Assembly (NCBI GenBank): GCA_902516435.1
Contig: CABXYF010000001.1
Coordinates: forward strand, 1-64,000
DNA length: 64,000 nt
Reading direction: 5' to 3'
DNA from: an uncultured Pelagibacteraceae bacterium
Lineage (GTDB): Bacteria > Pseudomonadota > Alphaproteobacteria > Pelagibacterales > Pelagibacteraceae
Part shown: one piece after another, positions 1 to 64,000 of the stretch
Numbering within the stretch: position 1 is the stretch's first letter
Layout: each line of letters begins with the position of its first letter
Made by a program: the position numbers and the translations under genes
Notes under the pieces: generated by a model
What the model saw: the letters and a program-made list of their open reading frames with translations, nothing else
Told to the model about the DNA's origin: nothing
Database searches by the model: none

Positions 1-885
1 CTCATTAGTAGCTCATTTAGAACTGACGCCTTTTTTGGACTTGAGGAAAATATTGGTTATTTACTTTTCTTATTAACATTTTTAATTTATTTATATTATT
101 TAGAAAAAAAAAATAATTATTACTTATTCTTTTTAATTTTAATTGCCTCCTTAACATTTTATACAAGGCAAACTTATGCATTTGTTTCAATAATTATATA
201 TTTAGCAATCATAAATACAAATCAATTACTATCAAAAAAAAACTTCGCTATTACATTTCTTTTTATTATATTTCTTCTTCCGTCCTTATATTTTTTTTAT
301 AATTGGGGATCTTTAATGCCAACAGAGGCAGCCGAACGTTTAGTTCCTTTTAATTACAACAATATAGCTATAATTTTTGGGATGTTTGTAATTTTTAATA
401 TTCCTTTTTTCATAAATGAGTTAATAAAAAATAGAACAAATATAATATCAAGTAAAAATATTGGAAAATTAATTTTAATACCCATCTTTTTTATTATTTA
501 TGCTTATACTTTTTGGAATATACCTTACTCAGATTTTGGTGGAGGACCTTTGTATAAAATATATTTAAATTTTTCAACTTTTAAACCACTGTACCTATTT
601 TTTTCTTTTTTAGGATTAATTTCAACTATTTATTTTTCATTTAAAAACTATCGTTTATCTATTTTTTTTATATTTTTTATATTTATTTATTGCTTTGCAG
701 ATAACCTTTTTTTCTCTTATTTAGATCCATTAATGTTATTATCTTTATTAATTTTCCATGATAGAATTATTTTTGATTTAAAAAAAAATATAATTTATTC
801 CCTAAGTGTATATATGTATTTTTTAACTTTACATTTAAGTTGGATTTATTACTTTCATATAATTATTGGTGACACTGTAAGATAA
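1..885 (+). CDS. Polytopic membrane protein of polysaccharide locus (5'-truncated by window edge)
   Basis: Frame 1 is open from base 1 through the listed ORF 316..885; many hydrophobic TM segments; adjacent to sugar-nucleotide genes. Confidence 0.6.
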   Translation, partial: LISSSFRTDAFFGLEENIGYLLFLLTFLIYLYYLEKKNNYYLFFLILIASLTFYTRQTYAFVSIIIYLAIINTNQLLSKKNFAITFLFIIFLLPSLYFFYNWGSLMPTEAAERLVPFNYNNIAIIFGMFVIFNIPFFINELIKNRTNIISSKNIGKLILIPIFFIIYAYTFWNIPYSDFGGGPLYKIYLNFSTFKPLYLFFSFLGLISTIYFSFKNYRLSIFFIFFIFIYCFADNLFFSYLDPLMLLSLLIFHDRIIFDLKKNIIYSLSVYMYFLTLHLSWIYYFHIIIGDTVR

Positions 886-918
886 TAATAATTATATAAA
901 TATTTAACTATTAGAATT

Positions 919-1692
919 ATGAAAATCTTTATTTTATGTGGTGGTTTTGGAACAAGATTAGATCATGAAAGTAAATTTATTGCTAAGCCAATGGTTAGAA
1001 TTGGAAAAGAACCAATTCTTTATCATCTTGTTGAAAACTTTTATATCCAAGGTTTTGATGAGTTTGTGTTATGTTTGGGTTATAAAGCAGAAAGTATTAT
1101 AAATTATTTTACAAAAGAAAAATCAAAACAGACTAAAATTTTACAAAAAACTAAAAATCATATTAAAATTTTGTTTAAAAATAACAAAATTAAAATTAAG
1201 GTTTCTTTAATAGATACGGGTATAAAATCAGGAACTGGTGGACGAATTAAAATTGCTTATAAGACACTGAAATTAGATGAAGATTTTTTAATGACTTATG
1301 GAGATGGTCTGTCAAACATATCAATTAAAAAATTAATAAAATTTCATTATAAGAATAATTCACTTGTTACTATGACCGCGGTAAAACCTAAACAAAGATA
1401 TGGGATTCTAGAAATCAAAAAGAATAGAGTAAATTTTTTTGATAATTCAAAAAAAAAAGTTGACGTGTATATTAATGGGGGCTTTCATGTTATTGATAAA
1501 TTAAGTTTAAAATATATAAAAAATAAAAAGATATTTTGGGAAAAAGAACCTATTAGTAAAATTTTAAAAATTAATAAACTCTATGCTTTTAAACATGACG
1601 GGTTTTGGAAAAGTTTAGATACTCAAAAAGATAAAGTTGATTTTAATAAAATTTATAGACAAAAAAAATTAAATTGGAGGTTTAAAAACTAA
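919..1692 (+). CDS. Glucose-1-phosphate cytidylyltransferase-like sugar nucleotidyltransferase (RfbF/DdhA family)
   Basis: N-terminal LCGGFGTRL..., PMVRIG, TG.KSGTGGRIK, TYGDGLSN and NGGFHV motifs. Confidence 0.8.
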   Translation: MKIFILCGGFGTRLDHESKFIAKPMVRIGKEPILYHLVENFYIQGFDEFVLCLGYKAESIINYFTKEKSKQTKILQKTKNHIKILFKNNKIKIKVSLIDTGIKSGTGGRIKIAYKTLKLDEDFLMTYGDGLSNISIKKLIKFHYKNNSLVTMTAVKPKQRYGILEIKKNRVNFFDNSKKKVDVYINGGFHVIDKLSLKYIKNKKIFWEKEPISKILKINKLYAFKHDGFWKSLDTQKDKVDFNKIYRQKKLNWRFKN

Positions 1693-1693
1693 A

Positions 1694-2884
1694 ATGAAAA
1701 TTACCTATGGAAAAAATTTATATAATAACCTAGAGATATCTTCGGTTGTTAAAAAATTGAGAAAGACAACTCAAATGGGAGATGCAGTATCTAATTTTGA
1801 AAAAAAAATTGCGAAATATTTTGGAAAAAAATATGGGTTGATGGTTAATTCGGGATCATCTGCATTAATTTTAGCTATAGAGTCACTTAAATTAAAAAAA
1901 GGCTCAGAGATAATTGTTCCATGTTTAAACTTTGGAACAGCAGTTTCTTCTGTTTTAATTTGTGGGCATAAGCCAGTTTTTGTCGATACAGAAATTGAAA
2001 CTTTACAAATAGATATCTCAAAAATAGTAAAAAAAATTACAAAAAAAACTAAAGTAATTATGGTTCCAAATTTAATTGGAAATGTTCCAGATTGGAAAAG
2101 AATAAATAAAATTGCAAAAAAATTTAATCTCATAGTAATAGAGGATTCAGCTGATACTTTAGGTGCTCGTATAAATGATAAACCAACTGGGATTTACAGT
2201 GATATTTCGATTACAAGTTTTTATGGATCTCATATAATAAGTTGTGCTGGTAATGGAGGAATGCTTTTAACAAATAATAAAAAATATTACGAAAAAGCAA
2301 AAGTTCTTAGAAGTTGGGGTAGAATGTCTAGTCTTATTAAAAACTCTGAAAATATTATTAATAGATTAAACATAAAACTAAAAGGGGTTGATTACGATAA
2401 AAAGTTTGTATTTTCAGAATTGGGTTATAATTTTGAACCAAGCGAAATCGGTGCAGCTTTTGGTCTAGTTCAGCTAAAAAAATTTAAAAAATTTATGATC
2501 TTAAGAAATAGAAATTTTAAAAAACATATAAATTTTTTTAAAAAACTTAGTGATCATTTTATTGTTCCAAATATTTATGAAAATGTTAAAACAAATTTTC
2601 TTGCCTATCCAATAATTTTAAAAACCAAAAAATTTAAGAGAAAAGATCTTCAAATATTTTTAGAAAATAATAATATTCAAACTAGGCCTATTTTTAGTGG
2701 TAATATCTTAAGACATCCTGCATTTACAAATTTGATAAGTAATAAAAATAAACTAAATCAATTTAAAAATGCAGATTATATTATGAAAAATGGAATCTTA
2801 ATTGGTTGTCATCAAGCATTAAAAAATAAAGACGTACAATATATCCACTCAAAAATTAAACAATTTATCTCTAAATTTAAATAA
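1694..2884 (+). CDS. DegT/DnrJ/EryC1/StrS-family PLP enzyme, E1/RfbH (CDP-4-keto-6-deoxyglucose-3-dehydrase)-like
   Basis: DegT-family fold motifs (NSGSSAL, EDSADTLGA); His in place of the usual Schiff-base Lys in SFYGSHIISCAGNGG. Confidence 0.8.
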   Translation: MKITYGKNLYNNLEISSVVKKLRKTTQMGDAVSNFEKKIAKYFGKKYGLMVNSGSSALILAIESLKLKKGSEIIVPCLNFGTAVSSVLICGHKPVFVDTEIETLQIDISKIVKKITKKTKVIMVPNLIGNVPDWKRINKIAKKFNLIVIEDSADTLGARINDKPTGIYSDISITSFYGSHIISCAGNGGMLLTNNKKYYEKAKVLRSWGRMSSLIKNSENIINRLNIKLKGVDYDKKFVFSELGYNFEPSEIGAAFGLVQLKKFKKFMILRNRNFKKHINFFKKLSDHFIVPNIYENVKTNFLAYPIILKTKKFKRKDLQIFLENNNIQTRPIFSGNILRHPAFTNLISNKNKLNQFKNADYIMKNGILIGCHQALKNKDVQYIHSKIKQFISKFK

Positions 2885-4668
2885 TGAACTTATCTGATTA
2901 TGTTTTAGATTTTTTAGTAAAAAAGAGGGTAAAAAAAGTTTTTTTAATTACCGGTGGAGCAATTTCATTCATGGTTGATGCTTTCTCAAGAAATAAAAAA
3001 ATAAGATACATTTCGGTAGGACATGAACAAGGTGCTGCAATGATGGCAGATGCATATTCAAGATTAGGGCCGAATTACTCTTGTACTATGGTCACATCTG
3101 GACCAGGCGCAACGAATTTATTAACAGGCATAGCATGTTCATATTTCGACTCTATTCCAGCACTTCATATATGTGGTCAGGTAAACACGTATGAGCAACA
3201 AAGTTCAAATAAGAGTACTTTAAATGTTAGACAAGTTGGTTTTCAAGAAACTGATATTGTTAGTATTTCTAAGCCCATAACAAAATTTTCATACAAACTG
3301 AAAGATCCTAAAGAAATTAGATATATTTTAGAAAAAAGTCACCATATTGCAACTTCTGGAAGACCTGGTCCTGTCTTAATTGATATACCAATGGATTTAC
3401 AAAGATGTAAAATAAACCCAACAAAACTAAAGTCATTTAAATTTACAAAAAAAAAAAAAAGTAAAATTAATTCAAAAATTAATTACGTAATAAATAAAAT
3501 TAAAAAATCGAAAAAGCCTGTAATTATATTAGGTGGTGGCGTTAAATATGCTGGTGCAGAAAATAATTTAAATAAGTTTTTGCAAAAATTAAATATTCCA
3601 GTTGTAACAACATGGAGTGGTGTCGATTTAATAGATCACAATCAAGATAAGTATATAGGAAATATTGGTGTTTACGGTAGTAGAGCTGCAAATTTTGTAA
3701 TTCAAAATTCTGATTTATTTTTATCATTAGGCTCAAGATTAGATACGAGAGTTACTGGAGGAGTTCCAAAAAACTTTGCAAGAAAAGCAAAAAAAATAAT
3801 GGTTGATATAGATAAAAATGAATTAAATAAAAAAAGGGGATTAAAAATAGATTATAAAATTCATGAGAATGTAAAAATTTTTTTAGAGAAGATATCTTCA
3901 GTAATTAATTCAAAAATATCCAAAAAAGATTGGCTAATCAAATGTAAGGAATGGAAAAAAAAATATCCTACTGTAGATAAAAAGTATTATGAGGATAAAA
4001 AATATGTGAATCCATACGTATTTATTGAAGTTTTATCAAAGAAATTATTAAAAACAGATACTATAATTGCAGATGACGGTGGACATTTAACTTGGACACT
4101 TCAAGCGTTTAAAGTTAAATATGGTCAAAAACTTTTCTCAGCATTTGGTAATTCGCCTATGGGTTATTCTCTACCAGCAAGTATTGGTGCCTCGATAGCA
4201 AAAAATAATTCAAGAATTTTTTGTATAGATGGTGATGGAAGTATTCAGATAAATCTTCAAGAATTGCATACAATAGATAAATTAAAATTACCTATTAAAA
4301 TTTTTGTATTGAACAATAATGGTTATGGAATTATTAAACAATTTCAAGAGTTGTACCTAGGTAAACGTTTTGAAGCATCAGGTAAAGGTGTATCAAACCC
4401 AAACTTTGAAAAAATTTCAAAAGCATTCAACATAAATTATAATGTTATTAAAAATCATAATGATTTTATTAACTTGGATAAGATAATTAATAGTAAAAAG
4501 GCTGAGTTGGTTGAGGTAATGCTAAAATCCGATCAAAAAATAATTCCTAAGTTACAATTTGGAAATCCTATTGAGGATATGTCTCCTTTACTTCCAAGAA
4601 AAGAGTTTTTAGAAAATATGGAAGTTAATATAATTAAGAGAGATAAAAAAATTTTTGAGGCAAATTAA
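2884..4668 (+). CDS. Thiamine-pyrophosphate-dependent enzyme, acetolactate synthase-like
   Basis: [40 protein letters not shown]...NNNGYG TPP-binding motif; lies inside a sugar cluster, distinct from ilvB at 56020. Confidence 0.85.
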   Translation: MNLSDYVLDFLVKKRVKKVFLITGGAISFMVDAFSRNKKIRYISVGHEQGAAMMADAYSRLGPNYSCTMVTSGPGATNLLTGIACSYFDSIPALHICGQVNTYEQQSSNKSTLNVRQVGFQETDIVSISKPITKFSYKLKDPKEIRYILEKSHHIATSGRPGPVLIDIPMDLQRCKINPTKLKSFKFTKKKKSKINSKINYVINKIKKSKKPVIILGGGVKYAGAENNLNKFLQKLNIPVVTTWSGVDLIDHNQDKYIGNIGVYGSRAANFVIQNSDLFLSLGSRLDTRVTGGVPKNFARKAKKIMVDIDKNELNKKRGLKIDYKIHENVKIFLEKISSVINSKISKKDWLIKCKEWKKKYPTVDKKYYEDKKYVNPYVFIEVLSKKLLKTDTIIADDGGHLTWTLQAFKVKYGQKLFSAFGNSPMGYSLPASIGASIAKNNSRIFCIDGDGSIQINLQELHTIDKLKLPIKIFVLNNNGYGIIKQFQELYLGKRFEASGKGVSNPNFEKISKAFNINYNVIKNHNDFINLDKIINSKKAELVEVMLKSDQKIIPKLQFGNPIEDMSPLLPRKEFLENMEVNIIKRDKKIFEAN

Positions 4669-4673
4669 CAAAA

Positions 4674-5510
4674 TTGAAAAAATTAATTATAATTGGTAGT
4701 TCTGGATTTGTTGGAAAAAGTCTAAATGACTATTTTAAGCATAATAATAATATTAAAATTATTAATTATTCTAGGACCAAAAAAAAAAATATCATTAGTA
4801 TTAAAAAATTACCTAAATCTAATTATATATTTTACTGTATAAATAATAAGAACATTAAGATTAGTTTAAAGTATTTTTGTCATTTTAAAAAACTAATAAA
4901 AAATTATTCAAAAAATATTAAAATAGTATTTATTAGTTCTGGAGCCATATATGGCCCTAGATCAGTAAAAAAAAGATTTACCGAAAATGAAAAAATTTAT
5001 AAAAGTAAATTTAATAATTTTCTAGGATATAAAAAGAATTACTCTAGGGAAAAGTATTTATTGGAAAAAGAATTTAAAAAAATTGCAAAAGATGGTTTCA
5101 AGGTCTCTATTGCTAGAGGTTTTACATTTTATGGTAGACATATTCTAAATTATGATTACTTAATTTCAAAAATAATCTTAGCTACAAAATCAAAAAAAAC
5201 TTTTACAATAAATAACCCAAATACAATAAGAAGTTATATGCATGCTGACGATATGTGTAGGTGGTTAATCAAAATAGCAAAAATTTCTTCAAATAAATGC
5301 CCAGTTGTAAATCTTGGATCAGATAAGATAATAAATTTAACTAAATTCATCAAATTTTTAAATAAAAAATTTAATTCTAAAATCTTGATTAATAGAAATA
5401 ATAAAAAACGTACAGATTTTTACGTTCCTTCAATAATTTATGCTAGAAAATATCTTAAATTAAAAAATACAGTCAATTTTAATAATGCTATAAACTCGTT
5501 AGTAAAATAA
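4674..5510 (+). CDS. NAD-dependent epimerase/dehydratase (extended SDR)
   Basis: IIGSSGFVGKSL N-terminal Rossmann motif, ISSGAIYG, YSREKYLLE (YxxxK). Confidence 0.75.
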   Translation: MKKLIIIGSSGFVGKSLNDYFKHNNNIKIINYSRTKKKNIISIKKLPKSNYIFYCINNKNIKISLKYFCHFKKLIKNYSKNIKIVFISSGAIYGPRSVKKRFTENEKIYKSKFNNFLGYKKNYSREKYLLEKEFKKIAKDGFKVSIARGFTFYGRHILNYDYLISKIILATKSKKTFTINNPNTIRSYMHADDMCRWLIKIAKISSNKCPVVNLGSDKIINLTKFIKFLNKKFNSKILINRNNKKRTDFYVPSIIYARKYLKLKNTVNFNNAINSLVK

Positions 5511-5511
5511 A

Positions 5512-6435
5512 ATGAAAATTTCAATTATAACACCTACATTTAACGAAATTGAAAATATTGAAAATATTTATTATGAGATAAAACAAAAATTAAGTGAAAT
5601 AAATTGTGAATATGAACATTTAATTATAGATAATAATTCAACCGATGGAACTACTGACAAAATAAAACAATTAGCTGAGGTTGATAAAAATCTTAAAATT
5701 ATTGTAAATTCGAAAAATTATGGCCATATAAGATCTCCCTTTCATGCATTATTACAAACTAATTCTGACGCAGTTATATTAATGGCATCAGATTTTCAGG
5801 ATCCAATCGAGATGATTCCAAAATATATTGAAGAGTGGAAGAAGGGAAAAAAAATTGTGCTAGGTGAAAAAACATCTTCTGGGGAAAGTAAATTTAAATA
5901 TTCTGTTAGAACTTTATTTTATAATTTTTTAAATAAAATTTCAGAATTTGAATTACCAAAGAATACTACTGGATCTGGAATATTCGATAAGACAATTATT
6001 GAAAAACTTAAAAAGATCAAAGATCCTTACCCTTATTTTAGAGGGCTAATAACTGAACTTGGTGAAGACATTACAACATTACAATTTAAACAACCTGTAA
6101 GAAAATCAGGCATAACAAAAAATAACTTATTCACATTGTATGATATTGGTATGCTGGGAATTGTTAAACATTCAAGAAGACCTCTGAGATTTATGACTTT
6201 ACTGGGATTTTCAGCAAGTCTAATTAGTTTTGTTGTTGGAGTAATTTATTTATTATATAAATTATTTTTTTGGAATTCATTTAGTCTTGGTTTAGCTCCA
6301 ATAATTATTGGAATTTTTTTCATTAGTGCTGTTCAAATTACTTTGTTAGGGTTAGTAGGTGAATACATTGGTGTAATTTTGCTTCATCAAAGAAATATGC
6401 CATTAGTGATTGAAAAGGAGAGAATAAATTTTTAA
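5512..6435 (+). CDS. Family 2 glycosyltransferase (GtrB/DPM1-like) with C-terminal TM helices
   Basis: SIITPTFNEIENI, DNNSTDGT, ASDFQDP motifs; two C-terminal hydrophobic helices. Confidence 0.85.
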   Translation: MKISIITPTFNEIENIENIYYEIKQKLSEINCEYEHLIIDNNSTDGTTDKIKQLAEVDKNLKIIVNSKNYGHIRSPFHALLQTNSDAVILMASDFQDPIEMIPKYIEEWKKGKKIVLGEKTSSGESKFKYSVRTLFYNFLNKISEFELPKNTTGSGIFDKTIIEKLKKIKDPYPYFRGLITELGEDITTLQFKQPVRKSGITKNNLFTLYDIGMLGIVKHSRRPLRFMTLLGFSASLISFVVGVIYLLYKLFFWNSFSLGLAPIIIGIFFISAVQITLLGLVGEYIGVILLHQRNMPLVIEKERINF

Positions 6436-6458
6436 TTATTTTATTTAAAGTTGAAAAT

Positions 6459-6535
<77 letters not shown>

Positions 6536-6541
6536 TTATAC

Positions 6542-6748
6542 TTAAATTCTATTTTTAAGTTTATTTAGTTTTTTTACTCTTTTAATATTTTCTTGAAGAA
6601 TCCTTTTTTTCTTTTCTGAAGGTTTTTCATATGTATTTTTTAACTTAATTACTTTAAAAAAACCATCTCTCTGAAGTTTTCTTTTTAAAACTCTGAGAGC
6701 TTGTTCAATATTATTATCTTTAACTTCTATTTTAATAACTACCTCCAA
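6542..6748 (-). CDS. rpsU: 30S ribosomal protein S21
   Basis: 68 aa, VEVKDNNIEQALRVLKRKLQRDGFF... YEKPSEKKKR pattern. Confidence 0.93.
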   Translation of the reverse strand: MEVVIKIEVKDNNIEQALRVLKRKLQRDGFFKVIKLKNTYEKPSEKKKRILQENIKRVKKLNKLKNRI

Positions 6749-6799
6749 AAAAGTGTTTAAATAACACTTTTATAATTTTTTGTCCAATAAATTTATTCA

Positions 6800-7381
6800 T
6801 TAGGTTTGAGTATGAGATCTTTGTTTATCTTTTTCTTTTTGTTTTTTTTCTCTTTTTATTCTTCTCTCAGCTTTTTCAAGTGCGTCTAATAAATCTTTCT
6901 GTGTAAATAAATTCAATGCTACAGGGTCTTTTGGATTAAGGTTATTATAATTCCAATAACTTTTATTTTTAATAGATGTAACTGAATTTTTAGTAATACC
7001 TACCAACTTAGCGATTTGTGAGTCCTTTAAAATATTGTGTTGTTTAATTAACCATAGGGCTGAGTCTGGTTTATCTTGTCTTTTAGAAAGTGGAACATAC
7101 TTTTTAATTTTTTTTTCACTATTAGAAATTTCAATATCACTACTTTTAATTTCTAATGGTCTTTCTTCATCTGCAGATGATAACTCAATTTCTTGTCTTG
7201 AAAGTTGTCCAGATATAATAGGATTGTATGCCTTTATGCCTTTAGCTACCTCCCCGTCTGCTATACCTTGTATTTCAACAACATGTAATTTACAAAATTC
7301 AGCAATTTGTTTGAATGTTAAAGTTGTATTTTCAACCAACCAAACAGCAGTAGCCATTGGCATTAAAGGGGCATTTGACAT
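6800..7381 (-). CDS. DUF1013 family protein (TrcR-like cell-cycle regulator)
   Basis: MSNAPLMPMATAVWLVENTTLTFKQIAEFCKLH...GIADGEVAKGIK is characteristic of the alphaproteobacterial DUF1013 family. Confidence 0.85.
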   Translation of the reverse strand: MSNAPLMPMATAVWLVENTTLTFKQIAEFCKLHVVEIQGIADGEVAKGIKAYNPIISGQLSRQEIELSSADEERPLEIKSSDIEISNSEKKIKKYVPLSKRQDKPDSALWLIKQHNILKDSQIAKLVGITKNSVTSIKNKSYWNYNNLNPKDPVALNLFTQKDLLDALEKAERRIKREKKQKEKDKQRSHTQT

Positions 7382-7612
7382 TTAATTTTTCTTCTCTGAT
7401 TTAAAATTTTGGAATTTTTTGTTGAATTTACTTATTCTACCTTTATCCATTAGCTTTTGTTTTCCACCTGTCCAGGCAGCATGAGATTTTGGATCAATTT
7501 CTAATTTCAACAGATCTCCTTCAGAGCCCCATGTTGATTTAGTCTCAAATTGCGTTCCATCAGTCATTTCAACTTTTATGGTGTGATAGTTTGGATGAAT
7601 GTCTTTTTTCAT
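7382..7612 (-). CDS. rpmE: 50S ribosomal protein L31
   Basis: [20 protein letters not shown]...[12 protein letters not shown]. Confidence 0.95.
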
Positions 7613-7647
7613 AACGGCACTTATAGCAAAAGAAATCTAGAACACAA

Positions 7648-8388
7648 TTAAAAGTTCTTTAAATTTTCAAGCATTTTATCGTTAATTGCATCGCTTGAGG
7701 CTTTAATATTGATATTATTTTTATCACAATTAAGAATATCATTTACAATACCACCAGCTTCTTTAACCATAAGTGATCCAGCAGCAACATCCCAAAGGTT
7801 AATATGATTATGAAAAAAACCATCTAATCTACCTGCCGCAACATAAGCTAAATCTAAAGCTGCACATCCACTATAGCGCATATTTAAATCACAATATTTT
7901 ACTCCTTCATGGTTACTCCCAAACAAACAATTATCTAGTAAGTTTTTTTTCGAAACTCTCAACCTTTGATTGTTTAAAAATGCTCCTTTATCTTCTTCAG
8001 CAAAAAACATTTCATCTTTAATAGGATCAAAAATTAAGCCACTTATAATTTTTCCACTTGATAACAATGCAATAGAAATTGCAAAATGTGGAATACCATG
8101 AAGAAAATTTATTGTTCCATCTATTGGATCTATAATCCAAGTATTTTCATTATCTTTATTAATTATTGATCCAATTTCCTCAGAAAGAAAAGAGTAATTT
8201 TTTTTTGTTTTTTTTAGTTCCTCAATTAAAATTTTTTCTACATATTTGTCAGTTTTCGTAACAAAATCCTTAGGTCCTTTTTTTGATACTTGTAATTTTT
8301 CAATTTCACCAAAATCTCTGATTATAGCCTTTGAAGCTTTTTCTGCAGCTTTTATCATAACATTAAGATTTGAAGATATTGAAATCAT
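7648..8388 (-). CDS. suhB: Inositol monophosphatase family protein
   Basis: EEIG, WIIDPIDGTINFLHGIPHFAIS, WDVAAGSLMVKEAGG. Confidence 0.92.
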   Translation of the reverse strand: MISISSNLNVMIKAAEKASKAIIRDFGEIEKLQVSKKGPKDFVTKTDKYVEKILIEELKKTKKNYSFLSEEIGSIINKDNENTWIIDPIDGTINFLHGIPHFAISIALLSSGKIISGLIFDPIKDEMFFAEEDKGAFLNNQRLRVSKKNLLDNCLFGSNHEGVKYCDLNMRYSGCAALDLAYVAAGRLDGFFHNHINLWDVAAGSLMVKEAGGIVNDILNCDKNNINIKASSDAINDKMLENLKNF

Positions 8389-8392
8389 ATTT

Positions 8393-8953
8393 TTAAATTT
8401 TTTTTATGTACTCTAAATTTCTTGTATCAATTATTACCTCGTCTCCTGACTCAATAAATGGTGGCACTTGAATATTTAATCCATTATCAAGAGTTGCAGG
8501 CTTGTATGATGACGAAACTGTTTGTCCTTTTAAAGCTGCATCTGTTGTTTCTATTTTACACTTTACCTGGTTAGGCAGCTCAACTGAAATTGGATTTTCA
8601 TTGTAAAAATTTACAGAAACCTCTAGATTTTCAGATAAAAGTTTTCCCTGATCTCCAACTACATCTTTTTTAATTTCTATTTGTTCAAAACTTTTTGGGT
8701 CCATAAAAAAATAATAAATTTCATCCTCATAAAGGTAATTAAATTTTGTTTCCTCTAAAGAAGCCTTTTCAACTGTTTCACTTGACCTAAATCTTTCATT
8801 TAACTTTGTGTTTTTTCCAACACTTTTCATTTCAACTTGTGCGAAGGCACCACCTTTACCTGGTTTAACATGCTGAGTTTTTAATACTTGCCATAAATCA
8901 TTCTTATACTCTAAAAGCATTCCAACTCTTATCTCACCAGCATTAATTTTCAT
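8393..8953 (-). CDS. efp: Translation elongation factor P
   Basis: NAGEIRVGMLLEYKNDLWQVLKTQHVKPGKGGAFAQVEMK. Confidence 0.97.
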   Translation of the reverse strand: MKINAGEIRVGMLLEYKNDLWQVLKTQHVKPGKGGAFAQVEMKSVGKNTKLNERFRSSETVEKASLEETKFNYLYEDEIYYFFMDPKSFEQIEIKKDVVGDQGKLLSENLEVSVNFYNENPISVELPNQVKCKIETTDAALKGQTVSSSYKPATLDNGLNIQVPPFIESGDEVIIDTRNLEYIKKI

Positions 8954-9564
8954 TTTAATCTCTCTAAAGCTTCTAAGGGTTTATATTTTTTATTATTCCA
9001 AATGTAGCCTGAGATAGCTAAAAAATTTGCATTGTTCAATAACAGTTTTTTATAATTTTCTGAATTAATCCCTCCAATAGCCACAATAGAGGTTTTAGTA
9101 ATTTTTTTAATCTTATTTAAAATTTTGATATTCGCCGCATATTTGGTTTTTTTTGTTTTAGAAGAATAAAAAGCTCCAAACGCTAAATAGCTTGCTTTAG
9201 CTTTTATAGCTTTCTTTGCTAAGGTTATAGAATTATGGCAAGTAATACCTATAATTTTTTTGCCAATTATCTTCCTAGCTTCCTTTATATTCATATCTTT
9301 TTGACCTAAATGACAACCATCAGCACCTAATCTTTTTGCAAGTATTGGATCGTCATTGATTAAAAATTTTACTTTATTTTTTTTACAGATATTTTTTATT
9401 TTTTGTCCAATCAAAATTTTATGTTTGAAGGAATATTTTTTGAGCCTCAATTGAAAAAAGCTAATTTTTCCTGTTTCTAGTAATTTTTGAAGATCTTTAA
9501 AAAATTTTTTATATATTTTGTTAGGAGAAATAAGATAAATAAATTTCTTTTTATTTACTCTCAA
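8950..9564 (-). CDS. thiE: Thiamine-phosphate synthase-like protein
   Basis: FFQLRLK, LINDDPILAKRLGADGCHLGQKD, ISGYIW; ThiE/TenI fold. Confidence 0.8.
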   Translation of the reverse strand: MRVNKKKFIYLISPNKIYKKFFKDLQKLLETGKISFFQLRLKKYSFKHKILIGQKIKNICKKNKVKFLINDDPILAKRLGADGCHLGQKDMNIKEARKIIGKKIIGITCHNSITLAKKAIKAKASYLAFGAFYSSKTKKTKYAANIKILNKIKKITKTSIVAIGGINSENYKKLLLNNANFLAISGYIWNNKKYKPLEALERLK

Positions 9565-10561
9565 GTTCTCTCACCCATTTGCCCTGAGCAGCCAATGTAC
9601 ACATTTTAGCTCTGTGATTAAAAGTTTTTTGAGTTCCCTCTACATCTTTTATATTTTTTGACCACATTTTAAGAGCACTTTGCTGAAGAGCTCTTCCATA
9701 TGAGTATGTCATAACAAAATTAGTATTGTTGTTTTTATTTATTAAATTTAAATTTTCTGTAGCTTCTGACTCAGACTGACCTCCTGACAAAAAGGCAATC
9801 CCAGGTACATCACTAGGAACTGAATTTTTAAGACACTCAAGTGTTTTGTTTGAAACTTCTTCACTAGATATTCTCTCTTTTGATTGGGTGCCAGATAATA
9901 TCATATTTGGTTTTAAAATAATTCCTGAAAGATCAACTTTATGCAAGATTAGTTCTTCAAAACATTTTTTTATAACTTCTGATGTTTTATTTAAACAAAC
10001 ATCTGAAGAATGTTCTCCATCCATTAATACCTCAGGCTCCACTATTGGGACCATACCACTTTCTTGTACTAAAGCTGAGTATCTTGCTAGTGCATGAGCA
10101 TTACTATTTATTGCTAGCCTGGTTGGATATTTATCACTTATAGAGTAAACCCCCCTCCATTTTGTAAATCTTGCACCAAGCTCATAATATTTTTTCAATC
10201 TATCTCTGAGGCCATCTAAACCCTCAGTAATTTTTTCTTCAGGAGAGTTTGCTAATTCTTTAGCACCTGTATCAACTTTAATTCCTGGCACAGCGCCTGA
10301 GGCTGAAATTAGGTCAGGGATTGATTTTCCATAACTTGTGGTTTGGTTTATTGTTTCATCGTAAAGAATAACTCCTCCAATACAATCTTTCATGCATTCA
10401 GATGAGAAAAGAATCTCCCTAAACAATAGTCTATTTTCTGGAGTAGAATTTACATTTACCGCTGCAAGTCTCTTAGTCATAGTACCATTGCTTTCATCTG
10501 CAGCAAGTATACCTTTACCGTTAGAAATTATTTTAAGTGCAATTTTGTTTAATTCTGACAT
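9551..10561 (-). CDS. Fructose-bisphosphate aldolase, class I
   Basis: GKGILAADESNGTMTKRL, GARFTKWRGVY, FLSGGQSE, YGRALQ; eukaryote-like class I signature. Confidence 0.93.
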   Translation of the reverse strand: MSELNKIALKIISNGKGILAADESNGTMTKRLAAVNVNSTPENRLLFREILFSSECMKDCIGGVILYDETINQTTSYGKSIPDLISASGAVPGIKVDTGAKELANSPEEKITEGLDGLRDRLKKYYELGARFTKWRGVYSISDKYPTRLAINSNAHALARYSALVQESGMVPIVEPEVLMDGEHSSDVCLNKTSEVIKKCFEELILHKVDLSGIILKPNMILSGTQSKERISSEEVSNKTLECLKNSVPSDVPGIAFLSGGQSESEATENLNLINKNNNTNFVMTYSYGRALQQSALKMWSKNIKDVEGTQKTFNHRAKMCTLAAQGKWVRELESK

Positions 10562-11743
10562 TTATTGATTTAACGCGGTTATACCAGGAAGCTTTTTACC
10601 TTCAAGATATTCTAAAAAGGCTCCACCTGCAGTTGAAACAAAGTTAAAATCATCAACAGCCTTTATACTTTTTAATAATGAGACTGTATCTCCTCCACCA
10701 ACAACTGAAAAAATTTTATTTAATTTATTGTTTTTAATTATTATTTTGGCTATTTCAATACTGCCGTTCGCAAAGTTAGGGTTTTCAAAATATCCAGCAG
10801 GACCATTCCATAATATGGTCTTACTAGAATTAATAATATTTGTTATTTTATCAATAGTTTTTGGGCCAATGTCTAAAATCATTTCGTCGTTCAAAACTTC
10901 ATTTAATTTTCTTTTTTTGAATGATCCATTTAAGTCTTTAGATACAAGTACATCTTCTGGATAACTTATTTCACATTTTTCTTTTTTCGAAAGTGAAATA
11001 ATTTCTTCAATGATTTTGTTACAGTTTTTTTCTTTAACAGATTTTCCAATATTGTGACCAAAGTACTCAATAAAATTATTAGCCATAGCTCCTACAATAA
11101 TAATATTATCTAATTTAGGTAATAAATTTTTAATAATATCAATTTTGGTCGAAATTTTGGATCCTCCTATTATACAGGATATTGGTTTTGTAATTTCAGA
11201 GGTAATTTTAGTGAGGGCATCAATTTCTAAATCTATTTGTAATCCAGAAAATGAGGGCAGGAATTTAGAAATTTCAACAATTGAAGCATGTGAACGATGA
11301 GAACAGGAGAAAGCATCATTAACATAAATATCACCAAAACTTGCTAGGTGCTCTGCAAACTTATTATCATTTGTTTCTTCTTCTGCATAAAACCTAATAT
11401 TTTCTAACATTAAGATTTTCTCATCAAAATTATCGAAGAAATTCTTATTTTTAATTTCATTTATATTTTGTGTAATTAATTTCACATTTAAACCTAATTG
11501 CTCCTCTAAATTTTCACAAATTGGTTTTAATGAAAGTTCTTTTAAAGCCTTACCTCTTGGTCTGCCCACATGTGATAAAATAATAATTTTAGCTTTTTGT
11601 TTATTAAGAAATTTTAAGGTAGGTAAAATTTTATCTATTCTAGTTGTGTCACTTATTTTCCCGTTAACTATGGGAACATTTAAATCTAATCTTAGTAATA
11701 TTTTTTTATCCTGAAGATTTGTTTCGTTTTTAATACTTCTCAT
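10562..11743 (-). CDS. pgk: Phosphoglycerate kinase
   Basis: LRLDLNVPI, SHVGRPRG, WNGPAGYFE, VVGGGDTV, STAGGAFLEYLEGK. Confidence 0.97.
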   Translation of the reverse strand: MRSIKNETNLQDKKILLRLDLNVPIVNGKISDTTRIDKILPTLKFLNKQKAKIIILSHVGRPRGKALKELSLKPICENLEEQLGLNVKLITQNINEIKNKNFFDNFDEKILMLENIRFYAEEETNDNKFAEHLASFGDIYVNDAFSCSHRSHASIVEISKFLPSFSGLQIDLEIDALTKITSEITKPISCIIGGSKISTKIDIIKNLLPKLDNIIIVGAMANNFIEYFGHNIGKSVKEKNCNKIIEEIISLSKKEKCEISYPEDVLVSKDLNGSFKKRKLNEVLNDEMILDIGPKTIDKITNIINSSKTILWNGPAGYFENPNFANGSIEIAKIIIKNNKLNKIFSVVGGGDTVSLLKSIKAVDDFNFVSTAGGAFLEYLEGKKLPGITALNQ

Positions 11744-12750
11744 TAAGAGATTTTATGCAAATTTTCAGCTATATCACACATTCTGTTAGAAAAACCCCAT
11801 TCGTTGTCATACCAAGCTGAAATTTTACCCATATTTGCTCCTACCACACTTGTTAAAGACGCATCAACGATTGCAGAAGCTGAATGGTGATTGAAGTCAA
11901 CAGAAACTAATTTTTCATACGTGACTTCTAAAATTCTTTTTAATTCTCTTTTTGAAGCTAATTCAAATTCATTATTTATATTTTTTATATTAATTTTTTT
12001 TTTTGTACAAAAAACTAATTCTACTAGAGAAACATTCGGCGTAGGTACTCTCATCGCCACACCTTCTAGTTTTCCTTTCAAACTTGGAATTATTTCACCT
12101 ATTGCTTTTGATGCTCCAGTCGATGTAGGAACAATCGACTGGCTTGCAGATCGAGCTCTTCTTGGATCTTTATGAGAATTGTCCAAAATTCTTTGGTCAC
12201 TAGTAAATGAATGAATCGTAGTCATAAAACCTTTTTCAATTTCAAATTTTTTGTGAATGACATCTACAACTGGCGCCAAACAATTCGTAGTACATGAGGC
12301 AGCTGAGATTATTTTATCTTTTTTAGACAAGGTGTTTTCGTTAACACCAAAAACTATTGTTTTGTCTGCATTTTTGCATGGAGCAGATACAATCACTTTT
12401 TTTGCACCATTTTTAATATGAGCTTCAAGTTTTTCTCTTGAGTTAAATTTACCTGTACATTCCAAAACAAAGTCAACATTGTACTTTTTCCAATTAATTT
12501 TTTCGATCTTAGGCTCTTGAGAAAATGAAATTTTTTGTTTATTTATTATTAAATTATTTTCATCAAATCTAATATCAGCATCAAATTTTCCATGTATAGA
12601 ATCGTATCTAATTAATTTACCTGTACCCTCTGAATTTGATCTGTTATTAATATGCTGAATCTTTAAATTTTTATTTCGACTTTCAAAAATTGATCTGACA
12701 ATCATACGACCAATTCTACCCATTCCATTAATTCCAATTTTGATTGCCAT
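11743..12750 (-). CDS. gap: Glyceraldehyde-3-phosphate dehydrogenase
   Basis: IGINGMGRIGRM, SAASCTTNCLAP active site, WYDNEWGFSNRM. Confidence 0.97.
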   Translation of the reverse strand: MAIKIGINGMGRIGRMIVRSIFESRNKNLKIQHINNRSNSEGTGKLIRYDSIHGKFDADIRFDENNLIINKQKISFSQEPKIEKINWKKYNVDFVLECTGKFNSREKLEAHIKNGAKKVIVSAPCKNADKTIVFGVNENTLSKKDKIISAASCTTNCLAPVVDVIHKKFEIEKGFMTTIHSFTSDQRILDNSHKDPRRARSASQSIVPTSTGASKAIGEIIPSLKGKLEGVAMRVPTPNVSLVELVFCTKKKINIKNINNEFELASKRELKRILEVTYEKLVSVDFNHHSASAIVDASLTSVVGANMGKISAWYDNEWGFSNRMCDIAENLHKIS

Positions 12751-12752
12751 AT

Positions 12753-14711
12753 TTAATTTCCTATCATTTTTTTGGTTTTACTGACAATATTTGAAACTGT
12801 TAGTCCAAAATGTTTAAAAATATCTTTGTAGGGTGCACTCTTGCCAAATTCATTAATTCCAAATGTTAGACCTGAACTCCCCACATATTTTTTCCAACAA
12901 TCACTTGATCCAGCTTCTATTGAAATTTTAAATTTAGTTTCGTTTAAAATTTTATTTTTATATAATTTTGATTGTAGGTCGAAAAGCTCCATAGAAGGCA
13001 TTGATATAACCTTAGAATATATTTTATCTTTGGCTAATTTATGACAAGTTTCGATTGCCACATTAACCTCTGAACCACTTGCAAATATTGTTAAATTAAT
13101 TTTATTATTAGTTCTCAAAACTTCATAGGCTCCTAACGAACACTTGTTTACTTTTGTAAATGATTTTCTTATTGGATTTAAACCCTGTCTTGTTAAAGAT
13201 AAAATACTTGGTGTTTTAGAACTTTTTAAAGCATGTTCCCAACATTCAATTGTTTCAACTCTATCTGCTGGCCTAAAAACATTTAAATTTGGAATTGATC
13301 GTAAACCTGAGAGCTGCTCAATTGGCTGATGGGTTGGCCCATCCTCTCCAAGCCCTATAGAGTCATGCGTCATTACATAGATTACTCTTTTTTGCATCAA
13401 CGCAGATAACCTAATTGAAGGTTTACAATAATCAGAAAAAATTAAAAAGGTTCCGCCATATGGAATTAAATTTCCATAGAGCGCAATACCATTCATTATT
13501 CCACTCATTCCATGCTCTCTTACCCCGTAGTGAATATAATCTCCACTAAAATCTCCTGGCTTAATTATTTTTTGATATTTTGTTTTTGTGTTATTAGATC
13601 CTGCTAAATCAGCAGAGCCACCAATTAAGTTATGATTTTCTTTTGTTAATGCATTAAGTGTCATTTCTGAACATTTTCTTGTAGCCAAACTTTTAGGCTT
13701 TAAAATCGCATTTCTTTTTTCTCTTTTTAGAATACTAGATAAATTATTTTTTTTTATATTTTTAAATTTTGTTTTGTTTTTGTTAAATATCTTAATCCAT
13801 CTTTTTTCTTGAGTTTCACATCTTTGACCAATTTTTCTCCACTCTTTCAAAAATTTATTCGGAATATTAAAAGGTTTATTGTTCCAATTTAGGGCTTTTC
13901 TAACAAGTTCAATCTCTTCTAAACCTAGGGGACTTCCATGGGAGGACGCTTTACCTGATTTATTGGGTGAACCATATCCAATTTTTGTTTTACAAGAAAT
14001 AACAGTTGGTTTTTTTGCTTTTTGAACATTTTTTAATGCTTTAAATATTTCTTTTTCATTATGTCCATTTATTAAAATATAATCCCAACCATAACTTTCA
14101 AATCTTTTTTTAAAATTATCTGAAACAGCAAGATCAGTTGGACCGTCAATTGAAATTGAATTGTTATCAAAAAGCACTACTAAATTTTTAAGCTTCAAAT
14201 GCCCAGCTAAGCTCATTGCCTCATGACTTATTCCCTCCATTAAACACCCATCTCCAGCCAAAACATAAGTTTTGTGATTAATTAAATCATTTCCTAATTT
14301 TTTTTTTAAAATTTCTTCTGCGATTGCAAATCCCACTGCGTTTGCTATTCCTTGTCCAAGAGGTCCTGTTGTTGTTTCGATACCTGAATTTGGATGGTAT
14401 TCAGGATGACCAGCACATATAGAGTTTAGCTGTCTGAAATTTTTTATACTGTTTAATGAAATGCTCTTATATCCAGTCAAAAACAGTAAAGAGTACAACA
14501 GCATTGATCCATGACCTGCCGATAAAACGAATCTATCTCTATTCATCCAATCTGGATTCTTGGGATTAAATCTTAAAAAACTCTTAAAAAGCACGGTTAC
14601 AACATCCGCCATACCCATCGGCATACCTGGGTGACCAGAATTAGCTTTTTGGACTGCATCTATTGACAAAAATCTGATGCAATTTGCTAAATCATTGTGT
14701 AGTTTATTCAA
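12753..14711 (-). CDS. tkt: Transketolase
   Basis: SGHPGMPMGMADV, GDGCLMEGISHEA, VREHGMSGIMNG, THDSIGLGEDGPTHQP. Confidence 0.97.
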   Translation of the reverse strand: MNKLHNDLANCIRFLSIDAVQKANSGHPGMPMGMADVVTVLFKSFLRFNPKNPDWMNRDRFVLSAGHGSMLLYSLLFLTGYKSISLNSIKNFRQLNSICAGHPEYHPNSGIETTTGPLGQGIANAVGFAIAEEILKKKLGNDLINHKTYVLAGDGCLMEGISHEAMSLAGHLKLKNLVVLFDNNSISIDGPTDLAVSDNFKKRFESYGWDYILINGHNEKEIFKALKNVQKAKKPTVISCKTKIGYGSPNKSGKASSHGSPLGLEEIELVRKALNWNNKPFNIPNKFLKEWRKIGQRCETQEKRWIKIFNKNKTKFKNIKKNNLSSILKREKRNAILKPKSLATRKCSEMTLNALTKENHNLIGGSADLAGSNNTKTKYQKIIKPGDFSGDYIHYGVREHGMSGIMNGIALYGNLIPYGGTFLIFSDYCKPSIRLSALMQKRVIYVMTHDSIGLGEDGPTHQPIEQLSGLRSIPNLNVFRPADRVETIECWEHALKSSKTPSILSLTRQGLNPIRKSFTKVNKCSLGAYEVLRTNNKINLTIFASGSEVNVAIETCHKLAKDKIYSKVISMPSMELFDLQSKLYKNKILNETKFKISIEAGSSDCWKKYVGSSGLTFGINEFGKSAPYKDIFKHFGLTVSNIVSKTKKMIGN

Positions 14712-14762
14712 AATTATCCTGACTAGACTAAGAAGAATCTATTTAATACTATAACTATATAT

Positions 14763-15086
14763 ATGAATTCTATAAACGAAAAAGAAAAAAAATTAATTTC
14801 AGTTTTGGATGAATTAAAAAATTTAGACCTTACTAATCCAAATTTACAAAATAGTATTGCAAACTTAAGTAAACAAAAAAATCAATTAGAAATTGAAAAA
14901 AATGAGCTGGAAAGTAAATACAAAGCATTGTTAGCTGAACATGACACTTTATCAAAAAAATTAGAGGAAATTAAAAACATGGAAAAACAAGAAGAAAGAA
15001 AGCAAATTGAGTTTTCAGAAAAAATTGATGAATTAAATCAGGAAACAGATACTTTATTAGAAGAAATTGATAAATGGCAAATGTAA
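14763..15086 (+). CDS. Short coiled-coil protein (DUF4164-like) upstream of zapA
   Basis: Strongly heptad-like Glu/Lys/Leu-rich sequence; 13-bp overlap with zapA. Confidence 0.6.
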   Translation: MNSINEKEKKLISVLDELKNLDLTNPNLQNSIANLSKQKNQLEIEKNELESKYKALLAEHDTLSKKLEEIKNMEKQEERKQIEFSEKIDELNQETDTLLEEIDKWQM

Positions 15087-15520
15087 ATATAAAATTTAAT
15101 AATAAAGAATTCATATTGTCCTGTGAGGATGGACAAGAAGAACATTTGGAAGAATTGCTAATCCAAATTAGCAAAAAGTTTAATAATTTAAAAAATGATT
15201 TAGGCAATCTAGGTGAGAATAAACTTCTGTTAATTACAGCAGTGAAAATAATGGATGAGTATTATGAGACTAAAAAAAAGGTTGAGCAAAAAAAAGATGA
15301 GTTTAAAGATTTGTTAAATAAATTTAAAGAGCTCAAATCTTTAGTTTACGAATATCGAGATAAGAAAGAGGATGAAATAAAAAAACTTAATTCAAATCAT
15401 GAAGATTTTAAAACTGAGATTGAGAATAATCAAAAAAAATATGAACAGTTAATAGATGAAGCAGCAGATCAAATATCAAATTTTGTAGAAAAAGCAAAAA
15501 TAGATAATCTATCCCAATAA
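15074..15520 (+). CDS. zapA: Cell division protein ZapA-like, with extended C-terminal coiled coil
   Basis: MANVNIKFNNKEFILSCEDGQEEHLEELLIQISKKFNNLK...NKLLLITAVKIMDEYYE. Confidence 0.82.
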   Translation: MANVNIKFNNKEFILSCEDGQEEHLEELLIQISKKFNNLKNDLGNLGENKLLLITAVKIMDEYYETKKKVEQKKDEFKDLLNKFKELKSLVYEYRDKKEDEIKKLNSNHEDFKTEIENNQKKYEQLIDEAADQISNFVEKAKIDNLSQ

Positions 15521-15524
15521 ATTT

Positions 15525-16067
15525 GTGATTAAATCAAAGTTAAGAGATAAAGTATTAAAAATAAGAAAAAAAAACTCAAAAAAATCAATCAGCATTAGTC
15601 CAAGTAATATTTATTCTTATCTTAAAAAAAAAAATTATAATTTAAAAATTATAGGTGGGTACTACCCAACAAACTATGAGATTGATGATTTAGAAATTTT
15701 AAATTATTTTTTTGACAAAGGTTCTACTATTTCACTTCCAAAAATTAAAAAAAAAAATCAAATGGAATTTTACAAATGGTATACGAATGAACCTTTATTA
15801 ATAAATAAATACGGTATACCAGAACCAGAAGCCAATAATAGAGTTTACCCAGATATTTTATTTGTTCCTTTGGTGGCATTTGACAAGGAATTAAATAGAT
15901 TAGGATATGGAGGTGGTTTTTATGACCGTTACATTCAAAAGATGTCAAAGATCAAAAAAATAGTAAAAGTTGGTCTTGCTTTTTCTTTTCAAAAATTAAA
16001 AACGATACCAACAAATAAGCATGATAAGAAATTAGATATAATTATAACCGAGAAAGATATTGTATAA
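15525..16067 (+). CDS. 5-formyltetrahydrofolate cyclo-ligase
   Basis: PDILFVPLVAFDKELNRLGYGGGFYDRYI motif; GTG start. Confidence 0.9.
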   Translation: MIKSKLRDKVLKIRKKNSKKSISISPSNIYSYLKKKNYNLKIIGGYYPTNYEIDDLEILNYFFDKGSTISLPKIKKKNQMEFYKWYTNEPLLINKYGIPEPEANNRVYPDILFVPLVAFDKELNRLGYGGGFYDRYIQKMSKIKKIVKVGLAFSFQKLKTIPTNKHDKKLDIIITEKDIV

Positions 16068-16867
16068 TGAAAATATTATTTTTAGGTGATGTGGTTGGTG
16101 TAGCTGGTTGTTCAAAGTTGACAAATAATCTTTTAAGTGAAATTAAATCAAAAAATATTGATTTTGTGATTGTTAATGGTGAAAATGCTGCTTCTCAAGG
16201 TGTAGGACTTACAAAAGAAATATGTAAAGATTTTTTTAATTGTGGAGTAAATGTAATTACAACAGGAAACCATGTTTGGGATCAAAAAGAAATTATGGAG
16301 TATATTGATAAAGAGGAAAGATTATTACGTCCTAAAAATCTTTTTGAACCCGCACCAGGAAAAGGATTTAATATTTACACAACAGATAACGATGTAAAAA
16401 TTGGTGTTTTAAATTTGATGGGAAACGTCTTTATGAAAAAGTGTGAAGATGTCTTTGAAGTTTCGAAAAAATTTTTAAATGAGAATAAATTAAAAGAAGA
16501 CTACGATATGCTCATAGTTGATTTTCATGGGGAGATTACAAGTGAAAAAAATGCTATTGGCCATTTTTTTGATGGTAAGGCTACTCTTGTAGTTGGAACT
16601 CATACTCATATCCCAACAAATGATGCAAGAATTTTAAACAGTGGCACAGGATATCAAACTGATGCTGGTATGTGTGGTGACTATGATTCTGTTATCGGCA
16701 TGAATAAAGAAAATTCGTTGAATAGATTTTTAAAAAAAAACTCCACGAAACATTTCCCTGCTATTGGTGATGCTACTTTGTGTGGTGTTATAGTTGAATG
16801 TAATATAAAAACTGGTTTAGCGAATAATATTCAGAGCTATATTTATGGAAATCAATTCAAAAGTTAA
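16067..16867 (+). CDS. YmdB-family metallophosphoesterase (TIGR00282-like)
   Basis: MKILFLGDVVGVAG, VNGENAASQGVGLT, TTGNHVWDQKE, GTHTHIPTNDARIL. Confidence 0.92.
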   Translation: MKILFLGDVVGVAGCSKLTNNLLSEIKSKNIDFVIVNGENAASQGVGLTKEICKDFFNCGVNVITTGNHVWDQKEIMEYIDKEERLLRPKNLFEPAPGKGFNIYTTDNDVKIGVLNLMGNVFMKKCEDVFEVSKKFLNENKLKEDYDMLIVDFHGEITSEKNAIGHFFDGKATLVVGTHTHIPTNDARILNSGTGYQTDAGMCGDYDSVIGMNKENSLNRFLKKNSTKHFPAIGDATLCGVIVECNIKTGLANNIQSYIYGNQFKS

Positions 16868-16877
16868 ATAAAAATTT

Positions 16878-17603
16878 ATGGCAGGACACTCTCATTGGGC
16901 TGGAATAAAACATAAAAAAGGAAAAGTAGATAAACAGCGTTCTAAAATTTTTTCAAAACTATCAAAAGAAATTACAGTTGCTGCAAAACTTGGAGATAAA
17001 GATCCTGCGATGAACCCTAGATTAAGATCTGCCGTCCAAGCTGCAAGATCTGCCAATATGCCTAAGGACAATATTGAGAGAGCAATTGACAAATCTTCTG
17101 CAGCAACTGGTTCGAATTTTGAGAATTTAAGATATGAGGGATTTGGACCTGATAAAATTGCAGTTATTGTAGAGACATTAACAGATAACAAAAATAGAAC
17201 TGCTTCAAATATTAGAACAATTTTTCAAAAAAATGGGGGAAGTTTAGGAACACAGGGATCTGCATCTCACAATTTTAAACAATTGGGAATAATTAAAATT
17301 GATAAGAAAGAAATTTCTGATGAGAATATTTTGGAATTAGCAATTGAAGCTGGAGCTGATGAATGTATGTCTAATATCAATTTTCATGAAATTCACTGTC
17401 CCATGAGTGAGATTTATAATGTTAAAAAAAATTTAGAAAATACAATAGCTAACTTTATTTCAACAGAGATTGAATGGATACCATTAAATAGTGTGAACAT
17501 TCTTAATGAAAAAAAAGATGAAGTAACGGAATTTCTGGATAGTCTAGAAGATGATGAAGATGTTCAAAATGTTTTTTCAAATGTAAATTTAGAGGTTAAT
17601 TGA
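16878..17603 (+). CDS. yebC: YebC/PmpR family DNA-binding regulatory protein
   Basis: MAGHSHWAGIKHKKGKVDKQRSKIFSKLSKEI. Confidence 0.97.
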   Translation: MAGHSHWAGIKHKKGKVDKQRSKIFSKLSKEITVAAKLGDKDPAMNPRLRSAVQAARSANMPKDNIERAIDKSSAATGSNFENLRYEGFGPDKIAVIVETLTDNKNRTASNIRTIFQKNGGSLGTQGSASHNFKQLGIIKIDKKEISDENILELAIEAGADECMSNINFHEIHCPMSEIYNVKKNLENTIANFISTEIEWIPLNSVNILNEKKDEVTEFLDSLEDDEDVQNVFSNVNLEVN

Positions 17604-18094
17604 TGCTTATAATTGGAATTGATCCGGGGATATCAGGATCAATTTGTTTCTTTCAAGATGGGGTAATACAGGATGTAGTAGAAATGCCGACAATGATTGA
17701 AGGTAAAAAGAATAAGAAGCAAGTAAATGGATCTCAGATTTTTAATGAAATTTCAGATAAAATAAAAAAAATGGACAAAAAAAATATAAAAGTAGTTATA
17801 GAACATGTTACAGCAATGCCAGGCCAAGGTGTTACAAGTATGTTTAATTTTGGTCAATCTTTTGGAATACTTAAAGGTATTTGCAGTGCTATGCAGCTTT
17901 CAGTATATTTTGTCCGACCTGCAAAGTGGAAGAAATATTTTAATTTGATTAATTCTGAAAAAGATGCAAGCAGAACAAGGGCTATTGAAATTTTTCCGTA
18001 CTACTCATCTAATCTTTCTAGAAAAAAGGATTCTAATAAAGCAGATGCTATTCTAATAGCTAGTTTTTTCTTTGAAACATATAAAGAAGAGTAA
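17603..18094 (+). CDS. RuvC-fold Holliday junction resolvase, phage-type family
   Basis: IGIDPGISGSI, VVIEHVTAMPGQGVTSMFNFGQSFGILKG, NKADAILIA; ATG overlaps the yebC TGA. Confidence 0.8.
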   Translation: MLIIGIDPGISGSICFFQDGVIQDVVEMPTMIEGKKNKKQVNGSQIFNEISDKIKKMDKKNIKVVIEHVTAMPGQGVTSMFNFGQSFGILKGICSAMQLSVYFVRPAKWKKYFNLINSEKDASRTRAIEIFPYYSSNLSRKKDSNKADAILIASFFFETYKEE

Positions 18095-18147
18095 TATCAG
18101 CATAATTCAAGTCAAATTCATGACACATTTAAGTGTGAAGAATAATC

Positions 18148-18822
18148 ATGGAAGCAGACATAGCAGCAAATGCTTTAGAACTAGGAACTAATACAGATTT
18201 TTCATTATTTAGCTTATTTTTTAGAGCTGATATAATTGTAAAATCAGTAATGATTATTTTGATATTTTGCTCAGTGTATTCATGGGCGGTTATAATAGAT
18301 AAGTTTAGATTGTTTAAAAAAATAAATAAATCTTCTGAGGAATTTGAGGAAAAATTTTGGAATTCTAAATCTGCCGAAAACTTGTACAACAGTCTACCGT
18401 CGAAACTTGAAGACCCTATGGCGTTAGTTTTCCAAAATGCTATGGAAGGATTATTAAGAAAAAAAACAAGAAATAATTTAAGTGAAAGGATGACTGCGCT
18501 GTTAGAAAATGGGATTGAGAAACAAATGGCAAAAATTGACAAAGGTTTTACTTTCTTAGCCACAGTTGGTTCCACAGCACCATTTATAGGTTTATTTGGA
18601 ACTGTCTGGGGAATCATGAATTCTTTTCAATCAATAGCAATTTCAAGAAATACTAGTCTTGCTATAGTAGCACCAGGAATTGCAGAAGCATTATTTGCAA
18701 CTGCATTAGGTTTATTAGCTGCAATACCTGCAGTTGTTGCTTATAACAAATTCAACAACGATTCAAAAAAATATTCCGAAAAATTAGAAAATTTTTCAAA
18801 AAGATTTTTGACTATAATTTAA
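18148..18822 (+). CDS. tolQ: TolQ proton channel protein
   Basis: FLATVGSTAPFIGLFGTVWGIMNSFQSIA; followed by tolR/A/B/pal. Confidence 0.95.
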   Translation: MEADIAANALELGTNTDFSLFSLFFRADIIVKSVMIILIFCSVYSWAVIIDKFRLFKKINKSSEEFEEKFWNSKSAENLYNSLPSKLEDPMALVFQNAMEGLLRKKTRNNLSERMTALLENGIEKQMAKIDKGFTFLATVGSTAPFIGLFGTVWGIMNSFQSIAISRNTSLAIVAPGIAEALFATALGLLAAIPAVVAYNKFNNDSKKYSEKLENFSKRFLTII

Positions 18823-19239
18823 ATGTCTTTTAAATTAAATCGTTCATCAAAAGAACCTATGAGTGAAATCAATGTTACTCCATTTGTGGACGTAATGTTA
18901 GTTCTATTAATTATTTTTATGGTAACAGCACCCTTGTTAACTGTCGGTGTTCAAGTAGATTTACCTGAAAGCTCTGCAGACTCTCTTCCTGAAGAAACAG
19001 AACCTTTGACGTTATCCATAAATGCGAAAGGAGAGATATTTATTCAAGAGTCTAAAGTGGAATATGATAATATTATTGCAAAAGTATTAGCAGTTTCAAA
19101 AAATAGAACAGATACAAGAATTTATGTCAGAGGTGACAAAACAATTAATTATGGAAGAGTGCTTGAAATAATGGGACTCCTTTCTGGATCAGGTTTTACC
19201 AAAGTAGCTTTAATTTCAGAACCTTATAAGCAAAGGTAG
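18823..19239 (+). CDS. tolR: TolR
   Basis: MSEINVTPFVDVMLVLLIIFMVTAPLLTVGVQVDLPES. Confidence 0.96.
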   Translation: MSFKLNRSSKEPMSEINVTPFVDVMLVLLIIFMVTAPLLTVGVQVDLPESSADSLPEETEPLTLSINAKGEIFIQESKVEYDNIIAKVLAVSKNRTDTRIYVRGDKTINYGRVLEIMGLLSGSGFTKVALISEPYKQR

Positions 19240-19244
19240 CTGGT

Positions 19245-20105
19245 GTGAATAGAAGTATAATTATCTCTTGTGTTTTGCACACAGTAATAATTATAATTAC
19301 TGCAATGAGCCTTCCTTTTTTATCAAAAAAACCCTTAGATATCCCTCCCATTGTATCTGTTGAATTAATACAGATAGCTGAAAAAACAAATGTTCCTTTT
19401 GCCCCAAAAGCAAAAAAAATAATTGAGAAAGTTAAGGAAAAAGAAAAACTTGTATCTGAGCAAGCTCCACCTAAAAAAGTTAAAAAAACAAAAACTAAAA
19501 CTGTTGTTTCTCCAGACCAAAAAAATAAAAAAGTTGAAAATCAAACTCCAGAGGCAATCCCTCTACCAGATAAAACTGTAAAAAAAATTAAAACAAAAGA
19601 AGAAAACAAGCAAAATCCAGAAAAAGTTGATAAAGAGGTTAAACAGGTTTCAGAGTTTGAAAAAAAAGATTTATTTGATCCAAATAATATTGCTGCGTTA
19701 ATTGACAAATCTAAGGAAGAAAGTGCTGAGGTAATTAAAAAAAATAATGATATTACACAAGATCAAGAGAGAAATATTGAGAACACCGGACTCACATTAA
19801 GCGAAGAAGACGCTCTTAAAGCACAAATTTTTGGCTGTTGGAGCATTCCTTTAGGATTACCTTATAATGAAAACTTGTTAGTAAGAGTTAAGTTAAAATT
19901 AAAGCCCGATGGATCAGTAACAAAAACTGAAATTTTAGATCATGCAAGGATGAATAAACCAGGTCAAGGTTTCTATAAAGTTTTAGCCGAAAGTGCATTA
20001 AGAGCTGTAAAGTTATGTCAGCCATTAAGAGTTCCAACAACAGGCTATGAAAGATGGAAGGAATTACAATTAAATTTTGATGCAAGAGAGATGTTAGAAG
20101 GCTAA
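19245..20105 (+). CDS. tolA: TolA-like energy-transducing protein
   Basis: N-terminal TM, Lys/Glu/Pro-rich domain, C-terminal TonB/TolA-like domain; position in tol operon. Confidence 0.85.
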
Positions 20106-20118
20106 TATAAATATTTAT

Positions 20119-21459
20119 ATGATAAAAAAAATTATTACATTATTTTTAATTTTAATTCCAATTAACTCATATGCATTAATTGAAGTTGATATAACCCGAG
20201 GTAATCTTGATCCTCTTCCAGTAGCAGTATCCCCATTATCGATTGATGAAAAATCGAGAAAAAGTTTTGAAAAAGTATTAAAGAAAGAAAATATTGGAGA
20301 AGAAATTTCAAGTATTGTAGAAAATAATTTGAGAACCTCTGGATTATTCAACCCATTAAGTAAAGAGGCTTTTTTACAGGCCCCTGACATTGCTAATCTT
20401 AAACCAAGATTTGAAGATTGGAATTTAATTAAGGCACAAGCACTTATAACTGGAAAAGTAAATTTTATTGATGATAAATTAAGAGTTGAGTTTAGATTGT
20501 GGGATGTTCTAGCAGCAAAAGAAATGATGGCATTGGCATTTACAACTGTGCCCAGTAATTGGCGGAGGGTAGGGCATATAATCTCTGATAAAGTTTATGA
20601 GAGATTAACAGGTGAAAAAGGTTATTTTGATACTAGAATAATTTATGTAGCTGAAGAAGGTCCAAAAACTCAAAGAATTAAAAAATTAGCAATAATGGAT
20701 CAGGATGGTTCCAATAATAAATTTTTAACACTTGGAAATGAATTAGTTCTCACTCCTCGGTTCAATCCAGCTAGCCAGATGGTTACATACTTGTCTTACT
20801 TTAAAAATTTGCCAAGAGTTTATTTATTGGATATTGAAACTGGAACACAAGAAGTGGTAGGAGACTTTCCAGGAATGACATTCGCGCCTCGGTTTTCACC
20901 TGATGGCAAGAAGATTATTATGAGTTTTGCAAAAGACGGGAAATCAGATATTTATACAATGGATTTAGAAAATAGATTGGTTGAAAGAATTACAAATCAT
21001 CCCTCTATAGACACTTCACCCTCGTATTCACCTGATGGGAAATTTATAACATTCAATTCTGACAGAAGTGGGTATCAGCAAATTTATATAATGAAAAATG
21101 ATGGGAGTGGCGTAAAAAGAATTTCTTTTGGAAATGGACTGTATGGAACACCTGTCTGGTCGCCTAGAGGCGATTTAATTGCATTTACCAAATTACATAA
21201 GGGTAAATTTTATATTGGAGTTATGAGAACTGATGGAAGTGGGGAAAGACTATTAACAGAAAACTACTATCAAGAGGCACCATCATGGTCGCCAAATGGA
21301 AGAGTATTAATTTTTTATAGAGAAACTAAAACTAACGCTAAAGGCGAAGGTTTCTCCGCAAAACTATGGTCAATTGATTTGACTGGTTATAATGAGAGAC
21401 AAATTAAGACCTCAACAGATGCATCCGACCCATCATGGTCATCTTTATTAAGTAATTAA
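20119..21459 (+). CDS. tolB: Tol-Pal system protein TolB
   Basis: Repeated Px[24 protein letters not shown] beta-propeller blades. Confidence 0.96.
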
Positions 21460-21566
21460 TATAAATTTAACACCATAATAATTGAAATTTCTTGATTTTT
21501 AGACTTGAAACCTCTAATTAGTTGTGAAAAAGTAAAGAATTGAAATTAGCAGCAAGGAGCAATTTA

Positions 21567-22058
21567 ATGACATTGAGCAAAATTTTAAAAAACACACTTT
21601 TAGTATTAACAGCTTGCCTAGTTTTATCTGCTTGTGCAACAAAAAAAGAAGTTGCAACAGATATCCAAGGACAAATGCAAGGTGATGTTTACACTGGAAC
21701 TGACACAGTTGAATATTTAGCTGAAGGAGTTCCCGATAGAGTTTTCTTTGCGACAAATGAGTCTATTTTGACAACTGCATCTAGAGAAACTTTAAGAGCT
21801 CAAGCAACGTGGTTAAGAAAAAACCCAGGTATAAATGTAGTGCTTGAAGGCCATGCTGACGAAAGAGGAACAAGAGAATATAACTTAGCACTTGGTGAAA
21901 GAAGAGCAAACGCAGCAAAAGATTACCTAATGACTTATGGAATATCTTCTGACAGAATTTCAGTTTTAAGTTATGGTAAAGAGAGACCGGTTGACTCTGG
22001 TTCAAATCCTTTAGCTTGGTCAAAAAATAGAAGATCAGTTACTGTTAAAGCAAATTAA
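21567..22058 (+). CDS. pal: Peptidoglycan-associated lipoprotein Pal
   Basis: Lipobox LVLSACA; OmpA-like VVLEGHADERGTREYNLALGERRA; ATG 21567 preferred over the TTG at 21540. Confidence 0.94.
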   Translation: MTLSKILKNTLLVLTACLVLSACATKKEVATDIQGQMQGDVYTGTDTVEYLAEGVPDRVFFATNESILTTASRETLRAQATWLRKNPGINVVLEGHADERGTREYNLALGERRANAAKDYLMTYGISSDRISVLSYGKERPVDSGSNPLAWSKNRRSVTVKAN

Positions 22059-22076
22059 TAGTCTTTATTATATTTT

Positions 22077-22112
22077 AAAGACCCTAAATCAATTGAACGT
22101 TTTAGGGTCTTT
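22077..22112 (+). terminator. Intrinsic terminator after pal
   Basis: Perfect 12-bp inverted repeat AAAGACCCTAAA-N12-TTTAGGGTCTTT between pal and cpoB. Confidence 0.8.
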
Positions 22113-22145
22113 ATTCTGCCATTTTTATAATCAAAATAATAATTA

Positions 22146-23153
22146 ATGAATTTAGTTTTAAAATTAATTTTTATAAAACTCTTTTTAATCTTAAATTTAT
22201 TCTATAGTAGTATATCTCGTGCTGATAGCCATAATATCTATGAAATTTTAGAATTAATTAAAAATGATCTTAAAACACTTGAAAGAGCAGTGTATTCAGG
22301 ATCAATTGAAATTGAAAATACAAATAATTCTAATGATAATTTAGAATTAAATTCAAATTCTGAAGATGTTCTAACAAGACATTTGCTTAAATTGTCTGAG
22401 GTTGAGGACCAGTTCAGAGAACTTACAAATAAGTTTGAAGAAATAAATTTTAAACTAGATAAATTGTCAAACCGGTTATCAAAAATTCAAGCAGATAATC
22501 AGGTAAGATTTGAAGATATAGAAAGTACACTAAGCTTTCAAAATACAGAGGTGGGTAAATCTCAGTTGAGTTCAAAACCCAAGGTTGTTGAAAAACAGAT
22601 TTTACCTGGAAGTTCACAGCCCCAAGATCTTGGCTCTATATCTTACAAAGATACAGAAACTGACGACAGTTCTCAGCAAATACAGTCAGTTGAAACAACT
22701 GCTTCAATTGTAACAGAAACATTTGAGTCAGAAGAAAAAATATTACCTCAAGATTTATCTCCAAAAAAACAATACGAATTCGCAACGAGTTTCTTGAAGG
22801 TTGGAGATTACAGTACAGCAGAAAGAGCTTTCAGAGAATTTGTTAAATCTAATTCAGATCATGAATTAGCAGGAAGTGCTCAGTATTGGTATGCTGAGAC
22901 ATTTAGAATAAGACAGCTGTATACTGACGCTGCGTCTGCTTACTTGGAAGGATATCAAAAATATCCAACTGGTAATAAGGCACCAATAAATTTATTAAAA
23001 CTTGGAGTTTCGATGGTCCAAATAGGTGAGAAAGACCAGGGATGTAAAATGATTAATGGTGTAGAATTACAATACCCGAAAGCAAATCAGTCAGTAATAC
23101 AAAAAGCTAAATATGAGTCTAAAAAATTTGAATGTAAAAAGCAAGACTCATAA
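22146..23153 (+). CDS. cpoB: Tol-pal system protein CpoB/YbgF
   Basis: Signal peptide, coiled coil, C-terminal TPR (QYEFATSFLKVGDYSTAERAFREFVKSNSDHELAGSAQYWYAET). Confidence 0.9.
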   Translation: MNLVLKLIFIKLFLILNLFYSSISRADSHNIYEILELIKNDLKTLERAVYSGSIEIENTNNSNDNLELNSNSEDVLTRHLLKLSEVEDQFRELTNKFEEINFKLDKLSNRLSKIQADNQVRFEDIESTLSFQNTEVGKSQLSSKPKVVEKQILPGSSQPQDLGSISYKDTETDDSSQQIQSVETTASIVTETFESEEKILPQDLSPKKQYEFATSFLKVGDYSTAERAFREFVKSNSDHELAGSAQYWYAETFRIRQLYTDAASAYLEGYQKYPTGNKAPINLLKLGVSMVQIGEKDQGCKMINGVELQYPKANQSVIQKAKYESKKFECKKQDS

Positions 23154-24153
23154 ATATTTACTAAATAGCTTAAGAGATAAAAGAGTTTTTCATATATACA
23201 AAAAATTCGAAAGAAACTTTAAATGTAATCAGGATTTCATTGTTGCTGTATCAGGTGGACCTGACAGCTTGGCTTTGACTTTTTTAAGTAAAATCTACTC
23301 AATTAAAAAATCTTTAAAAGTAAAATATTTTATTATTGACCATAAATTAAGAAAAAATTCGTCTTCTGAAGCACAATCAGTCAAAAATCTACTTAAACAA
23401 AAAAGTATAAATGCCAGTATAATTAAGTGGAATGGAATAAAACCCAAAAGTAACGTTCAGTCTTTAGCTAGAGAGAAGAGATATAATATATTAGTAGACC
23501 AAGCTTATAAACTAAATATCAAAAATATTTTAACCGGTCATCACTGGGAAGATTTGTATGAAAATTTCTTTATAAGAATTTCAAGAGGTAGTGGTTTAAA
23601 TGGCTTAGTATCTTTTGGAAAAACAATAAATAAAGATAAGATTAAAATAATTCGACCATTATTAAACTTTGAAAAAAAGGATTTAATTTATTTAACTAAT
23701 AATTTTTTTAAGTATTATATTGATGATCCATCAAATGAAGATGATAAATTTCAAAGAGCAAGAATAAGAAAATTAACAAAAAGTTTACAAGCAGAGGGAT
23801 TAGATAAAAAAAAATTTTTTTTAACTATCAAAAATTTAAAAGATTCCAATGAAACTATAAATTTTTATGTTAAACAAAATTTGATGGATAATTCATTTTT
23901 TAATAAGAAAAAAAATATAGCTTTTCTCAAAAATGAATTTTTTAATCAACCTCATGAAGTCATTTTTAGGTCATTTTCAGAAATCATTAAAAGTGTTGGA
24001 AGAAATTATTATTCCCCAAGAGGAAAAAAAATTGATAGAATCATTGAAATTATAAAAATTAGTACAAAATCTTCAGTAAAACTTACTCTTGGAAATTGTT
24101 TAATAAATAAAGTGAATCAATCAATCATTGTGACAAAAGAGCAAAAAATTTAA
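23113..24153 (+). CDS. tilS: tRNA(Ile)-lysidine synthase
   Basis: VAVSGGPDSLALTFL PP-loop, IDHKLRKNSSSEA, TGHHWEDLYENF. Confidence 0.93.
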   Translation: MSLKNLNVKSKTHKYLLNSLRDKRVFHIYKKFERNFKCNQDFIVAVSGGPDSLALTFLSKIYSIKKSLKVKYFIIDHKLRKNSSSEAQSVKNLLKQKSINASIIKWNGIKPKSNVQSLAREKRYNILVDQAYKLNIKNILTGHHWEDLYENFFIRISRGSGLNGLVSFGKTINKDKIKIIRPLLNFEKKDLIYLTNNFFKYYIDDPSNEDDKFQRARIRKLTKSLQAEGLDKKKFFLTIKNLKDSNETINFYVKQNLMDNSFFNKKKNIAFLKNEFFNQPHEVIFRSFSEIIKSVGRNYYSPRGKKIDRIIEIIKISTKSSVKLTLGNCLINKVNQSIIVTKEQKI

Positions 24154-24208
24154 TGCTTTTTGATATTTTGTCACTTGTTTAATTGATAATAATTCTTATT
24201 TTATACAT

Positions 24209-26116
24209 ATGAATTTAAAAAATCTCGCTATGTGGGGCATAATAGTATTTTTAACTATTGGTCTTTACAACATGTTTAAAAGCCCACAACCAAATATCAG
24301 AGGTGGAAATCAAATTATTTTTTCAGATTTTTTAACTTCAGTTGATAATGGTGAAGTTTTAAAAGTTGAGATACAGGGAAACAACATCAAAGGTGTTTAT
24401 TCTAATGGAAATTCATTTTCAACCTACTCACCGAATGATCCAAATTTAATTGAAAAGCTATCTGAAAAAGGTGTAAGTATTTCAGCTGCTCCTTTAGAAG
24501 AGAAAATGCCATCTTTATTTGGAGTTTTACTTTCATGGTTCCCAATGCTTTTATTAATAGCAGTTTGGATTTTCTTTATGAGACAAATGCAAGGTGGTAG
24601 AGGTGGAGCTATGGGTTTTGGGAAATCAAAAGCAAAAATGATGAATGAGCTTAAAGGTAAAGTTTCATTTAACGACGTGGCAGGTGTTGAGGAAGCCAAA
24701 GAAGAAGTCGAAGAAATAGTAGAATTTTTAAAAGATCCAAAAAAATTTAGTAGATTAGGAGGAAAAATCCCTCGTGGTGCATTGTTAGTTGGACCTCCTG
24801 GTACAGGAAAAACTCTTTTAGCAAGAGCAATTGCTGGAGAAGCTGGTGTTCCTTTTTTCACAATTTCAGGTTCAGATTTTGTTGAAATGTTTGTTGGAGT
24901 TGGTGCATCAAGAGTAAGAGATATGTTTGAACAAGGTAAAAAAAATTCTCCATGTATAATATTTATAGATGAAATTGATGCTGTAGGCAGAAGTAGAGGT
25001 GCAGGTCTTGGAGGTGGTAATGATGAAAGGGAGCAAACATTAAATCAGTTGTTAGTAGAAATGGATGGATTTGATACCAATGAAGGTGTAATAATAATTG
25101 CAGCAACTAATAGACCTGATGTGCTTGACCCTGCTTTACTAAGACCAGGTCGATTTGATAGACAAGTTGTAGTCTCTAACCCAGATATAATAGGAAGAGA
25201 AAAAATTCTTAAAGTGCATGTTAAGAAAATTAAAATGGCTCCAGACGTAAATTTGAGAACTATAGCGAGAGGCACACCAGGATTTTCAGGAGCAGATTTA
25301 GCAAATTTAGTGAACGAAGCAGCATTGTTAGCAGCTAGAAAAAGTAAAAGAATTGTTACATTAGGTGAATTTGAAGAAGCTAAGGATAAAGTCATGATGG
25401 GTGCGGAAAGAAGATCAATGGTAATGACTGAAGATGAAAAAAAATTGACAGCTTATCATGAAGGAGGACATGCTTTAGTTTCATTTAATATGCCAAGCTA
25501 TGATCCAATTCATAAAGCAACAATTATTCCAAGAGGAAGAGCCCTTGGAATGGTTATGAATTTACCTGAAAGAGATAAACACGGCTATTCAATAAAATAT
25601 CTGAAAGCAAGATTAGCTGTCTGCTTTGGAGGCAGAGTTGCAGAGGAGATAATTTTTGGAAAAGATAATATTTCTACTGGAGCAGGTGGAGGAAGCGGTT
25701 CTGACATTAACCAAGCCACTCAACTTGCTAGAGCAATGGTAACAAAATACGGTATGAGTGAAGAAATGGGACCAGTTGAATACGGTGAAAACCAGGAAGA
25801 GGTATTTTTGGGTAGATCTGTTACTCAAACACAATCAGTTTCAGAGGCTGTTGCTCAAAAAATAGATAAGGAAATAAGAAAGCTAGTTGATGAAGGTTAT
25901 AACCAAGCTAAACAAATATTAACAGAAAAAATTGATGATTTACACAAAATTGCAAAAGCTCTTATAACTTACGAGACTTTAACTGGAGAAGAAATTGAGA
26001 ATATAGTAAATAAAAACTTATATCCTAAAGATAAGATTGTAGATAAACCGGATGAAACAGACGATCAGAACTCTGCTCTAGGTGCAATGGGTTTAAAACC
26101 TAAAATAGTTCATTAA
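24209..26116 (+). CDS. ftsH: ATP-dependent zinc metalloprotease FtsH
   Basis: [32 protein letters not shown] and AAA motifs. Confidence 0.98.
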
Positions 26117-26123
26117 ATCTTTC

Positions 26124-27176
26124 ATGCCAAGATATTACACTAGAGTGTGTAATTTCTATTATGGTCAGAAGTCTAAAATTCTTGTTAAGAAAAATAAATC
26201 TCTCCCTCTTCATAACATTAAAGAATTATCATTCGATCAAATTGAAATAATTACAAGAAACTCTAAAAAAAAAATATTTATCAACCAAGTCAAAAAATTA
26301 CCAACGCAATTACAAAAAAAAATTAATTTTGATTTAAAGAAAATTATTTCAACCAAAAAAAGTTTTTGTAATTTAAAATTTAATTCAATTCCTAATGTTC
26401 TTGGGATCTTAAATTTAACACCAGATAGTTTTTCAGATGGCGGAAAATTTAATAAAAAAGACAAAGGTATTAAGCAGGCTATAAATTTATTTAATTCAGG
26501 TGCTAGTGTAATCGATATTGGAGGAGAATCTACAAGACCAGGCTCTAAAGCTATAAGTGAAAATTTGGAGTGGAGAAGAATTAATAAAATTGTAAAGATA
26601 TTAAGTAAAAAAGTACCAGTATCTTTAGACACTAGAAAATCAACTATAATGAAAAAAGGTATTAAATTAGGAGTAATGATAATAAATGATGTATCAGGGT
26701 TGGAATATGATCCTGAAACTGTGAATGTTTTGAAAAACTTTAAAACTCCATTTATTTTGCAGCATTCACAAGGTCGACCAGAAAGCATGCAAAACAAACC
26801 TAGTTATAAAAATGAATTGTTAGATATATATGATTTTTTTGAAAAGAAGATAAGATATTTGAGATCTATTGGAATAAATCACAATAAAATTATTATCGAT
26901 CCAGGTATAGGTTTTGGAAAAAATTTGAAACATAATATGAATCTAATTAAGAATATTTCTATTTTTCATTCACTCGGTTTTCCTATACTTGTGGGCAATT
27001 CAAGAAAAAGATTTATAAAAGATATATCTAGAGAAAATGATAGTAAATTAAGGATTGGAGGAACAGTAGCGTCATCGATTTATTTGATGACCCAAGGAGT
27101 TCAAATTTTAAGAATTCACGATGTTAACGAAATTATGCAGTCTATAAAGGTTTATAAAGAAATAATAAAGGATTGA
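26124..27176 (+). CDS. folP: Dihydropteroate synthase
   Basis: GILNLTPDSFSDGGKF, IDIGGESTRPGS, DPGIGFGKN. Confidence 0.95.
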   Translation: MPRYYTRVCNFYYGQKSKILVKKNKSLPLHNIKELSFDQIEIITRNSKKKIFINQVKKLPTQLQKKINFDLKKIISTKKSFCNLKFNSIPNVLGILNLTPDSFSDGGKFNKKDKGIKQAINLFNSGASVIDIGGESTRPGSKAISENLEWRRINKIVKILSKKVPVSLDTRKSTIMKKGIKLGVMIINDVSGLEYDPETVNVLKNFKTPFILQHSQGRPESMQNKPSYKNELLDIYDFFEKKIRYLRSIGINHNKIIIDPGIGFGKNLKHNMNLIKNISIFHSLGFPILVGNSRKRFIKDISRENDSKLRIGGTVASSIYLMTQGVQILRIHDVNEIMQSIKVYKEIIKD

Positions 27177-28507
27177 TGTCAAAAAAATATTTTGGTACTG
27201 ACGGAATAAGAGGCGCAGTAAACAGTAAAAATATCAATGGTGAAATGTTTTTTAAGTTTGGCCTCGCTTCAGGAACTTTTTTTAAATCACAAAAAAAAAA
27301 TAAACAAATTGCTATAATCGCAAAAGATACCAGACTTTCTGGCTATATGCTTGAACCTGCTTTGGTATCAGGATTAACCTCAGCTGGTATGGATGTTTAT
27401 ACTTTAGGACCTATACCAACAAATGGTCTAGCAATGTTAACTAAAGCTATGAGAGCTAATATGGGTATAATGATTACCGCATCACATAATCCTCATTATG
27501 ACAATGGATTAAAACTATTTGGTCCGGATGGAATGAAACTATCTGATACGTTTGAAAAGAAAATTGAAAACTTAATAGATAAAAATTTAGCAACAAATTT
27601 ATCTAAGGCTGAAAAATTAGGAAGAGTAAAAAGACTAGAAACAGGAACAAAGGATTACATTAAAATTTTAAAAAAAAACTTTATAAAAGAATTTAATTTA
27701 AGAGGACTTAAGATTGTAATAGACTGTGCAAATGGTGCTGGTTATAAAGCTGGACCTGAATTATTGAAATCGCTAGGTGCGAAAGTAATAGCTATTGGTG
27801 CTGAACCAAATGGCACAAATATTAATAAAAATTGTGGTTCCGTATTCCCTAACAATATTAGATTAGCAGTAAAAAATTACAAAGCTCATATAGGTATTTC
27901 ATTAGATGGAGATGCTGATCGAATTATAATGTGTGATGAAAAAAGTAATATAATTGATGGCGACCAAATTATTGCTGCTTTAGCCTCAAGATGGAAAAAC
28001 AAAAAAATGTTAAAGGGTGGGGTAGTTGGAACATTAATGTCTAATTATGGTTTAGAGAAGTATTTTAAAAATAAAAATATAAAATTTATTAGAGCAAATG
28101 TTGGTGACAGATATGTAAAAGAAAAAATGCAAAAATATAATTTTAATTTAGGTGGGGAACAATCTGGACATATTATTCTTGGAAAATTTGCAACTACTGG
28201 TGATGGTCTGTTGGTTGCTTTGGAGTGTTTATTTGCGTTGAGAAAGGGAAAAAAAGCTAGCGAATTTTTCTCAAAATTTAAAAAAATTCCACAAATACTA
28301 AAAAATATAGATGTAAAGGATAAAAATATTATTAGTAAAACACATGTAAAAAAATCTATTAAAAAAGCCGAAAGACTAATTAAAGGAAATGGAAGAATTC
28401 TTATTAGAAAGTCAGGAACAGAGTCGAAGATAAGAGTAATGGGTGAAAGTGAAAATTTAGATCTATTAGTAAAGTGTATAAACATAATTACCAGAAAAAT
28501 TAAATAA
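27173..28507 (+). CDS. glmM: Phosphoglucosamine mutase
   Basis: KYFGTDGIRGAVN, ITASHNPHYDNGLKLF, LDGDADR, GGEQSGHII. Confidence 0.97.
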   Translation: MMSKKYFGTDGIRGAVNSKNINGEMFFKFGLASGTFFKSQKKNKQIAIIAKDTRLSGYMLEPALVSGLTSAGMDVYTLGPIPTNGLAMLTKAMRANMGIMITASHNPHYDNGLKLFGPDGMKLSDTFEKKIENLIDKNLATNLSKAEKLGRVKRLETGTKDYIKILKKNFIKEFNLRGLKIVIDCANGAGYKAGPELLKSLGAKVIAIGAEPNGTNINKNCGSVFPNNIRLAVKNYKAHIGISLDGDADRIIMCDEKSNIIDGDQIIAALASRWKNKKMLKGGVVGTLMSNYGLEKYFKNKNIKFIRANVGDRYVKEKMQKYNFNLGGEQSGHIILGKFATTGDGLLVALECLFALRKGKKASEFFSKFKKIPQILKNIDVKDKNIISKTHVKKSIKKAERLIKGNGRILIRKSGTESKIRVMGESENLDLLVKCINIITRKIK

Positions 28508-28508
28508 A

Positions 28509-29321
28509 TTGAAACCAAAATCAAAAGTATTAATTATTGCGGGATCAGACTCCTCAGGTGGAGCAGGTATCCAGGCAGATATAAAAACTGTCACAGCATT
28601 AGGCTCATATGCAATGACAGCTATAACAGCCATTACAATTCAAAATACTACTGGTGTTAAATCAATAATTCCAATTAATCCAAAGGAAATTTATAATCAA
28701 ATAATTTTTACATCTAAAGATATTAGTCCAGATGCTATAAAAATTGGAATGCTGCACTCAGCAAAGGTCATAAGATCAGTAAGTAAATCTTTGTATCAAA
28801 TTAAATCTAGAAATATCATTTTAGATCCAGTTATGGTTGCAAAGGGTGGAGCAAAACTGATCGACAATAAAGCAATAAATTTACTTAAATCAAAATTAAT
28901 AAAGAAAGTATTGTTAATAACACCAAACATTCCTGAGGCAGAAATTTTGACTAATACAAAAATAAAAACAAAAAAGGATATGATTTATGTTGCAAAAAAG
29001 ATAATTGAATTAGGAGCAAAAAATGTACTTTTAAAAGGTGGTCATTTAAAAGGAAAATTAGTTCATGATATTTATGTTAACAATAAAGATATCAAAATTT
29101 TTGATAGCAAAAGAGTTAAAACTAAAAATACTCACGGAACTGGTTGCACATTATCAAGCGCAGTAGCAACATTTTTATCATGTGGAAAAACAGTAAAGAA
29201 ATCTTGTGAGCTTGGAATTAAATATGTAAATTTAGCTATTAAATATAACCCTAATTATGGCAAAGGTCATGGTCCTATAAATCATTTAAATTCAATTAAC
29301 TTAAATAAAAAATTTAAATAA
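28509..29321 (+). CDS. thiD: Hydroxymethylpyrimidine/phosphomethylpyrimidine kinase
   Basis: [40 protein letters not shown]. Confidence 0.94.
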
Positions 29322-30613
29322 TGAAAAATATAGTAGTAGTCGGGTCTCAATGGGGAGACGAAGGAAAAGGAAAGATAGTTGATTGGCTGTCTGAGCAAGC
29401 AGACGTTGTGATACGATTCCAAGGAGGACACAATGCTGGGCATACACTTGTTATTGATGGTGTAACTTATAAATTAAGATTACTTCCTTCAGGAATAGTA
29501 AGAAAAAATAAGATTTCAATCATTGGTAATGGGGTAGTAGTAGATCCTTGGGCTTTACTAGAGGAAATAGAGGAAATAAAATCAAAAGGAGTAGGCGTAA
29601 ATATTAGTAATTTTATTATTTCAGAATCTGCAAATTTAATTTTACCATTTCATAGAGAAATGGATGAAATTAGAGAAGACGCAGCTGGAAAGGGAAAAAT
29701 TGGCACCACAAGAAGAGGCATTGGCCCTGCATATGAGGATAAAGTAGGCAGAAGATCTATTAGAGTAATGGATTTAAGATCTGAAAAAAATTTAGATCAA
29801 AGATTAGAATCAGTTTTGATACATCATAATGCTATAAGAAAAGGTTTAGGAAAAAAAATTTTTGAAAAAGAAAAATTAAAAGATGACTTATTAAAAATTG
29901 CCCCAAAAATTTTAAAATTTTCTCAACCTGTATGGCTTAAAATTGACCAATTTAAAAAACAAAAGAAGAAAATTTTATTTGAAGGAGCTCAAGGAATACT
30001 ATTAGATGTAGACCATGGTACCTATCCTTATGTCACTTCTTCTAATACTGTAGCCTCAAGTGCTGCAACAGGAACTGGTTGTGGGCCAAATTCAATAAAT
30101 TATGTCCTAGGAATAACCAAAGCATATACAACTCGTGTTGGGGAAGGACCTTTTCCAACTGAGTTAAAAGATGATATCGGAGAATTATTAGGTAATAGAG
30201 GAAAAGAATTTGGAACTGTTACAAGTAGGAAAAGAAGATGCGGTTGGTTTGATGGTGTTTTGGTAAGACAAACTATTAAAGTTTCTGGGATTGACGGAAT
30301 TGCACTCACTAAACTAGACGTATTAGATGAATTAGATGAAATCAAAATATGTATTCAATATGAGTTAGATGGAAAAAAAATTGATTATTTACCGGCTGCT
30401 GTAGAGGACCAGTTAAAAATAAAACCAATTTTCAAAACTTTTCCAGGATGGAAAGTTTCGACAAATGGAATTAAAAATATGGATGCATTGCCAGAAAATG
30501 CAAAAAAATATATTTTTGCAATTGAGGATTTTATAGGTGCAAAAGTTTCAAGTATATCTACTAGCCCAGAGAGAGAAGATACAATATTATTAGAAAATCC
30601 TTTTGATATTTAA
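29321..30613 (+). CDS. purA: Adenylosuccinate synthetase
   Basis: [26 protein letters not shown]. Confidence 0.98.
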
Positions 30614-31503
30614 TTAGCTGGCAATAAATTTTTAGATTTCGCCAAAATAAGCATATGCTTTTGAAGTTTTTCGAAAGCTTTATTTTCAATTTGTCTTACT
30701 CTTTCTCTGCTAATTTTATATTTCTGACTTAAATCTTCTAAAGTTGTTGGATTATCATTTAACCTTCTTGAGTATAAAATTTCTTTTTCTCTTTCATTAA
30801 GAACATTGATAGAATTTTTTAATAAATCTTTTCTTTGCTCCATTTCCTCATGATGAGCATATTTTAGGTCGTGGTCTAACTCCTTATCCACTAACCAGTC
30901 TTGCCACTCATCACCATCTTCACCAACCTGAGCGTTTAAAGAAAATTCTTTTCCTGATAATCTCCTATTCATTGAAACAACTTCTTCTTTGCTAACATCT
31001 AGTTTATCTGCAATATGTTTCACATGTTCATCTCTTAAGTCTCCTTCAGCTTGTGGAGCGATTTGATTTTTAATTTTTTTTAAATTAAAGAATAGTTTTT
31101 TTTGGGCAGTTGTAGTTCCGATTTTGACTAAGCTCCAAGACCTTAATATGTATTCTTGTATAGATGCTTTTATCCACCACATGGCATATGTAGCAAGTCT
31201 GAAACCTTTTTCTGGTTCAAATTTTTTAACAGCCTGCATTAACCCAACGTTACCCTCAGAAATCATTTCATTTACAGGTAACCCATAACCTTTGTACCCC
31301 ATTGCAATCTTAGCAACTAATCTAAGATGACTAGTAACTAATTTTTCAGCTGATTTTATATTACCTGTTGTTTTCCAATTTTTTGCTAACATATACTCTT
31401 CTTCTGCAGCTAACATTGGAAACTTTTTGATTTGTTCTAAGTATGCTGACAAACCTCCTTCATTTGAAAGAGTTGGCAGATTATTATTAACTTTTGAGTT
31501 CAT
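30610..31503 (-). CDS. rpoH: RNA polymerase sigma-32 factor
   Basis: [64 protein letters not shown]. Confidence 0.96.
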
Positions 31504-31544
31504 AGCAAGGTTTATTTAATTAATTTTACTTAATTTTCAACATT

Positions 31545-32525
31545 TTATTTATTAGTATTTCTTAGCATTTTTAAAATATTATTTAGCTCATGTGGTAAAT
31601 TTGAGGAAAAAATCATTTGTTGATTATTTTTTGGATGAACAAATCCTAAAGTCTTAGCATGCAAAAATTGTCTTAATAATTTAGATATTGAGACATGAAC
31701 TTCTAAATCAATGTTTGAGAGTTTTTTATATTTTTTTTTATATTTATCATCACCGACTATACTATTTCCTTTATAATTCATATGGACTCTTATCTGATGA
31801 GTGCGTCCTGTTTCTAATTTGCATTCTACTAAACTTAAAGTTGGAATTTTCTCATTTTGAAAAATTTCAATAGTTTTATAATTTGTTATTGCTTTTTTTC
31901 CTCTAGATACACTTACTTCCATTAACTGTCTATTTTTTGAACTTCGAGTAATAAAAGTTTCTATTCTTCCACTAGATGGTCTTAGTTTTCCCCATATTAA
32001 AAGTTGGTATTCTCGTATAATGGTATGCTCACTAAATTGCTTAGATAAATTTTCGTGTGAATAATTATTTTTAGCAATAACAACTAATCCTGAAGTATTT
32101 TTATCAATTCTATGAACAATGCCTGGTCTTAATTCGTCACCGATATTAGATAAAGATTTTTTGTTATAATTCATTAAAGCATTAACAATTGTTTTGTCAT
32201 AATTTCCAGCGCCTGGATGCATGATTATTCCAGCAGGCTTGTTAATTACTAGCAAATCTTCATCTTCGTACTCAATTTCTAATTTATAATTATATGGTTT
32301 TAACGATGCTGCTTCTGGTTTTGGGATTTCGAGAACCACCTGGTCTCCAGTATTAACTTTTTTAGAAGGATTTTTTATTATGATATTATTTAAAGTGAGT
32401 TTATCTCTTAGTATTAAGTTTTTGATTCTGGTTCTGCTAATTAACTTATTTCTTTGGTTGATTAAAATATCAACTCTTGAATTATTTTCTTCCTCTTGAA
32501 CAATAAAATTAATGTTTTTTTCCAT
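31545..32525 (-). CDS. rluD: RluD-like 23S rRNA pseudouridine synthase
   Basis: VINKPAGIIMHPGAGN, PGIVHRIDKNTSGLVVIAK, LETGRTHQIRVHM. Confidence 0.93.
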   Translation of the reverse strand: MEKNINFIVQEEENNSRVDILINQRNKLISRTRIKNLILRDKLTLNNIIIKNPSKKVNTGDQVVLEIPKPEAASLKPYNYKLEIEYEDEDLLVINKPAGIIMHPGAGNYDKTIVNALMNYNKKSLSNIGDELRPGIVHRIDKNTSGLVVIAKNNYSHENLSKQFSEHTIIREYQLLIWGKLRPSSGRIETFITRSSKNRQLMEVSVSRGKKAITNYKTIEIFQNEKIPTLSLVECKLETGRTHQIRVHMNYKGNSIVGDDKYKKKYKKLSNIDLEVHVSISKLLRQFLHAKTLGFVHPKNNQQMIFSSNLPHELNNILKMLRNTNK

Positions 32526-32548
32526 AAAATATAATATTAATACTATAT

Positions 32549-32625
32549 GCGCTTGTAGCTCAACTGGATAGAGCGCCTGACTTCGGATCAGGAGGTTCTG
32601 GGTTCGACTCCTAGCAGGCGCACCA
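32549..32625 (+). tRNA. tRNA-Arg (TCG anticodon)
   Basis: GCGCTTGTAGCTCAACTGGATAGAGCGCCTGACTTCGGATCAGGAGGTTCTGGGTTCGACTCCTAGCAGGCGCACCA; complete cloverleaf with CCA. Confidence 0.97.
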
Positions 32626-32626
32626 A

Positions 32627-33418
32627 TTATTCACCTATATTTATTAAAGTTCCTTTATCGCGTGCTCTATCAAACGAATGATAAAAAATCGATATTGCAA
32701 GAATTAGATAAAAAATATTGAAATAAAGAGCGTTAAAGATGTTTTCATAATCCACCTGACCGTTAACTAAAATATTTCTAGTTTCTTCAAATATATAAAC
32801 GAGAGGTAGAGCATAAGCTATAGACTGAAAGATACCTGGTAAAATTTCAACAGGGTAATAAATACAACCAAATGGAGCTAGCAAAAACATAGTAGACCAT
32901 GCGATGTTTTCAAAGGAAGGTCCGAATCTGAGTAGACCCGCAGATACAAGTATACCTAAAGTAATACCAAAAATATATAAACTTAAAAAAAGAAAAGCCA
33001 AAGGAAATCCTAATTCCAATAAAGATATACCAAACAGAGGAGAGGTGAGCAATATAGCTGGGACTAGCCCTATCAAGGCTCTTATTAAAGCAGTCACGAC
33101 TAAAGAAATAATAATTTCACTAATTTTCATAGGAGCGATGAACAGGTTGGTAAAATTTCTACTCCATATTTCCTCTAAAAATAGCATGTTAAAACCAATA
33201 CTTGTTCTAAATAAAAAATCGTAGAGAATTGCACAAGATAGAATTACACCTACAGCACCACTATAGTAAGTACTATGCTCTGCAAAAAAATTTGAAATAA
33301 ATCCCCATAAAGTTATTTGGATTGAAGGCCAATATATTAAATCAAGTATTCTGGGAAATGATCTAGATATTAAGTAAAAATGTCTTAAAAAAAGTCCATA
33401 AATTCTTGTAAAATTCAT
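32627..33418 (-). CDS. ABC-2 type transporter permease
   Basis: Six hydrophobic segments; overlaps start with upstream ATPase gene. Confidence 0.88.
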   Translation of the reverse strand: MNFTRIYGLFLRHFYLISRSFPRILDLIYWPSIQITLWGFISNFFAEHSTYYSGAVGVILSCAILYDFLFRTSIGFNMLFLEEIWSRNFTNLFIAPMKISEIIISLVVTALIRALIGLVPAILLTSPLFGISLLELGFPLAFLFLSLYIFGITLGILVSAGLLRFGPSFENIAWSTMFLLAPFGCIYYPVEILPGIFQSIAYALPLVYIFEETRNILVNGQVDYENIFNALYFNIFYLILAISIFYHSFDRARDKGTLINIGE

Positions 33419-34143
33419 TTTGTATTTCTCGCTATTTCTAAAAAAACTTCTTCTAGATTTTTTCTACCATGCTTTAATATTAAATCATCAGGTGTTCCTC
33501 TATCTACAATAATTCCATCTTTCATCATTAAGACAAAGTTACACAATCTTTTAACCTCATCCATATTATGAGAAGCAAGTAATACTGAAATTTTTTTTTC
33601 TTTTTTATAATTTTCTAAAAATGTTCTTATAAAATCACCCGTTTCTGGATCTAAAGAAGCTGTTGGCTCATCTAGTAGTAGAACTTTTGGATCATTAATT
33701 AATGCTTTTGCAAGACTAACTCTATTTTTTTGTCCCGAGGAAAGTTCGCCTGTTATTTTATTTAACAGATCAGACAATCTAAGTTTATCTGAAAGATAAT
33801 TAATTCGATTTTCTAATTGGTCAACATTATATAATTTGCCGTAAACAATTAAATTTTGTTTCACCTTTAATTTTTTTGGAAGTTCAATATAGGGAGATAT
33901 GAAATTCATTTTATGTAAAAGAGATATTTTGTTAGTCTCTATACTTTTTCCATTAATTAAAACTTGACCGTTGGTTGGTTTTAATAATCCCAATATCATT
34001 CCTATAGTTGTTGTCTTTCCACAACCATTTGGACCTAATAAGCCTACAATTTCATTTTCACCAATTTTAAAATTTATGTTACTGACGGCATTCTTTGATT
34101 TATATTTTTTTGAGAGATTTATTACTTCAATTGAATTTGTCAT
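33415..34143 (-). CDS. ABC transporter ATP-binding protein
   Basis: GLLGPNGCGKTTTIGMILG Walker A, LSSGQKNRVSLAKAL signature, LLLDEPTASLDPE. Confidence 0.95.
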   Translation of the reverse strand: MTNSIEVINLSKKYKSKNAVSNINFKIGENEIVGLLGPNGCGKTTTIGMILGLLKPTNGQVLINGKSIETNKISLLHKMNFISPYIELPKKLKVKQNLIVYGKLYNVDQLENRINYLSDKLRLSDLLNKITGELSSGQKNRVSLAKALINDPKVLLLDEPTASLDPETGDFIRTFLENYKKEKKISVLLASHNMDEVKRLCNFVLMMKDGIIVDRGTPDDLILKHGRKNLEEVFLEIARNTK

Positions 34144-35076
34144 TTAATATTTTGATGCCCTCTCTAACCGATCATTAATTGTTTGTCCTATCCCAATATT
34201 AGGAATTTTTTCAACAGCAATTTTTTTGTATCCTTTATTTTTGATTTTTCTTATGAGAGGATATAAATTTCTTGCAGCTTTGATCAAATTATTATTTTTG
34301 CTAAGAAAGAAATAATTTTTGGAATTTGTTTTTCTTTTTTTTATTAATACAAATGCTTCTCCTTCATTTGGTTTTTTTACATTCATCCTTAAAGGTATTC
34401 CAGGAGAATAATGAAGAGAAAACAGACCTGGTGAAATTTTGTTCTTAGATTTATTCTTAATTAATATTTGTTTTTTTATTATTTTTTTGATTTTTGAAAC
34501 ACTTAAACCTCCAAGCCTTAATATTGATGGAGTATCTGTAAGTTTAATAATTGTAGACTCAACTCCAATTGAACATCTTCCCCCTTTAAGTATGTATTTT
34601 AATTTTCTTCCAAATTCTTCTTTTACATCGGAGGGCTGTACTGAGCTCAGTTTTGAGGAAATATTTGCACTTGGTGCAGCTAATGGATAACTTAAAACTT
34701 TAAGCAATTTTCGAAGCAGTTTATGTTTGGGAAATCTAATAGCAACTGTATTTTTATTATTGGTAACAAATTTTGATATTTTTGAATTTTTTTTTAATTT
34801 TAAAACATATGTTATTGGACCAGGTGAAAATTTATTATACAGTTTTTTAAAATCCTCATTAATTATACAATCGTGTTCGAGAGCCTTGAGATTATAGTAG
34901 TGAACAATTAGAGGGTTGTTAGAAGGTCTTTTCTTTAATTTGAATATTTTTTTTGCAGAGAAATCAGAATAAGCATTTCCAGCTAATCCATAAACTGTTT
35001 CTGTTGGTACTGCTATACATTCGTTACTGTCTAAATATTTTTTTGCTTTTTTGATATTTGATTGATTAGATTTCAT
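34144..35076 (-). CDS. tsaC: L-threonylcarbamoyladenylate synthase (Sua5/YciO/YrdC)
   Basis: VPTETVYGLAGNAYS, KKRPSNNPLIVHY; C-terminal Sua5 domain PGLFSLHYSP; internal ATG at 35076 avoids overlap with xseB. Confidence 0.88.
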   Translation of the reverse strand: MKSNQSNIKKAKKYLDSNECIAVPTETVYGLAGNAYSDFSAKKIFKLKKRPSNNPLIVHYYNLKALEHDCIINEDFKKLYNKFSPGPITYVLKLKKNSKISKFVTNNKNTVAIRFPKHKLLRKLLKVLSYPLAAPSANISSKLSSVQPSDVKEEFGRKLKYILKGGRCSIGVESTIIKLTDTPSILRLGGLSVSKIKKIIKKQILIKNKSKNKISPGLFSLHYSPGIPLRMNVKKPNEGEAFVLIKKRKTNSKNYFFLSKNNNLIKAARNLYPLIRKIKNKGYKKIAVEKIPNIGIGQTINDRLERASKY

Positions 35077-35093
35077 GTAATAATTATTAATAT

Positions 35094-35336
35094 ATGAAAG
35101 AAAAAAATTTACCACTTGATTATCAACACAGCTCTTTAGAGGAGCTCACTGAAAAAGCAAATAGTATAATTGAGTCATTAGAGAATGAAAAAAATTTAGA
35201 TAATTCTGTTGATAGTTATCAAGAGTTATTAAAATTAAATAATCTTATTGAAAAAAAATTTCAAAAAAATCTCAAATCTATAAGTGAAACTACAAATAAT
35301 AAAATCAAGGAAATTGTAAAAAAAAATGAAAAATGA
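35094..35336 (+). CDS. xseB: Exodeoxyribonuclease VII small subunit
   Basis: 80 aa; SSLEELTEKANSIIESLENEKNLDNSVDSYQELLKL; followed by ispA-dxs. Confidence 0.85.
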   Translation: MKEKNLPLDYQHSSLEELTEKANSIIESLENEKNLDNSVDSYQELLKLNNLIEKKFQKNLKSISETTNNKIKEIVKKNEK

Positions 35337-36198
35337 AGTTAATAAAATTGCAAAAGATACAAATTATTTTTTAAAAAAATTTATTAATAATCAGAATAGC
35401 TCTCAACTTATCAGCGCGATGAAATATAGTTTATTTCCTGGAGGAAAGAAAATTAGATCAAAAATACTAATAGACTTTGGTTCTTTATTTTCAATTAGAT
35501 ACAAAACTTTAGTACAGATTGGTGCAGCAGTAGAATGTATTCACGCTTATTCTCTTATTCATGATGATTTACCTTGTATGGATAATGACAAAATTAGGCG
35601 GGGAAAAGCATCAACACACATAAAATATGGAGAGTCTACAGCAGTGCTAGCTGGTAATTCACTTTTGATAATGGCATTTGAAATTTTATCAAATAAAAAT
35701 TTAGATTTATCTGAAAAGACTAAAGTTAACTTAATAAAAAAATTATCTGAATGCTCAGGACATCTTGGTATAGCGGGTGGTCAATACCTAGATTTAGATT
35801 ATGAGAAAAAAAAAGTATCGAGGAGTAAGATTATTAATATGGAAATTAAAAAAACAGGAATGTTATTTAGTTTTTGTTGTGTAGCCCCAGCAATAATAAA
35901 AAATAAAAAAAACTTAGAGATTAGGTTTTTTGAAAATATTGGATATGATATAGGCTTATTATTTCAAATTTCTGACGACCTAATTGACCATAAGGGAAAT
36001 TCAAAAATAGCTGGTAAAAAAACAGGAAAAGATCAAAAAAAAGGTAAAGCAACACTTATTGGTTTACTTGGTTATAATAATGCAGTTAAATATTGTAATA
36101 GTTTGATTAAAAATATTAACAAAAAATTACAAAAATATGGTTCTAATTCAAAAAGCATAAAACAAACTTTGGAAAATATTTTAAACAGAGATAGATGA
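35326..36198 (+). CDS. ispA: Polyprenyl (farnesyl/geranyl) diphosphate synthase
   Basis: [13 protein letters not shown] first Asp-rich motif, QISDDLID second motif. Confidence 0.93.
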
Positions 36199-38111
36199 TA
36201 CACAAAAGCACATTTTTAAAAGATATAAATTTCCCATCTGATTTAAGGAAAATTACTGAAAAGGATTTACCAAAAGTTGCAAATGAAGTTAGAAATGAAA
36301 TGATAGATGCTGTATCTAAAACAGGTGGTCATCTAGGTGCAGGCTTAGGTGTTGTAGAACTAACTGTAGCACTTCATTATGTATTTGATACACCGAATGA
36401 TAAATTAATTTGGGATGTAGGACATCAATCCTATCCACACAAAATTTTAACAGGAAGAAAACATAAAATTAGAACATTAAGACAAGGTAATGGATTATCA
36501 GGCTTTACAAAAAGAACTGAAAGTGAATATGATCCTTTTGGTGCCGCTCATAGTTCAACATCAATTTCTTCTGCACTAGGTATAGCTGAGGCAAATAAAT
36601 TGGAAAACAAATCTTCAAATGTAATTGCAGTAATAGGAGACGGTGCGATGAGTGCTGGTATGGCTTATGAGGCAATGAATAACGCAGGTGCTTCAAAAAC
36701 AAAAATGATCGTTATTTTAAATGACAACGATATGTCTATCGCAAAACCTGTTGGAGCGATGAGAACATATCTTGCAAAATTATTGACTGGAAAAATATAT
36801 TTTAGTTTTAGAGAGACTATTAAATTAATTACTTCTGCATTTTCAAAGAGGTTTAGTGCGAAGGCAGGAAAAGCAGAGGATTTCTTAAGATCTGCATTTA
36901 CCGGTGGCACTATGTTTAATTCATTAGGTTTTTATTATGTGGGACCAATTGATGGACATGATTTATCAACTCTAATTCCAATTTTAAAAAATGCAAAGGA
37001 TTCAAATCATGAAGGTCCAATTATGATCCATATTAAAACACAAAAAGGTAAAGGGTATAGTTACGCAGAAAAAGCCAAAGATCATTATCATGGAGTTTCG
37101 AAATTCAATGTAGACACTGGAGAACAGAATAAAAGCGGATCTAATTTACCATCTTATACAAAAGTATTTGCTAATACTCTTATAAAGCATGCAAAAAAAG
37201 ATAGTAAAATAGTTGGAATAACAGCAGCTATGCCTGGTGGAACAGGAATGGATGTATTTGGCAAAGAGTTTCCAAAAAGAATGTTTGATGTTGGTATAGC
37301 TGAGCAGCATGCCGTAACATTTGCCGCTGGTATGGCAACAGAAGGATACAAGCCCTATGCTGCAATTTACTCAACTTTTTTACAAAGAGCTTACGATCAA
37401 GTAGTTCATGATGTAGCTATTCAAAGCTTACCAGTAAGATTTGCAATTGATAGAGCTGGATTAGTTGGGGCTGATGGATCAACACACGCTGGTTCATTTG
37501 ATATTACTTATTTATCAACTTTACCAAATTTTATTGTAATGGCTGCAAGTGATGAAGCTGAACTGGTTAAAATGATAAATACTTCAGTAGATATTGATGA
37601 TAGACCGAGTGCAATCAGATACCCAAGAGGAGTAGGTGTTGGAGTTGAACTTCCATCAATAGAAGAAAAAATTGAAATTGGAAAAGGAAGAATAATTCAA
37701 AATGGAAGTCAAGTATGCCTTTTAAGCTTAGGAACAAGACTTGAAGAATGCAAACTAGCAGCAGAACATTTAAAACAAAAAGGAGTTTCAACTACTATTG
37801 TTGATGCAAGATTTGCTAAACCTTTAGACGAAGAATTAATTATTAAATGTGCTAGAGAGCATGAAATTTTATTCTCTATTGAAGAGGGTTCAATTGGAGG
37901 ATTCGGTTCACATGTAAAAAACTTACTTGCTGAGAGAGGGATATTTGACAAAGGTTTAAAGTTTAGATCAATGAATTTACCAGACAAGTTTATTGAACAA
38001 GATACCCCCAACAAAATGTATGAAATTGCTGGATTAAATGCTTCTCAAATTTCCAAGAAAATTTTAGATATTTTATTTAATAAAAATTCTATCAAAGTTG
38101 TAAAAAATTAA
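36195..38111 (+). CDS. dxs: 1-deoxy-D-xylulose-5-phosphate synthase
   Basis: [44 protein letters not shown]. Confidence 0.98.
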
Positions 38112-38116
38112 TTGTT

Positions 38117-39199
38117 CTACTGACACTGAGCTTTATTCATTAGATAGTGATCTAATAAAACACAATTCATCATTGCCTCACCAACAGGTACAGCTCTTAT
38201 TCCAACACATGGATCATGCCTTCCTGTAACAGATATTGTTGTATTTTTTCCAAATTTATCGACAGTATTTCTAGTTGTTAAGATTGAAGATGTTGGTTTT
38301 ACCGCAAATGAAGCAATAATTTCTTGTCCAGTTGATATACCACCCAATACTCCACCAGCATTATTTGACTTAAACTTTAATTTTTTACCTTTTTGTGAAA
38401 TTTCATCTGAGTTTTGTTCACCACTTAGTTGTGCAGAGTTCATACCCGCGCCAATATTAACTCCTTTAACAGCATTAATACTCATGAAACTAGCTGCTAT
38501 ATCAGAGTCTAGTTTTGAGTAAATGGGTGCGCCCAATCCTACTGGAATTCCTCTCGCTCTTATTTCAATCACTGCACCACATGATGATCCAGATTTTCTT
38601 ACTCCTAACAAATATTTTTCCCAAAGTTTAATCATCGATTTATCAGGACAAAAAAATGGATTTTTTGAAATTATTTTGTCATTCCATTTGTTAGTATCGC
38701 ACCCTAATATACCTAATTGCGTGACTGCACCAACAACTTTGAATTTTTTACCTAATTTATTTTGTAAGACCAACTTAGCTATTGCACCAGCTGCAACTCT
38801 TGATGCAGTTTCTCTTGCAGATGATCTTCCACCACCTCTATAGTCTCTAATTCCATATTTTTTGAAGTAAGTAAAGTCAGCGTGTCCAGGTCTAAATTTA
38901 TCCTTAATTTTTCCATAATCCTTAGATCTCATATCTTTATTATAAATAATTAAGGATATTGGTGTACCAGTAGTTCTACCTTCAAAAATTCCAGATAATA
39001 TTTGAACTTTATCGTCCTCTTTTCTTTGTGTTGTAAATTTTGATTGTCCTGGTTTTCTCTTATCCAGTTCTTTTTGTATATCTTTTTCACTTAAATTAAT
39101 ATTTGGTGGGCATCCATCAACGATACAGCCAATAGCAGGACCATGAGATTCACCCCAAGTAGAGAAACGAAATAGCTTTCCAAATGTATTAAATGACAT
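38117..39199 (-). CDS. aroC: Chorismate synthase
   Basis: [64 protein letters not shown]. Confidence 0.98.
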
Positions 39200-39232
39200 T
39201 ATTTATATTATATAGATTATTTTGTTTAAATT

Positions 39233-39859
39233 ATGAATCAAAAAAACTCACTTGGGCTTAATAATTGTTTTATGGATTTAGATGATCCAATACATTTATT
39301 CGATACTTGGATGGAAGAGGCAAAAAAAACTGAGCCAAACGACCCAAACGCAGTAGCGTTAGCAACATCAAATAAAAATAATGTCCCCTCTGTAAGAATG
39401 GTCTTACTAAAAGACTTCAATCAAAATGGATTTGTATTTTATACAAATTTAGATAGTCAAAAAGGACATGAATTAAAACAAAATCCAAATGTAGCAATGT
39501 GTTTTCATTGGAAAAGTTTACTAAGACAAATTAGAGTTAATGGCACAGTTTCATTGGTGCCCAATGAGGTTGCAGATAATTACTATAATTCAAGAAGTTA
39601 TGAAAGCAGAATTGGAGCATGGGCATCTAGACAGAGTAAGGAACTAAAAGATAGAGAACAGTTAGACAATTCTATCGAAGAATACAAAAAAAAATATGCA
39701 GATAAGAATAAGGTTCCACGACCAAATTATTGGTCAGGATGGAACTTATCTCCCTCAAGTATTGAATTTTGGCTTGACGGAGATAATAGAATTCATGAAA
39801 GATTAAAATATACGAAAAATTCTAAAGGAGAATGGATCAGATCTCTTTTGAGTCCTTAA
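39233..39859 (+). CDS. pdxH: Pyridoxamine 5'-phosphate oxidase
   Basis: VRMVLLKDFNQNGFVFYTNLDSQKGHELKQNP, RPNYWSGWNLSPSSIEFWLDGDNRIHERL. Confidence 0.96.
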   Translation: MNQKNSLGLNNCFMDLDDPIHLFDTWMEEAKKTEPNDPNAVALATSNKNNVPSVRMVLLKDFNQNGFVFYTNLDSQKGHELKQNPNVAMCFHWKSLLRQIRVNGTVSLVPNEVADNYYNSRSYESRIGAWASRQSKELKDREQLDNSIEEYKKKYADKNKVPRPNYWSGWNLSPSSIEFWLDGDNRIHERLKYTKNSKGEWIRSLLSP

Positions 39860-40869
39860 AAACTTCTAGATAAACTAAATGTTGTTAGATTTTTTAGAAT
39901 TTCTTTTTCTTTAGTATCTTCAAAAGCAGTCAATGAATTTGAAGCAAGATTAATATAATGTTGAGCTTTCTGGTAGCACTCATTTATAATTTTGTACTTA
40001 TTAATTAAAGCAATTATTTTATCTAAATCATCTTTATCTCTAGTATTTTTACTGAACATATTAATTAAGTTATTTTTTTCTTCGATCTCTAGCTTTTGAT
40101 AAAGTAATATTATTGGAAGTGTAATTTTTCCTTCAAAAAAATCTTGTCCTATTTTCTTTCCAAATAATTTAAGTTCAGCGTTGTAATCAAGTGTATCATC
40201 GGCAATTTGGAAAGTAAGTCCAAGATTTCTACCATAAAATTCAAGTGCATCTTTTTCTTTTTTATTACTATCAGATAAAATTGCACCAACTTTTGTAGCT
40301 GCTGCAAACAATTCAGCAGTTTTTGCAGAAATAATTTTTAGATAAGTCTCTTCCAACATATCAACTTCACCTTTATGTTGAAGCTGTAAAACTTCTCCTT
40401 GAGCTATTTTTGATGAAGTAGATGATAATAATTTCAGAACTTCTATGTTGCCATCTTCAACCATCATCTCAAAGCATCTACTTAGCAAATAGTCACCCAC
40501 TAAAACTGACGAATGATTATTCCAAACTTTATTTAAAGTTTTCTTTCCTCTCCTAACTTCACCCTTATCTATAACATCATCATGCATTAAAGTTGCACTA
40601 TGAATTAATTCAACACATGCTGCTAAATTCACATCTCTTGAACCTTTTTTATAACCACATAATTTTGCAGATCCTAAAGTCAGAAGAGCTCTCAGCCTTT
40701 TTCCACCAGTTTTCATATGATAGTCAGTCATTTTTTGAACTAGTTCTACATCACTAATTAATTTGGTTTTAATTTTTTCCTCAGTTAAAATAAGCTTGTC
40801 CTCAAGAGAATCTTTTAACTGAAAATATGAATTATTTATCTGATTTTTAAGCTGAACAACTGATCCCAT
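39856..40869 (-). CDS. ispB: Long-chain polyprenyl diphosphate synthase (octaprenyl-type)
   Basis: GGKRLRALL, HSATLMHDDVIDKGEVRRGKKTLN, QIADDTLDY. Confidence 0.92.
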   Translation of the reverse strand: MGSVVQLKNQINNSYFQLKDSLEDKLILTEEKIKTKLISDVELVQKMTDYHMKTGGKRLRALLTLGSAKLCGYKKGSRDVNLAACVELIHSATLMHDDVIDKGEVRRGKKTLNKVWNNHSSVLVGDYLLSRCFEMMVEDGNIEVLKLLSSTSSKIAQGEVLQLQHKGEVDMLEETYLKIISAKTAELFAAATKVGAILSDSNKKEKDALEFYGRNLGLTFQIADDTLDYNAELKLFGKKIGQDFFEGKITLPIILLYQKLEIEEKNNLINMFSKNTRDKDDLDKIIALINKYKIINECYQKAQHYINLASNSLTAFEDTKEKEILKNLTTFSLSRSF

Positions 40870-40983
40870 ATATAATTTAAACTAGTATAATTAACTTTTA
40901 TTTATTACTTATCAATTGACGCACCTTATTCTTCAATTATAAGTAGTCTTTATATTCAATTAATAATTCTATAAGAAATATTT

Positions 40984-41787
40984 ATGTTCTCTTTTTTTAA
41001 AAAGAAAAAAATAGTAGCTCATTTAAAGCTTAGTGGTGTGATAGGAAATGCAGGAAAATTTAAACAAGGGATAGATTTTGCTGGCCAAGAAGAGATAATT
41101 AAAAAAGCTTTTTCATTGAAAAAAGCCAAATGTGTTGCAATTACTATAAATTCACCAGGTGGATCTCCTGTTCAATCCCATCTAATTTATAGTTTTATAA
41201 GACAGCAAGCAAAAAAAAATAAGAAACAAGTAATTGTATTTGCAGAGGATGTAGCTGCCTCCGGAGGCTATCTTATTGCATGTGCTGGGGACGAAATTTA
41301 TGCAAACTCAAGTTCTATTATAGGATCAATTGGAGTTATTTATTCGTCATTTGGTTTTACAGAATTAATAAAAAAAATTGGTGTAGAGAGAAGAGTTCAT
41401 ACAGCTGGTAAAAATAAAAGTACTCTTGATCCTTTTCTTGAAGAAAAAAATGAAGATATAGAGAGACTTAAAAACATTCAGTTAGATTTACACAAAGATT
41501 TTATTGATGTTGTTGAAAAAAGTAGAGGTACTAAATTAAAAAAATCTGAAGTTGAACTTTTCTCGGGTGAATTTTGGTCAGGTAGTAAATCAAAAACATT
41601 GGGATTAGTAGATGGAATAGGAAACGCTCATGAAATCTTGAAAGAAAAATTTGGAGATGATGTAATAATTAAAAAATTTGAAAAGACCAAAGGATGGTTA
41701 AGTCAAAAACTTTCTTCCTCTAATCAAATAGATCAATTTGCAAATATTTTAGATGAGAGGTCAATCTGGCAAAGATATGGTTTCTAA
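40984..41787 (+). CDS. S49 family signal peptide peptidase (SppA/SohB-like)
   Basis: [46 protein letters not shown]. Confidence 0.93.
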
Positions 41788-42667
41788 AAATAAAAATAAA
41801 AAAAAACAAAAACCAAAATTTCAAACTTTTCAAGAAACTATTTTAAATCTTCAAAAATTTTGGAGTAAACAAGGGTGTATTATTCTTCAGCCGTACGACA
41901 TGGAAGTTGGAGCTGGTACGTTCCATCCTGCTACAACTCTTAGATCGTTGGGCACCCAACCTTGGAAAGTCGCTTATGTTCAACCATCAAGAAGACCAAC
42001 TGACGGTAGATATGGTGAAAATCCTAATAGACTTCAACATTATTATCAGTTTCAAGTTTTGATTAAACCTTCTCCTGAAAATATAAAAAAGCTATATCTA
42101 AATAGTCTTACTACAATTGGAATTCATCACAATGATCATGATATAAGATTCGTTGAAGATGACTGGGAAAGTCCTACATTAGGTGCAGCCGGTTTAGGTT
42201 GGGAAGTTTGGTGTGATGGAATGGAAATTACTCAATTCACTTACTTTCAACAGATGGCCGGTTATGAATGTAAACCAGTTTCAGTAGAAATTACTTATGG
42301 TTTAGAGAGGATCTGTATGTTTACCCAACAACAAAAAAATGTTTATGATTTATTATGGAATGATGAGGATATAAAATACGGAGAAGTTTTTCACCAGGCT
42401 GAAAAAGAGTTTTCTGCTTATAATTTCGAGCATGCCAATGTCGAACAATTATTCAAAATGTTTGATATGCATGAGTCAGAAGCAAAATCATTAGTTGAAA
42501 AAAAAGTTTCACTACCTGCGTATGATCAATGTTTAAAAGCAAGCCACGTATTTAACATTTTAGATGCTAGGGGAGCAATAAGTGTTGCACAAAGAGCAGG
42601 TTATATTGGAAGAATTCGTGACATCACTAAGTCTGCTGTTGGGATTTGGATAGATAGTCAAAATTAA
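41777..42667 (+). CDS. glyQ: Glycyl-tRNA synthetase alpha subunit
   Basis: [45 protein letters not shown] 41777 chosen as more plausible start. Confidence 0.96.
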
Positions 42668-42670
42668 AAA

Positions 42671-44740
42671 ATGTCTGAGTTTTTTTTAGAACTATTTAGC
42701 GAGGAAATACCCGCAGGTCTTCAAAGAAATTTAAGGGAAAACTTATTGAAATCTTTTAATGATTTTTTTGAAGAGAAATCTATTCCATTTAAAAGAAGTT
42801 CTTCCTATTCAACCCCGAATAGATTGGTGATATTATTTGAAGGGCTTCAAAAACAAACAATTCTTAAGTCTGAGGAAATAAAAGGTCCGAGTACAAAAGC
42901 CCCAGATCTAGCTATAGAGGGCTTTATACGATCAAATCAAACTCTAAAACAAAATCTTTATGAAAAAGAAACTGAAAAAGGTAACTTTTTCTTCTTTAAA
43001 ACGAAATCAAAAAAACTTTATACCCACGAGTTATTAGAAGAGTTTGTTCCAAAAATATTAGATAAAATTCAATGGAAAAAATCAATGCGTTGGGGGGATT
43101 TTAGTTTAAATTGGGGTAGACCGCTCAAGTCTATTTTGGCAATCTTTAACAAAAAAACACTAATATTTAAATTTCATCATATTCAGTCATCTAATTTTAC
43201 TTTTGTAGATAAAGATTTTGAAGAAAAGAAAATAAAATTTTCTGATTTTAAAAAATATAAAAATTTCTTTAAAAAGAAAAAAATAATAATTGACCCTGTT
43301 GAAAGAAAAAAAATTATTGAAAAAAAATTTCATTTACTTTTAAAAAAGAAAAATATTGTTATAGAGCAAAATCCAAAGCTATTGGAAGAAGTTGTTGATT
43401 TAATAGATCAACCCAATGTTCTTGTTTGCCAGTTTGATAAAAAGTTTTTAAAAATACCAAAAGAGATTTTAATAATCACAATGCAATACCATCAAAAATA
43501 TTTTCCTACTTTTGATAATAAGGGAGGTATTACAAACGAATTTTTAGTTGTTTCAAATAAAAAAGATCTAAAAGGGTTAATAAAGCTAGGTAACGAGAGA
43601 GTAGTAGAAGCAAGACTTACCGATGCAAAATTCTTTTGGCAAAAAGATAAATCTCAAAACTTAGTAAAACAAGTCTCAAATTTAAAATCTATGAATTATT
43701 TTAAGGGCTTGGGAAGTTATTTCGATAAAGTTCAAAGAATGAGAAAGCTCGGAGGAATGCTTTCAGATGAACTATTAATAAGTAAAGAAAAAGTGGAATT
43801 ATCAGCATCAATCTCTAAAGTCGATTTATTATCTGAACTAGTGGGTGAGTTTCCTGAGCTTCAAGGGATTATGGGTGGTTATTTTTCTGAGGCACAAGGT
43901 TTTGACAATGATGTAGCACTATCAATAAGTGAACAATATTTACCTTCAGGGTCTGGGTCAAGGGTTCCTAAAAAACCTTTTAGTATAGCACTAGCTCTGT
44001 CAGACAAAATAGATACACTTGTAGGTTTTTTTGGAATTAACCAAAAACCAACAAGCTCTAAAGATCCATTTGCTCTTAGAAGATTAACTTTAGGAGTAAT
44101 TAGAATAATTGTAGAAAATAATAATCATATTAAAATAAGAGATTTGATTAACTATTCATCTTCACTCTATATGGATCAAGGCTTCACATTTGAAAATAAA
44201 TTACTTCAAAAAGAACTTTCTGAATTTCTAATGGACCGACTAAAATTCTATATGAAGGAAAAAAATATTCGAAATGATATTATTCAAGCATCTATCAATT
44301 CACATAATTTAGATCAACTTGTAATAATTTTTGAAAAGGCAAAATATTTAGATAAAATAATTTCAAAATCAAACGGACAAGAGATAATATCAAGTTATAA
44401 AAGAGCCTCAAACATCTTGGAAAGTGAGTTGAAAGGACAGAATTTTGATCTTTCAAATATAACTGACCCTGGTGTTTTCAAGACAGATTTTGAAAAAAAT
44501 TTGTTTAAAAAGATAAATGGATTAAGGAAATATTTTTCTTCAATTAATAAAGATGAAGTTTATTCTGAAACTCTTAATAACTTACTAGATGCCAAAAAAG
44601 TAATTAACGAATTTTTTGACAATGTTGTAGTTAATGACGTTGATCCAGGTATTCGCAAAAATAGACTAGAACTTATTCAAATCTTATGTAAAACCTTCAA
44701 CAACTATGTTAATTTTTCTTTAGTAGACTCCCAAAAATGA
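42671..44740 (+). CDS. glyS: Glycyl-tRNA synthetase beta subunit
   Basis: FFLELFSEEIPAGLQ, MRWGDFSLNWGRPLKSI; directly follows glyQ. Confidence 0.96.
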   Translation: MSEFFLELFSEEIPAGLQRNLRENLLKSFNDFFEEKSIPFKRSSSYSTPNRLVILFEGLQKQTILKSEEIKGPSTKAPDLAIEGFIRSNQTLKQNLYEKETEKGNFFFFKTKSKKLYTHELLEEFVPKILDKIQWKKSMRWGDFSLNWGRPLKSILAIFNKKTLIFKFHHIQSSNFTFVDKDFEEKKIKFSDFKKYKNFFKKKKIIIDPVERKKIIEKKFHLLLKKKNIVIEQNPKLLEEVVDLIDQPNVLVCQFDKKFLKIPKEILIITMQYHQKYFPTFDNKGGITNEFLVVSNKKDLKGLIKLGNERVVEARLTDAKFFWQKDKSQNLVKQVSNLKSMNYFKGLGSYFDKVQRMRKLGGMLSDELLISKEKVELSASISKVDLLSELVGEFPELQGIMGGYFSEAQGFDNDVALSISEQYLPSGSGSRVPKKPFSIALALSDKIDTLVGFFGINQKPTSSKDPFALRRLTLGVIRIIVENNNHIKIRDLINYSSSLYMDQGFTFENKLLQKELSEFLMDRLKFYMKEKNIRNDIIQASINSHNLDQLVIIFEKAKYLDKIISKSNGQEIISSYKRASNILESELKGQNFDLSNITDPGVFKTDFEKNLFKKINGLRKYFSSINKDEVYSETLNNLLDAKKVINEFFDNVVVNDVDPGIRKNRLELIQILCKTFNNYVNFSLVDSQK

Positions 44741-47394
44741 AAAAACTAATTTTAAATTTCAAATCTCACGATAGCAAAAAAATTAAAATCCCAAGAAATT
44801 TTTTAGGTGGAAAAGGAGCCAACCTTTCAGAAATGGGTCGAATGAGATTACCGGTTCCACCTGGATTTACTATTTCTACAAAAGTATGTGATTTATTTTA
44901 TAAAAATAAAAAAAAACTTAATAAAAGTATAGTCAAATCAATTAAAAAAGAATTAAAGGCTGTTGAAAAGGAAGTTTCAAAAAAATTTGGTGATTTAAAA
45001 AATCCATTATTACTTTCAGTCAGATCTGGAGCTAGAGTTTCTATGCCTGGTATGATGGATACAATTTTAAATTTAGGATTAAATGATAAAACCGTTAAAG
45101 CCCTAGCATCAAAAACCTTTAATGGTCGATTTGCCAAAGATAGCTACAGAAGGTTTATTCAAATGTATGGCAATGTAGTAATGGGCGTTGAAGGGTATCA
45201 TTTTGAAGAATTAATTGAGAATTACAAACTTACAAAAGGTGTTTTATTGGACACTGATTTAGATGAAAATGACTGGGATGGACTTATTGAAGATTTTAAA
45301 AGAACAGTTAGGGAAAAAGCAAATAGAGATTTTCCTCAAGATGTTCATGAACAGTTGTTAGGAGCAATCAGTGCAGTATTTTTGTCTTGGGATAGTAAGA
45401 GAGCAAAAATCTATAGAAAATTAAATCATATACCTGCAGAGTGGGGAACAGCAGTTAATATTCAATCAATGGTTTTTGGAAACATGGGAGACGACTGTGC
45501 AACTGGTGTTGTTTTTACAAGAAATCCATCAGACGGTGAAAACGAAATTTATGGAGAATATTTAATTAATGCACAAGGAGAGGATGTTGTTGCTGGAACA
45601 AGGACTCCACAATATATAACTAAAAAAGCTCGACAAAATGCTAAAGTTAAAGCTCCGTCAATGGAAGAGTCTATGCCCAAAGTTTATAGACAACTTTATA
45701 AGATCCTAAAAAAATTAGAAAAACACTACAAAGATATGCAGGATGTAGAGTTTACAGTTGAAAATAAAAAGCTGTGGATGCTTCAAACACGTTCTGGAAA
45801 AAGAACTGCAAAATCTGCAATTAAAATTGCAGTTGATATGGTTAAAGAAAAATTAATTTCAAAAAAAGACGCTGTGTTAAGAATTGACCCACACTCACTT
45901 GATACACTTCTTCATCCAACTCTAGATGAAAAAAGCACAATAAATGTAATTGCAAATGGCTTGCCCGCATCACCAGGTGCTGCGAGTGGTAAAGTTGTAT
46001 TCACATCTGAGGAAGCAGAAAAGCTAACATCCATGATGCAGGACACAATATTAGTTAGAGTAGAAACCTCTCCTGAAGATATACAAGGAATGCATGCAGC
46101 TAAAGGAATCTTAACTGCAAGAGGCGGAATGACAAGCCATGCAGCAGTTGTAGCAAGAGGAATGGGAAGACCTTGTGTTTCAGGTTCGAGTGAAATTGAT
46201 ATAAATTATGAAAATAAGTCATTTAAAACTTCATCTATTAAAATTAAAGAGGGTGACATAATAACAATAGATGGCTCAACAGGAAGAATAATCGAAGGTA
46301 GCGTTGCAACTGTAAAGCCAGAAATGTCGGGTGATTTTTCAAAATTAATGTCGTGGGCTGATAGTTATAGAAAATTAAATATAAGAACAAATTCAGAAAC
46401 CCCAAAAGATACCAAAACCGCAAAAGATTTTGGTGCTGAAGGCATTGGACTTTGCAGAACTGAGCACATGTTTTTTGATGAAGAGAGAATCTTATCTGTA
46501 AGAGAAATGATACTTTCTAAAACTAAAGAAGATAGAGCTAAAGCTTTAGGTAAACTTTTACCACATCAAAAAAAAGACTTCACTGAAATTTTTAAGATTA
46601 TGAATGGCTTACCAGTGACAGTAAGATTGTTAGATCCTCCTTTACATGAATTTTTACCAAGAACAAATAAAGAAATTAGCGAATTAGCAGAAATTGTTAA
46701 TCTTTCGGTAAAAGAGGTTGAAACAAGGATTGTGGAACTTCATGAACAAAATCCAATGCTAGGGCACAGAGGTTGCAGATTAGCTATATCATTTCCTGAA
46801 ATATATGAGATGCAATGCAGAGCAATTTTTGAAGCATTATGTGAGCTTAAAAAAAATAAAATTAAATCAGCGTTCCCCGAGATTATGATTCCACTAGTTT
46901 CTACAGAGGCTGAAATTAAAATAATGAAAGATTTAGTCGAAAGAATAGCAAGTATGGTTCAAAAAGAAAATAAATTAAAAATAGACTTCATGGTTGGAAC
47001 GATGATTGAGCTCCCAAGAGCAGCTATCAAAGCAAAAGAAATAGCAAAATACGCAGAATTTTTTAGTTTCGGTACAAATGATTTAACACAAACTACTTTT
47101 GGAATTAGTAGAGATGATAGTGGAAAATTTCTAAATGATTACTTAGAAAATAAAATATTTTCTATTGATCCTTTTGTTTCAATTGACGAAGGAGTTTCAG
47201 ATTTGGTTGAGATTGCTGTTGCGAAAGGAAAGAGCCAAAATAAAAAGATAAAACTAGGGATCTGTGGAGAGCATGGTGGAGATCCAAAAAGTATTTATTT
47301 TTGCGCTAAAGCCGGTCTTCATTATGTATCTTGTTCCCCTTATAGAGTTCCAGTTGCTAGATTAGCAGCAGCTCAGGCAGAATTAAAAAAATAA
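44737..47394 (+). CDS. ppdK: Pyruvate, phosphate dikinase
   Basis: LGGKGANLSEM, GGMTSHAAVVARGMGRPCV active-site His, FGTNDLTQTT. Confidence 0.98.
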   Translation: MKKLILNFKSHDSKKIKIPRNFLGGKGANLSEMGRMRLPVPPGFTISTKVCDLFYKNKKKLNKSIVKSIKKELKAVEKEVSKKFGDLKNPLLLSVRSGARVSMPGMMDTILNLGLNDKTVKALASKTFNGRFAKDSYRRFIQMYGNVVMGVEGYHFEELIENYKLTKGVLLDTDLDENDWDGLIEDFKRTVREKANRDFPQDVHEQLLGAISAVFLSWDSKRAKIYRKLNHIPAEWGTAVNIQSMVFGNMGDDCATGVVFTRNPSDGENEIYGEYLINAQGEDVVAGTRTPQYITKKARQNAKVKAPSMEESMPKVYRQLYKILKKLEKHYKDMQDVEFTVENKKLWMLQTRSGKRTAKSAIKIAVDMVKEKLISKKDAVLRIDPHSLDTLLHPTLDEKSTINVIANGLPASPGAASGKVVFTSEEAEKLTSMMQDTILVRVETSPEDIQGMHAAKGILTARGGMTSHAAVVARGMGRPCVSGSSEIDINYENKSFKTSSIKIKEGDIITIDGSTGRIIEGSVATVKPEMSGDFSKLMSWADSYRKLNIRTNSETPKDTKTAKDFGAEGIGLCRTEHMFFDEERILSVREMILSKTKEDRAKALGKLLPHQKKDFTEIFKIMNGLPVTVRLLDPPLHEFLPRTNKEISELAEIVNLSVKEVETRIVELHEQNPMLGHRGCRLAISFPEIYEMQCRAIFEALCELKKNKIKSAFPEIMIPLVSTEAEIKIMKDLVERIASMVQKENKLKIDFMVGTMIELPRAAIKAKEIAKYAEFFSFGTNDLTQTTFGISRDDSGKFLNDYLENKIFSIDPFVSIDEGVSDLVEIAVAKGKSQNKKIKLGICGEHGGDPKSIYFCAKAGLHYVSCSPYRVPVARLAAAQAELKK

Positions 47395-47406
47395 TAATTT
47401 TAATTA

Positions 47407-47510
47407 GGGGTGTTCTGTTGTCAGGTGCCCCAAGCTTTGTTTCAATAATCCTTATATTTCAGCAATTATCAATCGTAAAATTAAAACAATTAGAAAATAA
47501 TTCCGAATAG
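47407..47510 (-). other. Degenerate partial duplicate of the ssrA (tmRNA) coding-piece 3' region
   Basis: 47407..47431 GGGGTGTTCTGTTGTCAGGTGCCCC matches the tmRNA end 48600..48624 at 23/25; a 9-nt AGCAATTAT match follows at 47461 (resume-codon region in the intact copy), then a CCGAA-containing motif. Confidence 0.5.
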
Positions 47511-47582
47511 ATTCCAAACAAAATAACGTTCGGAATAGATCTGTCTTTTTGTAAAAATGTTTAATAAACTGTATCTTAAATT

Positions 47583-48509
47583 ATGAAAGTCTTTTCAACG
47601 ATAATTCTCACGTGTCTAACGGTATTACTGTTATGCAGTGAAGTTAATGCAAAAAAATATAAAGTAAATGATGTAGTTGAAAATCAATTTATCATGAATA
47701 AAAAATTTCAATTAAATTTACCCAAAGGTAAATGGGTAGTAGTTGAAAGGGACTTTGCATTTTATTATGGTCTTGCTAGTAAAGTTTACTCTTTGATTAG
47801 AATAGAAAATAATGCAGCTGTAGAATGGATAGAAATTGGTGAAATGAAAACTGCAGGAGTTCTTGAGACATATGTAAACCAGGCAATATATCAAGCAATT
47901 TTTAAAAATAAATATGATGGGTGCTATGACCGTCCTGAATACTTTATTGTTAAAGTTTATAAAAAAGGTAGCAGCCATAATTGTTTGGTAATTGATCATT
48001 CTGATGTACACAAAGATTTTTATACTCCAGATGATCCAGAAATTTCTAATGCACGTTTAAAAAAATGGATAAGAGACAATAATATTCAAATACCTAAAGT
48101 GGGTCTATCTAGTTTTCATGCTTATTTTTCTAGGTTGGCTTCTGGCAAATGGTATTTATTATTCTATGGCATTGATCCAAAAATTCTTAATGCACCAAAA
48201 AATAAATTTGTGAGTGAGGAAACTTCAGAATATCATAGAAATAATATTTCTAATTACCCTGAACACCAGAAAATCATGGACAAGTGGGTTTCAATTTCTG
48301 CAATGAGACATATCGAATTTGAAAATATAATTAAAATTTTAGATAGACACAAACTAGACTTAACTGTACTTGCACCTTCTTCATCTAAATTAGATACAAA
48401 TTTTTCAATAGACATTATAAATCAACTAAATAAACTAAGCGATTTATACAAAAGCGGTGTATTAACAAAAATTGAATTTGAAAAAGCTAAAAAGAAAATA
48501 TTAGACTAA
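47583..48509 (+). CDS. Secreted orphan protein with C-terminal SHOCT-like domain
   Basis: N-terminal signal peptide (MKVFSTIILTCLTVLLLCSEVNA); C-terminal INQLNKLSDLYKSGVLTKIEFEKAKKKIL is SHOCT-like; central part unrecognised. Confidence 0.7.
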   Translation: MKVFSTIILTCLTVLLLCSEVNAKKYKVNDVVENQFIMNKKFQLNLPKGKWVVVERDFAFYYGLASKVYSLIRIENNAAVEWIEIGEMKTAGVLETYVNQAIYQAIFKNKYDGCYDRPEYFIVKVYKKGSSHNCLVIDHSDVHKDFYTPDDPEISNARLKKWIRDNNIQIPKVGLSSFHAYFSRLASGKWYLLFYGIDPKILNAPKNKFVSEETSEYHRNNISNYPEHQKIMDKWVSISAMRHIEFENIIKILDRHKLDLTVLAPSSSKLDTNFSIDIINQLNKLSDLYKSGVLTKIEFEKAKKKILD

Positions 48510-48599
48510 ATCTTGAAAATAATCCCGAACACAGCCCGAATCCTATGGTTGTATTTTTTAAATAACGTTGATACTGAAAACTAAATTAAATAATGAGAA

Positions 48600-48858
48600 G
48601 GGGCGTTCTGTTGCCAGGTGCCCCAGACCCCGTTTGCTTAATTAACTGAGTTAATTAGGCAGCAAGTGCGTAACTTTCGTTAGCAATTATAAATTAGCCC
48701 GTTTCGGTGGAACAATCCCGAACGAAAGAATAGCCTTTAGACATCCGTCGAATCTAGTTCACCCCCATAAGTTGTAATGGTGGAGGTGGTGGGTACTGCC
48801 CCCACGTCCGCAATGGTTATTACGAAATTCGTTTATCGTCGTAGTTGGAAAACCAACT
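48600..48858 (-). ncRNA. ssrA: Permuted two-piece (alphaproteobacterial) tmRNA; acceptor piece ends at 48778 (CCA), 11-nt intervening loop 48767..48777, coding piece starts at 48766
   Basis: Reverse complement contains GGGGGTGAACTAGATTCGACGG (tmRNA 5' signature), ...GGACGTGGG...CCCACCACCTCCACCA (acceptor 3' end), 7-bp acceptor pairing GGGGGTG/CACCTCC, tag ORF GCT AAC GAA AGT TAC GCA CTT GCT GCC TAA, terminal hairpin GGGGC...GCCCC; outer 5' limit approximate. Confidence 0.92.
48655..48684 (-). other. tmRNA proteolysis tag reading frame ANESYALAA-stop
   Basis: Minus-strand codons GCT AAC GAA AGT TAC GCA CTT GCT GCC TAA inside ssrA; ends in the canonical ALAA-type degron. Confidence 0.9.
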
Positions 48859-48863
48859 TTATT

Positions 48864-48891
48864 AATATAAAAGGAATTACAACAGATTCAA
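48864..48891 (-). promoter_or_regulatory. Putative sigma-70 promoter for ssrA
   Basis: Minus strand TTGAAT (48891-48886) - 16 nt - TATATT (48869-48864), just upstream of the acceptor piece and in the thyX leader. Confidence 0.5.
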
Positions 48892-48899
48892 GAACAATC

Positions 48900-49847
48900 A
48901 TGAAACTTACAAAAGAACAAGCAGAAGAAATTAAAAATCAACAATCTCAAAGTAATCAAACTAAAAGAGTTACTGTACCAGAGCTTGAAAAAATTCTATA
49001 TGAAGCAATCCCAGCTTTAGATCATGGATTTGTAAGAGTTGTTGATTATATGGGTGATGACACATCAATAGTCCAATCAGCTAGAGTGTCATATGGAAAA
49101 GGAACAAAACAAGTTTCAACTGACAAAGGTTTAATTAAATATTTAATGAGACATTGGCACAGTACTCCATTCGAAATGTGTGAAATTAAATATCATGTTA
49201 AGCTTCCAATATTTATTGCCAGACAATGGATTAGACACAGAACTGCAAATGTAAATGAATATTCCGCAAGGTATTCAATTCTAGATAAAGAATTTTATTT
49301 GCCATCAAAAGAAAATTTAGCTGCTCAATCCACTAGTAATAGACAGGGTAGAGGAGATGTCTTGGAAGGAAAACAGGCTGAGGAAGTTTTAGAACTATTA
49401 AAAAGCGATGCAGAGAGAACTTATGATAATTATGAGACTATGCTAAATGAAAGATTTGACGGATCAACTATTGATGAAAATAAAAAAGGTTTAGCAAGAG
49501 AACTTGCTAGAATGAATTTGACATTAAACACCTATACTCAATGGTATTGGAAAACTGATTTATTAAATTTAATGAATTTTTTAAGATTAAGAGCTGATAG
49601 TCACGCACAATATGAAATTAGAGTTTATGCCGATATAATGCTAGATACTGTAAAGAAATGGGTTCCTACAACTTATGATGCTTTTATGGATTATAGAGTT
49701 GGTGGCACTGAGGTTTCTGCAAAAGGGAAATTAATTATTCAAAAACTTATCAAAGGTGAAAATGTAGATGTTGAAAGTTCTGGATTATCAAAAAGAGAAT
49801 GGAACGAATTAATGGATGCATTTGATCTTAAAGATAAACTAATTTGA
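48900..49847 (+). CDS. thyX: Flavin-dependent thymidylate synthase ThyX
   Basis: [15 protein letters not shown] signature; true start [10 protein letters not shown] at 48900; the 41 upstream residues of the listed ORF (48777 start) are antisense to tmRNA. Confidence 0.93.
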
Positions 49848-49874
49848 TGAAGTTATTTTTTCAGTAGATAATTT

Positions 49875-50510
49875 TTATTTAATGTTTAAAGCTTGTAAAG
49901 AATTTTGAGCGCCACCCAATTGACCTTTAATAAATGTATTAAAGGATAAAGATATTCTTTCAATATCTGATTTATTTTTCGCAACAGCATGCAACAATGT
50001 TGAAGGAAATAAAACTAATTTTCCATTTTCGTTATTAAAATTAATTTGTGCAGCATTGTTTTCATTAGGAGTGGCAAAATCCTCATAAGACATCAAATTA
50101 CCAAATAAATTTCTTTGAGAATTATGGAATGTTATTGGACACATTTCTCCTTTAATAAAAAGAACAGAGGATATAATTGAATTAATATGTTTATGACGAT
50201 GATGAGATGTATTTTTTTGATTAAAGTTTATCCATGATTGAGTGATATAAATTTCAATATCTTTTTTGAAATTAAATCTATCATAAAAATAAATGAACAA
50301 GTTGTTATTGCAAAATTCTTTTAAATTTTTAAGTTCAGGCGATTCTAATACATAGCTATTTTTTGAGAATAAATTTCCACTTTGATTTATTATTGCATTT
50401 TCTCTTTGTTTATCTATAAAATCTAATTCGCTTTTGTTAAATTTATATTTTTCTGGAGATTTAAAAACTGGAGTGCCAAATAATCTAGCAATATTATCTG
50501 AAATAGACAT
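49875..50510 (-). CDS. Putative 2OG-Fe(II) oxygenase (TIGR02466/PF13759-like)
   Basis: QSWINFNQKNTSHHRHKHINSIISSVLFI, LVLFPSTLLHAVAKNKSDIERISLSFN; internal ATG 50510 (MSISDNIARLFGTPVF) likely start. Confidence 0.75.
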   Translation of the reverse strand: MSISDNIARLFGTPVFKSPEKYKFNKSELDFIDKQRENAIINQSGNLFSKNSYVLESPELKNLKEFCNNNLFIYFYDRFNFKKDIEIYITQSWINFNQKNTSHHRHKHINSIISSVLFIKGEMCPITFHNSQRNLFGNLMSYEDFATPNENNAAQINFNNENGKLVLFPSTLLHAVAKNKSDIERISLSFNTFIKGQLGGAQNSLQALNIK

Positions 50511-50595
50511 GATACGATTAATTGTATTAAACTTAAGAGTGTGATGCAATAAATTAAAGAAATTTGTCGAATACAAACATTAAATAAAATAATCT

Positions 50596-51423
50596 TTATA
50601 AAATAAATTCTGATTTAACTTTAGACGCAAGTACAATAAAAATTTTTGATATTTCATTATCAGGATCTTTTTCAACAATCGGTATGCCTTGATCACCAAA
50701 TTTTCCAACATCTGGATTAATTGGTATTTCTCCTAAGAATTCTTTTTTAAATTCTTCAGCTGTTTTTTTAACACCACCTTCTCCAAAAATTTTATATTTT
50801 TTTCCATCATCACCAATGAAGAAACTCATATTATCAACTAAACCTAAGATTTTAACTCCAAGTTTATCAAACATTTTAATTCCTCTCTTCACATCTAAAA
50901 GAGCTACTTCTTGTGGAGTGGAAACAATTATTGCACCATCCATTTTTATTTCTTGAGAAAAAGTTAGTTGTGTATCCCCTGTTCCTGGAGGCATATCAAC
51001 AATTATAAAGTCTAAATCTTTCCAATTAACTTTCTGAGTAAAAGTTTTAATTGCACTTGTGACCATTGGACCACGCCAAATCATAGGCGTTTGTTGGTCA
51101 GCCAAGAAACCAATTGACATACACTGAATATCATATTTAACGATCGGATCTAATTTTTGACCGTCGCTTTTAGGTTTCTCATTTATGTTAAACATTTTTG
51201 GAATCGAAGGGCCATAAATATCTGCATCTAGTAACCCAACTTTACAACCAACTTTTTTTAAGGCTAAAGCTAGATTTGTAGCAAATGTTGATTTTCCAAC
51301 TCCACCCTTCGCGCTTGAAATGGCTATTGTAAATTTTGTTCCTAAAATAGGATTTTTAGTGAATTTCTTCGGTTCAAGCTTCTTTTTCATTGCGTCACTA
51401 AGTTCTGGCTTTTTATCTGTCAT
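50596..51423 (-). CDS. Mrp/NBP35-family Fe-S cluster carrier ATPase
   Basis: ISSAKGGVGKSTFATNLALAL, DADIYGPSIPKM, VDMPPGTGDTQLT; start 51423 or 51474. Confidence 0.93.
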   Translation of the reverse strand: MTDKKPELSDAMKKKLEPKKFTKNPILGTKFTIAISSAKGGVGKSTFATNLALALKKVGCKVGLLDADIYGPSIPKMFNINEKPKSDGQKLDPIVKYDIQCMSIGFLADQQTPMIWRGPMVTSAIKTFTQKVNWKDLDFIIVDMPPGTGDTQLTFSQEIKMDGAIIVSTPQEVALLDVKRGIKMFDKLGVKILGLVDNMSFFIGDDGKKYKIFGEGGVKKTAEEFKKEFLGEIPINPDVGKFGDQGIPIVEKDPDNEISKIFIVLASKVKSEFIL

Positions 51424-51474
51424 CAATTTATCATTACTTGTTTTTTGCAATAAAGACACTATATACTTTGGCAT

Positions 51475-52578
51475 ATGTCAGATGATTTCAGAGGTAGAGG
51501 CGGAAGCCCATGGGGCTCACCTCCAGGAGGTGGAAACAATAATGGATCTGGAAGAGGCCCAAAACCACCAAATATTGATGAAATTATAAAAGAAATTCAA
51601 GATAAAATAAAAAAATTTTTACCTGGCGGCAAATCATCGGGCGGTAAATCAGTTGGTTTAATATTGTTAGTTTTGGCTTTTGTTTGGTTAGCAAGTGGAC
51701 TTTATAGAGTTCTACCTGATGAACAGGGTGTCGTATTAAGATTTGGTAAGTTTATTAAAACTACTCAACCAGGATTAAATTATCATATACCTTTTCCTGT
51801 AGAAAACGTACTTACACCCAAAGTTACAAAAGTTAATAGAATAGATATTGGTTTTAGATCTGAGAGAGATAGTGGTTTTTCAACTGGTGGAGGTGTTGCA
51901 GATGTTCCACAAGAAAGCTTAATGCTAACTGGTGACGAAAACATCGTGAACATAGACTTCTCAGTATTTTGGGTAATTAAAGATGCAGGAAATTTTTTAT
52001 TTAAAATTCAAGATCCAGAAGGCACAGTTAAAGCAGCTGCTGAAACAGCAATGAGAGAGGTTATTGCAAAAAGCGATATACAACCAATTTTAACAGAGGG
52101 TAGATCTAAAATTGAGGTTGAAACTCAAGAAATTATTCAAAATATTTTAGATGACTATGAGAGTGGAATTCAAATTACACAAGTACAAACGCAAAAAGCT
52201 GATCCACCAGACCAGGTAATTGATGCATTTAGAGATGTACAGGCTGCGAGAGCAGACATGGAAAGATCTAAAAATGAAGCTGAAGCTTATGCAAATGATG
52301 TAATACCTAGAGCTAGAGGAGAAGGTCAAAAAATTTTACAAGCTGCTGAAGCATATAAAAAAGAAGTAGTAGCAAAAGCAGAAGGAGAAGCGAGTAGATT
52401 TATATCTATATATAATGAGTACAAAAATGCAAAAGTTGTGACTCAGGAAAGAATGTACTTAGAGACAATGGAAAAAGTTTTAGCTGATATAGATAAAGTA
52501 ATTATTGAAAAAAATGCAGGATCAGGTGTAGTACCATATTTACCACTACCTGAATTAAAAAAGAAAGTGACAAATTAA
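51475..52578 (+). CDS. hflK: FtsH protease activity modulator HflK
   Basis: Gly-rich N-terminus, SPFH domain LPDEQGVVLRFGKF; followed by hflC. Confidence 0.95.
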   Translation: MSDDFRGRGGSPWGSPPGGGNNNGSGRGPKPPNIDEIIKEIQDKIKKFLPGGKSSGGKSVGLILLVLAFVWLASGLYRVLPDEQGVVLRFGKFIKTTQPGLNYHIPFPVENVLTPKVTKVNRIDIGFRSERDSGFSTGGGVADVPQESLMLTGDENIVNIDFSVFWVIKDAGNFLFKIQDPEGTVKAAAETAMREVIAKSDIQPILTEGRSKIEVETQEIIQNILDDYESGIQITQVQTQKADPPDQVIDAFRDVQAARADMERSKNEAEAYANDVIPRARGEGQKILQAAEAYKKEVVAKAEGEASRFISIYNEYKNAKVVTQERMYLETMEKVLADIDKVIIEKNAGSGVVPYLPLPELKKKVTN

Positions 52579-53451
52579 ATGAAAGCTGGAAAAATTTTAG
52601 GCGGAATAATTGTTGCAATAGGCGTTTTAGCCTTCTTATCAGTAATTATTGTTAAGGAAGTTAATCAGGCCATCATTCTTCAATTTGGTGATCCAAAAAG
52701 AATAATTACCAAACCTGGTCTGAATTTCAAAATTCCATTTATTCAAAATGTAGTTTACCTTGATAAAAGAATATTAAATTTAGATACACCCCCTGAAGAA
52801 GTAATTGCTTCAGACCAAAAACGTTTAATAGTTGATGCATTTGCAAGATTTAAAATTGTTGACCCACTTCAGTTCTATATTTCAGTTGGAGATGAAAGAG
52901 TAGCAAGATCGAGGTTGTCTACAATTATAAACTCAAGAATTAGAAATGTTTTAGGTCAAGAGGAGCTACAAACGCTACTTTCCCAAGATAGATCAAAACA
53001 GATGGCTTTAATTAAAGAAGGTGTAAATAATGAAGCTAAAAATTTTGGAATTACTATAGTCGATGTAAGAATAAAAAGAGCTGACCTTCCACAAGCAAAC
53101 AGTGATGCGATTTATCGAAGAATGCAAACTGAAAGGGAAAGAGAAGCAAAAGAATTTAGGGCAAAAGGTGCAGAAATGGCTGTAACTATTACATCTACAG
53201 CAGATAAAGAAGTTACCGTAATTTTAGCAGAATCTCAAAAGCAGTCTGAAATTATGAAAGGTGAAGGGGATGGATTAAGAAATAAAATCTTTGCTGATGC
53301 TTTTGGGCAAGATCCAGAGTTTTTTGCATTTTACAGAGCAATGCAGGCCTATGAAAAAGCACTAATTGGTGGCGAGACTTCCTTAATCTTATCTCCTGAT
53401 AGTGAATTCTTTAAATTTTTTGGAAATATAAAACCTGAAATCAATCAATAA
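52579..53451 (+). CDS. hflC: Protease modulator HflC
   Basis: VKEVNQAIILQFGDPKRIITKPGLNFKIPFIQNVVYLDKRIL. Confidence 0.95.
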   Translation: MKAGKILGGIIVAIGVLAFLSVIIVKEVNQAIILQFGDPKRIITKPGLNFKIPFIQNVVYLDKRILNLDTPPEEVIASDQKRLIVDAFARFKIVDPLQFYISVGDERVARSRLSTIINSRIRNVLGQEELQTLLSQDRSKQMALIKEGVNNEAKNFGITIVDVRIKRADLPQANSDAIYRRMQTEREREAKEFRAKGAEMAVTITSTADKEVTVILAESQKQSEIMKGEGDGLRNKIFADAFGQDPEFFAFYRAMQAYEKALIGGETSLILSPDSEFFKFFGNIKPEINQ

Positions 53452-53457
53452 TTATTA

Positions 53458-53643
53458 ATGAAAGAGCTAGTCATAGCTTTTGGTTTATTCTTATTTGTAG
53501 AGGGAGCCTTGTATGCCTTATTTCCATCAAAAATGAAAAATATGTTAAGAAAATTAGAAATTGTAAAAGATTCACAACTAAGATCAGGTGGTCTTATCTT
53601 TGTAGTAATGGGTTTTATAATAATTTACTACAATATAGGTTAA
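53458..53643 (+). CDS. DUF2065 family small membrane protein
   Basis: 61 aa, two TM; canonical position between hflC and degP. Confidence 0.8.
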   Translation: MKELVIAFGLFLFVEGALYALFPSKMKNMLRKLEIVKDSQLRSGGLIFVVMGFIIIYYNIG

Positions 53644-53644
53644 T

Positions 53645-55057
53645 ATGAAAAAAATTAAAATTGTCTTTCTAGCTATTTTTTTTTCATTAAGTATTTCTAT
53701 TCAATCAAATTCTAGAGCTGTTCCAGAGTCATTTGCTGATCTTGCTGAGGAATTAATGCCATCAGTCGTAAACATTTCTACTTCAACCACTGTTGTTTCT
53801 AAAACTAATCCTTTACCTTTTCAGTTTCCACCAGGTTCACCTTTTGAAGATATGTTCAAAGAGTTTGGTACACCACAAGAGAGAAAATCTGCTGCACTTG
53901 GTTCAGGATTTATTATCGATCAAAAAGGAATAGTTGTAACTAATAATCATGTTATTCAGGATGCAGATGACATTATTGTAAGAGTGAATGGCGATCAAGA
54001 ATTCAAAGCAAAGGTTCTAGGCGCAGACCCATTAATGGATATAGCAGTTTTACAATTAGAAACTGACAAAAAATTTATACCAGTTGCATTTGGGGACTCT
54101 GACAAAGCTAGAATAGGTGATTGGGTAATTGCAATTGGAAATCCTTTTGGTCTGGGGGGGACAGTTACCGCTGGAATTATTTCAGCGAGAAACCGTTCTA
54201 TTGGATTATCCAGATATGAAGATTTTATTCAAACAGATGCATCAATTAATTCTGGTAATTCTGGAGGCCCTTTATTTGATATGGATGGCAATGTAATTGG
54301 AATTAATACTGCTATTTTAGGCAGAAATGGTTCAATAGGAATTGGATTTTCAATTCCATCAAATAGTGCTCAGCTTGTAATTAATCAACTTCTAGAGTTT
54401 GGTGAAACTAAAAGAGGATGGTTAGGAGTAAGAATACAAGATGTAACTAAAGAAATTGCAGAAGTTGAGAAACTTGATAAACCTAGAGGGGCATTAGTTG
54501 CAAGTGTTGCTGAAAATAGCCCATCAGAAAAAGCAGGAATTAAATCAGGCGATATTATTTTAGAATTTAATGGTAAAAAAATTAACCAAATGAAAGAGTT
54601 GCCTGCAATTGTTGCAAAAACTCAAGTAGGTAAAAATGTAGAGGTTAAGATTTGGAGAGATAAAAAAGAAATTATTAAAAATGTAATTTTAGGCAGATTA
54701 GAGACATCTGAAGATTTTAAAATAAGTGAGAAACAAAAACCATTAAACCAAGAAAACGAAATTGAAAATTTAAAAATAACAGTAAGAGTATTGAATAAAG
54801 AGGATATTAAAAGTCGAAATTTGCCAAATCAAACAACAGGATTGGTTATTACAAGTATTGCAAATAACAGCCCATTTAAAAATACGACTTTAAGTGAAAA
54901 TGATATTATTGTTGAAGCTCAAAAGAAAAGAATTAAATCTGTGAATGATTTAAGAGAAATTACAAAACAAGTTTTACAATCAAACCAAAAGACTATTTTA
55001 CTCGCAATTTATACCACTCAGAATCAAAAAAGATATATTGGTGTTAAATTAGATTAA
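53645..55057 (+). CDS. Do-family serine endopeptidase (HtrA/DegP)
   Basis: GSGFIIDQKGIVVTNNHVI, DIAVLQLE, NSGNSGGPLFD, two PDZ domains. Confidence 0.96.
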   Translation: MKKIKIVFLAIFFSLSISIQSNSRAVPESFADLAEELMPSVVNISTSTTVVSKTNPLPFQFPPGSPFEDMFKEFGTPQERKSAALGSGFIIDQKGIVVTNNHVIQDADDIIVRVNGDQEFKAKVLGADPLMDIAVLQLETDKKFIPVAFGDSDKARIGDWVIAIGNPFGLGGTVTAGIISARNRSIGLSRYEDFIQTDASINSGNSGGPLFDMDGNVIGINTAILGRNGSIGIGFSIPSNSAQLVINQLLEFGETKRGWLGVRIQDVTKEIAEVEKLDKPRGALVASVAENSPSEKAGIKSGDIILEFNGKKINQMKELPAIVAKTQVGKNVEVKIWRDKKEIIKNVILGRLETSEDFKISEKQKPLNQENEIENLKITVRVLNKEDIKSRNLPNQTTGLVITSIANNSPFKNTTLSENDIIVEAQKKRIKSVNDLREITKQVLQSNQKTILLAIYTTQNQKRYIGVKLD

Positions 55058-55059
55058 TA

Positions 55060-55968
55060 ATGGATTTTAAATCCAAGATCATATTAATATCTGGACCTAC
55101 CGCTTCAGGAAAATCTTCATTCGGTATAAAACTTGCAAAAAAAATTAATGGAGAAATCATTAATGCTGATAGCATGCAGGTTTATAAACAAATTAAAATT
55201 CTTTCTGCAAGACCAAGTCCTAAAAATTATCAAAAAGTCAGACATCACTTGTATGGATTTCATGATGTTAAAAAAAATTTTTCAACTGGGGACTGGCTTA
55301 AATTAGTAATTAAAAAAATTGATGAAGTTAAAAAAAGAAAAAAAATTCCTATCTTAGTAGGAGGAACAGGCTTATATTTCAAAGCTTTGACTGATGGATT
55401 ATCAAATATACCAAAAATACCATTAAAAATTAGAAATCAAATTAGAGCATTACACCAGGAAATTGGACAAAAAAGTTTTTACCAGCAACTTTTAAAGATT
55501 GATCCAATGTCAGTAAATAAAATAAAACCAAATGACCCACATAGATCTTTAAGAGCCTATGAAGTAAAATTTTATACTAAAAAATCTATTCATAATTATT
55601 TTAAAAATACTAAATCAAATTTTAAAGAAATAGATTTCTATAAAATTTATATCGATTTTCCTCGCCAAGATTTGATCGAAAAAATTAAACTAAGGACTGA
55701 ACAAATGATTAATAGCGGAGCAGTTAATGAGGTAAAAAATTTTATTAAACTAAAGGTTAAAAAAGATAAAAGTGTTAACAAAGCAATTGGTATTAATGAA
55801 ATCAGAAAATATTTAAAAAATGAAAAAGATTTGCATGAAATTAGCGAGCAAATATCAACAAAAACTAGACAATACGCCAAAAGACAGAGTACATGGGCTA
55901 GGGGAAATATGAAGAACTGGTTAAGATTGAAACCAAAACAGTTGAATAAATTTTTAAATAAAATTTAA
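55060..55968 (+). CDS. miaA: tRNA dimethylallyltransferase
   Basis: ISGPTASGKSSFGIKLAKKINGEIINADSMQVYKQ, VGGTGLYFKAL. Confidence 0.96.
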   Translation: MDFKSKIILISGPTASGKSSFGIKLAKKINGEIINADSMQVYKQIKILSARPSPKNYQKVRHHLYGFHDVKKNFSTGDWLKLVIKKIDEVKKRKKIPILVGGTGLYFKALTDGLSNIPKIPLKIRNQIRALHQEIGQKSFYQQLLKIDPMSVNKIKPNDPHRSLRAYEVKFYTKKSIHNYFKNTKSNFKEIDFYKIYIDFPRQDLIEKIKLRTEQMINSGAVNEVKNFIKLKVKKDKSVNKAIGINEIRKYLKNEKDLHEISEQISTKTRQYAKRQSTWARGNMKNWLRLKPKQLNKFLNKI

Positions 55969-55991
55969 ATATCTAATTCAAAACTTGACCA

Positions 55992-56027
55992 ATGAGTACA
56001 ACTTCAGCTAGATTGCGAAATGTCTAA
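55992..56027 (+). CDS. Possible 11-codon upstream [14 protein letters not shown] overlapping the ilvB start
   Basis: ATG AGT ACA ACT TCA GCT AGA TTG CGA AAT GTC TAA; stop lies 8 nt inside ilvB in another frame. Confidence 0.2.
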
Positions 56028-57786
56028 ATTATACACAGGAGCAGAAATTGTATTTAAATGCCTAGAAGATCAAAAGGTAGAGCATATTTTTGGATATCCT
56101 GGAGGAGCAGTTTTACCAATTTATGATGAGCTTAAAAATCATTCCTCAATAAAACATATCTTAGTTAGACATGAACAAGGTGCAGGTCATGCAGCGGAAG
56201 GTTATGCAAGGTCTTCTGGTAAACCAGGTGTAGTTTTAGTTACATCTGGACCTGGAGCTACAAACGTTGTCACAGCATTAACTGATGCATACATGGACTC
56301 AGTTCCCTTAGTTTGCATTTCTGGCCAAGTTCCAACACACTTAATTGGAACTGATGCTTTTCAAGAATGCGACACCACAGGTATTACGAGACCTTGCACA
56401 AAACATAATTGGTTAGTTAAAGATATTGATGATCTTTCAGATATAATGCACGAAGCTTTTAAAGTTGCAACTTCAGGAAGACCAGGTCCTGTTTTAGTTG
56501 ATATCCCAAAAGATATTCAATTTGCTAAAACTAAATATAAAAAACCAAAAAAAGAAAAAAAATCAAATGGAAAACCTGTAAACAAATTTTCTCAAAATCA
56601 AATCGATCAATTAGTTGATCTATTAAAAAATGCAAAAAAACCAGTTATTTATAGTGGTGGTGGAGTAATTAATTCAGGTCCAAAGGCAAGTGATGCATTA
56701 AGAGAGTTGGTAGAATTAACAGGATTTCCTATAACATCAACACTACAAGGTCTAGGCGCTTACCCTGGTGATGACAATCAATTCTTAGGGATGTTAGGTA
56801 TGCATGGAACTTATGAGGCAAATAATGCAATGCATGATTGTGATCTTTTAATTAATATTGGTGCAAGATTTGATGATCGTATAACTGGAAAAATAGATGA
56901 ATTTTCTCCAAATTCAAAAAAAGTTCATATTGACATAGATCCTTCATCTATAAATAAAATTATTAAAGTTGATCTTGCTATTGTTGGAGATGTTGCGAAA
57001 GTAATTACTAAAGTTAATAAAAAAATACTAAAGAAGAAAAATGGAAATGATAAATCTAATAAGTCAAATATTGCTAAATGGTGGGAACAAATACAAAAGT
57101 GGAGAAGCAAAGATTCTCTTAATTTTATTAATAGCAATGAAAGTATTAAACCTCAGCATGCAGTACAGAGACTGTACGAATTGACAAAACATAAAGATAC
57201 TTATGTAACAACTGAAGTAGGCCAACATCAAATGTGGGCAGCACAACATTATAAATTTAACAAACCAAATAGATGGATGACATCAGGGGGCTTAGGTACT
57301 ATGGGTTACGGTTTGCCGGCTGCAGTAGGAGTACAAATTGCACATCCTGACAAGCTAGTAGTTGATATTGCAGGTGAGGCCTCCGTATTGATGACAATGC
57401 AAGAAATGTCCACTGCAGTTCAATACAATTTACCAATCAAAATTTTTATTTTGAACAATCAGTACATGGGAATGGTTAGGCAATGGCAAGAACTTTTGCA
57501 TGAAAAGAATTATTCAGAGAGTTACTCTGAGGCACTTCCTGATTTTTTAAAAATGGCTGAAGCTTATGGCTGTAAAGGAATTAAAGCAGAAAATCCCTCA
57601 GAATTAGATGAAAAAATACAAGAAATGATAGATTTTAATGGTCCAGTAATTTTTGATTGTCACGTTGATCCAAACGAAAATTGCTTTCCAATGATACCTT
57701 CAGGAAAGCCACATAATCAAATGATCTTAGGACCTAATGATCAAGAAGATAACAAAATCAAGGGAAAAGGAAAAGCCTTAGTCTAA
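56020..57786 (+). CDS. ilvB: Acetolactate synthase large subunit
   Basis: [36 protein letters not shown]; followed by small subunit and ilvC. Confidence 0.97.
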
Positions 57787-57791
57787 TTATA

Positions 57792-58340
57792 ATGCCAAAA
57801 TCAAAATCAGCTTATAGTGTTCCAACTAAAAAACAAAAATCAGATACTTATATATTTGTAGTTTGGGTTGATAATGAAGCAGGTGTTCTTGCAAGGGTTG
57901 TTGGATTATTTTCTGGCCGTGGTTACAATATTGAGTCTTTAGCGGTAGCCGAAGTTGATGCTGTTAAAAATATTTCTAGAATAACTATTGTTACAACTGG
58001 CACACCTCAAGTGATCGATCAAATTAAACTACAATTGGCTAAGTTGGTACCTGTTCATAAAGTTGCAGAATTTAAAAGAGAAGATAAAAATGTTATATTT
58101 AAGGAGATGGCATTATTTAAAATTGTAGGAAAAAAAAAGAAATTGGAAAAATGCTTAAATGCTTGTAAAAAATTTGATTTGGTTATTTTAGATGAAACTA
58201 AAACATCTAAAGTCATACAGATAACTGCACTTAGAAGAGATATAGATAAAATTAGTAAGAAATTAAAACCCCTGGGACTTATAAGTGCCTCAAGAACGGG
58301 AGCAGTTGCAATGACAAGAGGGGCTCAAATATTTAATTAA
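57792..58340 (+). CDS. ilvN: Acetolactate synthase small subunit
   Basis: ACT domain VWVDNEAGVLARVVGLFSGRGYNIESLAVAE. Confidence 0.96.
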   Translation: MPKSKSAYSVPTKKQKSDTYIFVVWVDNEAGVLARVVGLFSGRGYNIESLAVAEVDAVKNISRITIVTTGTPQVIDQIKLQLAKLVPVHKVAEFKREDKNVIFKEMALFKIVGKKKKLEKCLNACKKFDLVILDETKTSKVIQITALRRDIDKISKKLKPLGLISASRTGAVAMTRGAQIFN

Positions 58341-58346
58341 TAATAA

Positions 58347-59381
<1,035 letters not shown>

Positions 59382-59483
59382 ATTTTAATATAGACCCAAA
59401 GAGGTCATTTAATTATAAGAAATAAATAACATTTATTTTGCAATCTCACTTATAGATTGTATTATAAATTTTCTATAAATTTA

Positions 59484-62092
<2,609 letters not shown>

Positions 62093-62097
62093 TTGAG

Positions 62098-62946
62098 ATG
62101 TCAGTGGGCAGAGACGATTTCGTAATTGCCTTCAGATCCGCCTTTCTAAAAAAAAAAGACAAACAAAAATTTTCTTTACTTAGTTTAATTCTATTATCTT
62201 TAGTTGTAATTATCTTAAGTAATCTAAATTTCAAACCAATAAAACTTGTCAAATTAGGTATTAATGAAATTATATACAGGACATCGTTTATAATTTCTAA
62301 ACCTGAAAAATATCTTCAAAATCTAAATTCAAAATTTAATGAACACATGAATTTATTTGAAAATTACAAAAATATAAAGTCAGAATTAGAAATTTTAAAG
62401 GAAGAAAAAATTACTAATAATTTTTTAAAATTAGAAAATGAAAAACTAAGAAGTTTAATTGATGAAAATATAAACTCTACTGAAATACTAGCCAAGGTTA
62501 TGATTGATAGAGAAAGCCCTTTTTTAAGAACAATAATTCTAAATAAAGGGACTAGAGATAATATAAAATTAGGTATGGCTGTAATTGATAGTGTTTATCT
62601 TGTTGGGCAGATAATTGAGGTTAATTATTCAAATTCTAGAGCTTTATTATTATCTGATTTAAATAGTAAAATACCGTCTGTCCTAGCTCCTCAAAATATG
62701 CAAGTTGTAATTTCAGGAACTGGAAAGAATTATGGAGTAATCGAACATACAAAAGATGATTTGGAGGAAAATCTTTTAATTACAGATACTATAATTTACA
62801 CATCAGGTCTTGGAGGTCTTTTTAAACCTGGGATCCCAATAGGAAAAATTTCTAAGGATCAAAAAAACAAAGTCAATTTTTTTTCAGACTTTACCCAACT
62901 AGATTTTGTAAAAATAATATCCTTAAATTTTGGAGACGAAAAATAA
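62098..62946 (+). CDS. mreC: Rod shape-determining protein MreC
   Basis: TM plus coiled coil, VIDRESPFLRTIILNKGTRDNIKLGMAVI. Confidence 0.92.
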   Translation: MSVGRDDFVIAFRSAFLKKKDKQKFSLLSLILLSLVVIILSNLNFKPIKLVKLGINEIIYRTSFIISKPEKYLQNLNSKFNEHMNLFENYKNIKSELEILKEEKITNNFLKLENEKLRSLIDENINSTEILAKVMIDRESPFLRTIILNKGTRDNIKLGMAVIDSVYLVGQIIEVNYSNSRALLLSDLNSKIPSVLAPQNMQVVISGTGKNYGVIEHTKDDLEENLLITDTIIYTSGLGGLFKPGIPIGKISKDQKNKVNFFSDFTQLDFVKIISLNFGDEK

Positions 62947-63464
62947 TGTCATCTCTTAACAAAAGTTCTTTTGTAAAAGTATTTTTATCATATTTACCTC
63001 TAATATTTTTGTTTATCTCGGTGTTTAATGAATTTGATTTTAATTACCTAGAAATTGAAAATTTCACTTTTAATTTTGTTCATATTTTAATTTTTTATTG
63101 GACTTTAAAAAATTTAGATCGATTTGGATATTTATCCATTTTTTTAGCTGGAGTTATTAACGATGTTGTTGTTGGAATTCCTATTGGAGTTAGTAGCTTT
63201 TGCTATTTGATACTTTGTTCAGTCACTGCATATATCAGAAATATTACACTAAGCCCCAATTTTGTTAAAGATTGGTTTTCATTTTTATTTACAATTATAC
63301 TAATTAACTCAATACAGGTAATTATTTTAGATTTAATTTTTCTTATAGAAATTAGTTATATCAGTTATCTGATTAATTCTAGTTTCACATTTCTCTTTTA
63401 CCCAGTTTTTTTTATACTATTTAATTTCTTAAACCAAAGTATATCTGTCAAACAAAATGATTAA
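62946..63464 (+). CDS. mreD: Rod shape-determining protein MreD
   Basis: Hydrophobic, positional after mreBC, GVINDVVVGIPIGVSS. Confidence 0.8.
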   Translation: MSSLNKSSFVKVFLSYLPLIFLFISVFNEFDFNYLEIENFTFNFVHILIFYWTLKNLDRFGYLSIFLAGVINDVVVGIPIGVSSFCYLILCSVTAYIRNITLSPNFVKDWFSFLFTIILINSIQVIILDLIFLIEISYISYLINSSFTFLFYPVFFILFNFLNQSISVKQND

Positions 63465-64000
63465 CGAAAATTCAGGAATTAGAAAATCAGATGTAATAAA
63501 TAGACGAATGTTTATTATAAGTGCGGCAAAAATAGTTATTTTAGTGGGAATTGTAGCACGTCTTTTTTCACTTCAGATTAATGAAAATAAAAAATATCTC
63601 ACTCTTTCAGATAAAAACAGAATTAGAGAATGGAAACTTCCACCTACCAGAGGAAATATCGTAGACTATTTTGGTAATATAATTGCAGGTAATTTAAAAG
63701 TTTATCAATTACATATTATACCTGAACAAGTAGAAAATTTTAATTATTTATTGTTAAGACTGAAAACGCTTTTAAATTTGAGTGAAAAGAAAATTCAAAA
63801 GATAATTAAATTAAAAAATAAATTAAAACCATGGGACAGTATTATAGTATCTGAAAATCTTAGTTGGAGTCAATTCTTAAAAGTTAACAATTTTTTATAC
63901 GATTTAGTTGGAGTCAAACCTGTGATGACAATATCAAGAAATTATCCATTTAGTGATGTGTATACCCATGTTCTTGGCTATGTAAGTCAACCAAATCAAG
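63457..64000 (+). CDS. mrdA: Penicillin-binding protein 2 (3'-truncated by window edge)
   Basis: Unlisted open frame MINENSGIRKSDVINRRMFIISAAKIVILVGIVARLFSLQINENKKYLTLSDKNRIREWKLPPTRGNIVDYFGNIIAGN; overlaps the mreD stop. Confidence 0.92.
   Translation, partial: MINENSGIRKSDVINRRMFIISAAKIVILVGIVARLFSLQINENKKYLTLSDKNRIREWKLPPTRGNIVDYFGNIIAGNLKVYQLHIIPEQVENFNYLLLRLKTLLNLSEKKIQKIIKLKNKLKPWDSIIVSENLSWSQFLKVNNFLYDLVGVKPVMTISRNYPFSDVYTHVLGYVSQPNQ

Follow-up and report, generated by a model that had tools for sequence, protein, structure and literature searches.

The closest described systems are CIMEs, the ssrA islands of Dehalococcoides, integron cassettes and phage satellites. According to PMC5704250, CIMEs (Pavlovic 2004; Bellanger 2011) are cis-mobilizable and move by accretion with ICEs or IMEs, from which they arise by decay and whose attachment sites they share; they keep attL and attR, have no integration or transfer genes and form tandem arrays at one site. 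The Dehalococcoides ssrA islands depend on serine recombinases (DsiB/DsiA), and their insertion point is the T-loop of the tmRNA. They lie in tandem with the 3' end of ssrA repeated directly at their borders, carry variable cargo and in some cases have no integrase (PMC3146451). Integron cassettes are small, mostly single-gene and mostly co-oriented, possess a hairpin-forming end site and occur in arrays. P4-like phage satellites, PICIs and tycheposon-type elements combine a tyrosine integrase with a phage-type primase at the attachment site of an RNA gene; phage satellites rely on a helper phage for packaging. For the SAR11 bacteria, the most abundant heterotrophs of the ocean, which are held to carry few mobile elements and are the archetype of genome streamlining, no description of cassettes at ssrA was found in the open-access literature, to which the search was confined.

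A stretch of 64,000 nucleotides from the SAR11 (Pelagibacter-type) genome of an uncultured Pelagibacteraceae bacterium (contig CABXYF010000001.1; hereafter the window) was analyzed, and a compact segment was located between ppdK and ssrA. Taken as a whole, positions 47407-48599 are probably best explained as a non-autonomous gene cassette that is mobilised by an integrase from elsewhere. The features of the locus are listed below, where HP denotes the terminal hairpin.

44737..47394, plus strand: ppdK (pyruvate, phosphate dikinase), the chromosomal left flank
47407..47431, plus strand: left HP, the distal attachment-site copy, GGGGTGTTCTGTTGTCAGGTGCCCC, from the repeat search
47432..47475, plus strand: left terminal segment, aagctttgtttcaataatccttatatttcagcaattatcaatcg, conserved in elements with other cargo
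47500..47518, plus strand: left arm-type-like pair ATTCCGAA-TAG-ATTCCAAA, repeating every 11 bp, with its start 68 bp from HP
47528..47536, minus strand: inverted third copy of the arm motif, GTTCGGAAT, from sequence inspection
47583..48509, plus strand: cargo gene for a 308-aa protein with an N-terminal signal-like segment and a C-terminal SHOCT domain
48522..48540, plus strand: right arm-type-like pair ATCCCGAA-CAC-AGCCCGAA, repeating every 11 bp, with its start 78 bp before HP
48546..48599, plus strand: right terminal segment, likewise conserved, gttgtattttttaaataacgttgatactg..aaactaaattaa..aatgagaa
48600..48624, plus strand: right HP, the ssrA-proximal attachment-site copy and the hairpin that ends the tmRNA coding piece at its 3' side
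48596..48895, minus strand: ssrA, a permuted two-piece alphaproteobacterial tmRNA and the intact target gene, from Rfam and ARAGORN
48900..49847, plus strand: thyX, the chromosomal right flank past ssrA

The two 25-bp HP copies lie in the same orientation and are identical at 23 of 25 positions, so the original prediction was accurate in both coordinates and identity. No third match with three or fewer mismatches was detected in the 64-kb window, where shuffled sequences gave an expectation of 0, and chance similarity of the two repeats was rejected by the same shuffles. The right copy was predicted to be the terminal hairpin of the tmRNA coding piece. Rfam (RF01849, 222 bits, 48895-48596) and ARAGORN (tag ANESYALAA) agreed with this and placed the hairpin at the 3' terminus of a permuted alpha-tmRNA, intact and encoded on the minus strand. 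The left copy gave a weak Rfam match to the tmRNA 3' end (24 bits, under the gathering threshold) and stands 16 nt past ppdK, exactly where empty alleles have their only HP. It has two substitutions and may now be a poorer site. The insertion duplicates the HP core and leaves the tmRNA whole.

The prediction of a lone SHOCT-domain gene between the repeats also agreed with the annotation. The cassette holds one ORF only, with no integrase and no other integration or transfer genes. This ORF is intact, and its C-terminus matches the SHOCT domain (PF09851; E value, 6e-7). The cargo gene is kept under purifying selection rather than decaying, because its dN/dS among the window, G367 and G304 is approximately 0.2. 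SHOCT relatives at the ppdK-ssrA locus were found in G367 (74%), G304 (65%) and G070 (43%). In several genomes, other relatives of the cargo gene (45-49%) were observed with fabI on one side and the pnp region on the other (L301-L309); HP was absent within the fetched flanks of these loci, and other genomes have HP cassettes in the same neighbourhood.

The ppdK-ssrA region was compared across 52 distinct alleles. Eight were strictly empty, with the order ppdK, 15-21 nt, one HP and ssrA, and among them were relatives whose ppdK C-terminus is 96.5, 97 and 98% identical. A further 14 of the 52 alleles contained one or more additional HPs, all oriented alike and bounding different genes. The element of SAG-MED22 (L087, G411), for example, matches the window at its left end (HP-aaactttgtttc..aatccttatatttcagcaatta) and at its right end (ccgaacaca..ccgaatcc..gttgtattttt..aaat.acgttgatactg.aaactaaattaa..aatgagaa-HP), with a 167-aa lipoprotein-like protein in place of the SHOCT protein. 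The original prediction had proposed to look for an empty site and for other cargo between the repeats, and both were found. The prediction was thus borne out in part. It was right that ssrA had received an insertion bounded by attachment-site repeats and lacking an integrase, and right in suggesting a cargo element of very small size in genomes of the SAR11 type. The view of the locus as a decayed scar was mostly wrong, given its two ends, the arm-type repeats, the intact gene and the low dN/dS. The cassette is one of a large family that is also found at other loci, and integrase-bearing relatives exist at the ssrA site.

Of the 399 genomes sampled, 340 contained HP; all 57 near-complete genomes did so, and 21 of these 57 have at least two copies. 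Neighbouring HPs less than 10 kb apart formed 110 pairs in the same orientation and none in the opposite orientation, some of the loci overlapping. The elements of at least 400 bp numbered 82 distinct ones with a median length of 1.1 kb (0.38-7.5 kb), mostly of one or two genes, and their ORFs were co-oriented with HP at a ratio of 132:23. HPs also form tandem arrays and occupy other gene ends, such as the 3' ends of pnp and rnhA. The cargo includes a complete type I restriction-modification system (L089), a UvrD/GajB-like helicase cluster (L093), a trypsin-domain protein that resembles RT-protease systems (L091), a cluster of a HATPase and a sigma70-region-4 protein (L098) and a pilin-like protein (L085). 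GIY-YIG nucleases (L088, 6316-8055; L094, 2395-3819), one of them similar to group I intron endonucleases, lipoproteins and type I restriction-modification were encoded between the HPs at ssrA, and numerous small secreted proteins are also among the cargo. At a locus distant from ssrA, G028 has an array of five HPs with a SHOCT relative (37%) inside.

Lambda-type integrases act on an attP whose core is flanked by arm-type sites. The ends of the SAR11 elements tend to hold two direct repeats of approximately 8 bp with an 11-bp period. Strict GC-rich pairs were detected at 35 left and 37 right ends of the 82 elements, compared to 3.2% of random 190-bp segments from the same loci. A period scan gave an excess at 11 bp alone (39 and 35 elements; 0-4 at other periods), and the pairs lay only at +56..72 relative to the left HP and at -64..-84 relative to the right one. 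The motifs vary by element (CCGAA, CCCGTAC, GTGCGGA, GACGCCA, GACGAGT, GTGTGCC and others) and match between the two ends of one element: 4.74 5-mers were shared by own ends versus 0.78 by permuted partners (47 pairs; 0 of 5000 permutations), and this held within distance classes too. The mini-element L258, in which both end segments fall on one site, can be discounted with no effect on the result. In the window, the right pair belongs to the same CCGAA-type family as the left pair, and these pairs add to what the original prediction had described. The core flanked by adjacent direct-repeat arm pairs corresponds in sequence layout to a lambda-type attP, and each cassette therefore appears to carry a whole attP, with its candidate arm sites split by the cargo.

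Empty and filled alleles could also be told apart cleanly at a second site, the rnhA 3' end. The empty allele (G350) reads GGTG-CACCTGGCAACAGAAC-TGCCC, and the filled allele (G306) reads GGTG-core-GCCCC on the rnhA side and AGGG-core-TGCCC on the far side, so that the flanks are swapped reciprocally around a 16-bp core inside HP. On these junction sequences, the swap is as expected of conservative site-specific recombination. Gene-free mini-inserts of approximately 140 bp, found at rnhA in G244 and at ssrA in G036, carry a variant core GGGACGAGAAACAGAACGCCCC, which narrows the exchange to about AACAGAAC. No match to the HP core or the mini-insert was found among GenBank phage records.

A search for the mobilising enzyme by HMMs and regular expressions, with working positive controls, detected no tyrosine recombinase among the ORFs of the sampled HP loci. 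Neither a serine recombinase (PF00239) nor a Y1 transposase was found in 20 genomes, and a serine recombinase or a Y1/REP transposase was accordingly rejected as the mover. Integrase-bearing elements at the ssrA HP were identified in two of the 399 genomes, G184 and G265, whose integrases share more than 50% identity. The 6.2-kb element of G184 lies between two HPs at ssrA and encodes a phage-type primase and a tyrosine integrase (phrog_1; E value, 9e-56), the latter separated from the ssrA HP by approximately 70 bp; its left arm pair is off the canonical distance, and its right arm resembles that of L261. The G265 integrase (52% identity), found beside the ssrA HP in the genus-wide search, belongs to an element whose other end, on a second contig, has an HP adjoining tRNA-Leu; the arm motif there matches, and a gene resembling a primase is present. 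The 18-mer arm pair of G265, GACGCCACCATGACGCCA, recurs at the ends of integrase-less cassettes (G034/L058 and L273), and a close variant occurs in G083/L100. These two elements share arm motifs with other cassettes; the CCGAA motif of the window is in neither of them. Other phage-type integrases in SAR11 adjoin tRNA-Met, tRNA-Leu or tRNA-Asn. In three tRNA-Met islands with such an integrase (L328, L329 and L331), the neighbouring genes are methylase-like and specificity-like, candidates for type I restriction-modification.

The SAR11 cassettes share with CIMEs the attachment sites at both ends (HPs and conserved ends, with empty sites to compare), the lack of integration and transfer genes and the tandem arrays. 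Unlike CIMEs, they are far smaller, often with one gene, have arm-type-like pairs at both ends, are much commoner than their integrase-bearing relatives and use other gene ends too. They resemble the Dehalococcoides islands in their tandem arrangement, bordering repeats, variable cargo and lack of an integrase. In SAR11, however, insertion is into the 3' hairpin of a tmRNA that is permuted, and no enzymes other than tyrosine integrases are linked to the site, with no homolog of the DsiB type (PF00239) in the 20 genomes. The likeness to integron cassettes is superficial: it extends to size, gene number, orientation, hairpin and arrays, but there is no intI/attI platform beside the array, the arms are of the phage attP type, and attC architecture (GTTRRRY/RYYYAAC) is lacking; on inspection, HP has GTTCTGT and GTTGCCA, neither of which fits GTTRRRY. 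With both a tyrosine integrase and a phage-type primase at an RNA-gene attachment site, the G184 and G265 elements are similar to P4-like satellites, PICIs and tycheposons, whereas the window cassette has neither gene.

Other explanations of the locus were considered. That a larger integrase-bearing island at ssrA shrank to one gene is unlikely. The substitutions in the left HP would fit such a history, as would G367, in which a related SHOCT gene sits at the ssrA site and the left HP is missing, and CIME-type decay is documented for the Dehalococcoides ssrA islands (PMC3146451). However, the same compact layout with intact ends recurs in 82 distinct elements with varied cargo, the window and SAG-MED22 match at their ends though their genes differ, and the cargo is under purifying selection. 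It is a little less likely still that a tyrosine recombinase of approximately 325 aa, present as one copy per genome in most SAR11 and scoring far under the XerC/XerD cut-offs, moves the cassettes in trans in an integron-like manner. This protein is the sole recombinase in most genomes (PF00589 in 53 of 57 near-complete genomes), and the absence of serine recombinases and Y1 transposases from the 20 genomes would also favour it. In the sampled cases, its gene lies amid variable glycosyltransferase-type genes (G000:C32:714-1256 in L128; L118-L141) with no HP nearby, and has directly upstream a conserved palindrome of about 35 bp, ATTACTAATGATAATTAATTGTTATCAATAGTAAT. This HVR recombinase is improbable as the mover: its own site bears no resemblance to HP, and a single enzyme would leave the element-specific, end-matched arm motifs unexplained.

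Homologous recombination or natural transformation alone, shuffling alleles between the short HPs, is very improbable as the origin of this pattern. HP is 25 bp long, and flanking homology would be expected to spread existing alleles within SAR11, so homologous recombination may act as a secondary spreader of cassettes, but it accounts neither for the end-matched 11-bp pairs at fixed positions nor for the integrase elements at the same core. There is hardly any likelihood that the left hairpin is an independent ppdK terminator that resembles the tmRNA end through convergence or shared function. HP folds on either strand, and ectopic HPs are found at gene 3' ends (pnp, rnhA and others), which would suit a terminator. 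The explanation was rejected because the empty alleles carry a single HP, common to ppdK and ssrA; furthermore, both copies in the window lack a U-tract, and the copies follow the element ends. Where the TTACCCGG variant occurs, ssrA and cassettes of the genome carry it alike, as in the G028 array and its own ssrA.

Precise site-specific recombination of the window cassette into the HP core at the ssrA 3' end (attB) is strongly supported. The excised circle would read right arm (CCGAA pair), HP core and left arm (CCGAA pair and inverted copy), closed by the SHOCT gene, leaving a single attachment site. A lambda-type tyrosine integrase that is not encoded by the cassette would bind the core and the arm-type pairs and exchange strands; its most likely source would be satellite-like elements with the ssrA core as their own site, such as those of G184 and G265. 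This helper could act in trans on the circle or in cis after tandem accretion, and the element-specific arm motif would decide which integrase moves which cassette. From their sequence organization, the cassettes are probably CIME-like and mobilised in trans or cis by rare satellite-like integrase elements. It is tentatively suggested that SAR11 may keep a shared pool of integrase-less single-gene cassettes, with one core (the tmRNA 3' hairpin) and element-specific arm-type codes, every cassette responding solely to an integrase able to read its motif, as a distributed integron whose integrases reside mainly in rare satellites or phages and which spreads defence and secreted-protein genes.

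Integrase-less cassettes at ssrA and a few gene ends offer a concrete exchange route for defence and surface or secreted proteins, and make testable the swapping of SAR11 accessory genes without plasmids or many prophages. The end-matched arm motifs provide a key to pair each cassette with its helper integrase. In the scan of HP contigs, all but one of the matches listed were from Pelagibacterales. The exception (L253, JALRKE010000158.1), a contig of 647 bp assigned to Nanopelagicaceae, has a SAR11-like ppdK end and ppdK-HP-ssrA junction, and this placement is probably a binning error. On the other side of ssrA, insertions between thyX and the tmRNA acceptor piece, with no HP there, were seen at L047, L062, L067 and L073. 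HP copies also recur 3' of a gene for a small secreted 68-aa protein (GSCPMMAK..) at L041, L045, L049, L100, L105, L109 and L115, and a relative of this gene is the ssrA cassette itself in G014 (L052).
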